Assembly: GCA_030431255.1 (NCBI GenBank)
Contig: JAUIJL010000006.1
Coordinates: 62,001 to 126,000, forward strand
Length of the DNA stretch: 64,000 bases
Direction of reading: 5' to 3'
DNA from: Thermoanaerobaculia bacterium
Lineage (GTDB): Bacteria > Acidobacteriota > Thermoanaerobaculia > Multivoradales > J023
Shown here: positions 1-64,000 of the stretch, in pieces
How the letters are laid out: the number at the start of each line of letters is the position of its first letter
How positions within the stretch are numbered: position 1 is the stretch's first letter
Program-made: the position numbers and the translations under genes
Notes under the pieces: generated by a model
Told to the model about the DNA's origin: nothing
The model's database searches: none
The model's input: only the letters and a program-made list of their open reading frames with translations

Positions 1-631
1 CGCCGGCATAGGACGAGAGCCCCGCCAACACCTTGACCCGCCTCACCACATCGCCGTGTAACCCGGCCGGATATTGGGCGATCTCCTGCCGAGCGCCTCG
101 CACCCTGAGGGTGACCCGCGAAGGGCCTTCGTGGGGCTGGAGATGTACGTCACTCGCTCCGGCCTCCGAAGCTTCGATCAGCAGGGCATCCACGAACGCG
201 GTCACGTCCGGCTTTCTCCCTTTGAGCAAGGCAGCCAGCCGTAAGCGGCGGGTCTTCTCGTCGCGCCGACTGCGATCGCTGCCCGTGGCCAGGATCGGCT
301 CTTGACGTCCGCTCCCGCCGGCCGATGCTCCGGCGCTCGGCATGCTCGACCCCGATCCCTCAAGGGGCATGGGCTGGTGGGGGTGATTGGAGTCGGAGCG
401 GTAGGTGGTGCTCTGCGCCTCGAAGTCCAACACTTTCGCCCGGCGGCCGGCGAATAGCCATCCGACCAGGGCAAGCCAAAACCATGGCGCCGACGCGACC
501 TCGACGCCGAGACGGATCAAAGGCCCCGCCCAGCCTTCGTCCTGAACGTTTTCAAGGGACCACCAAGCCCAGGCGCCCAGGACGACCACACCCAGCGTGA
601 GCCAACGAATGAGCAGAACAGCAATTTGCAC
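1..631 (-). CDS. GspE/PilB/PilT-family secretion ATPase, N-terminal fragment
   Basis: Incomplete at the left edge; about 210 codons are visible. I translated it from a GTG at 631, with an in-frame TAG four codons upstream. Two hydrophobic segments (about residues 2-24 and 46-62) precede a Ser/Gly-rich linker. From about residue 142 the sequence reads DALLIEASEAGASDVHLQP, followed by RVTLRVRG and RVKVLAGLSSYAG. This matches the N2-type domain that precedes the ATPase core of type II secretion and type IV pilus motors (GspE, PilB, PilT). The Walker motifs would lie outside the window. Two membrane segments before this domain are unusual, because these ATPases are normally cytoplasmic. There is no Shine-Dalgarno sequence, but a TAGACT hexamer ends 6 nt before the GTG, so the gene may be leaderless. 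Family assignment is moderately sure; the exact motor is not. Confidence 0.6.
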   Translation of the reverse strand, partial: MQIAVLLIRWLTLGVVVLGAWAWWSLENVQDEGWAGPLIRLGVEVASAPWFWLALVGWLFAGRRAKVLDFEAQSTTYRSDSNHPHQPMPLEGSGSSMPSAGASAGGSGRQEPILATGSDRSRRDEKTRRLRLAALLKGRKPDVTAFVDALLIEASEAGASDVHLQPHEGPSRVTLRVRGARQEIAQYPAGLHGDVVRRVKVLAGLSSYAG

Positions 632-915
632 GCGGCGAGTCTACCGGAACCGCCACCGACGTGCTCGATCTGGATCGAATCATCTAGCCGGAAACGCTCA
701 CAGTGAAGGGGCCGTGAGCCACTGTTTTTCCCGCGATTTTCCACCTGGAGCCCCGCACAGAGAGAGCCTTGGAGATTTTCAAAAAGTCAACAATTGTTTC
801 ACGTGAAAACTTGTGATATCCAGATCCGACAACTATATATTGAGGGGTCGTCCGAGCCGACCGCAACCGCTTGTACCCGCGAATTTCTTCTACTTGTCGA
901 CTTTTGGCCGGTCCC
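632..915. other. Intergenic region upstream of the GspE-like gene
   Basis: This 284-base gap lies between the phoR stop and the GspE-like start. It is clearly more AT-rich than the flanking genes around 785-850. It contains a parS-like palindrome, described separately. I found no convincing gene here. The minus-strand open frame across 684-1109 runs into phoR in another frame and looks like a shadow. Confidence 0.6.
795..810. promoter_or_regulatory. parS-like palindrome (possible ParB site)
   Basis: The 16 bases TGTTTCACGTGAAAAC agree with the classical bacterial parS consensus TGTTTCACGTGAAACA at the first 14 positions. The core TTTCACGTGAAA (797-808) is a perfect 12-base palindrome. It lies in non-coding, AT-rich DNA. 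No parA, parB, gidA or gidB gene is in the window, so the link to chromosome segregation rests on the motif alone. CACGTG occurs elsewhere in the window only inside genes and without the flanking arms. Confidence 0.4.
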
Positions 916-2742
916 TCAAACGTTTTGTAGCGGTTCCTGGCCTTCGAGCCCGCTTTCCGGCTGGATCGGCAGCTTGAGACGAAACGTCGATCCGCTCCCG
1001 GGGGTGCTTTCCACCGACACCTCTCCTTGCATCGACAAGGCGATGTGCTTGACGATAGCCAACCCCAGGCCAGTGCCCCCCAGCTCTCTCGAGCGGGCCT
1101 TGTCCACACGATAGAAGCGTTCGAAGAGTCGATCTCGATGCTCTGCCTCGATGCCGATTCCGTGGTCTTCGACCTCGATCCACGCTTCCTCTCCTTCGAC
1201 TCTCAGCCGCACCTCTACCCGTTTCCCCCGGGGGGAGAATTTGATCGCGTTGTTGAGCAGGTTGGCGATCGCTTGGTCAAAGAAATCTTCGTCTCCCATG
1301 GACCACACCGATTCCACGGGCAGATCCGTTTCGATTCGCACTTGCTTGGCCTCGCTCACCGGCTGAAGGGCGAGGATCGTTTGCTCGATGGAAGTTGCCA
1401 AATCCACGGGTTGGGGATCCGAGAAAGCCTCCGCGGACTCGAGGTGGGCGAGGGACAATAGATCGTTGACCAACGTGCCCATTCGCTGCGCCTGCAGGAG
1501 CACACGCTGAAGGAAGCGATCCCGCCGTGCCGAATCGATATCCGGGTCGTCGAGCAGGGTTTCGATCATGCCCCGGATGGCGGTGAGCGGCGTTTTCAGC
1601 TCGTGGGAGACGTTGGCGACGAAATCCTGCCGCATGGTTTCCAGGTGCCGCAAGCGGCTGACGTCTTGCAGAATGAGCACCGCGCCGGCAAGGCCGGTTC
1701 CCGCCCACAGCGGTGTTCCCCTCAGCTCTAGGACCCGTTCCGGAGAGCCGGGGAAATGCACCACCGTATTTTGATTCTCGGAGCTCTCCAGGACCGCGCT
1801 CAACACCTCCGAGACCTCGCGCAGCTTTGCGACCTCCCAAATGGGCCGGCCCACCACTTGGTCGGGCTCCACCTTGAGCAAATCCCCGGCGACCTCGTTG
1901 ATATGCACCACCCGTTCGTCTCGATCCACGGCTACCACTCCCTCTTCCATGCTCGAAAGAATGGCGGTGAGCTTGTTGCGATCCGTGCTCAGGGCAGCGA
2001 TCGACCCCCTCAGCTCTCGGCTCATGGTGTTGAAGGCTCTGGCGAGAATTCCGAGCTCGTCCCGGCTGGAGCTGTGCACTCGTTGCTCGTAGTCGCCGGC
2101 GGCTATTTCCTCGGCCGCTTTGACCATGGAGAGAATCGGTCGGGTGACTCGGCGGGCGTGCAGAAAGCCCAAAAAGAGGGCCGCCAACGTGGCCAATAGT
2201 GCGCCGACGAAAACCGCGTGTTGCAGCTGGTCGAGGCGCCCTTCCAAATCGGTCAGGGGCAAGGAAGAGCGAACCATCGCCACGGGGGCGCCATCTTCCA
2301 CTAGCGGGACGGCCAGATAGCGAAGGGTTCGCCCCAGGGTCTTGCTGAATCGAGTCGCGCTGCCGCGGCCTTCGACATAGGCTTGGATGATTTCCGGCCT
2401 ATCCGCATGATTCTCCATGCGTTCCGGCAGCTGCTCGGAATCCGCGATCACCAAACCGTCCAAGCGCACGATGGTCAATCGGACGCCCAGCTGGTCTCCG
2501 ATATGCGTGATCTCAGCTTGCAGCTCGGCTGCGGATTCCGCCGAAGGGGCCGACGCCTCGACGATTCGATGCCGCGCCGCTTCCCGCAAGGTGACGGCAA
2601 TGGAGCTGAGGCGCTGGTCGACCTCCCTCACGGTTTCCGACTCGACCCGCCTCGTGACCGTGCTTCCGACGAAAAAGGAAGAGAGCAAAATCACCACGGC
2701 GTAAACCGCGTAGAGCTTCCACAGGAAGCGCGAACGGAGCAT
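916..2742 (-). CDS. phoR: PhoR-type phosphate sensor histidine kinase
   Basis: A 608-residue membrane histidine kinase. Hydrophobic segments at about 9-28 and 176-195 flank a periplasmic sensor of about 150 residues. A HAMP linker follows (about 196-250), then a PAS domain (about 255-365). The HisKA domain has VSHELKTPL with phospho-acceptor His380. The ATPase domain carries an N-box (NLLNNAIKF, about 495), a G1 box (DHGIGI, about 526) and a G2 box (GGTGLGLAIVK, about 555). This is the PhoR/ResE/WalK architecture. The gene starts 7 nt after the phoB stop, so the pair is certainly co-transcribed. With phoU just upstream, the expected role is phosphate-starvation sensing and phosphorylation of PhoB. 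Unlike E. coli PhoR, it has a large extracytoplasmic sensor, as in Bacillus. Confidence 0.9.
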   Translation of the reverse strand: MLRSRFLWKLYAVYAVVILLSSFFVGSTVTRRVESETVREVDQRLSSIAVTLREAARHRIVEASAPSAESAAELQAEITHIGDQLGVRLTIVRLDGLVIADSEQLPERMENHADRPEIIQAYVEGRGSATRFSKTLGRTLRYLAVPLVEDGAPVAMVRSSLPLTDLEGRLDQLQHAVFVGALLATLAALFLGFLHARRVTRPILSMVKAAEEIAAGDYEQRVHSSSRDELGILARAFNTMSRELRGSIAALSTDRNKLTAILSSMEEGVVAVDRDERVVHINEVAGDLLKVEPDQVVGRPIWEVAKLREVSEVLSAVLESSENQNTVVHFPGSPERVLELRGTPLWAGTGLAGAVLILQDVSRLRHLETMRQDFVANVSHELKTPLTAIRGMIETLLDDPDIDSARRDRFLQRVLLQAQRMGTLVNDLLSLAHLESAEAFSDPQPVDLATSIEQTILALQPVSEAKQVRIETDLPVESVWSMGDEDFFDQAIANLLNNAIKFSPRGKRVEVRLRVEGEEAWIEVEDHGIGIEAEHRDRLFERFYRVDKARSRELGGTGLGLAIVKHIALSMQGEVSVESTPGSGSTFRLKLPIQPESGLEGQEPLQNV

Positions 2743-2749
2743 TGAGTGG

Positions 2750-3454
2750 TTAGTCCTCTAGGCCGTCATCCTGGAATCGGTAGCCCACACCGCGGATGGT
2801 GCCGATCATGTTACGTAGGTGACCGAGCTTCTTTCGAATCGACCGAATGTGCACGTCGATGTTCCGATCGATCACCGCGGCACCGCCGCCGATGACCCGG
2901 GATACCAACTGATCTCGGGTAAAAACCCGTCCGGGGTGGGATGCGAGCAGATGCAAAAGGCGAAACTCCGTGGCGGTGAAGACCACGGCCTTTTGGTCGA
3001 CCCGAACCTCATGGCGGGCGCCGTCGATCGACAGGGCTCCCCGCACGAGGCGCTCGGAGCTACTGCCTTCCGCCCGTAAGGAGCCACGCCTCAGAACGGC
3101 CTTGACGCGAGCGATCAGCTCCTTGGGACGAAACGGCTTGGTGACGTAGTCGTCGGCACCGACGCCCAACCCCAAGACGATGTCGCTCTCCTCGCCTTTT
3201 GCGCTGACCATGATGATCGGAATCCGTTGAGTCATCGGATCCATTTTGATCTTCCGGCAGACCTCGATACCGTCGATTCCCGGAAGGAAAAGGTCCAAGA
3301 GCACCAAATCCGGCGCCTCTCGGCTGACGGCATCCAACCCTTGGTCTCCGGTGGTCGCCGTGATCACCTGAAAGCCTTCCCGGCTCAGGTTGTATTCCAC
3401 CACCTCGAGAATATCAGGCTCATCTTCGATGACTACAATCTTCTGGCGTGTCAC
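2750..3454 (-). CDS. phoB: PhoB-type response regulator
   Basis: An OmpR-family regulator. The receiver has the acidic pair in VIEDEPD, phospho-acceptor Asp54 in PDLVLLDLFLPG, Ser/Lys around SAKGEE, and the conserved Lys106 in DYVTKPF. A winged-helix DNA-binding domain occupies roughly residues 135-230 and ends IRGVGYRF. I place the start at the GTG at 3454 (MTRQKIVVIEDE), 10 nt after a GGAG, rather than at the TTG at 3463, which overlaps the ribosome-binding site. This also puts the acceptor at Asp54, as in E. coli PhoB. It is encoded directly ahead of phoR and after phoU on the same strand. It should activate phosphate-starvation genes. I could not pick out a clear Pho box in the neighbouring promoters. 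Confidence 0.9.
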   Translation of the reverse strand: MTRQKIVVIEDEPDILEVVEYNLSREGFQVITATTGDQGLDAVSREAPDLVLLDLFLPGIDGIEVCRKIKMDPMTQRIPIIMVSAKGEESDIVLGLGVGADDYVTKPFRPKELIARVKAVLRRGSLRAEGSSSERLVRGALSIDGARHEVRVDQKAVVFTATEFRLLHLLASHPGRVFTRDQLVSRVIGGGAAVIDRNIDVHIRSIRKKLGHLRNMIGTIRGVGYRFQDDGLED

Positions 3455-3593
3455 GAAATCCAATCTCCACGGTCCGACTGCGGATAGGCTGGACGCCCAC
3501 CCATTCTATGCAGAATAGCGAGTCTGCCCGCCGAAAACGAGCGACTCGGCGGGTAAAGAGGTCGCGGGCGGCGAGCACCACCCCATCCTGCTA

Positions 3594-4250
3594 TCACCAT
3601 CTTCTGTGCCGTACGACCTCGGCGTCGACCAAAAAGACGACGTCCTCAGCGATGTTGGTCGCCAGATCCGCGATCCGCTCGAGATAGCGCGAAACTGAGA
3701 GCAGCTGGATCCACTCGCTGACCTTATCGGGATGCTCTCGAATCCTGTCCTCGATCACCCGAAAAACGCTCTTGTGGGTCTCGTCGACAAATTCGTCTTC
3801 GTCGAGCACTTGTCGCGCTTTTTTCGTATCCTGCGCGATCAGCGCATCCAGGCTGTGTCGCAGCATCCCGGGCACTCGGTCGCCCATGGCGAGAATTTCG
3901 TCGGGAATCTTGACCGGCTCCCGTTGGGCCAGAAACTCGGCCCGATTGGCTAGGTTTCCGGCCAGATCACCCACCCTTTCCAGGTCGTTGTTGACCTTCA
4001 TCACGGTCACCACAAATCGCAGATCATTGGCGACGGGTTGGTGCAGGGCGAGCAGCTTCAGGCACTCTTCCTCGAGCCGAATCTCACGTTCGTCCACCTC
4101 CTTGTCGCCGAGGTCTACCTCTTCGGCAAGGCCGGCGCGGCGCTCCTTGAGGGCAACGATCGAGCGGACCGTGAGATCTTCGACGAGGGAACCCAGCAAG
4201 AGCAGCTCTTTCTTGATTCTCTCGAGATCGCGATGAAGGTGTACTGCCAT
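3594..4250 (-). CDS. phoU: PhoU phosphate-signalling regulator
   Basis: A 218-residue, all-helical protein with two PhoU repeats. The metal-binding ExxxD-type motifs are visible as NNDLERVGDLAGNLAN (about 86-101) and SRYLERIADLATNIAED (about 187-203). PhoU links the Pst phosphate transporter to the PhoR kinase and represses PhoB signalling when phosphate is plentiful; its loss causes polyphosphate overaccumulation in several bacteria. Here it lies upstream of phoB-phoR on the same strand with a 139-nt gap. No pstSCAB genes are nearby, which is less usual. The start ATG has a purine-rich GAGAGAG stretch upstream. Confidence 0.93.
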   Translation of the reverse strand: MAVHLHRDLERIKKELLLLGSLVEDLTVRSIVALKERRAGLAEEVDLGDKEVDEREIRLEEECLKLLALHQPVANDLRFVVTVMKVNNDLERVGDLAGNLANRAEFLAQREPVKIPDEILAMGDRVPGMLRHSLDALIAQDTKKARQVLDEDEFVDETHKSVFRVIEDRIREHPDKVSEWIQLLSVSRYLERIADLATNIAEDVVFLVDAEVVRHRRW

Positions 4251-4417
4251 GGATATCTCTCTCTTTTAGGATAACGCTCCTTGGACGGCGGCCGGGGAGC
4301 TTTTGATTCCGGACGGATCGAGCGGGTGGCGGACGGGATCGAGGGCGGAGCTCATCCAAAGGGTACACGATGCCCTTGGGTCTCAGGCGGATTGTCCTGC
4401 CAGTTTATAAAGAAGCG

Positions 4418-4445
4418 AAAAACCGCCGGTGAAGAAGCGCGGCGG
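4418..4445 (-). terminator. Intrinsic terminator after the CHAD gene
   Basis: Read on the minus strand, CCGCCG, an 11-base loop and CGGCGG are followed by five T residues. It begins about 36 nt after the CHAD stop codon. It probably separates CHAD transcription from phoU-phoB-phoR. Confidence 0.55.
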
Positions 4446-4480
4446 ACCCAAAAATCAAGCGACGGACCGCCGCTTTACGC

Positions 4481-6076
4481 TCACGGGGATTTGAAGAGGT
4501 GCTTGAACCGCTGCTGGTTCTCGGCCGACGCGAAACGGGCGAATCGTAAACCGAAAGCTCGGCGCTCGGCGTTCTGACCTTCCGCCAGGTGAAATTGGAG
4601 CTGCCCCATGGCGAGCAGGGTCGCGGCCGGGGTCTCAGCCTGTGCGGACATCTCTTCGGCGAATTGTGCCAGGGAAGCCTGTTGCACCTCATAGTCGTTG
4701 AAGTCGCCCAGGTTGTCTTGTAGACGTTTGAGCTCCTTGATCGACTTTTCGATCTCTGCCGTATCGTAGAGGCTGCGGAAGAACTCCATCAGGTAGCGCA
4801 GCTTCTTGCACTCCAGACGGACGTCGTGCAGGCGCTCGGCCGGGCTTGAATCGTCGATAGCCAGGCCTTGTTTCAAGATCCGCCGATAGATCTTCCAGAT
4901 CCGCTCCGAGCCGACCTCTCGGATCGGTCGGGCCGCATTGGCCGGCTGCGTCGCGGGCGACACCTCACCGGTCATATTCGTATCCGCCGAGGTCAGATAG
5001 CTACGCCAATCGGCCACCAATTTCCGATATCGAGGAGAGGCCAGACCCTGAGCGAGCTTTTTCTGCTCACTCTTTTGCTTCTTGGCCAGAAACATGGCCA
5101 GGGGCTCCAGATCGCGCGCCACCTCGGGTTGGAGGGACTTGCGGTAGCCGGGCATCTTGAGCAAATAGACATCGAGATCCCGCGTTGGCCCGGTGAGCTT
5201 GCCCAACCAAGAGAGCTCGTTCTTGAAGTAGGCCTCGACATCCTCCGGCAGGATCTTTTTGATCTGGCTGAGACCGGCTCGAGTGCGGCGAACGGCCACC
5301 CGGAAATCATGGAGGAATTCCGAATCCACATCTCGGCGCGTGCCGTCCTCATTGATCTCCATGGTGTCCAGTAGTTGGAGAAAAATACGTCGGGCGGCGT
5401 CGAGCGCGGAGTCTTCGGGAAACAGCTCGATCTTGACCTTGGACGCGTAGCTTCCCGGTTCCATGCCCAAAACCGCCGCGGCTTCTTCAAAAACCGGTCT
5501 GTCGGCGATTTGCAGGCCCGACTTTTTATGCAAATAGTCACCCAGACGTTGGGCCGCCGAATATCCGCGCACCGACTCGACAAAGAGCCGAGCTGCCAAG
5601 TCTCTGCTGTCGGGGTCGCCCTCCCGACTACATTCGGCGATCTCCAGTCGCACGCGAGCTACGGTTTTGTCCTCAGCGCCCAACACGCTCCAGCCACGGC
5701 TGCTCACGTCCACCGCGAGCAATGGCAGCACTCGCCGCATCTGCAGGATCGGCTCGAGCTGAGCTTGCATTCGACCCTCCGGCAGGTCCCAAACGAAACC
5801 GGGCTCCAAGGAAGACGGCACCGCCATGTGCAGCGCCTCCGTCGGTCCTTCGAGGTACAAACCCACGTCGCCGGGTTTCTTGCCGGCCGAGACCTCTTGC
5901 TCGACCACCAGCGCGAGCTCTTGGCGGTGAAGTCGCCAATCGAAGGTGTCGTAAAACGTCAGCTTGCGCCGCGACTGCTGAGATTCCGACAGCCGGAAAG
6001 GTCCCTTTATCGCCTCCACGATCTCGGAGGCCCGCTTTGAATCGATCAGAAATGCGAATGTCTGGAGCGTCTTCAT
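4481..6076 (-). CDS. CYTH-like / CHAD domain protein, probable polyphosphate-binding
   Basis: A 531-residue protein. The C-terminal part (about 225-520) is a CHAD domain: helical, rich in Arg, Lys and His, with FLHDFRVAVRRTRAGLSQIKK, GPTRDLDVYLLKMPGYR and LHDVRLECKKLRYLMEFF. CHAD domains bind inorganic polyphosphate and can localise to polyphosphate granules. The N-terminal part (about 1-200) resembles a decayed CYTH fold (KLTFYDTFDWRLHRQELAL; later VARVRLEIAE). I do not see the ExExK signature needed for triphosphate metal binding, so it is probably not an active triphosphatase. It lies between the Lys-rich HhH gene (25 nt upstream) and phoU, close to ppx and ppk1. A TTG at 6088 is an alternative start; neither start has a strong ribosome-binding site. 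Confidence 0.85.
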   Translation of the reverse strand: MKTLQTFAFLIDSKRASEIVEAIKGPFRLSESQQSRRKLTFYDTFDWRLHRQELALVVEQEVSAGKKPGDVGLYLEGPTEALHMAVPSSLEPGFVWDLPEGRMQAQLEPILQMRRVLPLLAVDVSSRGWSVLGAEDKTVARVRLEIAECSREGDPDSRDLAARLFVESVRGYSAAQRLGDYLHKKSGLQIADRPVFEEAAAVLGMEPGSYASKVKIELFPEDSALDAARRIFLQLLDTMEINEDGTRRDVDSEFLHDFRVAVRRTRAGLSQIKKILPEDVEAYFKNELSWLGKLTGPTRDLDVYLLKMPGYRKSLQPEVARDLEPLAMFLAKKQKSEQKKLAQGLASPRYRKLVADWRSYLTSADTNMTGEVSPATQPANAARPIREVGSERIWKIYRRILKQGLAIDDSSPAERLHDVRLECKKLRYLMEFFRSLYDTAEIEKSIKELKRLQDNLGDFNDYEVQQASLAQFAEEMSAQAETPAATLLAMGQLQFHLAEGQNAERRAFGLRFARFASAENQQRFKHLFKSP

Positions 6077-6100
6077 CGGATTGAGCAAGGGAGCGGAGTC

Positions 6101-6763
6101 TTACTTCTTCTTGCCCTTCGACTTTTTGTCGGTTTTCTTCTTGCCCTTCGGCTTCTCATCTTTGGATTTCTTGCCGGCCTTGGATTTCTTGCCGCTTTTG
6201 GACTTCTTGCCGGACTTGGGTTTCTTATCGTCCTTGGACGACTTCTTCTCGGCTTTGCTCTTCTTGGCCTTGTCTTTCTTCGACTTGCCGTCTTTCTTCG
6301 GTTTGTCTTCTTTGGCCGCCTTATCTTTTTTGGCTTTGGCCTTCTTGCCGCCCTCAGCGTCTTCCTTCGCGGAGGTTTTCTTGTCAGCGGATTTCTTGTC
6401 GGCAACCTTGTTGTCGGTCGGCGCCGGGGCTTCGGCCTTCTTCGGCGGAGAGCTCTTCGGCGCCTCCGGCTTGGAGACGGCAGACTTCTTCGGCTTGGAA
6501 GCGGCAGGTGTCCCCGGCTCGGAAACCGCCGGTTTAGAGGCGGCAGGCGCCTTGGGCTTGGAGGCGGCGGGCTCGGCCTTTGGCTGCGCCAGCTCGGCGG
6601 CGGCGGAATGGACAGCGGCCGCCCGGTTGACGCTGAATCCCCGTATGGCCGCCAGCTCTTGAAGCGACGCTCCTGCGACCTTTGCCACCGTGGTCAGCCC
6701 GGCCGCAGCCAACAGCTTCGCTGTGCTGGGCCCGATTCCCCGAATATCCGTTAGCTTGCTCAT
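6101..6763 (-). CDS. Helix-hairpin-helix protein with histone H1-like lysine-rich tail
   Basis: A 220-residue protein in two unlike parts. Residues about 1-58 carry two helix-hairpin-helix-like units (LTDIRGIGPSTAKLLAAAGL and LAAIRGFSVNRAAAV), a fold that usually binds DNA non-specifically. Residues about 60-110 are Ala/Pro/Lys/Ser repeats (SKPKAPAASKPAVSEP). From about 115 to the end the chain is extremely Lys-rich (KSKKDKAKKSKAEKKSSKDD), ending GKKK. This resembles bacterial histone H1-like proteins such as AlgP. The ATG at 6763 has AGGAG 6 nt upstream and is preferred over the GTG at 6778. It is probably co-transcribed with the CHAD gene and divergent from ppx. I infer binding to DNA, polyphosphate or both. 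The low-complexity coding region is C-rich on the plus strand with many short repeats. Confidence 0.7.
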   Translation of the reverse strand: MSKLTDIRGIGPSTAKLLAAAGLTTVAKVAGASLQELAAIRGFSVNRAAAVHSAAAELAQPKAEPAASKPKAPAASKPAVSEPGTPAASKPKKSAVSKPEAPKSSPPKKAEAPAPTDNKVADKKSADKKTSAKEDAEGGKKAKAKKDKAAKEDKPKKDGKSKKDKAKKSKAEKKSSKDDKKPKSGKKSKSGKKSKAGKKSKDEKPKGKKKTDKKSKGKKK

Positions 6764-6968
6764 TTCGTCTCCTGTCACCTATAGCCGAGGATAGATTGGT
6801 TTGAAGCCCTCTTCCGTGATTTGATTAGAGTGCCTCGAAACCCCCGGCAAGATAACAGAGAGATCTCGACTTACCTCGGATCTTTACCGTTTCTTAATAA
6901 CGAAGCGCTTCAGAAGATCGCATACGTGAGCTATCAAACCCTTGTGTCCCTGGACTGATGATCACCCC

Positions 6969-8597
6969 ATGACCCCTCCCAAGAGCAACACGGATCCACC
7001 CTCGCCCGGCGCCTTGCCGGAAATGATGGCAGGCGTCGACCTGGGATCCAATAGCTTCCGCATGGTCATCGCCCGCAGTGACGGCCATGAGCTGCGGGTC
7101 GTGGATCGTTTACGCGAAGGGGTTCGGTTGGCGGGTTGCCTGGACGAGGATCAGCACATCACCCAGGAAGGCTTCGACCGAGCCCTGCACGCCCTCGAGC
7201 TCTTCGGCCAGAGACTGCGCGACTTTCCACCGGGAACGGTCCGCGCCGTGGGCACCAACACCCTGCGTAAGGCGCGCAACACCCAGGCCTTTTTGATCCG
7301 GGCCCAATCCGCGCTCGGGCATCAGATCGAGGTGGTCTCGGGCCAGGAAGAGGCGCGGCTCATTTATCTCGGTGTCGCCCATTCTTTGAGCAGCCCGAGC
7401 TCCCGACTGGTGGTGGACATCGGTGGCGGAAGCACCGAATGCATCATCGGTCGCGGTTTCGATCCCCATATGGCGGAAAGCCTTTACATGGGCTGTGTCA
7501 GCTTTACCCAGAACCACTTTCCCGACGGCAAGATCACCGAAGCCGGGCTGCGGGACGCGGAGACTGCCGCGCGTCTGGAGCTTCGCGCCATCAAAACGTC
7601 GTTCAAACGGGAAGGGTGGCAACAAGCGGTCGGCGCATCGGGCACGGCCCATGCCATCTCGGAGATCCTGAGACTTCAGGGGTGGTCGGACCAAGGAATT
7701 ACCCCTGACGGCCTGGCCCGTCTCCGCCGGGAGCTGGTGGAAAGCGGACATATTGACCGGCTTTCTCTCGACGGTCTCCGCCGGGAGCGCGCCAAGGTCT
7801 TGCCCGGTGGCTTCGCCATCATGTCCGCAATTTTCGACAGTCTGCGCATTGAGCGCATGATCATTTCGCCCGGTGCGATGCGAGAGGGCTTGCTCTACGA
7901 TCTTTTTGGTAGATGGCATAAAGGGAGCGACGCCCGCGAAGCCACGATCCGGCGGCTGGAGGAGCAATACCGCGTGGACGGGGAACAGGCACGACGGGTA
8001 GAAGCGGTTTCCCTCTCGTGCCTCAATCAGGTGCAGGACTCCTGGGACCTCGACCCCGAGTCTTCGCAAAGCTTTCTCCGCTGGGCGTCCAGGCTGCACG
8101 AAATCGGCCTGAGTGTGTCCCACGGGGCTTTTCACAAACACGGCGCCTATTTGCTCGAGCACGGCCACATGCCCGGTTTCTCCATGCAGAATCAGCGGGT
8201 GCTGGCCCTTCTGGTGCGCGGGCAACGACGAAAATTCTGCAAAGCGACCATCTACGACAAGCTCCCCAAACAAACCGCCAAAGGCGTCGTTCGCCTCTGT
8301 CGGCTCTTGCGTTTGGCCTGTGTGCTGACCCGCAGCCGTAATCCGAGACAGCTACCGCGGCTGAGCTTGGAGGCCAAGGGCAAACGATTGAAAATCGAGT
8401 TTCCCAAGGGATGGCTGGGCCGCCATCCCCTGACCCTGGCGGATCTTCAACAAGAGATTGCTTACATGGAAGCGGCCGGCCTCAAGATGAAGGTCGGGGT
8501 CTACGATGCCGGGGATCCACCCAATGTCGGCTCCGCGCTCCCGGCACCGGGTAAACCGTCGATCCCGAGCCCCGAGTCGGCTGGAGACTCCCCGTGA
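6969..8597 (+). CDS. ppx: Exopolyphosphatase / pppGpp phosphohydrolase (Ppx/GppA family)
   Basis: A 542-residue member of the ASKHA superfamily. Phosphate 1 motif: AGVDLGSNSFRMVIAR. Phosphate 2 motif: VVDIGGGSTECIIG. A conserved VRAVGTNTLRKARN and GQEEARLIYLGV follow. The C-terminal part (about 320-500) is the helical HD-like domain (ASRLHEIGLSVSHGAFHKHGAYLLEHG) of long proteobacterial-type Ppx enzymes. Such enzymes release phosphate processively from polyphosphate chains, and GppA members also hydrolyse pppGpp; sequence alone does not settle the preference. I prefer the ATG at 6969. An in-frame TTG at 6942 would add nine residues, and ATGs at 7023 and 7026 are also possible; none has a clear ribosome-binding site. 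It is convergent with sixA, 23 nt away. Confidence 0.9.
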   Translation: MTPPKSNTDPPSPGALPEMMAGVDLGSNSFRMVIARSDGHELRVVDRLREGVRLAGCLDEDQHITQEGFDRALHALELFGQRLRDFPPGTVRAVGTNTLRKARNTQAFLIRAQSALGHQIEVVSGQEEARLIYLGVAHSLSSPSSRLVVDIGGGSTECIIGRGFDPHMAESLYMGCVSFTQNHFPDGKITEAGLRDAETAARLELRAIKTSFKREGWQQAVGASGTAHAISEILRLQGWSDQGITPDGLARLRRELVESGHIDRLSLDGLRRERAKVLPGGFAIMSAIFDSLRIERMIISPGAMREGLLYDLFGRWHKGSDAREATIRRLEEQYRVDGEQARRVEAVSLSCLNQVQDSWDLDPESSQSFLRWASRLHEIGLSVSHGAFHKHGAYLLEHGHMPGFSMQNQRVLALLVRGQRRKFCKATIYDKLPKQTAKGVVRLCRLLRLACVLTRSRNPRQLPRLSLEAKGKRLKIEFPKGWLGRHPLTLADLQQEIAYMEAAGLKMKVGVYDAGDPPNVGSALPAPGKPSIPSPESAGDSP

Positions 8598-8620
8598 GCC
8601 GCCTCGGCCCCGGGTGCGGC

Positions 8621-9133
8621 TCAGTCCGTGGCTTTCTTCAGCCACCGCGGGGAAATGAACAATCGCAGCTCACCCCTGCCGAGCTCGATGTCCGTCCATC
8701 GTTGGATCGCCAAGTCGATCACCACCAGAGTGGCGGTCACCACCGCCAGACGTCCGCCGCCGACCAATCCGGATGCCAAGCTCGACCAAGTCGGCTCGTG
8801 TCCGACCATCAGAACCCGCTCTGCCGAATCCAAGTCTCGGGCCCTTGCTCGCAAGACCTCCAAAGCCCCTCCCACCGAGGCGCCATAGAGGTCCCGAGTC
8901 ACCTGGATTTCCCCGGGCCAATCCCCCGCATCGGCCGCCAGCTGTGCGGTGGTCAGCGCCCGTACCGCCGACGAGCTGATGACTCGATCCGGCTGAAGGT
9001 CGGTCGCGGTCATCATACGACCCACCAAACGGGCCGCCTTTTGACCTCTCGGGGCCAGAACCCGTTCATGATCGGAGGCAATACCCGAGTCCCAATCCGA
9101 CTTTCCGTGCCTTAGCAACATCAGGGTTTTCAT
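8621..9133 (-). CDS. sixA: SixA-like phosphohistidine phosphatase
   Basis: A 170-residue histidine-phosphatase-superfamily protein. The catalytic RHG motif is in KTLMLLRHGKSDWD (about residues 2-15), and the second histidine is in VLMVGHEPTWSSLA. SixA removes phosphate from phosphohistidine in histidine kinases or phosphocarrier proteins. Here it is divergent from ppk1 with only 18 bases between the two start codons, and it ends facing ppx. Placement between ppx and ppk1 suggests a role in phosphate metabolism; Ppk1 works through a phosphohistidine, but a direct link is only inference. I see no ribosome-binding site before the ATG. Confidence 0.87.
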   Translation of the reverse strand: MKTLMLLRHGKSDWDSGIASDHERVLAPRGQKAARLVGRMMTATDLQPDRVISSSAVRALTTAQLAADAGDWPGEIQVTRDLYGASVGGALEVLRARARDLDSAERVLMVGHEPTWSSLASGLVGGGRLAVVTATLVVIDLAIQRWTDIELGRGELRLFISPRWLKKATD

Positions 9134-9151
9134 AGCAGGAGTTCTATCACG

Positions 9152-11335
9152 ATGTCCTCTCCTTCCACCGCTGCCGAAACTCAGTCCCCCACGGCTTCGG
9201 CCCCAAAGACTCGCCGGACACGGCGCGACGCCGCGCCCAACCTCGACGATCCGGCTCTCTATTTCAACCGTGAGCTCAGCTGGTTGGAATTCAATCGCCG
9301 CGTATTGGAAGAGGCTCAGTCCAAAGAGAACCCCTTGCTCGAGCGGGTCAAATTCCTCTCGATCTTCTCCAGCAACCTCGACGAATTCTTTATGATCCGA
9401 GTGTCGGGCCTGAGGCGTCAGCTTCAGACCGGCGTGCTCAACCCACCGCCGGACGGCATGTCACCCGGCGAGCAGCTGGCCGCCCTGCACGAAACCCTGA
9501 CCCCGATGCTCGACGAATCCGCCCGCTTATGGCGCGAAGAGCTGATGCCCGCCTTGGCGAGCCATGACATCCACTTGCTGAGCTATTCCCAGCTGAAAAA
9601 CAAGCAACGCAAGCTGTTGCGGCGCCATTTTCGGCGAGAAATTTTTCCGGCTCTAACGCCACTGGCTTTCGACCCCAGCCATCCGTTTCCCCATATCTCC
9701 AATCTTTCCATCAACCTCGCCGTGGTGGTCCGCCACCCCGAGCTCGGTGAACGATTCGCGCGTCTCAAGGTGCCGCAGATCTTTCCTCGGCTGCTGCGCA
9801 TCCCCAAGGAAGAAACAGCCGACGCCTATGAGGATCTGGGTTTGCAAGTCGCCGGATCCTCGAGCTTCGTTTGGCTCGAAGAGGTGGTCGCCGCCAACCT
9901 CGACCTGCTGTTCCCGGGCCTCGAGGTGATCGATTCCTACGCTTTCCGGGTCACCCGGGACGCGGATTTCGACATTGAGGAAGACGAGGCGTCCGACTTG
10001 CTCGAAGCCATGGAAGAGGTGGTGGGGCAGCGCCACTTCGGCTTTGCGGTCCGGCTAGAGGTGGAGAACGACTGTCCGGACTCGATTCGCGAGATCCTGG
10101 TGCGCAATTTGGGCATGGCACCCTACCAAGCGTTCATCATGGAAGGCCCGATCGGAAAGTCCGACGTCATGGAGGTCGCCAAGCTCGACCGTCCGGAGCT
10201 GAAGGATCCTCCTTTCTTGCCGTATACCCCTCCACGCTTGACCAGCCCCGACAATCTCTTTTCTGAGATCAGCAGGCAGGATCAGCTCGTTTACCATCCC
10301 TATGACAGCTTCCAGCCCGTGGTGGACTTCATCCGCACCGCGGCCACCGACCCGAAGGTGCTGACTATCAAACAAACCCTTTATCGCGTGGGCCCGGACT
10401 CACCGGTGGTCAAAGCCTTGATGGAGGCACGGGAAAACGGCAAGCAAGTGGCAGTGTTGGTAGAGCTAAAAGCGCGGTTCGACGAGACCAACAACATCGT
10501 TTGGGCCCGAGCTCTAGAACGCGCGGGGGTTCACGTGGTGTACGGCGTTTTAGGGTTGAAAACCCACGCCAAGATGTCGTTGGTGGTGCGCCGGGAGAAA
10601 CGCGGCATCAAACGCTACGTGCACCTCGGCACGGGCAACTACAACCCGGTGACCGCGCGCATCTATACGGATCTCGGGTTTTTCACCTGCGACAGCAACA
10701 TCACCGCCGACGTGTCCGATCTCTTCAACGGTCTGACCGGTTATTCGCGCAAGAACACCTACCGCAAGATCCTGGTGGCGCCTCGCACCATGCGCGAGGA
10801 GCTTCTCGGCCGGATCTCCCGGGAGATTCAGAAGCACCAAGAGTCCGGTGGTGGCGGTCACATCGTATTCAAAGTCAATTCCCTGGTGGACAAGGCTTGT
10901 ATCCAAGCCCTCTACAAAGCCTCCCAGGCCGGAGTTAAGGTCGACCTGCAGATCCGCGGCATTTGTTGCCTGCGGCCGGGGGTTGCCAAGGTCAGCGAGC
11001 ACATCTCTGTGACCTCCCTCGTCGGGCGATTCCTCGAGCACACCCGCATCTTCTACTTCCGCAACGGTGGAGAAGAGGAGATCTTGGCGGGCAGCGCCGA
11101 CATCATGCCCCGCAATCTGGACGGCCGGGTGGAGGTGCTGTTTCCCATGGACGAGCCGGAAATCCTAAGGGCCGTGCGGGACGACATCCTATTCACCCAC
11201 CTCAAAGACACCGTCAATTGCCGACGTCTGCTGCCCGACGGCCGGTTCGAAAAGGTGAAACCGGAAATCGGCGAAAAGCCCCTCAACACCCAAGCCACCA
11301 TTCTTGGGCACCTAGCTCCTTGGCGAAAGAGCTAG
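9152..11335 (+). CDS. ppk1: Polyphosphate kinase 1
   Basis: A 727-residue enzyme of typical Ppk1 length. The N-terminal domain has LYFNRELSWLEFNRRVLEEA and FSSNLDEFFMIRVSGL. The first catalytic phospholipase-D-like region contains TIKQTLYRVG and LKTHAKMSLVVRR, whose His is the autophosphorylated residue, followed by YVHLGTGNYNPVTARIYTD. The second contains IRGICCLRPGV and RIFYFRNGGEEEILAGSADIMPRNL. It polymerises the ATP gamma-phosphate into inorganic polyphosphate. An alanine/threonine-rich extension of about 35 residues precedes the conserved start. CAGGAG lies 11 nt upstream of the ATG. The 3' end overlaps the convergent MATE gene by 4 nt. Confidence 0.97.
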   Translation: MSSPSTAAETQSPTASAPKTRRTRRDAAPNLDDPALYFNRELSWLEFNRRVLEEAQSKENPLLERVKFLSIFSSNLDEFFMIRVSGLRRQLQTGVLNPPPDGMSPGEQLAALHETLTPMLDESARLWREELMPALASHDIHLLSYSQLKNKQRKLLRRHFRREIFPALTPLAFDPSHPFPHISNLSINLAVVVRHPELGERFARLKVPQIFPRLLRIPKEETADAYEDLGLQVAGSSSFVWLEEVVAANLDLLFPGLEVIDSYAFRVTRDADFDIEEDEASDLLEAMEEVVGQRHFGFAVRLEVENDCPDSIREILVRNLGMAPYQAFIMEGPIGKSDVMEVAKLDRPELKDPPFLPYTPPRLTSPDNLFSEISRQDQLVYHPYDSFQPVVDFIRTAATDPKVLTIKQTLYRVGPDSPVVKALMEARENGKQVAVLVELKARFDETNNIVWARALERAGVHVVYGVLGLKTHAKMSLVVRREKRGIKRYVHLGTGNYNPVTARIYTDLGFFTCDSNITADVSDLFNGLTGYSRKNTYRKILVAPRTMREELLGRISREIQKHQESGGGGHIVFKVNSLVDKACIQALYKASQAGVKVDLQIRGICCLRPGVAKVSEHISVTSLVGRFLEHTRIFYFRNGGEEEILAGSADIMPRNLDGRVEVLFPMDEPEILRAVRDDILFTHLKDTVNCRRLLPDGRFEKVKPEIGEKPLNTQATILGHLAPWRKS

Positions 11336-12690
11336 TCCTCAAAGCGCTCCAGGCGATGGCTGAAGGTGCTGCGGATCCGCACCAAAAAGAGGATCGCCAC
11401 TGAGAAGAGCCCCAGGGTCAGGCCCCACCACATGCCCCGGGGTCCCATCTCGGTGTGCAGACCGAGCCACCACGCTAGGGGTAGGCCCAAGGCCCAATAC
11501 CCGATGACGGCGAAGATCGCCGGCACCCGGGTGTCGGCGGCGCCTCTCAGGACTCCCGCACCGACCACTTGTAAGCCGTCGAAGATCTGGAAGAGGGCGG
11601 CGATGGGCAGCAACGTGGCCGCAATGGCGATAACCGGCTCCTCGGGGGTGAAGAGCCGCGCCAACAGCTCGGGGAAGAAGGCGAACGCCGAGGCGGATAT
11701 CGTCATCACTGCGGCACCCAGGCCGAGGCTGGCTTTTGCCGCGAGCCGGGCGCCGTCCGAGTCCCGTCTGCCGATGGCGTTGCCGACCCGGGTGGTCGCG
11801 GCGCCGGCGACTCCCATGGGCACCATGAAAGCCATCGCCGCCAGGGTCAGAGCGATTTGGTGCGCCGCCAGCTCCCGGGCTCCCAAATTGCCGATCATCA
11901 GCGCCACCGCGTTGAAGAGCCAAATCTCCACCGAAAGCTGAAACGCGATAGGAATCCCCAAACGGACCAAATCACCATAGGTCCGCCAGTTCAGGACTCT
12001 TCTTCGGACCCCCGTGAGATACGGCTTCAGAATCGGCCAGGAGAGAGCCAACAAGGTTACAAAGAGTGCGATTCGACATAGGGTGGTGGCCCAACCGGAG
12101 CCCACCACTCCCAGGGCAGGGAACCCCCAATGACCGAAAATCAGCGCGTAGTTGGCCACCACATTGGCGATATTCGCCGCCACCATCGCCACCATCGCTT
12201 GGTTGACGTGGCTCATGGCCTGGAGGCTTTGACGATTGGCGACGAAGAGCAAGAACGCCGGCACCCCTGGAATCATCGAGCGAATGTAGGCGGACGTGGG
12301 CTCGATGATCACCGGATCTTGGCCGAGAAAGATCAGGATGTCTTTCATATCCCACATGATCAAACCGAGGGGAATGCTGATCACCAAAGCCATCACCCAT
12401 CCCCGCTGCAGGTGCCGGGCCACCGCCGCGTGGTCTCCGGCGCCAAAAGCTTGAGATACCAAGGGGTCCAGCGCCATCAGCATGCCCATGCCGAAAATCA
12501 TCATGCCGAAGGTCACCACGTTGCCTAACGCGCCGGCGGCGAGAGCGTGCTCCGACACTCGGCCGAGCATCATGGCGTCCACAGTGCCCATGAGCATCAT
12601 GCCCATTTGGGTGACCACCACGGGCACCGCCAAGCGCACCACCGCGCGCAGCTCGTGACGAAGATCTGTAGAAAAACCGAAGGACGACAT
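11332..12690 (-). CDS. MATE-family multidrug/cation antiporter (NorM-like)
   Basis: A 452-residue membrane protein with about twelve transmembrane helices. Features typical of the NorM branch of MATE exporters are LRAVVRLAVPVVVTQMGMMLMGTVDAMMLGRVSEHALAA at the start, DPLVSQAFGAGD after the second helix, and GAATTRVGNAIGRRD at the start of the second half. Such proteins expel cationic drugs or metabolites using a sodium or proton gradient; the substrate cannot be read from sequence. I chose the ATG at 12690, which has GGAG 7 nt upstream, over a TTG at 12729. The gene faces ppk1 and diverges from the YigZ gene. Confidence 0.9.
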   Translation of the reverse strand: MSSFGFSTDLRHELRAVVRLAVPVVVTQMGMMLMGTVDAMMLGRVSEHALAAGALGNVVTFGMMIFGMGMLMALDPLVSQAFGAGDHAAVARHLQRGWVMALVISIPLGLIMWDMKDILIFLGQDPVIIEPTSAYIRSMIPGVPAFLLFVANRQSLQAMSHVNQAMVAMVAANIANVVANYALIFGHWGFPALGVVGSGWATTLCRIALFVTLLALSWPILKPYLTGVRRRVLNWRTYGDLVRLGIPIAFQLSVEIWLFNAVALMIGNLGARELAAHQIALTLAAMAFMVPMGVAGAATTRVGNAIGRRDSDGARLAAKASLGLGAAVMTISASAFAFFPELLARLFTPEEPVIAIAATLLPIAALFQIFDGLQVVGAGVLRGAADTRVPAIFAVIGYWALGLPLAWWLGLHTEMGPRGMWWGLTLGLFSVAILFLVRIRSTFSHRLERFED

Positions 12691-12865
12691 GGATGCTCCA
12701 AAACGCCGGCCAGTGTCGGCCGGCGGCAAAAGAACGGCAGTTTATGCCATCTGGGAGAGGTTTGACCGAATAAGCCCTGAGAACCCTCAAGCCCGGTACA
12801 CTGGGATCTGCGAAATTTGCCGACTCTTCCCGTCGGCATCTTGCTTTCCGTTGGCTGGAGCTGAG

Positions 12866-13462
12866 ATGGCCGTTATTCGAACCGTTGCGGAGCCTTTTCA
12901 ACACGAGATCGACAAGATCAAAGGATCGCGGTTTATCGCGTCCATCTATCCGGTCGTTCAAAGCGAGGACGTGCCTCCCTTGGTCGAAAGCTGTCGGGAG
13001 CAATTCCGAGACGCCGGACACCATTGCTACGCCTGGAGGCTTTCCGGAGCCGACCGCATGCGCTACAGCGACGACGGCGAGCCGTCGGGCACCGCGGGGC
13101 GGCCCATCTTGCAGGAAATCGACGGACGGAATTTGGTCGACTTGGCGGTGATCGTCAGCCGTATTTTCGGTGGCACCAAATTGGGCACGGGAGGTCTGAT
13201 CAGAGCCTACGGCGGGGCCGCTTCAGAGGCCTTGGATCTGACGACCATCATCGAAAGGACGGTGGTCGAAACCTTGACCGTTCGCTTCGACTACGGATTC
13301 ACCGGCCCCGTGCAAGGGGTCTTGACGTCGTTCAGCCTCAGCCCCGCATCGTCCGACTACGGTGCCGAGGTCGCCTTCGAGCTGGCCGTGCCCATCGAGC
13401 AGGTGGAGGACGTGCGCGCCGCCCTGGTCGACGCCACCCACGGCAGCATCGAGATCGGCTGA
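12866..13462 (+). CDS. yigZ: YigZ/IMPACT family protein (UPF0029)
   Basis: A 198-residue protein. The N-terminal IMPACT domain shows KIKGSRFIASIYPV, HHCYAWRL, RYSDDGEPSGTAGRPILQ and FGGTKLGTGGLIRAYGGAA, which are hallmarks of the family. A C-terminal ferredoxin-like domain follows (about 140-198). The eukaryotic relative IMPACT regulates the Gcn2 kinase; the bacterial function is unknown. The ATG at 12866 has GGAG closely upstream. The open frame extends to 12689, but that extension overlaps the divergent MATE start and shows no family similarity. Confidence 0.9.
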   Translation: MAVIRTVAEPFQHEIDKIKGSRFIASIYPVVQSEDVPPLVESCREQFRDAGHHCYAWRLSGADRMRYSDDGEPSGTAGRPILQEIDGRNLVDLAVIVSRIFGGTKLGTGGLIRAYGGAASEALDLTTIIERTVVETLTVRFDYGFTGPVQGVLTSFSLSPASSDYGAEVAFELAVPIEQVEDVRAALVDATHGSIEIG

Positions 13463-13468
13463 GGGTGT

Positions 13469-15211
13469 CTATTTAGACAACAGAAAAACCACGGCGCTGA
13501 TCGACATCAGCCCGAGGGCGACGTCGGGATGTTGCTCGTAGATCATGGTGCCGACGATCAGCAAGGCGCTGCCCGCCACGGCGTTTCCCAGGCGACGGAT
13601 CGCCTTTTCGAGCCCTTCGAGCCGGGCTCGGGTGTCGGGAGCCAGCGCGCTGCGGGTGGTCAACCGACCCCGTTGCATCATGCCCAGGGTTTGGTGGAGC
13701 TGATTGGGTAGACGGAACGCCGCTCGCGTTTGGCGGCCTAGGTCTCGCCCTTGAACCCGCCAATCCGTGAGCTCCTCAAAGGCCAGCTTCTGAGCGAACG
13801 GAATGGCTTCGGACCACGGATTGAAGGCGTCGTCCAGCGCTTTGGTGATGCCGGTCAACAACTCGATGGCTCGGCCGGTGAAGATGAAATCCACCTGCAC
13901 CTGAATCGGCGTTTCTCGGAGCAGGGCCCCGAACTCAGACCACAGATTGGTCGCTTCTTGCAGCCCGACCCGGCTGATGTCCGACATATCCAGGCCCCAG
14001 AAGCGATCGAAGACCGCCTCCAATGCCTCTTCCAATTGCCCGAGGTCCGCGCCGGGCAAGAGGCTGCCCGAATCCCGCAAGGCTTGAATCACCAGAGCGG
14101 CGTCCCGATTGCCGATGCCGATCAGGTATTTGCGCAAGGCCGCGCGCAAACGGGGTGGAATCTCCGCCACCATGCCGAAGTCGATGAAGAGAATTTGGAA
14201 CGGCGAGCCCGACGGCTCGAAAGGCAGATGATCCTCGACACCCAACGCTTCGGCGGCGTCGGAGGCGCGAGTCTTCAGCTCCTCCATCAAATTGCCGTCG
14301 CTCGGAATGGGTCGGACGAAAATATTGCCGGGGTGGGGGTCCGCATGCACGAAGTTGTGGACGAAGATCTGCTGCATGTAAATGCGGTACAGCTTCTTCG
14401 CCACCTCGCGTGGATCGATGCCGTTTTCCCGCAGACCCTCGAAATCGGTGATCTTGATGTAGGCGACGTTTTCTTCCGTCAGCACCCGCCGCGAGGTGTA
14501 ATCCCAGTAGATTTCGGGAATGTGGACGTCCACCTGGTCGGCGAAGTTGGCGGCAAAGCGCTCGGCGAACTGCCCCTCCTGGCGCAGGTCCAGCTCCCGG
14601 CGGGTGGTGGTGCCGAATTCTTCTTCCACCCACTTGAGATCCACCCGGCGACGGATCGCCGACCAAAAATTGAGCCAAGCCAGCACGTTGTGCAGTGCTC
14701 GGAGGTCGACTTCCACCAGATCCTCGATCCCAGGTCGCAAGACCTTGACCACTACCGGCCGGCCGTCGTGCAGCTGGGCTTCATGGACCTGGGCAAAGGA
14801 AGCAGCACCGAGGGGCTTTTCCATGAAGGTGCTGAAGACCTCTTGGACCGGGCCTCCCAGCTCCAGCTCCACCTGGCGTCGGATGTCCTCGAATGCCTCT
14901 TCGGGCACCTCATCTTGTAGATCCGCCAGCTGCCGGGTCACCTCCAGGGGAAGGATGTCGACCCGGGTCGACAAATACTGCCCCAGCTTGATCAACACCC
15001 CGCCGAGACGGCTAGCGAGATCCCGATAGCGGGCGGCGATGCGCGTCCAACGCTGGACGGGACGTCCCCGAAACCAGCGCAACACCGGCCGGTTCATGAA
15101 GAAGTCGAACCAGAGAATCTCGGCGAAGGCGAGGAAAAAGAATAGGGAGACGCGGATGTAGCGCCATCGATGGGTCTGTCGACCGTTGGGGTAGGAGGCT
15201 GCTCGGCTCAC
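13469..15211 (-). CDS. ABC1/UbiB-family atypical kinase
   Basis: A 580-residue AarF/UbiB-like protein. The family KxGQ motif is in LASRLGGVLIKLGQYLSTRVDILP, the Ala-rich loop is in KPLGAASFAQVHEAQL, and the ATP-binding Lys is in RPVVVKVLRPGI. HADPHPGNIFV and LFIDFGMVAEI are the catalytic and metal-binding segments. A hydrophobic N-terminal segment (about 19-38) and two C-terminal segments suggest membrane association. UbiB/COQ8 proteins support quinone biosynthesis through an ATPase activity. The GTG start has no ribosome-binding site and is directly preceded by a CRP-like palindrome. Convergent with yigZ. Confidence 0.88.
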   Translation of the reverse strand: MSRAASYPNGRQTHRWRYIRVSLFFFLAFAEILWFDFFMNRPVLRWFRGRPVQRWTRIAARYRDLASRLGGVLIKLGQYLSTRVDILPLEVTRQLADLQDEVPEEAFEDIRRQVELELGGPVQEVFSTFMEKPLGAASFAQVHEAQLHDGRPVVVKVLRPGIEDLVEVDLRALHNVLAWLNFWSAIRRRVDLKWVEEEFGTTTRRELDLRQEGQFAERFAANFADQVDVHIPEIYWDYTSRRVLTEENVAYIKITDFEGLRENGIDPREVAKKLYRIYMQQIFVHNFVHADPHPGNIFVRPIPSDGNLMEELKTRASDAAEALGVEDHLPFEPSGSPFQILFIDFGMVAEIPPRLRAALRKYLIGIGNRDAALVIQALRDSGSLLPGADLGQLEEALEAVFDRFWGLDMSDISRVGLQEATNLWSEFGALLRETPIQVQVDFIFTGRAIELLTGITKALDDAFNPWSEAIPFAQKLAFEELTDWRVQGRDLGRQTRAAFRLPNQLHQTLGMMQRGRLTTRSALAPDTRARLEGLEKAIRRLGNAVAGSALLIVGTMIYEQHPDVALGLMSISAVVFLLSK

Positions 15212-15212
15212 C

Positions 15213-15229
15213 CGTGATGTGTATCACAG
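15213..15229. promoter_or_regulatory. CRP/FNR-like palindrome at the UbiB-family start
   Basis: CGTGATGTGTATCACAG contains the perfect inverted repeat GTGAT-N4-ATCAC. It matches nine of ten conserved bases of the CRP consensus TGTGA-N6-TCACA. It ends one base from the GTG start of the minus-strand kinase gene and lies about 150 bases upstream of the plus-strand DedA gene. A Crp/Fnr-type regulator could act on either gene. No such regulator is in the window. Confidence 0.4.
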
Positions 15230-15377
15230 AGTGATGAGCTCAGGATCTAGGTTAGGGGAGCCCGGCGTCGATTTCCGGGAGTCGCCGGCATAGAATGGTG
15301 CTCCCGCGGCGTCGACCGGCTCGACCCAAGCCCAACTCGGCGTTGGACCCATTGCCCCAAGGACCGTCCCTCTCCCG

Positions 15378-16001
15378 ATGAGCTCACTCGAAGATTTCTA
15401 TGCGCTGGCACTGACCCTCAGCCCCGCGGTGCTGACGTTGATCGTATTCGTATCCGCATGGCTCGAGTTCGTGTTCCCGCCCTTTTTCGGCGACAGCATG
15501 ATGCTGTTCGGATTTTTCCTCGCCGGGCAAGGAGTCGCCTCTCCAACCGAGGTCTTCATTGCCGCGGTCGCCGGTAGCGTGCTCGGCTCGGCGGTGGCTT
15601 TTCTGGTCGGAGAGCGTTACGGGCCCGCGATTCTGGGCCATCTCAGCTGGAAGAAGAAAAAACTAGAGGCCCCGGCCCGGCTGCGACACCTCTTCGAGCG
15701 CTACGGCGAGCCTGTGCTTTTGGTGAACCGCTTCATCCCCTTCTTTCGCAACTTCATGATCTACGGGGCCGGAGCCTTTCGCCTCCGCCTCTTACCGGCG
15801 ATGCTCGCGAACGCCGTCAGTGTGATCGCATTCGTCGGCATGCTGATGGCCATCGGCCTGTGGACCGCGGGCTCCTGGGCCGAAATCCAAGCGACGTTCC
15901 AACAGGCCCTCGGACGGCTCGGCGCCCTCGTCCTACTGGCGTTGAGCGCCCTGGCGGTGCTGGCCCTACGGCGCTCCCAACCCGAAACCTCCGTCGACTG
16001 A
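15378..16001 (+). CDS. DedA-family membrane protein
   Basis: A 207-residue integral membrane protein. FVFPPFFGDSMMLFGFFLAGQG, GSVLGSAVAFLVGERYG and RYGEPVLLVNRFIPFFRNFMIYGAGAFRL match the DedA (SNARE-associated/VTT) core. An Arg in NRFIPFFRNF and an acidic residue early in the chain are the functionally important positions of the family. DedA proteins act in lipid scrambling and flipping, including undecaprenyl-phosphate recycling. The adjacent UbiB-family gene is divergent, so this pair may share a regulatory region. Confidence 0.88.
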   Translation: MSSLEDFYALALTLSPAVLTLIVFVSAWLEFVFPPFFGDSMMLFGFFLAGQGVASPTEVFIAAVAGSVLGSAVAFLVGERYGPAILGHLSWKKKKLEAPARLRHLFERYGEPVLLVNRFIPFFRNFMIYGAGAFRLRLLPAMLANAVSVIAFVGMLMAIGLWTAGSWAEIQATFQQALGRLGALVLLALSALAVLALRRSQPETSVD

Positions 16002-16039
16002 GCCGGCCCTGCCCGGGTCACTAATTTCGCTCAACTTTT

Positions 16040-16780
16040 TTCAGGTACGGCGAGCCTCGACTCCGCTGCGGCAAGAAGAACCTTAATAAAGCTAAGCGTC
16101 GGGGGGGGGAGTAGCGAACGGCAACGGGTGGCGAGCAGGCCGTTTGGAGCGTAAATGAAGTCGCGCTCGTGGCTCCAGACGTCGCCCTGTTCGAGGTATT
16201 CGCGCACCACGCGGTCTTGGGGATCGCGGAAGGTCCAACGACGCTGACCGTCGGTTTCCATCACGATGCGCACGTCTCCCGGTCCGTAGTTGTAGGCCCA
16301 GTGGAAGGACGGGAATCCCGGATCGTTGCGGGTGGTTTCGAAGGACGTCTGCCGACGGAACGGGCCGTTCGTGATGTTGAAGATCGGCCGGTTGTCGGGC
16401 TATAGACCTACGTTCGTCACGCTGCCGGCCGCGTCGTAGACGATGTCCGTGGCGGTGCCACGACCGAGCAGCCGGTTGGTGGCCGCGTCGACGTGGTGGC
16501 CGATGGGCACGCCGCCGTCCCTGGCGATGGACGTGACGTTGTCGGCGGCGTCGTAGGTCAGGACCTCCTTGCGCGTCGGGCCGGCTTCGTAGACGGTGCC
16601 ACTGCGCAGTCGGCTCGCGCGTCGTAGACGTAGCGGTTGGCACCGATCGTGGCGATGTTCCCCACACCGTCGAAGGTGTAGTCGCCGCTCGACCACAGGG
16701 ACTGACTCGCGGGATCGGTGTGTTCGATTTTCTTCGGCCGTAGGCTTTGCCTTGCTAGTTGTCCCGCGAGGTTCGGGAAG
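16040..16780 (-). pseudogene. RHS/YD-repeat protein remnant
   Basis: On the minus strand, three pieces of RHS sequence follow one another. The first (about 16740-16625) reads SGDYTFDGVGNIATIGANRYVYDA. After a one-base frame change near 16620, the second (about 16618-16403) has LTYDAADNVTSIARDG, ATNRLLGRG and DIVYDAAGSVTNVGL. It ends at a TAG at 16400-16402. The third continues in the same frame past that stop (about 16399-16050): FHWAYNYGPGDVRIVMETDG, RDPQDRVVREYLEQ and RDFIYAPNGLLAT. The expected continuation of an RHS core is missing. The gene is therefore frameshifted, interrupted by a stop and truncated at both ends. The remaining sequence is intact enough to suggest recent decay or recent deposition from a longer RHS gene. 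Confidence 0.75.
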
Positions 16781-16798
16781 CTGCTCTAAGGCCGCAAG

Positions 16799-16832
16799 AA
16801 AAAACCCGCCACGTTTCCGTGGCGGGTTTTTT
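16799..16832. terminator. Strong bidirectional hairpin terminator
   Basis: Six A residues, CCCGCCACG, a TTTC loop, CGTGGCGGG and six T residues make a perfect 15-base-pair inverted repeat with a four-base loop. It can terminate on either strand. It lies between the RHS remnant and the unknown gene ending at 16947, so on the minus strand it follows that gene by about 115 bases. Confidence 0.85.
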
Positions 16833-16946
16833 CGAGGACTCGGACTCCGGGGGGCGCCGGCGGTCCTGTTGCGGTGGGGACGCGGACGCCGAGGACCGAC
16901 TTCATACGACCGACGGATCACCGGGCCGCTGGAGAGCTCGCCGTCG

Positions 16947-17537
16947 TTATTGAGGCTCGTCCGGGATGCCGTGCAGGGTCAGCCCATAGTTTTGCAAAAG
17001 GTTGCGGGAATGCTCACTCCCGTCTTCCAGATATTGATGGTAGAGGCTCAGCAAATCCGGTCGTTGGGCTAGGGCGCATCGCTCGCTGACCCGATGTAAT
17101 ACCAACGAAAAGGCGACGAACTCTTCCGCCAGCTCCTCGAATAACGCGGCACTCGATTTCGGTCGACAGACCTGTGCCGCGTGGCCGTATGCGGACGTTC
17201 CGAGCCGGGAATAGTAGTCCGCGGTGACCAGCCGACGCTCTAGGGATCGGTAGAAGAATCCGGTCAAAAAAAGCGCTAGGTCCCCAACCGACTTGAGCAT
17301 TACAAATCGTTCTGCGCCCTGAGCGTGGGCGGCGGCGAAGAGCATCGGCCCCAGGGGATTCTCCGGACGGTTGCCGACATCGACATACATGCCCCTAGGT
17401 CGTACAAACGCTTCTAGGAGCTGAACCAGGTAGAAAGACGAGTCCTCGCTGGGGCTCATATGTCCGTCAATGGCCTCGTCCACCCATTCTTTGAACAACT
17501 CCACGGGCTTTTCCATCCGGATGCTTTCGTCCATAGA
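16947..17537 (-). CDS. Conserved-looking protein of unknown function
   Basis: A 196-residue, mostly helical protein that I cannot name. Recognisable stretches include SFYLVQLLEAFVRPRGMY, SVGDLALFLTGFFYRSLERR, DYYSRLGTSAYGHAAQ and ALFEELAEEFVAFSLVLHRV. I recall similar uncharacterised proteins from myxobacteria and acidobacteria but no function. There is no signal peptide or clear membrane segment. I chose the ATG at 17537, with AAGGG 8 nt upstream; the frame stays open to 17984 but the extension has no protein-like character and overlaps the protease gene. The divergent neighbour is the secreted protease. Confidence 0.6.
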   Translation of the reverse strand, partial: SMDESIRMEKPVELFKEWVDEAIDGHMSPSEDSSFYLVQLLEAFVRPRGMYVDVGNRPENPLGPMLFAAAHAQGAERFVMLKSVGDLALFLTGFFYRSLERRLVTADYYSRLGTSAYGHAAQVCRPKSSAALFEELAEEFVAFSLVLHRVSERCALAQRPDLLSLYHQYLEDGSEHSRNLLQNYGLTLHGIPDEPQ

Positions 17538-17838
17538 TTGACCCTTTCGTTCGTGGTCCAACCGGTCGGAGTCCGACCATCGCGACTCCGACCAGCTCCC
17601 GATTCCGCGGTGCTCGTCGCGAAAAACTCTTCCACTCCATAGTTTACGGTATTTTTTGCCGATCGCCGCGAGAACCGGGACAAAACCATGTTTTCGTGGC
17701 ATAGGTCGTCCCTGTCGGTTAGAATTATTCGGTCTCGCTATCGACCCCCACGTTCGGCAAGACTTCAATGGCCCCGCCCCGCACTTCGACTCGGCTGGGC
17801 GACATCGCCTGATCAAGACGCTCACTGAAGGAGATGCT
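17538..17838. other. Divergent intergenic region, protease promoter side
   Basis: About 300 bases between the unknown minus-strand gene and the protease start. It should hold promoters for both genes and is locally AT-rich around 17641-17730. A TAGAAT hexamer lies near 17720 on the plus strand, but I see no matching -35 element. I see no gene or RNA here. Confidence 0.4.
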
Positions 17839-19632
17839 ATGAGCTCAATCCAATCTGTTCGCCGACTTGCGAGCCGCTCAGCGGCGACGTGGATCGGCGC
17901 CGCGCTGTTGATGGGGGTCGCACTGCCGGCTTCCGCGTGGAACACCAGCCCGCCGATCAGCTTCGAGAAGCGCGTCAAGTCCATCCAAGACGTTCAGAAG
18001 CACGTGGCCCTGGCCCAAGATCTTGCCTATCGGCAATCTCAAGACGCGGCCCAGGAGGCCAGCGGTCAACCGGGACCCATCCGATTCGCCACACCGGTCA
18101 ACGTCGATTACGACCTGCTGAGCTCGGGGACCTGGCAAAACCTCGACGACGGCTCCCGGCTCTGGCGCTTGCGCATCGAGTCCCCTGGTGCCCTCAGCCT
18201 CAACCTGACTTTCGAGGATCTCGAGCTCCCCAAGGGCGCCGGCTTGTGGATCTACTCGCCGGACGGCAAGCAGATCCAAGGCCCGTACGAGGCTCAACAC
18301 GTCAACGAGCTCGGGGAGATCTGGTCCACAATCATCCTCGGCCAGGAAATTATCGTCGAGCTCTACGAGCCCGCTGAATTCGCCGAGCTGTCCCGCCTCA
18401 AGATCTCCCGGGTCAACCACGGATATCGGATGTTCGGTGAGAAAGAGAAACGCGGAGCGTGCAACGTCGACGTCGCTTGCCCGGAAGGGGATCCTTACGC
18501 CGACCAGATCCGCTCGGTGGCCGTCTACACCCTGAACGGCTTCTTCGCTTGCACCGGCTCCCTGGTCAACAACACCCGACAGGATGGTCGGCCGCTGTTC
18601 CTGACCGCCAATCACTGCAGCACCACCTTCCCGAATATGGTGGTCTATTGGAACTACCAGATGCCGACGTGCGGAGCCACATCCGGAGCCGACCTGGACG
18701 ACAGCCAAAGCGGCGCCAGTCTCCTCTTCTCGGAGTTCAGCTCAGATGTCGCCCTGCTCGAGCTGGACGACATGCCGCCGCCCAATTACAACGTCTACTA
18801 CGCGGGCTGGGACGCCACCGGCAACACGCCGGCCGCCACCGCGGCTATTCACCATCCCAGCACCGACGAGAAGTCGATCAGCTTCGACAACGATCCGGCC
18901 AACTCCATCGATCTCTTTGAGGTGGGCAACGAAACCGTTTGGCAAATTGTGGACTGGGACGTCGGCACCACCGAGCCCGGATCGTCCGGTAGCCCCCTCT
19001 TCGACCAGAGCTCCAAGCTGATCGTCGGCACCCTCTTCGGCGGCCTGGCCGCCTGCGGTAACGACCTCGAGGATTGGTACGGAAAGGTCAGCTCTCAGAT
19101 GCAGGTCGGCGCCTCCGCCTTCCTCGATCCCGGCAACACCCAAGCCACCACCCTTCAAGGCATCGACGCTTCCGACATCGGCGGCGGTGGCGGAGGAGGC
19201 GGCGGAGGTGGTGGCGGTGGCGGAGGAGGCGGCGGAGGTGGTGACTGCGAAGACACTGAGCCGTCGATTTGCGTCGAAGACGACAACACCTTCTGCCTCG
19301 ACAACCGCTTCCAAGTCGACGTGGAATATAAAGACTTCCTTGGCTTCCAAGGGGCCGCCACCGTGGCCCAATTGGGCTTCACGGACATCGAATCCAGCGT
19401 CGCTGGGCTCTTCTACTTCTTCAACCCAGCCAATTGGGAAATGCTGGTGAAGGTTCTGGACGGTTGCGACATCAACAACCATTATTGGGTTTTCGCCGCG
19501 GCGACGACCCATGTGGAATATATGTTGAAGGTGACCGATACCCGAACCGGTGCCGTGCGCTGCTACGATAATCCCCTGGGCAACGCAGCCCCGGCGATTA
19601 CCGACACCCACGCATTCGCCACCTGCCCGTAA
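17839..19632 (+). CDS. Secreted trypsin-like serine protease with polyglycine linker and C-terminal domain
   Basis: A 597-residue precursor. Residues 1-33 are a signal peptide ending ALPASA. The protease domain resembles lysyl endopeptidases. His259 lies in LTANHCSTT, Asp303 in SSDVALLELDD, and Ser383 in EPGSSGSPLF. Cysteines flank the active-site loops (RGACNVDVACPEG, FACTGSL, PTCGA). A run of 21 glycines follows at about residues 448-468, then a C-terminal domain of about 130 residues (CLDNRFQVDVEYKDF, FYFFNPANWEMLVKVLDGC, YWVFAAATTHVEYMLKVTD). I associate this domain with secreted acidobacterial proteins. The ATG at 17839 follows AAGGAGATGCT, a good ribosome-binding site. Cleavage specificity is not provable from sequence. 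Confidence 0.88.
   Translation: MSSIQSVRRLASRSAATWIGAALLMGVALPASAWNTSPPISFEKRVKSIQDVQKHVALAQDLAYRQSQDAAQEASGQPGPIRFATPVNVDYDLLSSGTWQNLDDGSRLWRLRIESPGALSLNLTFEDLELPKGAGLWIYSPDGKQIQGPYEAQHVNELGEIWSTIILGQEIIVELYEPAEFAELSRLKISRVNHGYRMFGEKEKRGACNVDVACPEGDPYADQIRSVAVYTLNGFFACTGSLVNNTRQDGRPLFLTANHCSTTFPNMVVYWNYQMPTCGATSGADLDDSQSGASLLFSEFSSDVALLELDDMPPPNYNVYYAGWDATGNTPAATAAIHHPSTDEKSISFDNDPANSIDLFEVGNETVWQIVDWDVGTTEPGSSGSPLFDQSSKLIVGTLFGGLAACGNDLEDWYGKVSSQMQVGASAFLDPGNTQATTLQGIDASDIGGGGGGGGGGGGGGGGGGGGGDCEDTEPSICVEDDNTFCLDNRFQVDVEYKDFLGFQGAATVAQLGFTDIESSVAGLFYFFNPANWEMLVKVLDGCDINNHYWVFAAATTHVEYMLKVTDTRTGAVRCYDNPLGNAAPAITDTHAFATCP
19183..19242 (+). repeat. Two 30-base copies encoding the polyglycine linker
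   Basis: Two identical 30-base units (19183-19212 and 19213-19242) each encode ten glycines using the codon order GGC GGT GGC GGA GGA GGC GGC GGA GGT GGT. Identity at synonymous positions shows a recent direct duplication rather than independent accumulation of glycine codons. Confidence 0.9.
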
Positions 19633-19689
19633 CCTGCCGGCAGCTGATTGCGGCCGCGGCCGCCCCGGCTGATGACGGGGCGGCAGGTC

Positions 19690-19726
19690 CAAAGAGCGCG
19701 CGCTCCCTGCGGGGGGCGCTTTTTCA
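19690..19726 (+). terminator. Probable terminator after the protease gene
   Basis: AGCGC and GGCGCT arms around a GC-rich loop, followed by five T residues, lie about 60 bases after the protease stop. A second GC-rich inverted repeat precedes it (GCCGCGGCCGC region, about 19650-19665). Moderate support only. Confidence 0.45.
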
Positions 19727-19813
19727 TGCCGTCACCGATCCTTTTTCATTCCATCGGCAAGCTCCGGATGGGTGGGTTAGCCACCGGGCGAGCCTCGAGA
19801 AAAGACATCACCC

Positions 19814-20719
19814 ATGACCTCCGTCTCCAGCTCAGCGGAAACCCGAACGGGTTTCGCCTTTGCCATATCCGCGTTCCTACTCTGGGGCTTGTCACCCGCA
19901 TTTTGGAAGCTGCTCGGAAGCGTCCCCTCCAAAGAGCTGCTCGCCCACCGGGTGCTCTGGTGTGCGCTGCTGATGATTCCGGTACTGGCCCTGGGTCGAC
20001 AGATTTCCGACTTGCGGAGCCTCTTGGGCCGACCCAAGACCCTGGCGACTCTGCTCTTGACCACCACCCTCATTGGCTGCAATTGGTTCTTCTACATCTG
20101 GGCCGTGGCCACGGATCGCATCTTGCACGCCAGCTTGGGCTACTTCATCAACCCGTTGGTGAACATCTTGCTCGGCATGCTCTTCCTCGGCGAAAGCCTT
20201 CGGCCCAAACAGAAGGTCTCGGTGGTCATCGCCGCATTGGGGGTTTCTTTGATGACCTGGAAGCTCGGGCACCTGCCGTGGATTTCCTTGGTGCTGGCTG
20301 TGACTTTCGGTTTCTATGGGCTGCTACGCAAAACTGTCGACGCGACCCCCGAGCAAGGTCTCGTCCTGGAAACCTGGCTTCTGAGCCCGATTGCGTTGCT
20401 GTATTTGGCAAGCCTTCACGGCGAGGGAGGACCTGGGGGAGCCTGGGGTCATCAAGGCTGGACCATCGACCTGCTGTTGGTGCTCACCGGAGCCATTACC
20501 GCGGCACCCCTGCTGTGTTTCACCCACGGAGCGCGCCGACTGAGCCTCTCGATGGTCGGCATCCTCCAATACATTGCCCCCTCCTGCCAATTCCTACTGG
20601 CGGTGGTGGTTTACGGCGAGCCCTTCGGCAAGGTCCAGCTAGCGGCCTTCGTTCTCATTTGGATCGCGCTCGGCCTTTTCACTGTCGACGCTTTTCGGGC
20701 CTCCCGCGGCAGAGGGTGA
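19814..20719 (+). CDS. rarD: RarD-type EamA-family permease
   Basis: A 301-residue protein with about ten transmembrane helices. The RarD signature is clear: GFAFAISAFLLWGLSPAFWKLLG, LLAHRVLWCALL, NWFFYIWAV and HASLGYFINPLVNILLGMLFLGE, then YGLLRKTV and LCFTHGARRLSLSMVGILQYIAP. RarD (chloramphenicol-sensitive protein) belongs to the drug/metabolite transporter superfamily. The substrate is unknown. It appears to be a single-gene unit between the protease and the HExxH protein. Confidence 0.9.
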   Translation: MTSVSSSAETRTGFAFAISAFLLWGLSPAFWKLLGSVPSKELLAHRVLWCALLMIPVLALGRQISDLRSLLGRPKTLATLLLTTTLIGCNWFFYIWAVATDRILHASLGYFINPLVNILLGMLFLGESLRPKQKVSVVIAALGVSLMTWKLGHLPWISLVLAVTFGFYGLLRKTVDATPEQGLVLETWLLSPIALLYLASLHGEGGPGGAWGHQGWTIDLLLVLTGAITAAPLLCFTHGARRLSLSMVGILQYIAPSCQFLLAVVVYGEPFGKVQLAAFVLIWIALGLFTVDAFRASRGRG

Positions 20720-21055
20720 CCCATTCGGCACAGACGACTCGGCCCGCCGCGCCGAAGCGCAGCGGGCCTTGAAGAGAGAGCAGGCGGGTCGGGAAAAGGT
20801 CGGAATCCGGTCTCGGTGCGGACCCGGATCGATGAGCAGTGGTCGACCCTTTATCCCTGTAATTAGGGTGTTCGTTGGCAGACTTAAAAGTATAGTGCCA
20901 GCGAAATAGATGAATCTCGGATGCTCACAAGCTGTGCTCCGGGATCCAATCTGGCACAATAGCGCGCGCAAATTACGGACATCGAGTCCCATCGACCCGG
21001 TCTGATCGACTCGTTAAAGGCGCCGATCGATGTCGCCCGCTTCCAAGGACGTACC
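20720..21055. other. Intergenic region without a detected gene
   Basis: This 336-base gap lies between two plus-strand genes. The stretch 20840-20930 is more AT-rich than its surroundings and includes a TATAGT hexamer at 20891-20896, a possible -10 box for the next gene without a good -35. I see no terminator with a clear T tract and no small gene. Confidence 0.4.
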
Positions 21056-22186
21056 ATGGCTGATCTTCTCTCTTTCCGTCACCCCATCGCATTCTCGACC
21101 GCAGTCGTCACCCTGAGCCTTGCTCTTCTTCCCACGGCTTCCACCTGCTTGTGGGGCCAGACCGAAACCGTGGCGGCTCAGCCCGAGCCCCCGACAGCTC
21201 TGCCGCCGCAGGGCCCGGCTGAAGAGAGCGCGACGGAAGAGGCGGAGGCGGAGCTGGTGCTCCAATTCCCACCCTTTGAGCTCTACAGCTCGTTTTGGAT
21301 CAATCTGCATCAAACTCTGATCGCGAAAGCCATGGATCGCGAGCTGCCCAAGCTCGACTGCGAGTCCGCGATGGACGAATCATCCCGAGCGGCTTGGCGG
21401 TCTGCAGCCGAGATCTACGGCCAGAAAAAGGAGCGCGACTACCTTTTCGGCACCGCGGAGACGGCCGCAAAGGCTCGCCTCGCCCTGGTTGGACCGCGAG
21501 CTCGCTTGGCCGGCGTTGACGACATTCCACCGGATCAAACGAGCGCCCTCGCTTCCGTGGCGGAGCTCTACCGCCGATGTGGATGGCCAGAGCACGACCA
21601 AGCCAACCGCCGTTGGATCGCTGAGCTCGAGCCCCATGTGAAACGACATGGTGACGAGATCGCCCGTAGGATCTCGCGGCTTGTGGATCGCCCCTGGCGA
21701 GCGCCGGTGCGAGTCGATTCAGCGGTTTATGGCGGCTCCAGGGGTGCGTACACCACCGCTTTCCCCCCCCATGTGGTGATCTCCAGCGTAGATCCCGACT
21801 ACTCCGGGCTAGCCGCGCTCGAAATGCTCTTCCACGAAGGCAGCCATACCTTCATTGAGCTGGGAGCCGTCGGCGATGCCATCATCGCCGCTTTCGATGC
21901 TCGCGGTGTCCAACAACCCCGTCGGTTTTGGCACGCGGTTTTGTTCTGGAATTCCGGAACCATCACCCGGCGGGTGTTGGTCGAAAACGGCATCGAAGAC
22001 TATGTCCCCTACGCGCGGGCCCAACAGGTCTACCGCAAGGCCGGCTGGGCGCCCTTTCGTGATCTCCTCGATCTGCATTGGGCACCGGTCTTGGACGGCC
22101 AAGCGGATCTGACGAAGACCATGATCAAGATCGCGGATTTGATCGCCTTGGAGCGGCAGGACGCCGAAAAGAAGAATTCTGAATGA
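21056..22186 (+). CDS. Secreted HExxH putative metallopeptidase
   Basis: A 376-residue protein with an N-terminal signal peptide (hydrophobic core AFSTAVVTLSLALLPTAST) and a Pro/Glu-rich stretch to about residue 75. The possible zinc site is HEGSH at residues 260-264, in LAALEMLFHEGSHTFIELG. HAVLFWNSG and RRVLVENGIEDYVPYA follow and could supply a further ligand. The gene is very close to the convergent propeller protein gene. AAGGA precedes the ATG. I do not recognise a named peptidase family; hydrolase function is inferred from the HExxH alone. Confidence 0.6.
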   Translation: MADLLSFRHPIAFSTAVVTLSLALLPTASTCLWGQTETVAAQPEPPTALPPQGPAEESATEEAEAELVLQFPPFELYSSFWINLHQTLIAKAMDRELPKLDCESAMDESSRAAWRSAAEIYGQKKERDYLFGTAETAAKARLALVGPRARLAGVDDIPPDQTSALASVAELYRRCGWPEHDQANRRWIAELEPHVKRHGDEIARRISRLVDRPWRAPVRVDSAVYGGSRGAYTTAFPPHVVISSVDPDYSGLAALEMLFHEGSHTFIELGAVGDAIIAAFDARGVQQPRRFWHAVLFWNSGTITRRVLVENGIEDYVPYARAQQVYRKAGWAPFRDLLDLHWAPVLDGQADLTKTMIKIADLIALERQDAEKKNSE

Positions 22187-22216
22187 CGGCTGCTTTCCAC
22201 AAGGTTTGGGCAAGCC

Positions 22217-25200
22217 TCAGCCCGGGCGCCCCGGGACCCTCTCTTGCGCTCCGGCCTTACGCGGGAAGCGACAGGTCGGTTTATGGGGCTCGTCGCCGAA
22301 GAATCGCTGCCATTCACGCGTGCTGAGATTGCGCCCCGCCAGCGCGCATCCCCAGCTCAGAAAGTCGCCGAACGAGCCCACGTCCCACCGGGCTCCACCT
22401 GTGAGGCTGAGGGGCCAATGGTCGGCCGGCGAACGGCTGCCCGAGCCGTCGGATTCCGGGAGCTGGTGGCGCCTTAGGCTCACCAGCTGAGCACCTACCA
22501 CCGTGGACCGTCGGATCTCATCCTGCCGCGACCTTCGGGTCTCAGTGTCGAAGTAGGACATGGCCAATCGTCCTCGTCGATCGAGACCGAGGAGCCAACG
22601 CCCGTCAGGGCTGTGAAGCTCTTGGTGAAAGCCGGGCGGCAACGCCGTATACCGGTTAGGGGTTTGACCGTCGAGCCATGGGAAGCTCAGGGCCGTTGGA
22701 AACCCATGGGACTCTTCCTCCGGTGGACGCAGGCCGAAGAGCCGCCAGAATCCCTGGGCCTCCGGCCGATCAAAGCGAGCCAAGGGGGAGGCTCGAGGTT
22801 TTTCCTCGTAGACCTGTGGCGTCTGGCCCAGAACCCAAAGAGCGTTTGAGGTGATCACCAGATCACCGAGGGGATCGAAGTGCAGATACGGGGATGACCC
22901 CACCTCGAAGGCCGCCGGCGGCCGACTTCGGGTCTCGTTGCGAGTCAGGGACACGAGCAAGGACGACCCTTGGGTGCCGTGGCTGAGGGCTGCCCACCGC
23001 TGATCCGGGCTCCAACGGATGCCCGACCACAGCTGACCTTCCCCCAAACGGTAGGCCGTGAGGTCCGGATCGGTAAGGTCCATCAAATGGACGCGACCCC
23101 AGAGGCCGTCCTCCCTTTCGCCCCGACGCTCGTTGTTGCGTCCGAGAAGCCACCATCGACCGTCCGGCGATCGCTCCACGTGATCGAATCCTTCGCTTTC
23201 CGAGACCAAGACGGTGTCCGGACCTTCGAGAGGCCAACGGCGGACGGTGCCGTCGGCGCCGGCGGTCAGCACGCCGTGGCTGGTCATGGCGACGTGGCGG
23301 ATACCGCCGTCCAGGACGTCGCGGGTCAGCAAGCGCCTCGACCCGGATCTCACGTCGATCCACAGCGGCCGGCCGTCGAGACCGACGATCGCCAGCAGGG
23401 TGCCGCTCGGATCCATCGAAGCGTCCAGCACCGGCGAAGAGAGACCTCGAAAGGTCTTGGCCTCACCGGCACCCTGGGTGTCGGCGCCGACGGGCCAAAG
23501 GGTGACTTGATCCCAATCGTTTTGGCTGATCAAAGTCGAGCCGTCGACGCTCCAACCGAGGAAACGCCCGGCTCCGGAGAGCACCCGCTGCGGCTCCCAG
23601 GATTCCGGCCGCCGAAATCGATCATGAAGCTCCTTCCACCAAACCGTAGGGCCCACACTTGAGAACGCCGAGGGACGATAGAGGGACGAGCGCCTGAGAT
23701 CGAAGACCCGAATCTCCGAGCGCTCTCGGGCTCCGTCGTCCCAGCGGTATTCCACGGCCAACAAACGTGAGGTCGGGTCGACCGACACCCGTTCGACGCC
23801 CCATCGACTGACATATTGCTCCTGCAATTGATGCTGACGTTTCATCAGCCTGCCGGCGGCATCGGTTAGATCTACTTCCGGATCCGAGGAGATCGCCGTT
23901 TCTCCCCGCAAGTGGGATTCGAGGGCCAAAAGCGCCATCGTGCGCATATTTTCGATGCCCAGCTCGTGGTCCGGCGCGGTGGCCAGCCAGGCCAGGGCGC
24001 GGCGCCTGAGATCTCGCCGCGGGTCCTCCCAGCCGGCCTCGTATCGAGCCTCTTTGGTCAGCGGAATTTGCCCACGATCGGACGGTGGGTGGACCTTGGG
24101 ACGGGGAGCTCGCCGTCGCTCGAGGTGCTCCAGATCCAGGTCCAGCTCGATCGACTCACCGTGGTCGTTGCCGGCAAAAACCCGCGAGCCGTAAACCGGA
24201 TCAAATTCCGCGGCCGAGATAGGATCTCGCAAGACTCGCAGATCCCAAGTCTCTCCGGCATCCCGGCTGAAGGCGATCCCCTGAGCCGTGCCCGCGACCA
24301 GGACATCGCTTTGGGATGGATGATGCGTCAACACCGCGCCATTGTGCCAGGCCAGGACCCGGCGCCACTGCTCGCCGCCGTCCTCACTGCGAAAGATGCC
24401 CAGCGGAGTCGCCGCATGGATCCAGCCGTTCCGGTCCGGGTGGAGCGCCAGCGCGTTCACATGCAGCGCTCCAGCATAAATTCCGATGGTCTTCAGCGGC
24501 GCCAAGTCCGAGTCGGAGTGGATCGACAGCGACGCCAAGCGTTGCCAGGTGAGACCCCGATCCCGGGAGGTGAAGATGCCCCCCCAATCGGTTGCCGCCA
24601 GGACTCGATCCCCCTCGATGGCGAGGTCTCTGATGCCGCGCTCAGGAATCCCACCGGGTTGCGTCGGCTGCTCCAGCGCCGGCGTCCAGTTTCGCCCGCC
24701 GTCGACGCTGCGAAAGATGCCCCGATCACGAGTTCCCGCGACCACGAAGTCGGAGTCCGCCGGGTCGAGGGCCAAGGTCCGGACCACCGGATCCCCGGGT
24801 CCCCTTTCCACCCGCTGCCAAGACCTTCCGGACGTCTTGCTGATGAACACGCCAGAGCCGTTGGTGGCGGCGATCAACGTGGCCTCTTCTTCGGGATGGC
24901 GAGAATAGGAGTCCGCCGGATCGACCACCAAATCGAAGATGTCGAGATCTCCGATCCCCTGCCGCCGGCCCGACCAGCTGCGACCTTGGTCGCGGCTACG
25001 GAAAACACCCGTGCGCGTGCCGGCGTAGTGGATGTGAGGAAAGCGCGGGTCCGCGATCAGGACATTGAGCATTTGGTCGATGTGGGGGCCGAATAGGGCC
25101 GAGCCGGCCGAGCGCGCCGGAATGCGCCCCAACCGCGGCCCCGGAGCGGGCGGACCCGGGTCGGAAGTGACCTGCTGGGAGCGTAGGGACACCGTGCGGA

Positions 25201-26395
25201 AGGCGCCGTTTTCACCCACCAGGAGGCGCCCGTCGTCGCTCCCCGCAAATAGGATTCCCGGATCCGACGGATCGATCGCCAAAACCGTCAGTCGCAAGTC
25301 GTGCCCGGTATCGATCTGCTGGAACGTCTGACCCGCATCTCGGCTCAGCCACAACCCTCGGTCGGTCGCCGCCCACACCCAGCGCGGATCGTCAGGATGG
25401 ACGCCGAGCCCTTTGATCGACTGTATGCCGAAGAAGCCGACCCAGCTCAGACCTCGGTCTGTGCTGCGAAAGATGCCCGTGGGCGAGCCCGCGTAAATCA
25501 CCTCGGGGTCGGAAGGGGCGACCGCCAGGGTCATGGGCTGGGGACGCGCCAAGACCTCCAAAGCCAGGCGCGGATCTCCGCCGTCGCCCGCCAAGGCCTC
25601 GACGAGCATGGGAGCCATCCGCTCCCGGTCCAAGATCGGCCGGCAAGAAGGCTGATAATCACACCCCCAAACCGCGTCGTCACCGGTCGCGAGCAGCACA
25701 TAGGGCGAGCCGCTATCGCGATCGGGTCGGGTCGATTCAGCGTCTGCCGGCTCCTCACGGCCGGATTGGCGACGCAGCAGGGAAAGCTCGATGTCCACCA
25801 CCTCGCTGGGTCCACCGCCGGCCCCGGGAAACGCCCGCCAGGTGTTCCCACCATCCTGGCTCCAGGCGAGGCCGGCGGCGGTGCCGGCGAAAAGTGTCAG
25901 GGGGTTGAAAGGATGAATCTCTAGGTCGCGAATTTCCGGATCCGGAAGACCGACCTGAATGTTCTGAAAGGTGATCCCGCCATGGATCGACCGGAAGACC
26001 CCTTGGCTTTGGGAACCCACATAAACTACCCGACCGTTGGGATGAATCGCGATCGAGGTGATCGACAGCCCTTCGAGCTCGGGCCCAACCGAAGACCACG
26101 AATACCCTCGATCCAAGCTCTTAGCCAAGCCCCAACCCCGGGTTCCGGCATACACCACACCGGGATTCAATGGGTCGAAAGCCACGGAGAGCAGTCCCTC
26201 GGGCGCTGCTTCCTCTAATGCCGCGGGAAAATCCCCTCCCCTTTCGCGGGAGAACGCCGGCTCTTCCTGCAAGCCCACTTGAGAGCCCTGAGATTCAGCA
26301 ACTGTCGGGAAGGTCTGCAACAAGGCGAAACAGCACATCGCCAAGCGGAGGGTGGATTGACGGCCGGTTCTGTTGGGCTCGAGGCGAATCCTCAC
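22217..26395 (-). CDS. Large BNR/sortilin-like propeller protein with STAND-type WD40 C-terminus
   Basis: A 1392-residue protein. The GTG at 26395 follows GGAGGA by 8 nt and gives a signal-peptide-like start (RQSTLRLAMCCFALLQTFP); the open frame continues to 26473 without such support. Residues about 40-770 hold many Asp-box/BNR units of the type FAGTAAGLAWSQDGGNTW and AGTRTGVFRSRDQGRSW, as in sortilin/VPS10 ten-bladed propellers. A segment ALAWLATAPDHELGIENMRTMALLALES follows. WD40-like blades then occupy about 900-1290 (FLGWSVDGSTLISQN, SPDGRWWLLGRN). The C-terminus CALAGRNLSTREWQRFFGDE ending PTC is a motif I know from the ends of STAND-NTPase WD40 proteins. No NTPase domain is present. 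Function unknown; probably extracytoplasmic. Confidence 0.7.
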   Translation of the reverse strand: MRIRLEPNRTGRQSTLRLAMCCFALLQTFPTVAESQGSQVGLQEEPAFSRERGGDFPAALEEAAPEGLLSVAFDPLNPGVVYAGTRGWGLAKSLDRGYSWSSVGPELEGLSITSIAIHPNGRVVYVGSQSQGVFRSIHGGITFQNIQVGLPDPEIRDLEIHPFNPLTLFAGTAAGLAWSQDGGNTWRAFPGAGGGPSEVVDIELSLLRRQSGREEPADAESTRPDRDSGSPYVLLATGDDAVWGCDYQPSCRPILDRERMAPMLVEALAGDGGDPRLALEVLARPQPMTLAVAPSDPEVIYAGSPTGIFRSTDRGLSWVGFFGIQSIKGLGVHPDDPRWVWAATDRGLWLSRDAGQTFQQIDTGHDLRLTVLAIDPSDPGILFAGSDDGRLLVGENGAFRTVSLRSQQVTSDPGPPAPGPRLGRIPARSAGSALFGPHIDQMLNVLIADPRFPHIHYAGTRTGVFRSRDQGRSWSGRRQGIGDLDIFDLVVDPADSYSRHPEEEATLIAATNGSGVFISKTSGRSWQRVERGPGDPVVRTLALDPADSDFVVAGTRDRGIFRSVDGGRNWTPALEQPTQPGGIPERGIRDLAIEGDRVLAATDWGGIFTSRDRGLTWQRLASLSIHSDSDLAPLKTIGIYAGALHVNALALHPDRNGWIHAATPLGIFRSEDGGEQWRRVLAWHNGAVLTHHPSQSDVLVAGTAQGIAFSRDAGETWDLRVLRDPISAAEFDPVYGSRVFAGNDHGESIELDLDLEHLERRRAPRPKVHPPSDRGQIPLTKEARYEAGWEDPRRDLRRRALAWLATAPDHELGIENMRTMALLALESHLRGETAISSDPEVDLTDAAGRLMKRQHQLQEQYVSRWGVERVSVDPTSRLLAVEYRWDDGARERSEIRVFDLRRSSLYRPSAFSSVGPTVWWKELHDRFRRPESWEPQRVLSGAGRFLGWSVDGSTLISQNDWDQVTLWPVGADTQGAGEAKTFRGLSSPVLDASMDPSGTLLAIVGLDGRPLWIDVRSGSRRLLTRDVLDGGIRHVAMTSHGVLTAGADGTVRRWPLEGPDTVLVSESEGFDHVERSPDGRWWLLGRNNERRGEREDGLWGRVHLMDLTDPDLTAYRLGEGQLWSGIRWSPDQRWAALSHGTQGSSLLVSLTRNETRSRPPAAFEVGSSPYLHFDPLGDLVITSNALWVLGQTPQVYEEKPRASPLARFDRPEAQGFWRLFGLRPPEEESHGFPTALSFPWLDGQTPNRYTALPPGFHQELHSPDGRWLLGLDRRGRLAMSYFDTETRRSRQDEIRRSTVVGAQLVSLRRHQLPESDGSGSRSPADHWPLSLTGGARWDVGSFGDFLSWGCALAGRNLSTREWQRFFGDEPHKPTCRFPRKAGAQERVPGRPG

Positions 26396-26487
26396 AGGCG
26401 ATTCCTCCGGAGGTGCTTTCCTCCCGATGTGCTTCGGCCCCAGAGGATCCGTCAGCCCGGGAGCTCCGGACATTCAGCCCCGAGGCC

Positions 26488-27237
26488 CTAATTCCCTAAA
26501 CCCGGACCCGCGACTTGAGACTCGGCGGCCGGCAGGGCGAATCGATCTAAAACTGCGCGCTCGTCTTCGGTGAGAAAAGACGCGTCGATTTCGTATTGGG
26601 TTCCAGCGGCCGGCAACGGTACCTCGACACGTGCCAAGGACGCTGAAATCCCGTCACACCCCAGACCCGGCAAGAGGGCGGCAAAAGCGAGGCATGTTTC
26701 CACGATCTCCCGAGCCATGTCGCTTTCGATTTGGAAGGCGACCGTGGGAGTCAGGGCTTCCAAGAGGGTCATGTCGTAGCCGATTTCCGTGGTCACCAGC
26801 TTCACGACCACCTCTGCGCTCACCTTTTGCCGCTCGACCACCACCCGATCTTGATAAGGGGTGGAGCCGACCGCGGTCTGTACCGCGGCGACCAAATCCC
26901 CCCAGCCCTCCAAATCGACCTCGAAAAACGCCTGGACGCCCTCTTCGTGCCGTTCGCTCGGGTTCAGGGTCAAGTGGTTGGCAAAGACCTCCAATCGATG
27001 GGCCGGAGAGCTGATGACGATCGTCACCGGCCCTTGCTCAATGGGCACGAATCCCGCGTCCAAGGAGTCGAAAACCCGGTTGAGGGCCGAGATGCTGAGG
27101 GTCACACCATCCGTTGATTCGGAAACGCCGGGTATCGATTGGGCCTCGACCTTCGACACCTGAGCAGAGGAGAGAAGCAGGCCGACCGCGACCAAGGCGG
27201 CCGGCGCACATGTTTTGAGATGGGGTTTGATCTTCAT
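26488..27237 (-). CDS. Small secreted protein, translationally coupled to the VWFA gene
   Basis: A 249-residue protein with a signal peptide (TCAPAALVAVGLLLSSAQVSKVEAQ). The rest is mixed helix and strand with no motif I recognise; a single Cys pair (ETCLAFAALLPGLGCDG) may form a disulfide. Its ATG directly abuts the TAG of the upstream GWxTD/VWFA gene (TAGATG), so the two are surely co-translated. That points to a shared envelope or secreted role. It may be followed by the BNR propeller gene, 92 nt downstream on the same strand. Confidence 0.65.
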   Translation of the reverse strand: MKIKPHLKTCAPAALVAVGLLLSSAQVSKVEAQSIPGVSESTDGVTLSISALNRVFDSLDAGFVPIEQGPVTIVISSPAHRLEVFANHLTLNPSERHEEGVQAFFEVDLEGWGDLVAAVQTAVGSTPYQDRVVVERQKVSAEVVVKLVTTEIGYDMTLLEALTPTVAFQIESDMAREIVETCLAFAALLPGLGCDGISASLARVEVPLPAAGTQYEIDASFLTEDERAVLDRFALPAAESQVAGPGLGN

Positions 27238-29871
27238 CTATGGATAGTAGCCGCTGATGGTTCGGGCCTTCAATTTGCCGCCCTTCACCTTGAGCACCAC
27301 TTCCCGATATTCGTCTTCCGGTCGCGTGGAGTCCGAGTTGTAGGCCACCAGATATTGGCTCCGCAGCTCTTTCTCGATTTGGGCATAGACCCCGTGCAGA
27401 TCGGAAGCCTCTTGGATGTAGAACGTGCGGCCGCCGGTTTCCTGAGCCAACCGATCCAACTTGCTGCGCACCGGAAAGTCCGTTTTGCCGATACGCAGGC
27501 CGATGGCGTAAATTGCCACTCCGCTACGCCTGGCATATTCCAAGGCCTCGCGGAATTCCAAGCTGCTGGTGGTGTCGGCGCCATCGGATAGCAGGACCAA
27601 CGCCCGCCGACCTCGAATGCCTCGGAAATAGTAGAGACTCGTGACCACGGCGTCGTGCATGGCGGTCATGCCGTCGGCCGCCAGGCCTTCCAGACGCTCC
27701 GCAACCGCACCCACGTCCGAGGTCCGGGCCATGAGAATCTCGGGGCGGTCGGAAAACGCCACGGCAAAGGTTCGATCTCGCGGCGTGATGATTTTCTCCA
27801 AGAATCCGACCGCCGCCCGTCGAGCCTCACCCAGGGATTCCACCATGGAGCCCGACACATCGATGGCGATGCCGAGCGACAACGGCAGGTCTTCTACGAG
27901 CTCGAATTTGGCGACTCTCTGGGGGCGTCCGTCCTCGAAGATCTCGAAATCCTCGCTCTCCAAACCGAATACCAGACCACCGCTGCGCTCGGTCACCGTG
28001 GTGTACAGCTCGACGAGGTTGACGTCGACTTCTTCGAGGTGCTCCGGCGCGTTGACGAATCTCACATCCTCCGCCAGCAAGCCGTCGTCCAGCCTAGCGC
28101 TGACGGTGATGTAGGTCAGCTCGCCGAAGGTGGTCGACAAATCCACCTCCGCCTCCCACGGAGGTTTGGCCAAGGTGTGGACCACTTGCTCGTTGAGCTT
28201 GATTTGTACTTCTTCCACCCGTCTTTCCTCTGGAACCACCACTTCGGCTCTGACCGGTATCTTTCCGTTCCCCCGAGTCCCCCGTTCAGGATCGAGGATC
28301 CGAACCCGCAGCTCACCGCGGGGTTGGTTCAACACCACCTCGTCGGACGCGATCAGCTCCCGGCTGTCGCTATATCCCTCCGCTCGAACCACTTGCTCTT
28401 TGGGATACTCCGCCAGCCTCAGCTCCGCGGTAAACGGTGGCCCCTTGCGAGACAAGATCATTTGATCGTCGACGAAGTATTTAATCCTTCGAATCCGATT
28501 GCCGGTCACCAGGGCTTCAGCCCGCCACAGACCGAAGATCACGTCCGTAGCCGGCGGCACCAGGACCAGACTGTCATAGCCCTGAATTTCGGTCTTTGCC
28601 AGGTCCTCACCAATTGCGAGAACCGCCTCGTCCGGAATTTCCGCTTCCTCAACCGGTGTCGGGAAAGTGGGGATGATCAACGCCCTATTGGAATACAACG
28701 TCTTGCCCGAGACCTCGTCTTTAATACGCAGCCGCATCAAGAAGCGTTGGCCCGGCCTCAGGAGTCGTTCCGCATGTAGGGCGATCGGCGTTTGGAATCC
28801 TCCCTCGGGGAACGGCACTTGGAAGCGCACCCGGAAGTCCTCAAAATAACGCCCGGCCTTTTCCAAGCTGCCGTCGATGACCAAACGCACCAGCTTGGCC
28901 TCGCCCTCCTCGAAGACCTCGAGCTGGGCAGGATCCTCGATCAGCACCTGAATCCGGCTGATCATGCGCTGGCCGTCTTTCTCGGGGAAGCTGAGGGAGA
29001 CCTCACCGTCGAACAAATCTTCCTCGACCTCCGGCTCGGCGGCCGCCGCTATCGCCCAAGCCTTGAGATCCTCCGGTGGCCGCAGACGTTTTTGGAAATC
29101 CGAGTCTTTCGGCCGTCCCGGCTCGAAGCCGTACATGCTGTCGATGCCGGTGATGCGATCCACGGATTCACTGTCTTCGCAAAAATAGCGGTCCACTCGC
29201 TTTCCGCCCCGAATCCGGCTCTTGAGCTCTTCCCATTGCTGGAGGTAGTACCTCATTTCATCCGTGTAGAGCACGCCTTTGTCGTCGAGGGGCAGCCACA
29301 AACGGTAGGGTCGTTTGGATTTGGGCTGGTAGAGCACCAGGGTCCGGCCCGGCACTCGCTCGTCGATTTTGGCGTCCGGAGGACCGCCGTACCGCCAAAG
29401 CTCCATCGGTTTAAACGTCTCCGCGCAATCCACCAGTTGGCGATCGTCGGGCGCCCCGAGCAGAAAAAGTAGGTGGGCTCGATCATCCTGAAAGCTCGGT
29501 ATCATCCGTCGAACCAGCTCTCGCCGACGTTCAATGCCGACCAACATCTCGTTTTCCGGGGTCTCCGGCACGGGGTCCGCGAGGAATTGCTGGATCCACC
29601 GGTCTCGCCCCTCGATATCCAAATCGAAGAGCTCGTTTCGCTGCTCCCGAGAGAGCAGAAAACCGGGGCCGTCTTGGACGAACGCCCGCTGTGACTCGGG
29701 CCAAGCCAGCACGCCATCGAATATTTCTTGCCCTGGGGTATTGGCCCCGGCGCTTGATGGCAGGACGAGGCAGCACAGCATGCCCAGGATCAACGCTGAA
29801 ATCTTCAAACCGGCTGGGCAGGACCCGCAATACGACCGGGACGAATGGATGGCGGTGGTTGAATGTCGCAT
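27238..29871 (-). CDS. GWxTD and acidobacterial VWFA-related domain secreted protein
   Basis: An 877-residue protein from the ATG at 29871 (MRHSTTAIHS), giving a signal peptide around LKISALILGMLCCLVLPSSAGA. ATGs at 29883 and further upstream are possible; no start has a good ribosome-binding site. The first third resembles the GWxTD domain (LLSREQRNELFDLDIEGRDRWIQQFL, HLLFLLGAPDD, MELWRYGGPP). A beta-rich middle follows. The last 280 residues are a von Willebrand A domain with metal-binding DVSGSM, a MTAMHDAVVTSLY segment and LVLLSDGADTT, ending in the TISGYYP tail typical of acidobacterial VWFA-related proteins. It probably acts in the envelope or outside the cell. Coupled to the next gene. 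Confidence 0.85.
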   Translation of the reverse strand: MRHSTTAIHSSRSYCGSCPAGLKISALILGMLCCLVLPSSAGANTPGQEIFDGVLAWPESQRAFVQDGPGFLLSREQRNELFDLDIEGRDRWIQQFLADPVPETPENEMLVGIERRRELVRRMIPSFQDDRAHLLFLLGAPDDRQLVDCAETFKPMELWRYGGPPDAKIDERVPGRTLVLYQPKSKRPYRLWLPLDDKGVLYTDEMRYYLQQWEELKSRIRGGKRVDRYFCEDSESVDRITGIDSMYGFEPGRPKDSDFQKRLRPPEDLKAWAIAAAAEPEVEEDLFDGEVSLSFPEKDGQRMISRIQVLIEDPAQLEVFEEGEAKLVRLVIDGSLEKAGRYFEDFRVRFQVPFPEGGFQTPIALHAERLLRPGQRFLMRLRIKDEVSGKTLYSNRALIIPTFPTPVEEAEIPDEAVLAIGEDLAKTEIQGYDSLVLVPPATDVIFGLWRAEALVTGNRIRRIKYFVDDQMILSRKGPPFTAELRLAEYPKEQVVRAEGYSDSRELIASDEVVLNQPRGELRVRILDPERGTRGNGKIPVRAEVVVPEERRVEEVQIKLNEQVVHTLAKPPWEAEVDLSTTFGELTYITVSARLDDGLLAEDVRFVNAPEHLEEVDVNLVELYTTVTERSGGLVFGLESEDFEIFEDGRPQRVAKFELVEDLPLSLGIAIDVSGSMVESLGEARRAAVGFLEKIITPRDRTFAVAFSDRPEILMARTSDVGAVAERLEGLAADGMTAMHDAVVTSLYYFRGIRGRRALVLLSDGADTTSSLEFREALEYARRSGVAIYAIGLRIGKTDFPVRSKLDRLAQETGGRTFYIQEASDLHGVYAQIEKELRSQYLVAYNSDSTRPEDEYREVVLKVKGGKLKARTISGYYP

Positions 29872-30138
29872 ATCGGGCCACATCTTTGCACAACCGATGC
29901 CACGGCTACCCCAGGGGAGGATGAGCTGCAGAATCTGTGCTGTGGATGGCAGAAGGGCTTTGTCCGACTCCTGACCGAAGACTGGGACGGCGCCCGCGTT
30001 ACCGGTGCGTCGAGCCAAATCGTCCCCTTGGGCGGACACCGAATCCGTAAGGACCTACAGACCGACGGCTTTTCTGGCGGCCCGAGTCCCGGGCCCGTAT
30101 ACTTGCGGACCCGTTATCGAGCCCATCCTGGAGACCTC

Positions 30139-31110
30139 ATGCCGACCGTACGCATCAACGAGCCCATCGCCCAATGGCAAGACAGCGATTTCGCCCAGGG
30201 ATTTGCCTTGGTCACCCGCAAAGAGGTCCGTCAGGATCGCAAAGGACGCGACTACGTCGACTTGGAAATGGCCGATGCCAGCGGCAGCCTTTCCGCCAAG
30301 ATCTGGCCCGACAGCCCGGCGATCAAGGAGCCCTTCAACGAGAAGGAATTCATCGCCTTCAAAGGCACGGTGCGCGAATACCGTGAGCAGCTCCAGCTCA
30401 ATCTCGATCATTGTCGACGGGTGACGGAAGCGGATCGGGAGGATGGATTCGACGAGGCGCTGCTGATTCCCTCGGCGCCGGAAGGTGTCGAGCCCCTATG
30501 GGAGCGACTGAACGCCGTGTTCCCCGGTCAAATTCGGCGTCCGGAGCTCCAGTTGCTGTGCGAGGAGATCCTGCGTCGCCACGGCGACGAGATCAAAGAG
30601 CATCCAGCCGCCAAGGCCATCCACCACGCGTATCGCGGAGGGTTGTTGGAGCACGTGGTCCACATGTCCGAGCTGGCCATCCAGATCTGTGACCACTACG
30701 GCGACGTCGACCGGGATTTGGTGCTTTTGGGGGTGCTGCTCCACGACCTCGGCAAGCTGCGGGAGCTCGGCGCCATGCCCGCCAACGATTATTCCCTCGA
30801 GGGCAAGCTGGTGGGACACATCAGCATCGGTCATCACATGCTGAAAGAGGCCTGTGCCGCCCTGAACGACACCGTGCCGAAGCGCTTACAGCTGCACCTG
30901 GAGCACCTGGTGTTGTCGCACCACGGCAATCGGGAATACGGCAGCCCGGTAGTGCCGTCTACCATCGAGGCCTTCGTGCTCCATTGGCTCGACAACCTGG
31001 ATTCCAAGCTCAACCAGCTGAGAAACGCCCGTCGAATGGACGGTCCCGGCATGCACTTCCTGCGGCCGCTCGGCCGCAACGTCTTCTTCGATCCTGAGCT
31101 CGAAGACTAG
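30139..31110 (+). CDS. yhaM: YhaM-type 3'-5' exoribonuclease
   Basis: A 323-residue protein. The N-terminal OB-fold (about 1-100) has GRDYVDLEMADASGSLSAKIW. The HD phosphohydrolase domain (about 155-300) shows HAYRGGLLEHVVHMSELAIQ, LVLLGVLLHDLGKLRELG and LEHLVLSHHGNREYGSP, the conserved metal-binding His/Asp set. YhaM in Bacillus trims short RNA and DNA from the 3' end. The ATG at 30139 follows GGAGA. The open frame extends to 29863 but overlaps the divergent VWFA gene. Confidence 0.88.
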   Translation: MPTVRINEPIAQWQDSDFAQGFALVTRKEVRQDRKGRDYVDLEMADASGSLSAKIWPDSPAIKEPFNEKEFIAFKGTVREYREQLQLNLDHCRRVTEADREDGFDEALLIPSAPEGVEPLWERLNAVFPGQIRRPELQLLCEEILRRHGDEIKEHPAAKAIHHAYRGGLLEHVVHMSELAIQICDHYGDVDRDLVLLGVLLHDLGKLRELGAMPANDYSLEGKLVGHISIGHHMLKEACAALNDTVPKRLQLHLEHLVLSHHGNREYGSPVVPSTIEAFVLHWLDNLDSKLNQLRNARRMDGPGMHFLRPLGRNVFFDPELED

Positions 31111-31178
31111 CCGAAACCGCCACGACCTCGAAATCCCAAGGCTTCCTTCGGTAGATCCGACTCCGGCTTGCCTACGAC

Positions 31179-31201
31179 GCATACCATACGGTATGGTATG
31201 C
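31179..31201. promoter_or_regulatory. Perfect palindromic operator at the tetR start
   Basis: The 11-base half-site GCATACCATAC is followed by one G and its exact reverse complement GTATGGTATGC. The repeat covers the probable start codon at 31198 and a TACCAT hexamer at 31182-31187 that could be the -10 box. Binding of the encoded regulator here would block its own transcription and translation. This is typical of autoregulated TetR genes. Confidence 0.75.
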
Positions 31202-31803
31202 TTATGGCCGAACGCGATTCCATCCCGCCCAGCACCACCGAGTCAGATGCCGACACCAAGACTCGCTGGCTCGAAATGGGCCTCGTCGTTCTCGGGACCA
31301 ACGGCCCGAAAGAGCTGACCATCGACGGCTTGTGCCGACGTCTCGGGCTGACCAAAGGATCCTTCTACCACCATTTTCGAAACCGAAAAGACTACATCGA
31401 CACCCTGCTCACCTATTGGCATGAACAGCAGACCCAACGATTGATCGACAGCAGTCGCAATGAGGTGGATCCGGTGAGCAGCATTCGAAAGCTGACCATC
31501 ATGTCTATGGAGCTTCGACCCGCGAGACTGGAAACAGCGATTCGCGCCTGGGCAGAAAGCGATGAGCTGGTGGCGGCTCATCAAGCACGGGTCGATACGA
31601 ATCGCCGAGCCTATCTGGCCGAGCTCGTGGGCCGACTTAGGCCGGATCTCGGGTCCGATGAGGCCACGAAGCTCGCGACGATTATTTTCGCGGTTCACGT
31701 CGGCGCACAGCACATGTCACCTCCCCTCGAGGGGGAGGAGCTGAAAGGCATCTACGAAAGCTTATTGGCCATCCTCAACGATCGACCCACCCACTTGGCC
31801 TAG
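31198..31803 (+). CDS. TetR/AcrR-family transcriptional repressor
   Basis: A 201-residue regulator from the ATG at 31198, or 199 from the ATG at 31204. The helix-turn-helix region reads ELTIDGLCRRLGLTKGSFYHHFRNRKDYIDTLLTYW, which is classic TetR. The C-terminal ligand-binding part is helical. A TTG further upstream (31168) would put the operator inside the gene and is unlikely. No ribosome-binding site is present, because the operator occupies that position, so translation may be leaderless. The flavin-oxidase-like gene 35 nt downstream is the obvious co-regulated partner. Confidence 0.88.
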   Translation: MLMAERDSIPPSTTESDADTKTRWLEMGLVVLGTNGPKELTIDGLCRRLGLTKGSFYHHFRNRKDYIDTLLTYWHEQQTQRLIDSSRNEVDPVSSIRKLTIMSMELRPARLETAIRAWAESDELVAAHQARVDTNRRAYLAELVGRLRPDLGSDEATKLATIIFAVHVGAQHMSPPLEGEELKGIYESLLAILNDRPTHLA

Positions 31804-31838
31804 CGGTACGGATGAAACCAACCCAGAGAAGGACCATC

Positions 31839-32393
31839 ATGGACATTTCGGATCCCGGCTCGGACCACCCTTTGGCAGCTCAATGGCCGACGATCAAGCG
31901 ATTGACGACCCGCACCCGCAGAACCTCCTTGGCTTTTTCGGTCGCTTCGGTCGATCCGGACGGCAACCCTTGGGTCACGCCCATCGGCTCGCTGATGTTC
32001 GATCGGGAGCGCCCTCGAGCCGTCTACTTTGAGCTTCTGACCCGTCGGCTCTCCGCCCACCTGGACCAAAATCCGAGGGTGGTGGTACTCGGAGTCGACA
32101 GCGGCAAATGGCTCTGGTTGAGGTCGTTCCTGAAGGGCCGGTTTTCGTCTCCTCCCGGAATTCGGCTGGTCGGCAGAGCCCTGCCTCGTCGAGCCCCCAC
32201 GGAGGCCGAAATTCAACGCTGGTACCGGATCACCGGTATCGGGCGGAAAACCCGCGGCGGGCGCATGTTGTGGACCAGCTGCCAGTGGGCGCGGGAGATT
32301 GAATTCGATGCCTTTGAGCCCGTGAGCCTGGGTCCCATGACCCGGGGCCTTTGGACCACGCCGAGCTCGGCGGCCTTCAATCCTGCGGGGTAG
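31839..32393 (+). CDS. Pyridoxamine 5'-phosphate oxidase-like flavoprotein
   Basis: A 184-residue protein with a split-barrel flavin-binding pattern: SLAFSVASVDPDGNPWVTPIGSLMF, RAVYFELLTRRLSAHLDQNPRVVVLGV and LVGRALPRRAPTEAEIQRW. This family reduces or oxidises small substrates, or binds flavin, F420 or haem; the substrate here is unknown. The ATG at 31839 has an AGAAGGA ribosome-binding site and is preferred to the ATG at 31812. It follows the tetR gene directly, and its 3' end overlaps the convergent GH113-like gene by 17 nt. Confidence 0.75.
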   Translation: MDISDPGSDHPLAAQWPTIKRLTTRTRRTSLAFSVASVDPDGNPWVTPIGSLMFDRERPRAVYFELLTRRLSAHLDQNPRVVVLGVDSGKWLWLRSFLKGRFSSPPGIRLVGRALPRRAPTEAEIQRWYRITGIGRKTRGGRMLWTSCQWAREIEFDAFEPVSLGPMTRGLWTTPSSAAFNPAG

Positions 32394-33507
32394 ACACCGG
32401 GCCTGAAGCCACCGCAGGGGAGGCCCAGGCCCGACGAAGGGCTTCTCGCGCGTCGGGATGCTGCATGGCGAAGTCCCGATTCGGAGATGCGCCGGGGATC
32501 CACTTCCACCAGAACATTCCGGCGACAAAAGGCTCCGCTTCGAGACGCTCCAGGGCCACCTCCATCAAACGGCGTCGCAGAGCCCGGTTCTCGGTGTTGT
32601 CGTGGGCCGCGCTCGACCACGGCTCCACCGCGGCCTTGGCGGAGAGGTCGTAGCCGATCTCCGCGAAGAGCACCGGCTTTCCATAGGTCTTGTGGAGACT
32701 CCGCAGCTCTTCGATCGGCCCGCTCCAACGCTCGTGGATCTGCTCCCGGGTGGGGTGAGTCTGGTCGCCCCATGAGAGCGGAAAATAGCCCTGCACCCCA
32801 ATCAGGTCGAGGGCATCCCAAAACGGCACGTCACCCAAGCGATCCCAATTGGCGGAGTAGGTGATCTGCCCGGAGTACACCCCGCGCACGGCTTTGATCA
32901 GCTCGCGCCACTCCACCTCGCGGTGGGTGGTAGCCTCGTATTCCAAACCCACGGCAAATAGCGGCACGCCGTGGGTTTCCGCAAAGCGGGCTTGCTGCAC
33001 GATGAATTCGCGGTAAGTTTTGAAGAATCGCCGCCACTTCGTCTCGTCGTCGCCGAATTCGATGGAGCCGCGCCATTCGAAGCTGCCCCAATAGGCCAGA
33101 TGGGGCTTCCAGAACAGCTTCATCCCAGCCTTGTCGGCGATGTGGACGGCCCGACCCAGAAAGTCCATCTCTTCCAGTGGACGATTTCTCACGGTGCCGT
33201 CTCGCCGGACTCCGGCATAAGGGTGGATGGAAACCCATTCGACCCCCAACGGCTTGATCTCTTCCAACGCTTGGGTCATGCGCGGAGATCCCCATACCGG
33301 ACCCCAGGTAGGACACGAAATCGTCATGCCCCGCATGGGGCCGGATCTGTATCCCGTGGTCGCTGGTGAGCCCGTGGTCTTGCCGACAGCCGCCTCACCA
33401 AAGACCGGTCGTTCGGAGACCGCTGAGCAAATTGCCAACACGAGCCCAGCACGGAAAAGCACGCTCGGAAGACTCCGGCGGCAGCCTAGAGGGTGGCGTT
33501 GGGGCAT
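32377..33507 (-). CDS. GH113-like secreted glycoside hydrolase
   Basis: A 376-residue protein with a signal peptide (SVLFRAGLVLAICSAVSERPVFG). The TIM-barrel pattern of family GH113 is visible: GVEWVSIHPYAGVRRDG, AGMKLFWKPHLAYWG, LFAVGLEYEATT (acid/base Glu), DLIGVQGYFPL, KPVLFAEIGYD (nucleophile Glu) and GMFWWKW. Known GH113 enzymes cleave beta-mannan. AAGGAG lies 5 nt before the ATG. There is no neighbouring sugar transporter, so the natural substrate is open. Confidence 0.78.
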   Translation of the reverse strand: MPQRHPLGCRRSLPSVLFRAGLVLAICSAVSERPVFGEAAVGKTTGSPATTGYRSGPMRGMTISCPTWGPVWGSPRMTQALEEIKPLGVEWVSIHPYAGVRRDGTVRNRPLEEMDFLGRAVHIADKAGMKLFWKPHLAYWGSFEWRGSIEFGDDETKWRRFFKTYREFIVQQARFAETHGVPLFAVGLEYEATTHREVEWRELIKAVRGVYSGQITYSANWDRLGDVPFWDALDLIGVQGYFPLSWGDQTHPTREQIHERWSGPIEELRSLHKTYGKPVLFAEIGYDLSAKAAVEPWSSAAHDNTENRALRRRLMEVALERLEAEPFVAGMFWWKWIPGASPNRDFAMQHPDAREALRRAWASPAVASGPVSTPQD

Positions 33508-34048
33508 GTCATCTCCTTGAGATCGGCGTGACTATCCTCGGACACTTCTCCTACTTACGGCAGGATGGACCCGCTGGTTGCCCCCGCGTCGACAAGACCC
33601 TGACGCATGGCAATGCTATAATTACCCCGCCGGTCACGCCTTGGCTCTGCACGACAGACCTAGGGCGCCTAGCCCGAGCTCATGATTCGCCAGAAGCACC
33701 TGCCTCGCCGAAACTATTCGCTGCCGTAGCCACCCGCAACCAGGGGCTTTCCCGACGGCATCACCCACGGCGACCCGTAAGGTTTCTGTCGTCGCCCGGC
33801 CAATCCGGCATCGGCAAGCCATCGGCACAGCATCCAGCTCTCTTCGAGGCGCCATCGCGCATTTCTCGACGGCGCGGGGTGGACCTGTGCTTCGGCGTAT
33901 TCACATCTCCGCCGGCATCCGTTGGTCTAACGTTGGTCTAAGACGACGGGTTTACGGATTTTTTTCGACGGACTCTTTTGGACCTGTTTTTCGCCCGCCG
34001 GGCGCGATTCTCTAATGACATCTGCTCCTCTGCATGAAGGAGATCGGT
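33508..34048. other. Long intergenic region upstream of tyrS
   Basis: About 540 bases without a credible gene. An extended -10 element TGCTATAAT lies at 33614-33622 on the plus strand, without a clear -35, and would give a leader of about 420 bases before tyrS. The short direct repeat GTTGGTCTAA occurs twice near 33920-33940. A GGGGTGGACC string near 33875 recalls a T-box but does not fit. Open frames here lack codon character. Confidence 0.4.
33614..33622 (+). promoter_or_regulatory. Extended -10 promoter element
   Basis: TGCTATAAT is a perfect TGn extension plus consensus -10 hexamer. It stands out in this GC-rich window. It is oriented toward tyrS about 430 bases downstream. Confidence 0.4.
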
Positions 34049-35323
34049 TTGAACATTTACGATGAGTTGGAATGGCGTGGTTTGATCTACGATGGCACCG
34101 AAGGGGTGCGAGAGCATTTGGCCGAGCATAAGGTCACGCTCTATATCGGCTTCGATCCCACCGCCAAGAGCCTGCACGTGGGCTCGCTTTTGCAGATCAT
34201 GGCCCTCGCGCGCATGCAGAGAGCCGGGCACCGGCCGATTGCCCTGGTGGGCGGCGGCACCGGATTGATCGGCGATCCTTCCGGCAAGACGGCCGAGCGA
34301 CAGCTGCTCACCAAAGAAAAAGTGCAGGAGAACTTGGACGGCCTGCGCGAGCAGCTGGGCCGCTTTCTGGACTTCGACGACTCCGAGACCGGCGCGGTAT
34401 TGGTCGACAACGGCGATTGGCTGTGCTCGATCGGCTTGATCGATTTCCTGCGCGACGTCGGAAAGCACTTCACCGTCAACTATTTGATGGCCAAGGAATC
34501 GGTGAAGCAGAGACTAGAGGGTGAGCAAGGCCTTTCCTACACGGAATTCACCTACTCGCTGCTGCAGTCCTTCGACTACGTCGAGCTGCTCGATCGCTAC
34601 CAATGTACCTTGCAAATGGGCGCCTCCGATCAATGGGGGAACATCACGGCGGGCACCGAGCTGATCCGAAAGCTGAGGCAGAAGAAGGCCTACGGCCTGG
34701 TTTCACCCCTGGTGACGTCGTCCTCCGGTGTGAAGTTCGGAAAAACCGAAGCAGGTGCCGTTTGGCTCGACGCCGAGCTCACCTCCCCGTACCAGTTCTA
34801 CCAATTTTGGCTGAACGTCACTGACGACGATGTCGTACGCTACCTAAAGTACTTCACTTGGCTCGACCAAAAAGAAATCGCCGCCTTGGAAGCTCAACAC
34901 GAAGCCGCGCCGCAAAAGCGCGAGGCCCACAAATCGCTGGCCCGAGAAGTCACCCGCATGGTGCATGGCGAAGCGGCTCTCAAGCTGGCGGAAAAGTCGT
35001 CTGAGGTGCTGTTCGGCGGCGGTTTGGACGGCTTGGCCGCGGCGGATATTCTCGACATCTTCGGCGATGTGCCATCGACCGGATTCGAAAAGTCGAGGTT
35101 TGACGGGAGCCTTTCGCTCGTCGACCTTTTGGTCGAAACAAAGCTGGCCCCGTCCAAAGGACAAGCTCGCCGTCTGATCAAAGACGGTGGAATTTACGTA
35201 AACAACACGCGGTCGGAGGACGAAAGAGCCGGCGTTTCGACCGATGATTTCAAGGATGGTCAGGTCTTGGTCCTGCGTAAAGGGCGCAAGGTCTACCACC
35301 TCGTCCAGATTTTGGGGAGCTGA
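34049..35323 (+). CDS. tyrS: Tyrosyl-tRNA synthetase
   Basis: A 424-residue class I synthetase. The HIGH-type motif is HVGS in LYIGFDPTAKSLHVGSLLQI. The KMSKS-type loop is KFGKTE in SGVKFGKTEAGAVWLD. A C-terminal S4 RNA-binding domain is visible as LAPSKGQARRLIKDGGIYVNN. I place the start at the TTG at 34049 (MNIYDELEWRGLI), 5 nt after AAGGAG, which matches the usual TyrRS N-terminus. The ATG at 34034 would put the ribosome-binding site inside the gene. The stop is one base from the next gene. Confidence 0.95.
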   Translation: MNIYDELEWRGLIYDGTEGVREHLAEHKVTLYIGFDPTAKSLHVGSLLQIMALARMQRAGHRPIALVGGGTGLIGDPSGKTAERQLLTKEKVQENLDGLREQLGRFLDFDDSETGAVLVDNGDWLCSIGLIDFLRDVGKHFTVNYLMAKESVKQRLEGEQGLSYTEFTYSLLQSFDYVELLDRYQCTLQMGASDQWGNITAGTELIRKLRQKKAYGLVSPLVTSSSGVKFGKTEAGAVWLDAELTSPYQFYQFWLNVTDDDVVRYLKYFTWLDQKEIAALEAQHEAAPQKREAHKSLAREVTRMVHGEAALKLAEKSSEVLFGGGLDGLAAADILDIFGDVPSTGFEKSRFDGSLSLVDLLVETKLAPSKGQARRLIKDGGIYVNNTRSEDERAGVSTDDFKDGQVLVLRKGRKVYHLVQILGS

Positions 35324-35324
35324 C

Positions 35325-36665
35325 GTGTCCAACAGCAAAACTTCATTGGAAGTCACCCGCGAGACCCTCTTGTCCGAGCTCAAGGAATTCTCCATGAGCC
35401 GTTCAACGGTGCGTTTTCTATTGGGCACCGACGAGCATATTCCCCATGAAGCCCGGGTGGCTATGGCACCCCACCACCTCGAGATGCTGCAGGAAGACCT
35501 CCAGGGCATCGGTGTCGATCTGGAGATCTTTGTGATCTCCGGCGCTGGGGATCGTGCGAAACCCGCGTTCACGGACGAGGATTATGAGCTCGCCGGAGCC
35601 GAGGTAGTCACACTCGAGGAAGCTGCAGAGCTGGAGGACCTTGACGTGGTCCACGCGCTCAAAGAGCCGACCGAATATGAAGCAACTCTGCCAGGCTCGA
35701 TGCTCCGCATCGGAGCTTTGCACTTGGCCAGCAAGCCACCCGGAATCTGTGATTTGCTGGCCAAACGGAATTTCTCGGCCATTCTCGACGGCGGCACCGT
35801 CGGCAACTGCTCCTACCTGTTGGTGGAGGGCGACCGAACCCCGATCGTCGGCAGCATGTCGCGCTTTGCGGGCATGGTCGCCGGTCGCAAGCTGGTGGAA
35901 GGCCTGGATCGCAATGGAGTTGGACCGGGCAAAGTCGTGATCGTCGGCGGCGGCATCGCCGGCCGAAGCGCCATCCGTGAGGTCGGCCCGAAAACCGAGC
36001 AGCTGGTGGTGATCGAGCCTTGGGAGCCCATGCGCCGCCAGCTTAAAACGTTCCTGCCCGGTTTGGGATTCAGCGAATTCGAGGTCCAAGCCGAGCTGAC
36101 CGACGAGACCCTCGAGGGTGCCGTGGGTCTCGTCTTCGCTCACCGCTCAGGGGCTAAGGCGGCAGAGAAGGTCTGTCACTACGATCAGATCCGAAACATG
36201 GCCAAAGGTGCCGCCATCTCCGACATCGCCATCGACCAAGGGGGCTCTATCGCCCACGACGGCTACAACGAGGAGGACGATGCCACCACCGCCCGGCGGA
36301 AATATATCGAGCTGCTGGGCGACGATTTCGCCTACTATGCCGAGGTCAACATGCCGCGGGAGGAGCCCCATCACGCCTCCATCACCCATGGCGATGCATC
36401 GCTCCCATACGTCACCGCGCTGCTGGCTCTCTGCGCCCACTTGGGCAGCCCGGAGGCGGCCACTCGTCGGCTCCTGGAATTTTCCGTCAAGCTCTACGGC
36501 ACCCGAGACGACGTCGAGGAGATGTCGTTATTCGAGGCGATTTTGCAGGATCTGCGAAACGGCATCCAACTCGCTCAGCTGGACGGTGAAATACACATCA
36601 CCGACAGCGACATCGAAAATGACGCGACTCTTTCGGCTTGGTTGAAAAGCTGTGCGGGCGCTTGA
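35325..36665 (+). CDS. Alanine dehydrogenase/transhydrogenase-family oxidoreductase
   Basis: A 446-residue protein. The N-terminal AlaDh_PNT domain shows PHEARVAMAPHHLEML and VHALKEPTEYEATLPGSMLRIGALHL. The NAD-binding domain has VVIVGGGIAGRSAIREV. A segment AKGAAISDIAIDQGGSI matches the family's catalytic region. Alanine dehydrogenase interconverts alanine and pyruvate plus ammonia; the chain is longer than the usual 360-370 residues by N- and C-terminal extensions, so another substrate is possible. The GTG at 35325 follows GGGGAG and is one base from the tyrS stop, so the two are an operon. Confidence 0.82.
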   Translation: MSNSKTSLEVTRETLLSELKEFSMSRSTVRFLLGTDEHIPHEARVAMAPHHLEMLQEDLQGIGVDLEIFVISGAGDRAKPAFTDEDYELAGAEVVTLEEAAELEDLDVVHALKEPTEYEATLPGSMLRIGALHLASKPPGICDLLAKRNFSAILDGGTVGNCSYLLVEGDRTPIVGSMSRFAGMVAGRKLVEGLDRNGVGPGKVVIVGGGIAGRSAIREVGPKTEQLVVIEPWEPMRRQLKTFLPGLGFSEFEVQAELTDETLEGAVGLVFAHRSGAKAAEKVCHYDQIRNMAKGAAISDIAIDQGGSIAHDGYNEEDDATTARRKYIELLGDDFAYYAEVNMPREEPHHASITHGDASLPYVTALLALCAHLGSPEAATRRLLEFSVKLYGTRDDVEEMSLFEAILQDLRNGIQLAQLDGEIHITDSDIENDATLSAWLKSCAGA

Positions 36666-37084
36666 GCTGAGGGTTGCTGGGAAGGAGGGGGAGGCGAGAA
36701 AGTCTCCCTGAGGTGATGGAGCCCCGTGAAATCCAGCTCGGAGGCAAGGAGGAGGACGATTTGGTTTCAACAACGTCCGCCGAGCCGACTTCGCGAAGCT
36801 CCATCACATCTGGAGCCCGCTCTCGACCCCCGTAAATGCAAGTCTGGTGCCGATCCCGGGATCGCGCTCGCAAAGGTGTCCCAAAGAGTCTCGCGAGACG
36901 GCAAAGGCGCACCTAAACACTGCCAATGAAAGACTTACGCAGCAAACTTTGCCGGGCGGTCAAGCGCGGACAGATTCGTCTCGCCCCGGCCCTCGCAGCC
37001 GCGTGCGCCAATTAGGCACTCCGAATGCCAACTCTGTCCGCCGCCGGACACTCTCCCTGCCCACCCGCGGCCACGGCGTCCGGC
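36666..37084. other. Convergent intergenic region with two short palindromes
   Basis: A 419-base gap between two converging genes, with no credible gene or tRNA. It holds two perfect palindromes: CGATCCCGGGATCG (36851-36864) and GTCTCGCGAGAC (36888-36899). I see no T-tracted terminator on either strand. Confidence 0.4.
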
Positions 37085-38134
37085 TCAATCGGGCCACGGG
37101 GCGAGCGAGGGAGCCGGCAGACGGTGGGCCGAATTGAGGCGTTCGTGCTGCTTGCGAGGTGCCAGAGCCCGCTTGGTAGCGACCAAGGCGACGAAATCGT
37201 GTTGCAGCTCGCCGGCCTTGATGGCTAGATCTTCGATCTCGAATAGAAGCTGAAGATAGCAGTTGGCCTGATTGCTGTCGGGATCAAAGTTGCCGACAAT
37301 GTCGTCGAGCAAGATGTGCATCAGCGAGCCCCCGTAGCCTCGGATCTCGACCACGTCGAAGTAGTGGTGCACCAGCGGCAGGATGTCCTCGGATCGAATC
37401 GATTCCGTCGGATCCACCCGATTCATCTCTTCTATGGTGTTGACCGCCACATATTCCTTGATCTCCCCGGGGATTCGGCTGGATCGTCGATACTCCGGGG
37501 GCAGCTGGCGCAACATGTGGTTGGCGATCTCCAACTGCTTTTCACCCCACTGAAATTGGTTGGGGCCGACGAACTCGTCCATGAACAGAAAACCGTCGTC
37601 CTTGAGCGAGAAATCGATTTGCTCGAAGAGCCGTTCCAGCTCCTCGACATGATGGATTGCCGAGACTCCCAGAATGGCGTCGAAGTGTTTTTCCGGGAGC
37701 TCGGCCACGTTGAGATCCGCCACCTCGTAATGCAACAGATGGCCGTAACCCTCTTCTTTCGCCAAGCGGCGGGCCCGACGGATGGCACCTTCCGATACAT
37801 CGAGGCCCAAATGATCTTGGGCAAAGCCGTATTTGGCCAAGCCCCGCTCCAGGCCGCCGATCCCGCACCCTAAGCTCAGGGCTCGCTCCACCGGCGCACG
37901 ACCGACGAGATGTTTCTTCATCCAATAGTAGAAAAGGTCCCAATCCGCCCGGTCGGCGAGCTTCTCATTTATCCGCTTTTCAACAGCCGGATGCTGACGC
38001 CAATGGATCCACTCCGGCCGATACCAGATCCCGTCTTCCTTTCCCCAATACTCGCTGGTGACGGCGAGGTCCGGTTTGGCGCTATCCCGGGTCTTTCGAC
38101 GATGCGTTTTGGGGCGCGTGGATGTAGTGCTCAA
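37085..38134 (-). CDS. Class I SAM-dependent methyltransferase
   Basis: A 349-residue protein. SAM-binding motif I is ALSLGCGIGGLERGLAKYG; the acidic loop is in HLGLDVSEGAIRRA; FDAILGVSAIHHVEELERLF and LKDDGFLFMDEFVG are the later motifs. A C-terminal region of about 150 residues (HYFDVVEIRGYGGSLMH) has no family I can name. The substrate is unknown. The start is the TTG at 38134: a perfect AGGAGG sits 8 nt upstream, and TTGA overlaps the TGA of the TPR gene. An ATG at 38164 lacks a ribosome-binding site. Confidence 0.82.
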   Translation of the reverse strand: MSTTSTRPKTHRRKTRDSAKPDLAVTSEYWGKEDGIWYRPEWIHWRQHPAVEKRINEKLADRADWDLFYYWMKKHLVGRAPVERALSLGCGIGGLERGLAKYGFAQDHLGLDVSEGAIRRARRLAKEEGYGHLLHYEVADLNVAELPEKHFDAILGVSAIHHVEELERLFEQIDFSLKDDGFLFMDEFVGPNQFQWGEKQLEIANHMLRQLPPEYRRSSRIPGEIKEYVAVNTIEEMNRVDPTESIRSEDILPLVHHYFDVVEIRGYGGSLMHILLDDIVGNFDPDSNQANCYLQLLFEIEDLAIKAGELQHDFVALVATKRALAPRKQHERLNSAHRLPAPSLAPWPD

Positions 38135-41100
38135 GGGGAAACCTCCTGGAACGGCCGACTCCAACGACGATCCACTTCGGCTAGCAGCCCATATTCGGAG
38201 GCGCTGCGCCAGATTTCTTTGCAGCGGATGAAGTGCTGCTGGGCCTTCTCGCGCTGTCCCATGAAACGATGGGTGGTGGCCAATCCAAAGTGGGAATACG
38301 CCGCCTCTCGGCTTTCCGATCCCGCCTGGACCTCGCGAATCTCCAAGGAGCGACGATAGAGGGGCTCGGCGAGCTCGAACTTACGAGACCGGCACCATAG
38401 ATTTGCCTGCTGGTCCAGAGCGGCCGCCGTATCGAGCGGCCGATCCGCCTGATCCTCTAGGACCTCTACCGCCCGCTCCAAGAGCCTCTCGGCTTTTTCC
38501 GGCTCACCCGCGAGCTCGTGTGCCCGTGCAAGCCGACACCAAGCCAGCCCGACTTCAGAATTCTTCGGGCCGAGCCCGCGTTCACGAATATCCGCCGCTT
38601 CTTGAAACAGCTCGATCGCCGAGCCCATCCCACCCCGACGCAGCTCGAGCTCCGCGAGATTGGACAACAGAACCGCCCACTCCAACGGCTCTGAATTTGC
38701 CAGCGGACGGAGGATGGTGCTCGCCCGCTCGAATTCCCTCTGGGCCTCGTCGAGGCGATCACAGCCCAGCTCCAACAAGCCCAGTTGGTTGTGAATTCTG
38801 CCGATGTCCGGATCCGATGCGTTCAAGTGTTGCAACCGAATGGCCAAGGCTCGACGCAACAGGGGCTCCGCGGATTCGAAGCTCCGCAAGTCACAGAGTA
38901 TTTCCGCCCAGCCGAGGGCCGTGGTCGCCAACAAAGGATGATCGTCGGAAAGCTTGGATGCGAAAATGTCGAACGCGCGACGCATCAACGGCTCAGACTC
39001 CGCCGGGCGCCCACCCTCCCGCAGCACTCGCGCCAACCCGACGAGCACCTTGGCCGTTTCGACCCGGTCGACCCCGTAGGCTTGCTCGCTTCGCTCCAAC
39101 GCCGCTCGATAGTGGGCCTCCGCTTCGGCGGCCAAACCCAGATCCGAGCAGACTTCAGCCAGTCCAGAGAGGGTCTCGACCATCGAGGCGGGTCCGGTCG
39201 CGGGGCAGGAGCCTTGAATATCCACGGCTCGCCGAAAGAGGTCCAGGGCCTGCTCAAATCGCCCTTCATCCGCGTAGAGGGCGGCCAGCTTGCCCAAGCT
39301 CCTGCCGACCTCACCGTGTCGGTCTCCCAGCATTCGCCGACGAATTTCGAGCGCTTCCCGATAACAGGTCTCCACCTCAAAAAGACGAGCCCGGTCGAAG
39401 TCGCCCTTGAGCTCCAACCAGCCCGCAGCCCAAAGACCCATACGACGGGGGCGGGCCGTTCGGGTCCCGGGGTCGACACCCGTGGCCTCTCCGTTTTCTT
39501 CTCGGCCCTCTTCTCGGACCACGGGATCGAGCGCCACAGGATCGAGCACCGCAGGTTCGAGCACCAGAGGATCGACGCCGGACGTGTCGGTATAGGCATT
39601 CAAAGCCGCCCCGAGCATTCCCGGCGCGCGGTCGAGCTTGCCGTGTTGGTCCAACATCTCCAACCATCGTCGGGAGAGCCGTGCAGGGATCTGGGTTGCA
39701 TCTTCAAGCTCGGGCAACGATTCGAAGATCGTCTCGGCTTGCCTCTCCTTGCCCAACACACATTTCACGGCGGCGAGCAGCTCCAGGTTCGAGATCTGAG
39801 CCTGGGGATCCCTCACCGACTGCGACCGCCTTAGATCCCGGACCCTCTCCAGGGTCGTCTCGAGGTCTTCCAGCCGCCCTTCGTCGAGATAGAGGGACGT
39901 AAGGGTCTCCAAGCATTCGAGCTCCCGCTTTTCGTCCCGCGGTGATTCCTCCCGCCAAGAAGTCGCCAGCCGGGCGAGCATGTTTGTGGCTCGATCAACG
40001 TGCCCGGCTTCCAAATGGAGCTGCGAAAGGATCTGGAGGTCGAGCCGGAGCATTTCCACGTGCTCTTGTCTGCCCGCTCGGTCGTCCTCCCCTGGAGATC
40101 CGGCCGTTCGTTTAGCGAGCGCTTGATCCAGGCTCTCAGCCGCTTCAGCGAATCGGCCCAGGGTCCTCAACAAGCTCGCGCGCTGCTCCAAGGACCTTGC
40201 CAGGCCGATTGGGTCCGACTCGAAGTGCTCGGCGCGCCGCTCGCAAATCCCGTGGAGCACCCGCTCCGCGTCTTGCAGACGTTCTCGGCTCAACAGCTGA
40301 CCCAACAAGCGCTCGCGCAGGTGGAGGGCCCGGGGGAAATCCGAGGGAGCAACGTTCTCCAGATGCTCGATCAGCAGGTGGTGCAGATCCCGGGACTCCA
40401 GGTCTCGGCCGGCCCGGAGACATAAAACGGACAGGCTGTCCGCGGACTCGCGGAAACGCTCGAGGAGCTGCCCATTGGAGCTGTCGGCGCTTCGAGCCAA
40501 TTCGTCGAGGCGAAGCAGAGCTCTTAGCGAGCTCTTTTCAGAGGGGTCTTGCTCAGTGGTCCGCAGGGCTACGAGTTGTTGGAGTCTGGCCTCCACCTGC
40601 TCGGGACGGCCGACCCTCGCATCCAAGCCGATGAGGGATTCGAGCATCTGAACGGGGCAAGGTGCATCGAAGCTGGGTGGGTCCTCTTGCAGTGCCGATA
40701 CGGTGGCTTCCAGGCATTGCTCGAGAAAAGAGATCGCTTCGGACGGACGGCCCTGCGAATCCATGAAGTCCGAAAGCTGCTTGAGGCGGAAAATCACCTT
40801 CAGATCCGTTGGACCATGGGTGGCTCGCTCGCGCTGCAACAAGCAGAGCAGCAAGCGTTTTGCCTCCTCCATGCGCCCCAAGGCCAGCGAGCTCGCCAAG
40901 GAGTGCTCGAAGAGATCGAAGATCTCCGGGTCGTCGTCGGACGCCGACGGTACCCAATTCCGCTCCGCCTCGGCGAGCAATGGTCCGGCTTCCTCTTCCA
41001 TTCCAAGGGACCGATAGGCGCGCGCGATTTTGAACGCGCTCTCACCCAAGGCCGATCCCGGGGTTTCTCGGGCCTCGGACAGCCAAGACTCCGCCAGCGC

Positions 41101-41562
41101 TGTGATCGCAATCGGCCGCTCGGCACGCACATAGAAATCCAATAGGGCGCCGAGACCGGCAAGGCTGTCGACATGGCCTTGTCCGAAGTGTTTTCTCCGC
41201 ACCTCCACTACGCCTACCAGCTTTTGCTCGGCTTCGAGGGGCTGACCGCGAAGTAGGTCGACTTCTGCCAGAAGAAAGTAGCTCTCAGCGACCAAGGGGT
41301 GGTCGGAGGCTAGGTGGGAGCGGCGGATGGAGAGGGCCCGTCGATGGACCTCTTCAGCTTGCTCGTGCTCGCCCGATTTCCTCAGAGCACGGCCCAAATG
41401 GTCGAGACATCGACACAGATCCGGGTCGTAGGAACCCTCGTCTCCCTCTCGCACCACTTGCTCGCGCTGCTCCAGGGCACGGGACCAAAGCTCGACCGCT
41501 TCCTGTATGCGGTCTGAGCTGAGGCTTTCCTTCGCCCTCTGCTCTAGGGAATCGAGATCCAT
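38131..41562 (-). CDS. Large tetratricopeptide-repeat protein
   Basis: An 1143-residue soluble protein built almost wholly of TPR units. Many are of the kinesin-light-chain type (LDHLGRALRKSGEHEQAEEVHRRAL; LGKLAALYADEGRFEQALDLFRRAV; FGLATTHRFMGQREKAQQHF). A less regular stretch near 630-700 contains a VLEPAVLDPVALDPVVREE run before the repeats resume. There is no signal peptide or membrane segment. It probably serves as a protein-interaction scaffold. It overlaps the GNAT gene by 19 nt upstream and the methyltransferase by TTGA downstream, so it belongs to the manC-trmB-GNAT-TPR-methyltransferase run. Confidence 0.85.
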   Translation of the reverse strand: MDLDSLEQRAKESLSSDRIQEAVELWSRALEQREQVVREGDEGSYDPDLCRCLDHLGRALRKSGEHEQAEEVHRRALSIRRSHLASDHPLVAESYFLLAEVDLLRGQPLEAEQKLVGVVEVRRKHFGQGHVDSLAGLGALLDFYVRAERPIAITALAESWLSEARETPGSALGESAFKIARAYRSLGMEEEAGPLLAEAERNWVPSASDDDPEIFDLFEHSLASSLALGRMEEAKRLLLCLLQRERATHGPTDLKVIFRLKQLSDFMDSQGRPSEAISFLEQCLEATVSALQEDPPSFDAPCPVQMLESLIGLDARVGRPEQVEARLQQLVALRTTEQDPSEKSSLRALLRLDELARSADSSNGQLLERFRESADSLSVLCLRAGRDLESRDLHHLLIEHLENVAPSDFPRALHLRERLLGQLLSRERLQDAERVLHGICERRAEHFESDPIGLARSLEQRASLLRTLGRFAEAAESLDQALAKRTAGSPGEDDRAGRQEHVEMLRLDLQILSQLHLEAGHVDRATNMLARLATSWREESPRDEKRELECLETLTSLYLDEGRLEDLETTLERVRDLRRSQSVRDPQAQISNLELLAAVKCVLGKERQAETIFESLPELEDATQIPARLSRRWLEMLDQHGKLDRAPGMLGAALNAYTDTSGVDPLVLEPAVLDPVALDPVVREEGREENGEATGVDPGTRTARPRRMGLWAAGWLELKGDFDRARLFEVETCYREALEIRRRMLGDRHGEVGRSLGKLAALYADEGRFEQALDLFRRAVDIQGSCPATGPASMVETLSGLAEVCSDLGLAAEAEAHYRAALERSEQAYGVDRVETAKVLVGLARVLREGGRPAESEPLMRRAFDIFASKLSDDHPLLATTALGWAEILCDLRSFESAEPLLRRALAIRLQHLNASDPDIGRIHNQLGLLELGCDRLDEAQREFERASTILRPLANSEPLEWAVLLSNLAELELRRGGMGSAIELFQEAADIRERGLGPKNSEVGLAWCRLARAHELAGEPEKAERLLERAVEVLEDQADRPLDTAAALDQQANLWCRSRKFELAEPLYRRSLEIREVQAGSESREAAYSHFGLATTHRFMGQREKAQQHFIRCKEIWRSASEYGLLAEVDRRWSRPFQEVSP

Positions 41563-42110
41563 GATTTCGTCATCGGTATGAAGGTGATGCTCAGATCCGG
41601 GCCGAGCTCGAATTCGATCGGCTCCCCTCTCGCGTAACCCCGTGCTTCGTAGAGCTTGAGCCCGGTCAGGGTGGCCATCAGCTCGGCTCGCTCAAAACCG
41701 TGCTCACGGGCGGCCAACTCACACCGATCCAGGATCAGGCTGCCCAAGCCGCGACGGGCATGGTCCGGATCGATGAAAAATGCGCGGATCTTTGCCGCGT
41801 CCGTAGCCGGATCCAGTCTCTCGGGGTCCCTCTCCACTCCGACGTCGCCGCCGAAAAGGGTTTTGCGAAAGCTCCATCCACCGCAAGCGACCACCCGCCG
41901 CTCCTCCGGGTCTTCTGCGTCCACCGCTTCCACGACGAAGAAGGTACGATCGTGGACCAGCTGGGTGTCTAGGCCGAAGGCCCCCTGGAGCGCCCCCTCG
42001 ATCTGCTCGGGTGTGTAATCCTGGGCCCCGAGGCTTCTTGCCGAGCATTGAATCAACCTCTCAACGTCTGGACCATCGGCAAGCTCGGCCTGTCGAAGCT
42101 CGTACCTCAT
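41544..42110 (-). CDS. GNAT-family N-acetyltransferase
   Basis: A 188-residue protein from the ATG at 42110 (MRYELRQAELAD), 10 nt after the trmB stop. The acetyl-CoA-binding motif A is IRAFFIDPDHARRGLGSLILDRCELAAREHG, followed by LMATLTGLKLYEARGYARGE. The substrate is unknown. The open frame to 42278 overlaps trmB and is not needed. Coupled by a 19-nt overlap to the TPR gene. Confidence 0.85.
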   Translation of the reverse strand: MRYELRQAELADGPDVERLIQCSARSLGAQDYTPEQIEGALQGAFGLDTQLVHDRTFFVVEAVDAEDPEERRVVACGGWSFRKTLFGGDVGVERDPERLDPATDAAKIRAFFIDPDHARRGLGSLILDRCELAAREHGFERAELMATLTGLKLYEARGYARGEPIEFELGPDLSITFIPMTKSWISIP

Positions 42111-42120
42111 CACTTTTCGC

Positions 42121-42807
42121 CTAGGATTCTTCCCGCCGATGCCACGCCGCCGCAATACCACGGGCACCGGCCGGGTGCAGGGCCTGCTGGTCCGCCCGCT
42201 CCGAAAGACGCGCCACGCATCGAATGATCGGACGCCCTTCTTCCATGTACTTTGCTTCGTAGTTGGTGCGCGCGCCATCGGGCCATGGCTCCAACACCGG
42301 CTCGACCGTCAACCCCGGGAAGCCGTCCAACATCTCCATCACCAGCTCGCCGTAGTCGAGAAAGTCGGTGGCGAAACAGAGCTCCGCTCCGGGTTTGAGC
42401 ACTCCCAGCACCAGGTCGACGGTCTCTGGATCGAAAAGCCGACGCCGATGGTGACGTGCTTTCGGCCACGGGTCGGGAAAGTAGACATGCAATCGATCCG
42501 CGAATCTCCGGGGCAGCACCGACGAAAGGAGGTAGAGCGCCTCACCGCGGATGTTCATCAGGTTGGACGCACCCCAGCGCTGAGCCCTCTTGCTCAACAA
42601 TTTTTGGTATTTCGACACCACCTCGACACCGAGAAATCGGCGCTCGGGATGGGCAAGGGCCTGCTGAAGCAAGAACTTTCCCTTGCCGTAACCCAGCTCC
42701 ACCTCCCACGGCCCGCCGTCGAGCAGGTCGCTCAGATCGAGCGGCATCGGACAATCCAACAAGGGTCCCTGGTGATCGCCGAGGGTGTAATAAGGCACTA
42801 GGCGCAT
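42121..42807 (-). CDS. trmB: tRNA (guanine-N7-)-methyltransferase
   Basis: A 228-residue enzyme. SAM motif: WEVELGYGKGKFLLQQA. Family signature: VYFPDPWPKARHHRRRLF. C-terminal TNYEAKYMEEGRPI, close to the usual TxxExxF/Y motif. It makes m7G46 in tRNA. I use the ATG at 42807 (MRLVPYYTLGDHQ) rather than the TTG at 42828; GAGGG lies upstream. Confidence 0.93.
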   Translation of the reverse strand: MRLVPYYTLGDHQGPLLDCPMPLDLSDLLDGGPWEVELGYGKGKFLLQQALAHPERRFLGVEVVSKYQKLLSKRAQRWGASNLMNIRGEALYLLSSVLPRRFADRLHVYFPDPWPKARHHRRRLFDPETVDLVLGVLKPGAELCFATDFLDYGELVMEMLDGFPGLTVEPVLEPWPDGARTNYEAKYMEEGRPIIRCVARLSERADQQALHPAGARGIAAAWHRREES

Positions 42808-42871
42808 AATTTGAGCCCTCGCTTGCAATGGGCGTCGGACACCTGAGCTCCGAGTTTCGACTCGGCCTGAA

Positions 42872-43936
42872 TCACAACAAATCTCGACGTTCTTCGGCTT
42901 TCAACCGATCGACCACCTGACGGACATCCTGCGAGCGGCTGCGGGGCATGACCAACACCGTGTCTCCGGTTCGAACCACCACCAGGTTTTCGACTCCCAG
43001 GGCCACGACTTGACCTTCGTCGGCAAACAACAGATTGTCCCGAGCGTCGATCGCCAAGGTGTCTCCTCGAGCCCGATTGCCGTGCTCGTCCGGATCGATC
43101 ACCTCGGTCAGCGCCTCCCAGGAGCCCAGATCGCTCCAACCGCAGTCCAAGGGCACGGTGGCGATGTCCCGCAAGCGCTCCATCACCGCGTAGTCGATTG
43201 AGATGGAGGGAAGGGTGGGAAAGAGCTCAGCCACCCGCTCCGGCGCATCCGCAATCGCCTCCAAGCCTTTTCCGATTTCAGGCTCGAAGTGCCCGAGGTG
43301 GCGGAGCAAAGTCGCGCCCTTAAAAACGAAGATACCGGCGTTCCAGAGGTAATTGCCGCTTTCGACGTATTGCTCGGCGGTTTGCACATCTGGTTTTTCG
43401 CGGAAGCTCGCCACTTCCATGGCATCGGGATATGCGGTCGCGCCGTCGGCAGCGGTCAGGGGTGCGCCCAGCTCCAAGTAGCCGTAACCCGTCTCGGGCC
43501 ATCGCGGTCGAACGCCCAATGTCATCACCCGATCCTCGCCCTCCGCCACCTCTGCGGCCAACGCCAAGGTTCTGCGAAATCCTTCCGCATCACCGAACCG
43601 ATGGTCGGACGGCAGGACCGCGACCACCTCGTCACGACGGCTCGACGGCATGGAGATCAATGACCAACCGATGGCCGGAGCGGTATTTCTTCCCTCGGGC
43701 TCGCAGAGAATCTGGTTCTCGGGAACGTCGGGTAGCTGCTCGCGGACGGCGGAGGCCAGACGCTCGTTGGTGCACACCCAAACATTCTCGGCGGGAATCA
43801 ACGGCGACAGCCTTTGAACGGTATCTTGGAGCAAGCTGAGCTCGTTTTCGAGCGCCAAAAGCTGTTTCGGCCGGGAGCGGCGGGAGAGGGGCCAAAAGCG
43901 GGTACCGCTACCGCCCGCTAGGATCAGAGCTTGCAC
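42872..43936 (-). CDS. manC: Mannose-1-phosphate guanylyltransferase
   Basis: A 354-residue single-domain nucleotidyltransferase: ALILAGGSGTRFWPLSRRSRPKQLL, VLPSDHRFGDAEGFRRTL, YGYLELGAPL, FREKPD and WNAGIFVFKGATLL. It lacks the phosphomannose isomerase domain of bifunctional ManC. It makes GDP-mannose for envelope glycans. The GTG start follows GAGGAATTCCT. It appears to be first in the run manC-trmB-GNAT-TPR-methyltransferase (64-nt gap to trmB). Confidence 0.92.
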   Translation of the reverse strand: MQALILAGGSGTRFWPLSRRSRPKQLLALENELSLLQDTVQRLSPLIPAENVWVCTNERLASAVREQLPDVPENQILCEPEGRNTAPAIGWSLISMPSSRRDEVVAVLPSDHRFGDAEGFRRTLALAAEVAEGEDRVMTLGVRPRWPETGYGYLELGAPLTAADGATAYPDAMEVASFREKPDVQTAEQYVESGNYLWNAGIFVFKGATLLRHLGHFEPEIGKGLEAIADAPERVAELFPTLPSISIDYAVMERLRDIATVPLDCGWSDLGSWEALTEVIDPDEHGNRARGDTLAIDARDNLLFADEGQVVALGVENLVVVRTGDTVLVMPRSRSQDVRQVVDRLKAEERRDLL

Positions 43937-44119
43937 AGGAATTCCTCATGGGTTGTCGGGATGGTGACGCCGCGAACGCGTCGGCGGGACTAGCCCGCAG
44001 TGCTACCTCACCGAGACAAGGTGCAGGAGGGCCGAGTATAGCCGAAGGAGAGCCTTTTTACGGGTGTTCAAAAGCATCACAGCCGTCTCGTGCCGGGCAA
44101 GAAAATCACCGGCAGTGCT

Positions 44120-44166
44120 GCGCCGTGTCTTGCCGCGGCGCCGTGTCTAACCGCTGCGCCGTGTCT
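44120..44166 (-). repeat. Three 18-base tandem repeats after the DUF3857 gene
   Basis: GCGCCGTGTCT recurs at 44120, 44138 and 44156, exactly 18 bases apart. On the minus strand they follow the TGA stop of the upstream gene and, in the same frame, would encode RHGAA-type hexapeptides. Confidence 0.75.
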
Positions 44167-44169
44167 TGG

Positions 44170-47100
44170 TCAGCCGGACGCGCGCAATCGGTCCATCGCC
44201 TGCTCGGCGAGCACAAAGACCAAGGGCGATCGGTTCTTGAGCTCGTCATTGGATAGAAGCCTAGAGTAGAGATCGCGGGCGACCGCCGATAAGCCGGCTC
44301 CTTCGGCGATCCTTCCCAAAATATAACCATCCTCGACGGTCACGGCTTCCGCCCCCTGGGTTTCGATGGCCTTGACCAAGGCATGGCGGGCTTCGAGCGC
44401 ACGCCCCTGCTGCGCCAAGACCATGGCTTTAGCGCGCAACCAGAGAATGTCTTTCCAACCCTCGCCTTCGGTTTCGTCGAGGATGCGCTGAGACGCCTCG
44501 ACATCCGGATGGTTGCCGATCGCCTTGGCGAATACCCAAGTCGCGGCATCCGCGGGGCTCAGCTCGCCATGGGCGGTGACGGCGGAGAAGTGCCGCTCCG
44601 CGGACTCGGGATCGGGCCCCCGCAGCGACCAATGGGCCAGTGCTCGATGGGCGTCGACATCGTTGGGCGACCGCTCCAGACGCGCCTCGGCCCGAGCCAC
44701 GAATGCCCGCCATTCCCCGAGGGCGGTCAAGGCTTCCACCTGGCGCTGAAAAGCTATGGCCGAGCTTGGATAGCGATCCGCCAAGCTACCCGCAAGGGCC
44801 TCCAGATCGAGGTAGGCCCCCGCGGAGGAGTAGGATTGGAGACGTGCGACATCCAAAGCCAAACCCTGTCTACTCGTCGCATCTCCTCCCAAATCACCTT
44901 TGCCGAAGTCTAGATCCGAAGGAGTGGCGGATTGGAGCACGGAGAGGCTGACCCCGCTTCGATCCGAGGGCGCAGCCACTGCCGCGGCCACGAGCCGTAG
45001 GGTTTCGGCGGACGGCTCGAGAGCCTCGTCCGCTCGCCACAAATATCGCAAGGGTTGAATATCGATCGGATCTTGGGAAGCGTCCTCAGGCAGAGCCTGC
45101 CAAGCCCAATCGAGCCATCGCCTCGCACCGGGCAGGTCTCCTTGATCGAGCCGTTCGAGGGCTTCGACCCCCAGCTCACCGGGAAGGGAGGCCCAAGCCG
45201 CGATCCTCAGCTCGCCGGCGGATTGGGTGACGAAAAAAGCTCCCTGGGAACCCACCCCGAGATCCACCCGATAACCCAGATGGGGGGCGCCGCTCAGGTT
45301 TGCCTCGAGCTGGGAAAGCACCAGATCGGACCAAACGTCTCGCCCGAGCTCCAAGCCCCGGGCCGACGCCGGGACCAGCTGATCGAGCTCATGACGGATT
45401 TTGAGCACCTCTCTCCCATCGACCTTGGCCAACAATCGGGGATGCAAGGCCAGCGCAAGTTCCTGTCGCGAAGGGGTTGTTGCTCGTAGCGCCATCACCA
45501 ACCGCTGGACGGGAGTGCGCGGATCTTGTGGGTGCAGCTCTAGATCCTCACCTCGCACAACACCCGAAAGCCAGGACCACTCCGGGCTCTCGCCCTCCAC
45601 TTTCGTCCCCGCTCGGAGCAGACGCTCGGCCACGGAGTACTCCCGAGCTGCCACCAAGATGTCGGCGATTCCGACTCGGTCGAGATCCGGCTCGTCAGCC
45701 ACGGCGTCCATACTCTCGGAGAGGATTTGGGCCGCGCGGTGCAAGTTGGAGCCGGGATCGGTGACCGCCAACAACTCCGCCAGCTCCTGCCATCGACGCT
45801 CCACGGTGAGCAAAGTCGACAGCTCTTGATCCAAATCATTTCGGGCGAAATCGGCCCGCCACTTCTGAAAGGCCTTGATCGCGATATCGATCTCGGCCCC
45901 CGGCCCGGGTCGACCATCGATGCTGCGCAGGAGAATCCGAGGATACTCGGCACGAATGATCGGGCTGGCGGGTGCCAGGAGAATCGCCTCTTCCAGAGCT
46001 TCCGCCGACTGCTGCAAGGGGGAACGAGGGGAGAATCTTCGGCCGATTTCATCGTGCTGAAGGCAAATCGCTACCGCCCAATGGGCCATGGCCCACCGGG
46101 GCGCCAGAGCTACCGCTTGGCGAGCTTGATGCTCCGCTTCTTGGATCATGCCCAGCCGGAGCAATGCTTGGGAAAGACGAACCCGGTGGCTGGCGCTGCC
46201 CGGGTCCCGCTCAACTCCACGGCTCAAATTCGCGAAGGCCGCCTCAAAATTGCCGTCTCTCAAAAATTGACCGGCAATCGAGTCGAACCTCAGCTCGAGG
46301 GTGGGTCTTTTTAGGAATTCCTCCAGGGAGCTTCGCAACTCGTCGAATTGGCTCGGGGCCAGAAGCCGCTGACCGACATCGAAGCGCAGCTCGCCGATAA
46401 TCCGCTCACCGGCCGCTTTGCGCTCCCTGCGGAAGCGTCGGCTGTAGGTCGCGGTTCCCAATTCAAGGTCGAGGTCCTCCGGCAGCTCCAGCAACACGAA
46501 GCCTGCAGGTGGGTAGATTTCGTATCGCCATTCGGTGACGAAGGGCTCGGGGAACACGTACTCTTCCTTCCTCGGCCCGGGCTCGGGCTCGAGCAGGGCG
46601 GGCGGCAGACGCCGAGCGAGCTCACGCACCGGTATCTCCAACACTGCGTGATCGAGATCCGTGCGCACCCGGTTGCTGTCGAGGGCTTCCAGCTTGAGCA
46701 CGAAGGGTCCCGACAAATCCCTGGCGTCGGTCTCCTGCAGCAGCCCGAGACCGGCGGCGTGGTGGAAGGCATGGGCATAAGCTTGGTAACCACGGCGGCG
46801 CGCGTCGGCTTCGAGCCCTTCGGTGATCCGTCGCTGGGACCTTTCCGCCGAGCCGGAGTATTCGCAGGTCTCTACCACGCGACCCGGCCCAAAATCGGAG
46901 AACCAAATTTCTCGGGTTTCGCGGGCAAGATTGTCTTCCGGTCGATTGGATGGCGTCAGAATCGGTTTTTCGGTATTCGGGCCGATGATGAGCGCAAAAC
47001 GTCCCTGGGCCGCCAACGGCAGCTCGCCAGGCCGAGAGAACGGCGCGATCGGGTCGATCCACACCGGATCGATGCCCGGGCCAGGGGTCACTCGCACAAG

Positions 47101-48324
47101 GGCGTGGTTGAAGAGGCCGAATCCCGGAAGGCGCGGCTCTACGTCGGTGCCGAATCCAGAATTGATCAATGCCAGGCTGGACTCCAGGCCGACCCGGCGA
47201 AAAGCGGCGACCAAGGTCAACGCAATATCGAATCCGTCACCCGAGCCGACTTCCAAAACCCGATCAGGGTCGGGATTCAAAGCCGAGGCGTTGATTTCCA
47301 AACCGTTGTATTCGATCCGTTGGCGGACCACTGACAGGATTCGGTCCAACCTCTCTTGCAACGGATCGGCGGGTGACGGTAGGTCCCCGGCCAGGGCGTC
47401 CAGCCGCGTCTGTGTCACCACTTTCTCGAACAGCTGCCCAAGCCCGGTCGCGACCCAATTCCAGCTGCGGCCGGTTGAGAACGCGATGTGGGGATATCGG
47501 GGGCGATGGGCCGGCAGGCCGTCTTCCACGGGTTCTACCGCCGGCATGTCGTAGAAGTCGAAGACCACCCGCACCCGCCCGTCGGCGACCTCGGTCGACG
47601 ACGGCTCGAGACCCGGCATTTTGCGAGCCCCATAGCGCAGGGCGAGGTGAGTGGAAGCGTCCAAAACGACCCGACCCCTGACGGTGGGAATAAATAACGC
47701 CGTGTAGTGGCGGTGGGTGGTGCCCCAAGGAAATGCGGGCCGGCTCTCCCGAAGCACGATCGACTCTTCGACTACCGAGCCCGACTCGACCCCGGGCAAT
47801 CGGCCGGACAGCAAGCGTCTGTCACCGCTCAAGCCGTCGGCGCTTTCCGGCGCCTTTCGCTCCTCCAGCTCCTCGGGCCTCAGCCACCGCTGCTCGCCTC
47901 CTTCACGAATCACCCGGGCTTTAATCTCGGGCCGATCTTGGTGCCAGGGAGACCAGCGCATCTGACTCACCGACCAATCGTTGAGCGCCGAGCTGTCCAT
48001 GACCCGGTAAATCCAATGGCGCTGGATCTCGAGGCGGCCGTCGGCGGCGAAGCGGTATTCGACCCCTTGGAATAGCATCAAGGCGGCCGCATCCGTGTGC
48101 TTGGAACGGGCGACAGCCTCGTCGTAGATATCCTTCGGCGAAGCCTTGAACGGACCGGCCAGCCACGCCTCATCGGTTGAGGAATCGGTCGGAGAGCCCA
48201 CGGCCGTGTCGGTGGCTCGTAGAGGCGCGCTCGAAAAGCTCAGGAGCACCAGGCTCACAAGAAACGTCAAGAGGAGCCGGACCGGCAATCGAAGCTGGAG
48301 GGTGTGTAGCTGAGTGGGTTTCAC
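44170..48324 (-). CDS. DUF3857/transglutaminase-like protein with C-terminal TPR region
   Basis: About 1384 residues; numbers below are counted from an in-frame TTG two codons upstream. A signal peptide or membrane anchor (LRLPVRLLLTFLVSLVLLSFSSAPLRA) is followed by a DUF3857 domain (about 60-260; WRSPWHQ-type strands, RHWIYRVMDSSALNDWSVSQ). A transglutaminase-like domain (about 320-470) keeps His409 in GFGLFNHALVRV and Asp426 in VWIDPIAPF. The nucleophile motif reads GSGDGFDIALTLVAAFRRVG, with Gly366 where active relatives have Cys. TPR-like helical repeats fill about 690-1386. No ribosome-binding site is visible, but TATAAA (48333-48338) ends 8 nt before the GTG, so the gene may be leaderless. 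It is probably exported and non-catalytic. Confidence 0.8.
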   Translation of the reverse strand: MKPTQLHTLQLRLPVRLLLTFLVSLVLLSFSSAPLRATDTAVGSPTDSSTDEAWLAGPFKASPKDIYDEAVARSKHTDAAALMLFQGVEYRFAADGRLEIQRHWIYRVMDSSALNDWSVSQMRWSPWHQDRPEIKARVIREGGEQRWLRPEELEERKAPESADGLSGDRRLLSGRLPGVESGSVVEESIVLRESRPAFPWGTTHRHYTALFIPTVRGRVVLDASTHLALRYGARKMPGLEPSSTEVADGRVRVVFDFYDMPAVEPVEDGLPAHRPRYPHIAFSTGRSWNWVATGLGQLFEKVVTQTRLDALAGDLPSPADPLQERLDRILSVVRQRIEYNGLEINASALNPDPDRVLEVGSGDGFDIALTLVAAFRRVGLESSLALINSGFGTDVEPRLPGFGLFNHALVRVTPGPGIDPVWIDPIAPFSRPGELPLAAQGRFALIIGPNTEKPILTPSNRPEDNLARETREIWFSDFGPGRVVETCEYSGSAERSQRRITEGLEADARRRGYQAYAHAFHHAAGLGLLQETDARDLSGPFVLKLEALDSNRVRTDLDHAVLEIPVRELARRLPPALLEPEPGPRKEEYVFPEPFVTEWRYEIYPPAGFVLLELPEDLDLELGTATYSRRFRRERKAAGERIIGELRFDVGQRLLAPSQFDELRSSLEEFLKRPTLELRFDSIAGQFLRDGNFEAAFANLSRGVERDPGSASHRVRLSQALLRLGMIQEAEHQARQAVALAPRWAMAHWAVAICLQHDEIGRRFSPRSPLQQSAEALEEAILLAPASPIIRAEYPRILLRSIDGRPGPGAEIDIAIKAFQKWRADFARNDLDQELSTLLTVERRWQELAELLAVTDPGSNLHRAAQILSESMDAVADEPDLDRVGIADILVAAREYSVAERLLRAGTKVEGESPEWSWLSGVVRGEDLELHPQDPRTPVQRLVMALRATTPSRQELALALHPRLLAKVDGREVLKIRHELDQLVPASARGLELGRDVWSDLVLSQLEANLSGAPHLGYRVDLGVGSQGAFFVTQSAGELRIAAWASLPGELGVEALERLDQGDLPGARRWLDWAWQALPEDASQDPIDIQPLRYLWRADEALEPSAETLRLVAAAVAAPSDRSGVSLSVLQSATPSDLDFGKGDLGGDATSRQGLALDVARLQSYSSAGAYLDLEALAGSLADRYPSSAIAFQRQVEALTALGEWRAFVARAEARLERSPNDVDAHRALAHWSLRGPDPESAERHFSAVTAHGELSPADAATWVFAKAIGNHPDVEASQRILDETEGEGWKDILWLRAKAMVLAQQGRALEARHALVKAIETQGAEAVTVEDGYILGRIAEGAGLSAVARDLYSRLLSNDELKNRSPLVFVLAEQAMDRLRASG

Positions 48325-48332
48325 CGGCAAAG

Positions 48333-48338
48333 TTTATA
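48333..48338 (-). promoter_or_regulatory. Candidate -10 box of a leaderless transcript
   Basis: TATAAA on the minus strand ends 8 nt before the GTG at 48324. Transcription would start at or next to the start codon. I find no convincing -35. Confidence 0.35.
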
Positions 48339-48377
48339 CCGACTCATCCTTTGACAGAGGGGAGCAGGGGCACGGAT

Positions 48378-49067
48378 CTAATGACGCCACAGGAGTGAGA
48401 GATTTCGGCCGGCCGCCGCGCCTTCCCGGCGATAGCTCCAGAGTTTTTGCGACTCTGCGAAAGTGCAGTCGTCCACCCGTCGGATTTCGGAAATCCCGCT
48501 CTGCCAAAGGCGCCAAGCCACGGCCTCGGCGAGATCTACGTGGGGTCGCCCCCTCGGCCCTTCGACTCGGACCTCCGGGGTGCTCACCGCCACCACCTGA
48601 TCCGCGACTTCCGGGCTCACCTCATAGGAGGGACGGCGGATGGAGGGGCCTATCCAAGCGACTTCTACCGGATCGTGAAAGCGCTCGATGCATTTCCCGA
48701 CGATCTCGGACACCACACCTTTCCATCCGGCGTGGATCGCCGCCACTTGGCGCTCGCTCGCCAAGAGCACCGGCACACAATCTGCCGTGACCACCGACAG
48801 CGCCAGCCGAGAGCGATCGGTGATCAAGGCGTCACCCGGACCGCATGAGCCGGAGGCACCGTCACGGATTGTGCCCGAGTGAATTTGCTCCACCCAGGCC
48901 GGCTCGACATCCGGCGGCACGAGGCTTTCGATCGCCTGTCGCCGGGCAGCGGGCAGACCTTTGCCGGCAAAGCAAGCGGTCACTTTCGTGCCGGTCGGTC
49001 CCACCCAAATGTCGCTCGCGACCCAAATTCCACGATCACCGTCCATGCTGAGACTCAGGTTTTTCAT
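48378..49067 (-). CDS. pgeF: YfiH/PgeF-family multicopper-oxidase-like protein
   Basis: A 229-residue protein. The family's metal-binding motifs are visible: EPAWVEQIHSGTIRD, VVTADCVPVLLA and VAAIHAGWKGVV. Members act as purine nucleoside phosphorylase/adenosine deaminase or as peptidoglycan-editing factor (PgeF). The ATG at 49067 lies 9 nt after TAGAAT on the minus strand and has no convincing ribosome-binding site; a GTG at 49073 is the alternative. Divergent from gatB with about 60 bases between. Confidence 0.88.
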   Translation of the reverse strand: MKNLSLSMDGDRGIWVASDIWVGPTGTKVTACFAGKGLPAARRQAIESLVPPDVEPAWVEQIHSGTIRDGASGSCGPGDALITDRSRLALSVVTADCVPVLLASERQVAAIHAGWKGVVSEIVGKCIERFHDPVEVAWIGPSIRRPSYEVSPEVADQVVAVSTPEVRVEGPRGRPHVDLAEAVAWRLWQSGISEIRRVDDCTFAESQKLWSYRREGAAAGRNLSLLWRH

Positions 49068-49130
49068 TTCCACTCGATTCTAGCCTTTCCGAGGCCCCAG
49101 AGCCCCGAGCTCGCGTAAACTAGCGCTCCG
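49068..49130. promoter_or_regulatory. Compact divergent promoter region pgeF/gatB
   Basis: Within 63 bases, TAGAAT (49077-49082, minus) ends 9 nt before the pgeF ATG and TAAACT (49116-49121, plus) ends 9 nt before the gatB ATG. Neither gene has a Shine-Dalgarno sequence. The symmetric layout suggests two leaderless transcripts. Confidence 0.45.
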
Positions 49131-50612
49131 ATGAGTTACGAATCCGTCATTGGGCTGGAAGCTCACGTTCAGCTTAGAACTGCCACCAAGATCTTCTGCC
49201 GTTGCCCCAACCAATACGGCGGCGAGCCCAACACCCACATTTGCGAGGTCTGTCTCGGCTACCCCGGAACCCTACCGGTCCTCAATCACGAGGCTGTGGA
49301 TCAAGCCATCCGATTGTCGTTTGCCCTCGACGCCCAAGTTCGGTCGGTTTCCGTTTTCGCCCGAAAAAACTACTTCTATGCCGATTTGCCGCGGGGATAT
49401 CAGATCAGCCAATTCGATCGTCCACTGGCGGAGCACGGCAGGCTTCGATTGCGGGAGCACGACCTCACGGTGGGCATCACCCGCCTGCACATGGAAGAGG
49501 ACGCGGGCAAGCTGCTGCACGAATCGCCCGGAGGGGGCACGCTTGAAGACGAAAGCCTCGTGGACTTCAACCGCTGCGGCGCTCCGCTGTTGGAGATCGT
49601 GTCCGAGCCCGATCTGAGAACCGCCGAGCAAGCCGCGGATTACTTCCAAAGCCTGCACCAAATTCTCGTCTACACCGGGGTGAGCGACGCAAATCTGGAG
49701 CACGGCAATCTGCGAATCGACGCCAATGTTTCGATTCGGGCAATCGGGGAGACCACCCTCGGAACCCGAACCGAGATCAAGAACCTCAACTCGTTTCGGC
49801 ACGTGGCCAAAGCCATCGACTACGAAATTCAGCGTCAAATCGCGGTGGTGGAGTCCGGCCGGGAGGTGGTGCAATCCACCCTGACCTGGGATGCGGATCG
49901 GGGTCGGACCCACCTGTTGAGGACCAAAGAGGAGGCCCAGGACTATCGCTATTTCCCGGAACCCGACCTGCCCCCTTTGAGGGTGGACAGCCGGCGCTTG
50001 GAGCGCCTCCGCGCCGGTCTACCCGAGCTGCCGAGCGCCCGCAGAAAACGATTCCAAGAACAATACGATCTTCCTGCTCAAGACGCCGACACCCTCGCGC
50101 AAACGCCGACCCTCGCCGACTATTTCGAGGCGGTCGTAGAAAGCACCGGGGGAGACGGCCGGACCGCTGCCAATTGGATCAAGACCGAAATACTTCGTGT
50201 GGTCAAAGAGCTGAAAATCGATCTGACGGACGTGTCGTCGTCTGGCCGGCTGATCGCCCCCGACCGTCTGGCGAGACTGATCGGGATGGTTGGGGAAGGC
50301 TTTGTATCGGCTTCCGCAGCCAAGAGCGTTTTGGCCGAGCTCTGGGAGTCTGAAGAGCCCCCAAGAGCGGTGGCCGAGCGCCTGGGTCTCATCCAGGAGA
50401 GAAATCCCGAGCAGCTCAAAGAGTGGGCCATTCAGGTGATCGAAAAGCATCCGGACCAAGCCGAGCAATATCGAAGCGGGAAAAAGCAAATCCTGGGCTT
50501 TCTGGTCGGCAAGGTGATGGGACTGTCTCGGGGTAAAGCCGACCCCAAACAAGTCAATCTTCTGTTGGCCGAGCTCCTGGCGGACGATAGCCACGGGGAT
50601 CTCGCGCCTTGA
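49131..50612 (+). CDS. gatB: Aspartyl/glutamyl-tRNA amidotransferase subunit B
   Basis: A 493-residue GatB. ESVIGLEAHVQLRTATKIFCRCPN, HICEVCLGYPGTLPVLN (zinc cysteines), YFYADLPRGYQISQFDRPL, HMEEDAGKLLHE and DFNRCGAPLLEIVSEPD are all diagnostic. The C-terminal helical GatB/YqeY domain is complete. It transamidates Glu-tRNA(Gln) or Asp-tRNA(Asn). gatA and gatC are not here. The stop overlaps the ftsE start (TTGA). Confidence 0.96.
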   Translation: MSYESVIGLEAHVQLRTATKIFCRCPNQYGGEPNTHICEVCLGYPGTLPVLNHEAVDQAIRLSFALDAQVRSVSVFARKNYFYADLPRGYQISQFDRPLAEHGRLRLREHDLTVGITRLHMEEDAGKLLHESPGGGTLEDESLVDFNRCGAPLLEIVSEPDLRTAEQAADYFQSLHQILVYTGVSDANLEHGNLRIDANVSIRAIGETTLGTRTEIKNLNSFRHVAKAIDYEIQRQIAVVESGREVVQSTLTWDADRGRTHLLRTKEEAQDYRYFPEPDLPPLRVDSRRLERLRAGLPELPSARRKRFQEQYDLPAQDADTLAQTPTLADYFEAVVESTGGDGRTAANWIKTEILRVVKELKIDLTDVSSSGRLIAPDRLARLIGMVGEGFVSASAAKSVLAELWESEEPPRAVAERLGLIQERNPEQLKEWAIQVIEKHPDQAEQYRSGKKQILGFLVGKVMGLSRGKADPKQVNLLLAELLADDSHGDLAP

Positions 50613-51379
50613 TCGATCTCAATCAAGTCAGCAAACGTTATCCGGGCGGCCAGGTGGGCTTGGACGAGGTCAGCCTCTCGATCCCAAAAGGTCAGCTGGT
50701 TTTTCTGACCGGCGCGTCCGGAGCGGGCAAGACCACTCTGCTGAAGCTGATCTATCGTGAAGAGATGGCTACGGAAGGTTACGTTCTGGTCAACGGTCGC
50801 AATGTTTCTTCGTTGCCGGCCAACAAGGTGCCCTACCTCCGGCGGACCATCGGCGTGGTCTTTCAAAGCTTTCGCTTGATCCCTCGCAAGACCGTCTTTG
50901 AGAACGTCAGCTATTTGCCCCGAATCCTCGGCCTGGACCATCGCGAGCAGAAGAAGCTGGCCTACGAAACCCTCCGGCGGGTCGGCTTGGCCCACCGGAT
51001 GAACGCGTTCCCCATGCAGCTGTCCGGTGGAGAGCAGCAGCGCGTCGCCGTGGCTCGGGCATTGATCAATCAGCCCGACATTCTTCTCGCCGACGAGCCG
51101 ACCGGTAATCTCGACCCCGAGCTGTCGGAAGAGATTCTGAAGCTATTTCTCGAAATTAATCTCCAAGGAACCACGATCATTTTCGCCACCCATGACCGGG
51201 AGCTTATTACGCGGGTCGGTCGCCGGGTTTTGACTTTGCACCAGGGAAAGTTGGTCCGAGATCAAATGCTACCGGGTCAGATGCTTCCCGACTCCGCCAT
51301 CCAGCCGGCAGTGGAAGAGCCTGCAGCGACGAGTGACCTCGGGCCGGCAGACCTCGCAAAGGAAGAGGGGGCCCGGTGA
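50609..51379 (+). CDS. ftsE: FtsE-type cell-division ABC ATPase
   Basis: A 256-residue ATPase. Walker A: GASGAGKTTLLKLI. Signature: LSGGEQQRVAVARAL. Walker B: ILLADEPTGNLD. H-loop: FATHDRELI. IGVVFQSFRLIPRKTVFENV is typical FtsE. FtsEX controls cell-wall hydrolases at the division site. The start is a TTG overlapping the gatB stop (TTGA), with GGGGA about 10 nt upstream. It extends about 30 residues beyond most FtsE proteins, with an Ala/Glu-rich tail. The stop overlaps ftsX (GTGA). Confidence 0.92.
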   Translation: MIDLNQVSKRYPGGQVGLDEVSLSIPKGQLVFLTGASGAGKTTLLKLIYREEMATEGYVLVNGRNVSSLPANKVPYLRRTIGVVFQSFRLIPRKTVFENVSYLPRILGLDHREQKKLAYETLRRVGLAHRMNAFPMQLSGGEQQRVAVARALINQPDILLADEPTGNLDPELSEEILKLFLEINLQGTTIIFATHDRELITRVGRRVLTLHQGKLVRDQMLPGQMLPDSAIQPAVEEPAATSDLGPADLAKEEGAR

Positions 51380-52296
51380 CCTTTCTCCAAGCGCTGCGCT
51401 ACTTCTTTGTGGAGGCCTCCTCGAATCTGATCAGAAGTTGGAAGATCAGCCTTCTGGCGATCCTCACCATTGCAGTCAGTGTCTTCTTAGGCGGCGTCTT
51501 CCTGATCGTCAGCGGCAATCTTCGGCTGCTCGCGGACCAATGGAGAGATGAGAACCGGCTGGTAGTCTACCTGCGCCCAGAGGCCGCGGAAGCCGACACC
51601 GACCGGATTCGAGCATTGATCGAAGAGGTTTCCGGGACCGGCTCCGCGGAATATGTGGATCCCCAAACCGCTGAGGATCGATTCCGGTCAGCGTTTCCGA
51701 GCCTTGCGGACTTGCTCGAGGGTTGGGGTGACCAACCGCTGCCCGCATCCTTCGAGATCCCAACGGATTTCACGGCTCTCGAGCAAGGCTCCCTAGAAGG
51801 GTGGCTCAAAGAGCTGGGGGCGGACCCCGCCGTTCAGATGGTGGACGACGACCGGGACTGGCTGGCGCAGCTCGACGGCATGATCTTGATCATCGAGGGG
51901 TTGGCCTCCGTCGTCGGCGTGATTCTCCTTCTGACCGCCGTCTTCACCATTTCGAGTGTCATTCGCCTGACCGCCTACCTCTATCAAGACGAAATTGCCG
52001 TGATGCGCTTGGTCGGCGCGACCGAGTTTTTCATTCGCGGCCCCTTCTACGTGGAGGGGTTGCTCCAAGGTCTAGCAGGCGGCATCTTCGCCATTGGAAT
52101 GCTTCTGGCGGGCCACGGGGCGCTATTCAGAGACACCGACGGACAACAACAGGTCTTGGCGTCTATCCTGGCGGAGACCTTTCTTCCCGCGTCTCAGCTC
52201 CTGCTTCTGGTGGCCCTCGGTGCCGCGGCAGGTCTCGGAGGTGCAGTTCTCTCCCTACGCAAGGAATCCCTGGGACAAACCGCCGAGCCGGAATAA
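51376..52296 (+). CDS. ftsX: FtsX-type cell-division permease
   Basis: A 306-residue protein. The N-terminal helix is SNLIRSWKISLLAILTIAVSVFLGGVFLI. An extracytoplasmic domain follows (about 60-165; RLVVYLRPEAAEADTDRIRALIEE). The FtsX core helices start at LIIEGLASVVGVILLLTAVFTISSVIRLT, with DEIAVMRLVGATEFFIRGPFYVEGLLQGL, characteristic of FtsX. The GTG start overlaps the ftsE stop by 4 nt. Confidence 0.92.
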   Translation: MTFLQALRYFFVEASSNLIRSWKISLLAILTIAVSVFLGGVFLIVSGNLRLLADQWRDENRLVVYLRPEAAEADTDRIRALIEEVSGTGSAEYVDPQTAEDRFRSAFPSLADLLEGWGDQPLPASFEIPTDFTALEQGSLEGWLKELGADPAVQMVDDDRDWLAQLDGMILIIEGLASVVGVILLLTAVFTISSVIRLTAYLYQDEIAVMRLVGATEFFIRGPFYVEGLLQGLAGGIFAIGMLLAGHGALFRDTDGQQQVLASILAETFLPASQLLLLVALGAAAGLGGAVLSLRKESLGQTAEPE

Positions 52297-52447
52297 GAAG
52301 CGCCGATTACAACTTCACACGCGTCAAGTGTCCTAAAAACATCACGCCGCCGTCCTCAGTCGATGCCGATTCTCGATGTCGAACCAGAGCTTCGATGGAA
52401 GAGCTTCCTGCACCCTGACTGCTCCCCTCGGCATTCCTGCGCCCATC

Positions 52448-52475
52448 AAAAAAGGCCGTCCCGAAGGACGACCTC
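52448..52475 (-). terminator. Intrinsic terminator with TTCG loop
   Basis: On the minus strand, AGGTCGTCC, a TTCG tetraloop and GGACGGCCT pair over nine bases with one G-U pair, followed by a T run. It lies 33 nt after the TPR gene stop and should end the exbB-exbD-exbD-tonB-DUF4388-TPR transcript. Confidence 0.8.
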
Positions 52476-52507
52476 ATTTGAGCTGTCGTGGAAAGGAGAA
52501 TAGGCGC

Positions 52508-53671
52508 TTAGACGCCGCCGCCTTCTTCGAGCTTCTTCAGCTCTTCTTCAAGGCGTTTCGCTTCTTCTTCCATCCGCCGAATCTGATCGTTTTCAGCTTC
52601 GACCTGCTCGTTGTAGCGAGAGGTCTCGTAGTTCTTCTCGACTCGAGCCACCGCGCCTTGATCCCCGGCGTTTTGATAGGCCGAGATAGAGGCTTCGTAG
52701 TTCTTCCCTTTCTCATACGCGAAACCCAGCTGCTTCCAGACTTTCTTCTGGTCTTCAGGTTTCTTCGCCAGCGACAGGGCTTTCTTCAGCGGAGCCTCGG
52801 CCTTACCGTGATTTGCGCTGCTGGTATAAGCCTGACCGATGTAGAAAGGAACCAGCCAATCCTGAGGGTTCTTTTTCTCGGCTTTTCCGCCGGTAACGAC
52901 GGCTTCGTCATAAAGCCCAGCACCCAGCTCCGCGGACATCTGAAGCATCAGGTTGTCGAACGAAGGATCTGCCGCGGTCACAGCGCTCGCAAGCTTCGCG
53001 GCTTTGAGGTAGCTGCTCTTCTTGGCGGTCTTATCACGGGCCATCCGACCCTTCTTGATCAGAGCATTGGCGTAGACCTTCTTCTTCTCCGGATCGTTGG
53101 GATCCAGCTGTACGGCTCGATCGAGAGCGGAGATAGCCGCTTCCATCTCATCGGCTCCGAGAGCCACCGCGCCGAACTTATATTGGATCTTGGCGTCTTT
53201 CGGATTCAGCTTGGCCAGGGCCTGATAGTCCTTGAATCCACCGTTCGTGTCCTTCACCTTGAGCTTCGCCTCGCCTCGCATTTGATAGAACGCGGCTTGG
53301 TGGGTGCCGGGAAGCTTGGAGGCGTCCACGGAGTTGAGAAGCTTCGTCACTTCGTTGTAGCGCCGAACCGTAAAATACGCCTTGCCCAGCTCTAGCTTGA
53401 TGCTCAAGTCATTCGGGTTCAAGTCGTAGGCTTTACGAAGATGGTTGAGCGCTTCTTCTTTGCGGCCGAGGCGCTGCAACGACATCCCGAGCATGTAGTG
53501 GCTACGGTAGCCCTCGGGGTTTTGGTCGACGAGCTGCTGAAACTCGGCAGCTGCTTGCTGGTAGTCCTTGGCTGTAAACGCCGCGACGCCTTCTTCCCAA
53601 CCCGCGAATGCGGGAAGGGTAGAGGCCGCAGCAAACAACACGATGATGCTTGAAATCACCGGTCTGCGCAT
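52508..53671 (-). CDS. Periplasmic TPR protein with C-terminal coiled coil
   Basis: A 387-residue protein with a signal peptide (MRRPVISSIIVLFAAASTLPAFA). About seven TPR units follow (AAAEFQQLVDQNPEGYRSHYMLGMSLQRLG; LDRAVQLDPNDPEKKKVYANALIKKG). The tail (about 340-387) is a highly charged coiled coil rich in Glu and Lys ending EEGGGV. GGAG precedes the ATG. It is the last gene of the TonB-system run and ends at a clear terminator. A periplasmic adaptor for the energised TonB/ExbBD complex is a reasonable guess. Confidence 0.8.
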   Translation of the reverse strand: MRRPVISSIIVLFAAASTLPAFAGWEEGVAAFTAKDYQQAAAEFQQLVDQNPEGYRSHYMLGMSLQRLGRKEEALNHLRKAYDLNPNDLSIKLELGKAYFTVRRYNEVTKLLNSVDASKLPGTHQAAFYQMRGEAKLKVKDTNGGFKDYQALAKLNPKDAKIQYKFGAVALGADEMEAAISALDRAVQLDPNDPEKKKVYANALIKKGRMARDKTAKKSSYLKAAKLASAVTAADPSFDNLMLQMSAELGAGLYDEAVVTGGKAEKKNPQDWLVPFYIGQAYTSSANHGKAEAPLKKALSLAKKPEDQKKVWKQLGFAYEKGKNYEASISAYQNAGDQGAVARVEKNYETSRYNEQVEAENDQIRRMEEEAKRLEEELKKLEEGGGV

Positions 53672-53754
53672 GGTTCGACTCCTTATTTCCGACTCCCGCA
53701 GGTGCGGCTGTGTATCGGACGAGGATGGAGAGATCGGTTGAGCAGCCCTACTGA

Positions 53755-54573
53755 TCAGCTGCTCAGCTGCTGGTTGATACGCTCGAGAAAGACCCTGGAC
53801 AAATTTGGCCCCAGAGCCGACGACACGACCTGTTCCATGGAACGGATCATGTCTAATACGGCGTCGAAACCGCGTCCGGATTCCATCTCCGACTGCGTGC
53901 GACGGGTGGTCGCCTCGAGCTCCGCCAGACGATCGCTCTCACCCAAGAGAGCTTTCGCCTGATCGTGGATTCCCTTGGCGGCCAAAGCCAGCTCCGTTGG
54001 AGACATTCGCTTCAGACGCTCAGCTGGAATCTGCCCGAGTGGCTCTTTGAGCTCCACGAGACCGGCGGTGACCAGACCGTAGAGGAGCTTGCACACGTCG
54101 AAGGCGCTGCCTCCGAGAACCGTGGCCAGCTCATCGATCGAGCGCCGTTCATCGATCTTGCAAATAACTTGCCACTCCTGAGGAGTGAATGAGATTGAAG
54201 CGCTCGAGCTTTGATTGGTGAAGATGGGGATGAGGCGGGTCGATGGAATTCGCTTGGAAAGGACCTGCCACTCATCGATGCGACGAGCCGCCTCCATCAG
54301 CAAATTCGTGTTGGACTTTTTGATCGTCCGCTCTTCGGTGTCGACGGCCGCCTTGAACTCGAACTCGCCCTCTTGCCAGATGGCCAGCTCGTAGACCGCA
54401 TTTTCGCCGGTGGTTGAGCCGGCGACGGCATGAACAATCTCCCCATCGCGGAGGTAAATTTCACCTCGTTGCGTGGGGGACTGAAGAACGAACACTCCCG
54501 TCTTTCCCGACACCGAAACCAGCTGGATGATGTCGGGAAGAGGGAGCTCTTTAAGTGACCCTTGGAAGGCCAT
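53755..54573 (-). CDS. DUF4388 (PATAN)-domain protein
   Basis: A 272-residue cytoplasmic protein. The N-terminal DUF4388/PATAN domain reads FQGSLKELPLPDIIQLVSVSGKTGVFVL, GEIYLRDGEIVHAVAG and AVYELAIWQEGEFEF. A winged-helix-like middle (about 130-190) and a helical C-terminus follow. PATAN domains occur with response regulators and phototaxis and gliding regulators. Its ATG is 17 nt from the tonB stop, so it is co-transcribed with the TonB system. Confidence 0.82.
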   Translation of the reverse strand: MAFQGSLKELPLPDIIQLVSVSGKTGVFVLQSPTQRGEIYLRDGEIVHAVAGSTTGENAVYELAIWQEGEFEFKAAVDTEERTIKKSNTNLLMEAARRIDEWQVLSKRIPSTRLIPIFTNQSSSASISFTPQEWQVICKIDERRSIDELATVLGGSAFDVCKLLYGLVTAGLVELKEPLGQIPAERLKRMSPTELALAAKGIHDQAKALLGESDRLAELEATTRRTQSEMESGRGFDAVLDMIRSMEQVVSSALGPNLSRVFLERINQQLSS

Positions 54574-54590
54574 GTTGCCGCGTTTCTAGC

Positions 54591-55307
54591 CTATTGTAGG
54601 CGGAAGTTCACCGTCAGATTGTAGTAGACGTCCACAGGCTTGCCGTTGAGGGTAGCCGGTTTGAACTTCCACTTCTTGATCGCTTCGACAGCTTGCTCCG
54701 AGAGACCCATGGGCAATCCTTTGAGCACTTTCACGTTGGTAACGTTTCCACCTTTGTCGATGATCGCCTGCACGATCACCACACCCTGGATTCGCGCCTT
54801 GCGGGCGATCTCGGTGTATTGAGGCTGCGGAGCCGAAACCTTCTCCGGCTTCTGTACGTCACCGCCGACGTGAATGGGACCTTCCGGCTCGGCAACGGGC
54901 GGAGCGTCGGGAATGCCGAAGACAATGTCGTCGACCTCGGGCAGGTCCACTTCAGGCTCGGGCTCTTCCAAACGAATCGGCTCCGGCTCGTCGGGCGTCG
55001 GATCCGGAATCGGCACCTTCTTGGCCTTTGGCTTCGGGATCTCCTGCTTTTGCTTCGGCGGAGGCGGCTGGAACCGAACCTGCTGAACCACGTAAACCTT
55101 CTTCTCTTTCTCCTGGGCCGTCGCCTGCTTGGCGAAGCTCGGCAGGTTGATCACGAAGAAGATGACGTGGAAGATCACTGCACCGATCAGCGAGTACCTC
55201 ATCACTTTATTATCTTCGCGCTCTTCTTCCAGGAAGATGGAGGTGGTTCCACCGGCGAAATCGATTTCGCTCTTCTTAGGCGGTGCTGTGGGTTTGTTTT
55301 CTGCCAT
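54591..55307 (-). CDS. tonB: TonB-family energy transducer
   Basis: A 238-residue protein. One membrane helix (about 37-60; YSLIGAVIFHVIFFVINLP) is followed by a Pro/Glu/Lys-rich spacer and a C-terminal TonB domain (about 160-238; YTEIARKARIQGVVIVQAIIDKGGNV, VEAIKKWKFKPATLNGKPVDVYYNLTVNF). The cytoplasmic N-terminus is unusually long (about 36 residues). It transmits proton-motive force from ExbB/ExbD to outer-membrane transporters. It lies 11 nt after the second exbD. Confidence 0.92.
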   Translation of the reverse strand: MAENKPTAPPKKSEIDFAGGTTSIFLEEEREDNKVMRYSLIGAVIFHVIFFVINLPSFAKQATAQEKEKKVYVVQQVRFQPPPPKQKQEIPKPKAKKVPIPDPTPDEPEPIRLEEPEPEVDLPEVDDIVFGIPDAPPVAEPEGPIHVGGDVQKPEKVSAPQPQYTEIARKARIQGVVIVQAIIDKGGNVTNVKVLKGLPMGLSEQAVEAIKKWKFKPATLNGKPVDVYYNLTVNFRLQ

Positions 55308-55318
55308 GGGTCAGGACC

Positions 55319-55810
55319 TCAGAACCAGAAGGATTCGATTTCACGCTGAGTGGGAATGGAAATATTGATGTCTTTCCCTTCGTCCCACTCTTCGTCCGTC
55401 ATTTCCGGACGGTCCGCTCTCTTGATGAGCTCGCGTTCGAAGATTTTTGCTTGGCGCAGGACGTCGAAGACACCCACCATCCCACCATAAGGCGCGTTTT
55501 GGTCGGGTTTGATGATCACCGGTTTCTTAGGGTTATTCTCGAGCTTCGGCTTGAGGTACTCGAGAACGTCTCCTTGCTCCATCGGCTTCTGATCGACCAG
55601 AAGATCTCCATTGGGAAGAATCTCCACCAATACGGAATCTTCTTTCTCGACCACCGGAGGCTGATCATCGTCTTTGGGCAAGGAGAAGTCCAAGCCACGG
55701 GTCGCCGCGAAAGTGGTCGTCACCATGAAGTAGATGATCAACAGAAAGGCAATATCCGCCATCGACGAAGTTGGAATCTCGTCATCCGGCTTGTTTTGTC
55801 GCAGCTTCAT
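55319..55810 (-). CDS. exbD: ExbD/TolR-family protein (second copy)
   Basis: A 163-residue protein with one N-terminal helix containing the functional Asp (IPTSSMADIAFLLIIYFMVTTTF) and a periplasmic domain. It differs from its neighbour in sequence and length, so it is a diverged paralogue rather than a recent copy. The stop of the other exbD is 2 nt before its start. Confidence 0.9.
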   Translation of the reverse strand: MKLRQNKPDDEIPTSSMADIAFLLIIYFMVTTTFAATRGLDFSLPKDDDQPPVVEKEDSVLVEILPNGDLLVDQKPMEQGDVLEYLKPKLENNPKKPVIIKPDQNAPYGGMVGVFDVLRQAKIFERELIKRADRPEMTDEEWDEGKDINISIPTQREIESFWF

Positions 55811-55812
55811 CT

Positions 55813-56250
55813 TCAGCCTCCGGACAGCTCTTCGACTGTCTTCTGCTCCGACAGCAGGTAGATCAGCTCGACCTTGGCCTGCTTCAAGGAATCAATGATG
55901 CGGTCGATGTGACGATAGGGCACATCTGCATCGGCTTTCAGAACGACGGGACGCTTCGGGTACGAAGCAACGAGGTTCGCCGCGAAGGCGTCCACGTCGT
56001 CAACGCGCCCCACAGGCGTGCTCATGGATTCACCGTCGGTCACTCGAATCTGCCCTTGCTCGGTCACGGAGATGTAGGCCGCGATCTTGGGCACCTCGAA
56101 TCGAAGCTCCGTTTTGGGAAGCGCCACTTGCGTCTTGTCCTTTTCAAAGGTGATAGTCACCATGAAGAAAACGATCAGCAAGAAGGCGATATCCGCCATG
56201 GAGGCTGTCGGAATGATCGACTGTTGTTCGTGGCGTGCTTTGAGGCGCAT
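55813..56250 (-). CDS. exbD: ExbD/TolR-family protein (first copy)
   Basis: A 145-residue protein: IIPTASMADIAFLLIVFFMVTITF carries the conserved Asp in the helix. The periplasmic part includes KRPVVLKADADVPYRHIDRIIDSLKQAKV. It works with ExbB as a proton-driven stator. Located 15 nt after the exbB stop. Confidence 0.92.
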   Translation of the reverse strand: MRLKARHEQQSIIPTASMADIAFLLIVFFMVTITFEKDKTQVALPKTELRFEVPKIAAYISVTEQGQIRVTDGESMSTPVGRVDDVDAFAANLVASYPKRPVVLKADADVPYRHIDRIIDSLKQAKVELIYLLSEQKTVEELSGG

Positions 56251-56265
56251 CTAGTCAGCCCGTCC

Positions 56266-56958
56266 TTATTTCTTCTTGTCCGCGCCGGCTGCCGCTCCGG
56301 CACCGGCCTGCTCAGCGGTGATGCCGCTACGCTCCATCTCACCGAACGTCTCCAGCAGCATGTTGGTCGAGGTCTCGATGTCACGGACCGACTTGTTGAT
56401 GCTGTTCATGAAGAAGTTGTAAGCGAGCTGGGTCGGGATCGCGACGAGGAGACCGGCAGCCGTGGTCACGAGGGCCTCGGAGATACCGGCGGCCACTGCG
56501 CCCGGATTCGAGAGACCCTGCTCGGCGAGGGCCTCGAAGGACTGAATCATACCGGTCACCGTTCCGAAGAAGCCGAGGAGAGGCGCCACGTTCGCCACCG
56601 AGGCGAGCAGCACGAGGCGTTTCTCGAGACGAGCCAGCTCATGGAGAGAGGCGGTCTCGATGGTCTTCTCAATGTCTTCTTTCGGCTGACCGTACTTCAA
56701 CAACCCAGCCTTCATGATGGAGGCGAGAGGGCCGCGGTATTGCTCGCAAATCTTGATCGCATCGCGGAGCGATTTATTGACGATCAAGGCCTTGCGCAGC
56801 TTGGCCAAGAACTCGTTCACGTTGATCTTGGCTTTCCGCAGCACGAGCCAGCGCTCGACCATGACCGCCAAAGCGGCGATTGAGAAAACCAAAAGAACCC
56901 ACATGACCGGGCCGCCCTGGTGCATGAACTTCCAAAAGGTACCACCAATGTCCGGCAA
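56266..56958 (-). CDS. exbB: MotA/TolQ/ExbB-family proton channel
   Basis: A 230-residue protein with three membrane helices (VMWVLLVFSIAALAVMVERWLVL; LVLLASVANVAPLLGFFGTVTGMIQSFEAL; ALVTTAAGLLVAIPTQLAYNFFMN). The GLLGTV-like LGFFGTVTGM and the Thr/Ala-rich third helix are characteristic. The start is a TTG with an excellent AAGGAGG 7 nt upstream. First gene of the exbB-exbD-exbD-tonB-DUF4388-TPR run. Confidence 0.93.
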   Translation of the reverse strand: MPDIGGTFWKFMHQGGPVMWVLLVFSIAALAVMVERWLVLRKAKINVNEFLAKLRKALIVNKSLRDAIKICEQYRGPLASIMKAGLLKYGQPKEDIEKTIETASLHELARLEKRLVLLASVANVAPLLGFFGTVTGMIQSFEALAEQGLSNPGAVAAGISEALVTTAAGLLVAIPTQLAYNFFMNSINKSVRDIETSTNMLLETFGEMERSGITAEQAGAGAAAGADKKK

Positions 56959-57378
56959 CGTTCTTCCTCCTTGGACTGATTAGACTCGCCGACTACGAGT
57001 CCGGTTCCAATTTTTTTCGCCAACTTCTCAAGTGTGGCGCTGACGTCTAAAAGAATTCTAGCTTCATGTGTCGACCGACAGTCGATCGGGGATGAGTCGA
57101 CACCCGACCAGAGTCGGGAATCCTGAGTTCCTGAACGGGCGCTCTACATTACAAGTGTAGAACGATCGACCTTGACCCGGTTGTCGCCGTTTCCGGCAAT
57201 GGCCGGGCTCATTCGCCGAGCCAAAAAACAGCGAGCTGACGCTCGGGCCTCGGCCCAGCCTGGGACAGGGCAACCGCAATACGCCCATCTAGAGTCGGCT
57301 GGCGCGCCATGTTAGCACAGCGGAAAATCTGAGGTCAACAACCCATTTGCTCAACCTAAGCCGCTTGTTTTCTTTGGT
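56959..57378. other. Intergenic region upstream of exbB
   Basis: 420 bases between the ruvC stop and the exbB start, both on the minus strand. On that strand, TCGACA (57069-57074), a 17-base spacer and TTTAGA (57046-57051) form a weak candidate promoter for exbB. GTGTAGA/TCTACA arms around 57150-57165 make a small inverted repeat (CTACATTACAAGTGTAG). No gene is apparent. Confidence 0.4.
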
Positions 57379-57888
57379 TTAGCGCGCCTTTCGAGAGGCC
57401 GCGACAGACCCGAGAGCGTCGAGTCTCGAACGCTGGCTGAAACAGATCGCAGCGGCCAACGCATCCCCGGCATCGGGCGTCATCTCGGACTTGGTACCGA
57501 GGATCATCTTGACCATTCGGGAAACTTGTTCCTTGTCGGCACGGCCGTGGCCGGTCACAGCGGCCTTGATCTCGGTCGGGCTGTATTCATAGAGGTCGAG
57601 ACCGGCCCTCGCGACCGTGGACACCAAGGCGCCTCGAGCTTGCGCCAAGACGATCAATGACCTTACGTTGATGCCGCGAAACAGGCTTTCCAGCACGGCG
57701 ACGGTAGGGCTGTGCTCGAAGATCAGCCTCTCGGTTTCGGCCACGAGGGTGACGAGCCGTTGCGCCAGTGGCCGGTCCGACGGTAGAGATATTCTGCCCT
57801 CAGCCAGCAGACGGATTCTCGATCCCCGTCGCTCGATCACACCGTAACCGGTGTACCGGCTTCCGGGATCCAGGCCCAGGATGGTCAA
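57379..57888 (-). CDS. ruvC: Holliday-junction resolvase RuvC
   Basis: A 169-residue nuclease: LGLDPGSRYTGYGVIE (first catalytic Asp), VAVLESLFRGINVRSLIVLAQARGAL (Glu), YEYSPTEIKAAVTGHGRADKEQV and the DAGDALAAAICF end (two Asp). It cleaves recombination intermediates. The start is a TTG with GGAGG only 2 nt away, an unusually short spacing; no better start exists. It lies 16 nt after the yebC stop. ruvA and ruvB are not in the window. Confidence 0.93.
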   Translation of the reverse strand: MTILGLDPGSRYTGYGVIERRGSRIRLLAEGRISLPSDRPLAQRLVTLVAETERLIFEHSPTVAVLESLFRGINVRSLIVLAQARGALVSTVARAGLDLYEYSPTEIKAAVTGHGRADKEQVSRMVKMILGTKSEMTPDAGDALAAAICFSQRSRLDALGSVAASRKAR

Positions 57889-57904
57889 ACCCTCCGTGGG
57901 CCGC

Positions 57905-58654
57905 TCAGCCAGAGTGGGCCTCCAAGAGGCTGTCGTCCGCTTCGAAATTCGCCCATACGTTTTGGACGTCGTCGAGCTCCTCGATCGCCTCCATCAGTCT
58001 CAGGATCTGAGGCAGCTGATCTTCCCCCAGCTCGACGGTCGTGCTCGGAATCATCGCCAGCTGGGCGCTCTCGATCGCCACGCCCCGATCATCCAAAGCC
58101 TGGCGCACATCGTTGTACTCGGTCATGGCGGTATACATCTCAAAACCGCCTTTTTCGGTCTCCACATCCTCGACCTCGAGATCCAAGGCCAGCTCCATGA
58201 AGGTGTCCTCGTCCATCCCCTCCGAGTCGACGACAAAGTACCCGCGCCGTTCGAATAGATAGCTGACGCAGCCGTTTTCACCCAGGCTGCCGCCGTGCTT
58301 GCTGAAAACGTGCCGCACCTCGCCGACCGTCCGGTTGCGATTGTCGGTCACGGTTTCGACGATCATGGCGACACCGCCGGGGCCGTAGCCTTCGTAGGAA
58401 ACCTCCTCGTAGCTTTCTCCCCCGAGCTCGCCGCTACCCTTCTTGATCGCCCGTTCGAATTTGTCGTTGGGCACGTTGTTGGCTTTGCACTCCTGAATCG
58501 CCGAGCGCAAACGAGGATTGCCGTCGGGATCGGGTCCACCCTCTTTGGTGGCGATCGTTACCTCGCGTAAGAGGCGGGTAAATATCTTGCCGCGCTTGGC
58601 ATCCTGCGCTCCTTTTCGGCGCTTAATATTCGCCCATTTACTATGGCCGGCCAT
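57905..58654 (-). CDS. yebC: YebC/PmpR-family regulator
   Basis: A 249-residue protein starting MAGHSKWANIKRRKGAQDAKRGKIFTRL, the family's signature. It continues GGPDPDGNPRLRSAIQECKANNVPND and YEGYGPGGVAMIVETVTDNRNRT, and is full length. YebC proteins act as transcriptional regulators or as translation factors at proline-rich stretches. AGGAGA precedes the ATG. yebC-ruvC is a widespread gene order. Confidence 0.95.
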   Translation of the reverse strand: MAGHSKWANIKRRKGAQDAKRGKIFTRLLREVTIATKEGGPDPDGNPRLRSAIQECKANNVPNDKFERAIKKGSGELGGESYEEVSYEGYGPGGVAMIVETVTDNRNRTVGEVRHVFSKHGGSLGENGCVSYLFERRGYFVVDSEGMDEDTFMELALDLEVEDVETEKGGFEMYTAMTEYNDVRQALDDRGVAIESAQLAMIPSTTVELGEDQLPQILRLMEAIEELDDVQNVWANFEADDSLLEAHSG

Positions 58655-58969
58655 TGCTTATCTCCTATCCGTCGCTCCGATACCGTGTGTGAGATACAAT
58701 CGGGTTGTTTGGTAGAAACTGAGCCCTGAGTCTTTGTTCGGGTCTAAGAGCCTGAAGCACGGCGTTTGGGCTTTGTCTACCCGGTGCGTGATCGTGCTTG
58801 GTAGGGCCGCAGAGAAACGGTAGTCTACAGGAACCCTAATCAAGACGCTTGTCTACGCAACCGGACCGATCCCAACGAATCCACGGGCAGACGATTTCCT
58901 CAGGCTGACAGCCCCGATGACACAGACCATAGTATTGATGGACAAGGACCCTTCGGAGACCAAGAGCAC
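58655..58969. other. Divergent intergenic region yebC / kinase
   Basis: 315 bases with no gene. On the plus strand, CTGACA (58905-58910) and TAGTAT (58930-58935), 19 bases apart, form a plausible promoter 34 nt upstream of the kinase start. No terminator is expected or seen. Confidence 0.4.
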
Positions 58970-61900
58970 ATGTCGGTCATCTTAGTGATCGAGCAGGACG
59001 CGGCCTACGCCAACCGCATCACCTCGGTGCTGAGGTCAGCTGGGCACCCGGCCGAGATGCTCGCGAGCCTCGAAGAAGCTTCCCAACACTCAGCCGATGC
59101 GGGGCTGGTGCTGGTGAGCGGTACCTTGCCCGGCGCGCCTCAGGTCCTGGCTCGCTTCTCCAAACATCAAAGGGGGCCGGGGTCGGTCGTGATTTTGCCC
59201 CTGTCGATCGCCGGTCAAGCGGCTCCGGCTCAGTACCACGCTGATCGAGTGCTCCCCAAGCCGTTCTCCGACGAAGAGCTGCTCAAGATCGTCGAGCTTT
59301 TTGTGCCCAGGCCGAATTCCGGAGCAGCCGCCCAAAGGGGCCAGCTCACGTCCGAGGAGATTTTCGGCGATGTGTTGGCGGAGGTCGAGGCGGAGGCCCA
59401 GGTGACGGAGTCTCGCCGGAGAAGGTCACGGGCCGACCACTCGGATATTGATCGCAAGCTCGAGGAAACTCTGTCCGGCTTCTTTCCGGACAAGCTCCGG
59501 GCCAAAGCCGAGGCCGATGCTGCTGCCCCTCCGGCCACTGCAAAACCGAAGCGACGAAGGGGAGTTCCGAGCGCCGACGAGATCGAGGACCTTCTGGATA
59601 AGACCCTCTCCTCTTTGGAGCTGCCGGCCCGCAGTCGACGGAGCAGAGGGGCCGAGCGCGCGGGGGCCCCGGCTGCTGCTCCCGGCCTCGATCCGGCCGG
59701 CCTCGACAAGCCGGCACCGGCCTCCCAAGCACAAGCAGCGCTCCCGACATCGTCATCAGCCACCCCGGCCCCGCGTCCGCCGGAATCGACACCCTCACAT
59801 TCCCCGACGACACATTCCCTGACAACACAGGCACCGACAACACAGTCACCGACAACACAGCCACCGACAACACAGCCACCGACAACACAGCCACCGACAA
59901 CACAGCCACCGACAACACAGCCACCGACAACACAGCCACCGACCACCGCGCCAACGGCACCACCCGCCGTCGCGCCGACAGGACCGATATCACCGCCCCC
60001 ACAGACCATGTCGGGGGCAGCGTCCGAGGCGGGGATGTCCGAAGCTGGGGCGTTCGACGGGTCGATTCCCCAGCCGACCGAGCCGCCGCCGACCGAGCCA
60101 CCCTCTTTTGTGGACGCAGGGCCACCGTCTTCAACCGACTCGTCTGTTGAGGCGCCACGAGCACCGAGCTTGGATTTCGGTGCTTCTGGACCCGCCTCCT
60201 CCGTATCCCCTTGGGGCAGCACCTCTTTTGCTCCCGAGCCGGCTTCCGGCTCGGCCGGCTTCTCGTTGCACTCCGAGCAGCCCCGTGGTGAGCTGACGAC
60301 GGAGCCGGAGCATCCAACGAGCTTTGCGCCGGACTTCCCCGAGCCGCCCTCGCCGTTCGACCCGCCCGCTTCGGAGACGGCAGCGGAAGAAGGGGCAAAC
60401 CCGGCCGCTACCGAAGCCATTGCGATTCCTCCATCATTCGATCGGCCGAGCGCTTTCGATCGGCCGAGCGCTTTCGATCGGCCGAGCGCTTTCGATTCGC
60501 CGAACGCTTTCGACTCGCCGAACGCTTTCGACTCGCCGCCGAAATTCGAGCCCGCATCGACATTCGGCTCGGCTCCCTCGTCTGTCTCATTCGAGAGCGA
60601 GCTTCCGCGAGCAGAGTCCTCGAGCCCTCCGGCCAGTCCTCGCATCCCCAAAGACTTCACCTTGGGTGACGAGCCCCCTTTGACTCCGCCGGAGCACCCA
60701 CCCAGCTTTGCGGATTTCGACACGGAGCCTTCGCCGCTGCCTCGGCCGTCGGCGTTTGACGGGACGGCGGCTCCCGAACCATCGGTCTCGCCCACCGATC
60801 CGAGCCCCCCCGCGAGCTTCGACGCCCCCTCGGACTTCGCTCCGCCATCGGAGCCGTTCTCCACAGCATCTTCGTCCCCTTCTGCGCCGGGCCACACCGC
60901 CCAACCGCTCCCAGATCCTTTTGAATCGGGCTCATTTGCCTCGGATACCTTCGGCGCGGACAGCTTCGCGCCGGCGGAAGAGGCCGCGCTCGAGCCGCCG
61001 GCTGAGGACCCATTCTCTGCGTCCAGACACGGCGTGCACCCCACGGATTTTGCTTCCGCTTTCAGCATGCCGGAGAAAGAGGCTCCCGGAGAGGACTCCA
61101 CCGATCGTCTCCAGGAAGCACTCGACGGCGTGTTGCAGATCCGCGGGGACAGGAAAACTCCAACGGCAACGGACCAGGAGGGCACCCCTTTCGGCGACTA
61201 CCGCTTGCTCGAACGGCTCGCGGTCGGGGGCATGGCCGAGGTTTGGAGAGCCCGTCGTCGCGGCGTCGAGGGCTTCCAAAAAACCGTTGCGATCAAAAAA
61301 ATCCTCTCCCACCTCACCGGCAGCAGCGACTTCGTCACGATGTTTATCGACGAAGCCAAGCTCGCAGCCCAGCTCAATCACGCCAACATCATCCAGATCT
61401 ATGACCTCGGCAAAGTCGACGAAGACTTCTTTATTGCCATGGAGCTGGTGGACGGCAAGGATCTCCGCAGCATTCTGAACCGATCCGACGAGCTGGAACG
61501 TCCGATTCCGCCCGGTTTGGCGCTGACCATCGTCGCGGCGCTCGCGCGAGCACTCGACTACGCCCACCGAAAGCGTGATTTCGACAATCGAGCTCTCGGC
61601 TTAGTGCATCGAGACGTTTCGCCCCAGAATGTTCTCATCAGTTTCGAAGGTGAGATCAAGCTGTGTGATTTCGGCATCGTCAAAGCGGTCGCGAAAGCCA
61701 GCACCACCCAAATGGGCGCCCTCAAAGGCAAGCTCCAATACATGTCGCCTGAGCAGGCCTGGGGTAAAGAAGTCGATGCCCGGTCCGACATCTTCTCGCT
61801 CGGCTCGGTGCTGTTCGAGGTCTTGACCGGAGAGCGGTTGTTCACCGGCGATAGCGAAATCGGTGTCTTGGATGCCGTGCGCGATTGTCGCGTTCGAGCC

Positions 61901-62668
61901 CCGCGTTCTCTTGTTCCGGATCTTCCGCCGGAGGTGGATCGCATCGCCCTCAAGGCACTGGCCAAGACCCCGGAAGAGCGATATCAAACCGCCGGGGATC
62001 TTGAACGGGATCTCTTGGCGGTACTGGAAACACTCAAGCCGAGCCCCGGCCAAGGTGACCTGGCGGCTTATCTGGAATCGCTATTCCAGCCCGCTCCGGC
62101 TTCTTCGGAGCCCTCAGCGACCCTCTCGCTACCGGCTACCGAGTCGGCTCAAACACCTCCGAAGGCTGCCGGTAGCCCCGAGGCCGGCCCAGCGGGCTCC
62201 GGACCCGGGGCCAAGGCAGCGGCAACCTCAACCCGGACCGACAGCCAAAGCGGCTCCGGCAAAGCGAAGCTCTTCCTGATTTTGGCGATCATTTTGGCGG
62301 CGCTCGCGACGATCGGCTTTATCCTCTATCAGACCCTCGGCACGGGTGACTCCGCCGACGAAGGTGGTGGCCCAGCGCCGGTCACTTCTCCGGTGGAGAC
62401 GGTCCCCGCCCCCGAGGCCGAGGCGGACGGGTCTGAGACTGCGAGCCCGGACGGCGAGGCGCAGGAGCCATCCCAAACGGACGACCCAGAAGGCGCGGCT
62501 TCTTCCGATGACCCGAAGTCCCAACTGGACATGAGGGGTTTGGTCGATGAGGCCCTCGCCTCCGAGCGAGAGCGACTCGAGGCGGACTTCGAGGCGGAGC
62601 GCCAAAGGCTGGAGCAGGAGCTCAAGAAAGTCCAGGAGTCCTCCGGCGGGAGCTCGGGGTCAGGCTGA
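58970..62668 (+). CDS. Ser/Thr protein kinase with pseudo-receiver, proline-rich linker and transmembrane helix
   Basis: 1232 residues. Residues 1-115 fold like a response-regulator receiver (VILVIEQDAAYANRI; LPKPFSDEELLKIVELF), but the phospho-acceptor Asp is replaced by Ser50 (LVLVSGTLPG). A disordered Pro/Ser/Thr region (about 120-720) contains five-residue PPTTQ and six-residue FDRPSA/FDSPNA repeats. The Hanks-type kinase domain starts near 742: glycine loop LAVGGMAEVW, Lys776 in VAIKK, HRD at 880-882 (LVHRDVSPQN), DFG at 900-902, SPEQAWGKEVDARSDIFSLG. A membrane helix lies at about 1101-1123. The outside part is acidic and ends in a Glu/Arg coiled coil. All catalytic residues are present. 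Confidence 0.92.
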   Translation: MSVILVIEQDAAYANRITSVLRSAGHPAEMLASLEEASQHSADAGLVLVSGTLPGAPQVLARFSKHQRGPGSVVILPLSIAGQAAPAQYHADRVLPKPFSDEELLKIVELFVPRPNSGAAAQRGQLTSEEIFGDVLAEVEAEAQVTESRRRRSRADHSDIDRKLEETLSGFFPDKLRAKAEADAAAPPATAKPKRRRGVPSADEIEDLLDKTLSSLELPARSRRSRGAERAGAPAAAPGLDPAGLDKPAPASQAQAALPTSSSATPAPRPPESTPSHSPTTHSLTTQAPTTQSPTTQPPTTQPPTTQPPTTQPPTTQPPTTQPPTTAPTAPPAVAPTGPISPPPQTMSGAASEAGMSEAGAFDGSIPQPTEPPPTEPPSFVDAGPPSSTDSSVEAPRAPSLDFGASGPASSVSPWGSTSFAPEPASGSAGFSLHSEQPRGELTTEPEHPTSFAPDFPEPPSPFDPPASETAAEEGANPAATEAIAIPPSFDRPSAFDRPSAFDRPSAFDSPNAFDSPNAFDSPPKFEPASTFGSAPSSVSFESELPRAESSSPPASPRIPKDFTLGDEPPLTPPEHPPSFADFDTEPSPLPRPSAFDGTAAPEPSVSPTDPSPPASFDAPSDFAPPSEPFSTASSSPSAPGHTAQPLPDPFESGSFASDTFGADSFAPAEEAALEPPAEDPFSASRHGVHPTDFASAFSMPEKEAPGEDSTDRLQEALDGVLQIRGDRKTPTATDQEGTPFGDYRLLERLAVGGMAEVWRARRRGVEGFQKTVAIKKILSHLTGSSDFVTMFIDEAKLAAQLNHANIIQIYDLGKVDEDFFIAMELVDGKDLRSILNRSDELERPIPPGLALTIVAALARALDYAHRKRDFDNRALGLVHRDVSPQNVLISFEGEIKLCDFGIVKAVAKASTTQMGALKGKLQYMSPEQAWGKEVDARSDIFSLGSVLFEVLTGERLFTGDSEIGVLDAVRDCRVRAPRSLVPDLPPEVDRIALKALAKTPEERYQTAGDLERDLLAVLETLKPSPGQGDLAAYLESLFQPAPASSEPSATLSLPATESAQTPPKAAGSPEAGPAGSGPGAKAAATSTRTDSQSGSGKAKLFLILAIILAALATIGFILYQTLGTGDSADEGGGPAPVTSPVETVPAPEAEADGSETASPDGEAQEPSQTDDPEGAASSDDPKSQLDMRGLVDEALASERERLEADFEAERQRLEQELKKVQESSGGSSGSG
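59831..59950 (+). repeat. 15-base tandem repeats encoding PPTTQ
   Basis: Units of CCACCGACAACACAG, the first two beginning GCA and TCA, run from 59831 to 59935, seven in all, with a partial degenerate unit after. They encode A/S/P-PTTQ. Near-identity at the DNA level points to replication slippage. Confidence 0.9.
60437..60544 (+). repeat. 18-base tandem repeats encoding FDRPSA / FDSPNA
   Basis: Three identical units TTCGATCGGCCGAGCGCT, two variant units (FDSPNA) and a degenerate sixth, each 18 bases, lie inside the kinase linker. Confidence 0.9.
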
Positions 62669-62761
62669 TCGACGTCAAACAATTGACACCGGGAGCTTGT
62701 CACCTCGCCCGAACGCGAGTATTCTCACCTTCCGCCAACATCATGACACCGAGGTTTGAAT

Positions 62762-62989
62762 ATGCCTTTGAATGACCAGCAACGACAGCTCTACGAAACG
62801 ACCCTGTCCACCTCTCGGCAGCAAATCGCCGAATTCGATCAAAGAATCGAAGAAGAGCTGGCCAAGGTCAAAGATCGTCTGGCGGAGCTCCAGAATCACA
62901 AAAAGGCAGCCAGGCAAATGTACGATGCCGCCTGCCAGATGCTCGGCGTCCCGAACGAATTGGAAGAAGAGGAAGACGACGACGAATGA
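62762..62989 (+). CDS. Small acidic coiled-coil protein
   Basis: A 75-residue protein from the ATG at 62762, with GAGG 7 nt upstream; a TTG at 62756 is less likely. Residues about 5-60 form a heptad-like charged helix (QQIAEFDQRIEEELAKVKDRLAEL). The tail is a run of Glu and Asp (ELEEEEDDDE). No family recognised. It lies between the kinase and accD on the same strand; its length and codon use look real. Confidence 0.6.
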   Translation: MPLNDQQRQLYETTLSTSRQQIAEFDQRIEEELAKVKDRLAELQNHKKAARQMYDAACQMLGVPNELEEEEDDDE

Positions 62990-63054
62990 TCCCGGCAGGT
63001 GTGCTCGAACACCTGTGATCGACGTCGCTGAACCTCCGGTGGGAGCTCAGGCCC

Positions 63055-63906
63055 ATGCCCTGGTTTAAGAAGACTAAAAAGCCGAAACCGGTCCGCTCGG
63101 ACCGCGGACGAAGCAGTGTGCCCGAGGGTCTTTGGGTCAAATGCGATTCCTGCAAGGAAATCGTCTATTCCAAAGAGCTCGAGCGCAGCGCGCGCATTTG
63201 CCCGAAATGTGGCCATCACTTCCGGATCGGGGCGGAAGCTCGCATCCGGTTGCTGCTCGACGAGGGATGGGAAGAGCTCTATACCGAGGTCAGCCCGGCC
63301 GACCCTCTTGCCTTCAAAGACACCAAGCCCTACAAAGATCGGCTCAAGCAATACCAAAAGAAGCTCGATCTGCGCGATGCCCTACATGTGATCGCCGGAT
63401 CCATCGAGGGCATGCCCGTGATGCTGGCCGTCATGAATTACGCCTTCATGGGTGGCTCCATGGGATCCGTGGTCGGGGAGAAGGTCACTCTAGCCGCGGA
63501 GGAAGCCCTGCGCCGCCGGGTACCTCTCATTGTCGTCTCCGCTTCGGGGGGCGCCCGGATGCAAGAAGGCATTCTGTCTTTGATGCAGATGGCAAAGATC
63601 TCGACCGCCTTGGCTCGATTACGTGACGAAGGATTGCCCTACATCTCCATTCTCACCGATCCCACCACCGGGGGAGTGACCGCCTCTTTCGCCATGCTCG
63701 GAGACCTCAACATCGCCGAGCCGGGTGCATTGATCGGTTTTGCCGGCCCCCGGGTGATCGAGCAAACCATTCGCCAGAGTCTGCCCGAAGGCTTCCAACG
63801 CTCTGAGTTTCTGTTGGAGAAGGGATTCCTCGACATGGTAGTGCCCCGCTCTGAGATGAAGGACACACTCGCGCGTTGTCTGAGGCATCTCACCGCCGCC
63901 GCTTGA
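63055..63906 (+). CDS. accD: Acetyl-CoA carboxylase carboxyltransferase subunit beta
   Basis: A 283-residue AccD. The N-terminal four-Cys zinc ribbon is CDSCKEIVY...ICPKCGHHF (about 25-50). The carboxyltransferase core shows [54 protein letters not shown] and [25 protein letters not shown]. It carries out the second half-reaction of malonyl-CoA synthesis with AccA. GGGAG lies upstream of the ATG. The stop overlaps a following TTG start (TTGA). Confidence 0.96.
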
Positions 63907-64000
63907 ACGACGACTCTCGATACCAACAGCGTTCCCTGGAGCTTCGCCGACGTCCGATGGGCCGCGACCGGAGGGCCATCACGGAGGCCCTTGATCGCCT
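63903..64000 (+). CDS. Start of a gene downstream of accD (partial)
   Basis: An open frame of 32 codons begins at a TTG overlapping the accD stop (TTGA) and runs off the right edge. It encodes [18 protein letters not shown] followed by [15 protein letters not shown]. The accD-folC order is common, so folylpolyglutamate synthase is the natural guess, but this N-terminus is too short and not diagnostic. Confidence 0.4.

Follow-up and report, generated by a model that had tools for sequence, protein, structure and literature searches.

The locus considered here raises the question of why a small helix-hairpin-helix (HhH) protein with a lysine-rich tail, here called HhHK, should be encoded among genes of polyphosphate (polyP) metabolism. 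It lies in a contig stretch of 64,000 nucleotides (the window) from a Thermoanaerobaculia bacterium of the Acidobacteriota. The original prediction was that HhHK links polyP granules to the nucleoid, on the precedent of the histone-like protein AlgP. What it had observed, namely the gene, its architecture of an HhH unit plus a long KKSK/GKK tail, and its setting between CHAD and ppx, was confirmed, the association of AlgP with polyP granules agreed with the literature (PMC9239181), and its interpretation was partly supported. The genes run in the order phoR-type, phoB-type, phoU, CHAD and HhHK (all minus strand), ppx (plus), sixA-like (minus) and ppk1 (plus), with the following positions in the window:

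916..2742, minus strand: phoR-type histidine kinase (WalK, PnpS and PhoR models score highest, all below cut-off; PhoR TIGR02966, 315.7 against 334 bits)
2750..3463, minus strand: phoB-type response regulator (top NCBIfam model PhoB TIGR02154, 246.8 bits, below the cut-off of 296)
3594..4250, minus strand: phoU (TIGR02135, 195 bits, above cut-off)
4481..6076, minus strand: CHAD protein, with polyP-binding domain (Pfam CHAD, 5.3e-59; ATG at 6076 read by eye)
6101..6763, minus strand: HhHK, helix-hairpin-helix protein with lysine-rich tail, 220 aa (open reading frame, Pfam, tail composition, AlphaFold2)
6104..6583, minus strand: disordered lysine-rich tail of HhHK, net charge +39, with short tandem repeats in part (composition, AlphaFold2)
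6587..6763, minus strand: HHH_5 part of HhHK, about residues 1-59 (Pfam; pLDDT about 90)
6972..8597, plus strand: ppx/gppA exopolyphosphatase, divergent from HhHK (Pfam Ppx-GppA, 9.1e-79; TIGR03706 above cut-off)
8621..9133, minus strand: sixA-like phosphohistidine phosphatase (His_Phos_1; SixA 55.9 bits, below the cut-off of 74.5)
9152..11335, plus strand: ppk1 polyphosphate kinase (TIGR03705, E 1.7e-257, above cut-off)

HhHK was read from an ATG at 6763 to a stop codon at 6103-6101, with AGGAG a few nucleotides 5' of the ATG (read from the sequence), and 24 nt separate its end from the start codon of CHAD, which lies downstream. Pfam HHH_5 (PF14520) matched residues 3-55 at an E-value of 1.4e-9 and 38.7 bits, above the gathering cut-off of 27. 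In the AlphaFold2 model the block-mean pLDDT of residues 1-60 was 87-95, while beyond residue 60 it was 45-57, without secondary structure. The 160 residues C-terminal of the domain contain 60 lysines, no arginine and 21 acidic residues (D+E), a net charge of +39. Across 464 kb of the organism's own genome (the window and a further 20 stretches, each of 20 kb) just two open frames reached at least 12 lysines per 40 residues, HhHK (22) and a frame of 913 aa (14), so the tail is more than a product of chance. Its repeats are of the KKSK/GKK type, with a K/P/A/S-rich stretch limited to the linker (read from the translation). HhHK shares with AlgP/PhaF H1-like proteins a lysine-rich C-terminal tail, disordered as judged by low pLDDT, and the KPAA tandem repeats of those proteins were not found in it.

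By sequence and fold, the domain was nearest to the RadA/Rad51 N-domain, L32e and the C-terminal repeat of NusA. With the HhH model, the seven top Foldseek matches were RadA recombinases, and for this short domain no match reached E ≤0.001. Whole-protein and HhH searches of the own genome (10.2 Mb) found HhHK as the single match. A profile search added one, a 590-aa frame, which was rejected as a second HhHK as it is PolX, and PADLOC gave no match for HhHK. The neighboring CHAD protein carries H255, R258 and R262 (numbered from 4484-6073), which are invariant across 12 rows of a CHAD alignment (A2) and, matched by spacing alone, correspond to H253, R256 and R260 of CtCHAD (PMC6537752). CHAD domains bind polyP specifically (PMC6537752).

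An early scan of genome contigs with the whole HhHK protein as query returned no relatives; the full-length query was swamped by low-complexity candidates, and the HhH domain alone proved the better query. With a profile of that domain (E ≤1e-21), and before any neighborhood was examined, 18 HhHK genes were retrieved from 14 of 72 genomes of the order, as frames of 120-225 aa, all 18 with lysine-rich tails (23-61% Lys). The next matches began at E 1e-13 and were mostly frames of about 500 aa (NusA in eight of nine tested); among those left out were G006:C889, G033 and G021:C18 (235, 236 and 290 aa) and G037:C48 (64 aa). Samples of 396 Acidobacteriota genomes and 369 of Gammaproteobacteria gave at least four further members (G239, G246, G193 and G430) and at least 18 members, respectively; 16-17 candidates per genome were scored, so that members may have been missed. 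The phylum search left out G302, G349 and G214 (183, 203 and 296 aa; E 5e-13 to 8e-11) and excluded frames of ≥420 aa by length alone, except G246, a fusion that was kept, and G339, which was examined and rejected as its tail has 1% lysine. The gammaproteobacterial search left out G592 (793 aa) and counted L207, which is cut by a contig end. Both counts lean towards CHAD, because eight rows of the profile used (A3; L106, L107, L112, L113, L127, L129, L133 and L134) had been found via CHAD.

Comparison of 42 tails, 41 of them with at least 40 residues and a few shortened by contig ends, showed that their composition, lysine with little arginine, is conserved and their sequence is not, while the (HhH)2-type domain is conserved. 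The 41 had a median length of 72 residues and a median net charge of +28, with 22-61% lysine and a K:R ratio of 1380:110. GC content exceeded 50% at 36 of the 42 loci, yet lysine far exceeded arginine in the tails. The invariant columns of the family alignment (A4) were G9, L18, G42, R47 and A48 of the HhH part and one tail lysine. In the fusion (L107, 312-2318), HhH, lysine tail and CHAD form one frame of 669 aa; as functional proof it is weak, since it differs from its close relative L113 by one changed stop codon, and the ATG of CHAD is kept.

The markers of linkage were CHAD, ppk1, ppk2, ppx, phoU, pstS, pstC, pstA, pstB, Na/Pi cotransporter and Pit-type genes within 5 kb, scored by tblastn at E ≤1e-15 (for pstB additionally ≥60% identity). 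Marker proteins were taken partly from HhHK loci themselves, and most names were checked; the Pit query, from L113, matched sulfate-permease and PitA models, both below cut-off, and no count rests on it alone. A polyP or phosphate-uptake gene was found beside 13 of 18 HhHK genes of the order, where one positive (L081) was scored on a 375-bp fragment of a cotransporter gene and two loci with a Pit-type gene about 7 kb off (L074 and L075) were scored negative. The four further acidobacterial genes were all linked, and linkage was weaker in the gammaproteobacterial sample (6/18). Control sites, all drawn from the own order and own genome, gave 0/60: none of 20 other HhH-domain loci of the order, of 20 stretches of the own genome, or of 20 random places on ten contigs of the order (HhHK- or CHAD-bearing contigs included). 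Several of the 20 other HhH loci lie near contig ends, and the nine tested for family proved to be eight NusA and the PolX of the own genome; this control largely samples the same conserved site, nusA, again and again, so the random controls weigh more. Fisher's test, which ignores shared ancestry, gave 1.6e-6 for the order against either control from the order. Without L112 and L133 the gammaproteobacterial count was 4/16 (0.0014 against the 0/60 controls from the own order and genome).

HhHK neighbors included CHAD, ppk1, ppk2, ppx, pst-phoU and the Na/Pi cotransporter, in orders such as pstA-pstB-pstB-HhHK-ppk2-ppk2 (L097), NaPi-ppk1-ppk2-ppk2-HhHK-pst (L076) and HhHK-sixA-ppk1-ppk2-ppk2-NaPi (L078). 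That gene order varies among genomes speaks for selected linkage, not for one frozen block. Approached from CHAD, at the best 80 of at least 552 loci, 16 frames of lysine-tail type lay within 4 kb against one farther off in an equal amount of DNA; three of the 16 were out of frame or unrelated, and five came from genomes already seen. HhHK thus recurs in phosphate and polyP gene clusters in two phyla, and the linkage is not universal. The idea under study was to fall if homologues with this tail were placed at random with respect to polyP genes. It survives in its own lineage, where placement is non-random, and meets clear exceptions elsewhere: 5 of 18 genes in the order and 12 of 18 in the gammaproteobacterial sample had no such neighbor, and another genome of the same genus (G001) keeps CHAD-ppx-sixA-ppk1 with HhHK absent. 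The unlinked gammaproteobacterial members lie next to unrelated genes, for example those of a thiamine-pyrophosphate enzyme and ABC transporters at L209 and L215 and of a RelA/SpoT protein at L208.

The wider finding is a pairing of CHAD with a ParA-type ATPase, to which HhHK is accessory and which goes beyond what had been predicted. In a CHAD-alignment scan of GTDB genomes (best 80 of at least 552 loci), 58 of 79 evaluable loci had a ParA-type gene 3' of CHAD on the same strand, at a median gap of 27 bp, as did 17 of 23 CHAD loci from the own order and class. This arrangement occurs in several phyla (examples are L133, 9962-12827, and L113, 4939-7664), and the distinctive ATPase is a candidate for positioning polyP granules. 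The culturable Sedimenticola selenatireducens is among the bacteria with CHAD-parA (L137 and L180). The sampled CHAD-type ParAs grouped in a single clade (100/100) that excluded five other ParA-like proteins encoded in the own genome, a sixth (L188) being the nearest row outside it; in this tree the bootstrap was not settled, long branches were flagged, and two weaker own-genome matches (L189 and one on contig 5) were omitted. The own genome's CHAD-type ParA fell within the clade. It is encoded on contig 49, away from the polyP genes and outside the HhHK cluster, and has the deviant Walker A motif (KGGxxK[T/S]), its row (L186) having been picked by the pattern [KR]GG.G[KR][TS].

CHAD-type ParA was present in 11 of 14 HhHK-bearing genomes of the order and in 9 of the 58 others (Fisher 1.3e-5; 6e-4 when 21 genomes belonging to a single genus are excluded; by genus 9/11 against 4/17, 0.004), in tests that ignore ancestry; the three exceptions, G052, G043 and G056, had no ParA match at 1e-40. 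HhHK itself was found at 13 of the best 80 of at least 552 CHAD loci, many of them cut by contig ends (one of the 13 is the fusion, and five are in genomes already seen). In two genomes (G003 and G006) the CHAD-type ParA gene adjoins ppk1, L113 has the order HhHK-CHAD-parA, and the gammaproteobacterial loci L133, L202 and L203 have CHAD-parA-HhHK-pstS-phoU-pstC(-pstA). The genome lacking HhHK (G001, L068) was also without a CHAD-type ParA at 1e-40, and its CHAD match was confined to query residues 225-529. A contig labelled Halobacteria (L129), probably through a binning error, bears a gammaproteobacterial CHAD-parA-HhHK set, with a ParA that groups with Gammaproteobacteria. In Methyloprofundus (L165, 544-813), a Lys/Ala-rich frame of 90 aa, AlgP-like by eye and without HhH, lies upstream of CHAD-parA and is a possible stand-in for HhHK.

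Several described proteins resemble parts of this arrangement. AlgP of Pseudomonas aeruginosa shares with HhHK a lysine-rich disordered C-terminal tail of high net charge and a polyP link; it is located on polyP granules, is dispersed over the nucleoid when polyP kinases are missing, and is required for even granule spacing (PMC9239181). The likeness is one of description and composition, as the N-terminal domain of AlgP is helical and its repeats are of KPAA type, whereas HhHK has an HhH domain and KKSK/GKK repeats. PhaH of Caulobacter also has an HhH domain, which holds PHB storage granules on DNA (PMC13052382), but there a PHB-binding N-terminus precedes a C-terminal DNA-binding HhH, while in HhHK the HhH is N-terminal and followed by the tail alone. 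In PhaF and PhaM a histone-like domain links granule to nucleoid, as is proposed for HhHK (PMC13052382), with a PHA/PHB-binding N-terminus and a different cargo. McdA-McdB and other ParA/MinD systems encode a ParA-type ATPase with the proteins of its cargo (PMC10241942), as in CHAD-parA; here the cargo would be polyP, the own-genome parA lies elsewhere, and HhHK is a candidate partner.

Linkage of CHAD, parA and ppk is already in print for Acidithiobacillus, where folD, ppk, parA and CHAD are conserved together, side by side as at loci here (PMC10892726). That paper concerns copper and describes ParA by plasmid partition alone, with no positioning model, and 'helix-hairpin' is absent from its main text. 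The claim that no protein had been described in this role stood insofar as no paper joining CHAD, polyphosphate and helix-hairpin-helix was found among open-access full texts; it is qualified by PhaH, the HhH protein through which a 2025 review joins helix-hairpin-helix and polyP granules (PMC13052382). The table of that review has AlgP as its sole entry for polyP, and its text states that whether polyP-granule placement uses energy remains to be seen (PMC13052382). The main text of a Halothiobacillus survey of ParA/MinD cargoes contains neither 'polyphosphate' nor 'CHAD' (PMC10241942).

The reading we prefer, at a probability of about 0.45, is that HhHK is a small linker between polyP granule and nucleoid. 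Its HhH part would make sequence-independent contact with DNA, the tail, as a polycation, would bind polyP and could bind DNA too, and together with a CHAD protein on the granule surface it would keep granules on the nucleoid. Where a CHAD-type ParA exists, an ATP-driven nucleoid gradient could in addition space the granules and partition them, in the way that McdAB acts on carboxysomes. The linkage of ParA with CHAD suggests active positioning, and a bolder and less likely reading combines CHAD and HhHK with a dedicated ParA-type ATPase in one ATP-driven system for the spacing and partition of polyP granules on the nucleoid, in which CHAD would mark the granule, ParA would make the gradient, and HhHK would either bridge granule and DNA or act as ParA partner. 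Against the linker stand the HhHK genes with no polyP or phosphate neighbor (5/18 and 12/18), the absence of HhHK from the same-genus genome G001 despite its CHAD-ppx-sixA-ppk1 genes, and the own-genome ParA gene outside the cluster, and against DNA contact the presence of NusA and L32e among the nearest relatives of the domain. Proteins or RNA can be ligands of HHH_5 folds, and lysine tails bind any polyanion.

These properties admit other roles. HhHK could be an McdB/ParB-like adaptor whose basic disordered segment stimulates the CHAD-type ParA and couples granule to gradient, as might be expected from CHAD-parA-HhHK in one run at 4 of 18 gammaproteobacterial loci (L112, L133, L202, L203) and from its co-occurrence with ParA in 11 of 14 HhHK genomes of the order. 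ParA partners, however, are reported to act via a positively charged disordered N-terminus (PMC10241942), and the charged segment of HhHK is C-terminal; this, its presence at just 13 of the best 80 of at least 552 CHAD loci, many cut by contig ends, and the three HhHK genomes without a ParA match at 1e-40 make the adaptor unlikely. If the HhH part bound protein, e.g., CHAD or Ppk, and not DNA, the tail might instead serve as a counter-ion that condenses or nucleates granules by coacervation. The median tail charge of +28 and the neighboring ppk1, ppk2 and CHAD genes suit such a role, and HhH relatives with protein partners exist (NusA AR2-SuhB, 6ib8), but the seven top Foldseek matches were RadA recombinases and contact with CHAD or Ppk is purely hypothetical, so that we consider it improbable.

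At least as improbable is a role as a nucleoid protein of histone-H1 type that is produced in phosphate stress, compacts DNA and has no action on granules. Tail composition and HhH domain would fit, as would a gene linked to pst-phoU with no polyP gene within 5 kb (L083, where the contig ends about 170 bp past HhHK) and two linked to a Na/Pi cotransporter (L079 and L080); on the other hand, L200, L106, L092 and L078 adjoin CHAD or ppk genes with no pst within 5 kb, and no Pho box was found beside HhHK in the window (CTGTCA-N5-CTGTCA with ≤3 mismatches; 28 matches against 37.8 expected). That HhHK merely hitch-hikes and its position is incidental accords with the many gammaproteobacterial genes located elsewhere, but linkage repeated across two phyla in varied gene orders, with controls at 0/60, leaves this very unlikely.

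Should the CHAD-ParA-HhHK reading be true, it would be the first ParA system known for the polyP granule, as far as open-access full texts show, and in several bacterial phyla, and the cargoes of ParA, among them carboxysomes, chemotaxis clusters and chromosomes, would extend to polyP granules. Lysine-rich bridging of polyP and DNA would then have arisen with different N-terminal domains, in AlgP and in HhHK. The conserved CHAD-parA pair and the optional HhH-lysine linker provide named genes open to deletion.

Other genes were seen near HhHK. An ATP-cone protein recurs (L075, 9169-11685; L097, 4038-6518, recognized by eye; L204, 1263-3786), and by Pfam it is fused (L075) or adjacent (L204) to a 2,3-bisphosphoglycerate-independent phosphoglycerate mutase. 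An HhHK paralogue (L080, 89-3016) is divergent from two genes, one judged by eye to be of universal-stress type and one that Pfam identifies as a Na/Pi cotransporter-PhoU fusion, and L079 was assigned the same arrangement by similarity. In E. coli there is a link between ppGpp and polyP, and one gammaproteobacterial HhHK gene lies two genes from that of a RelA/SpoT protein (L208, 6177-9299).
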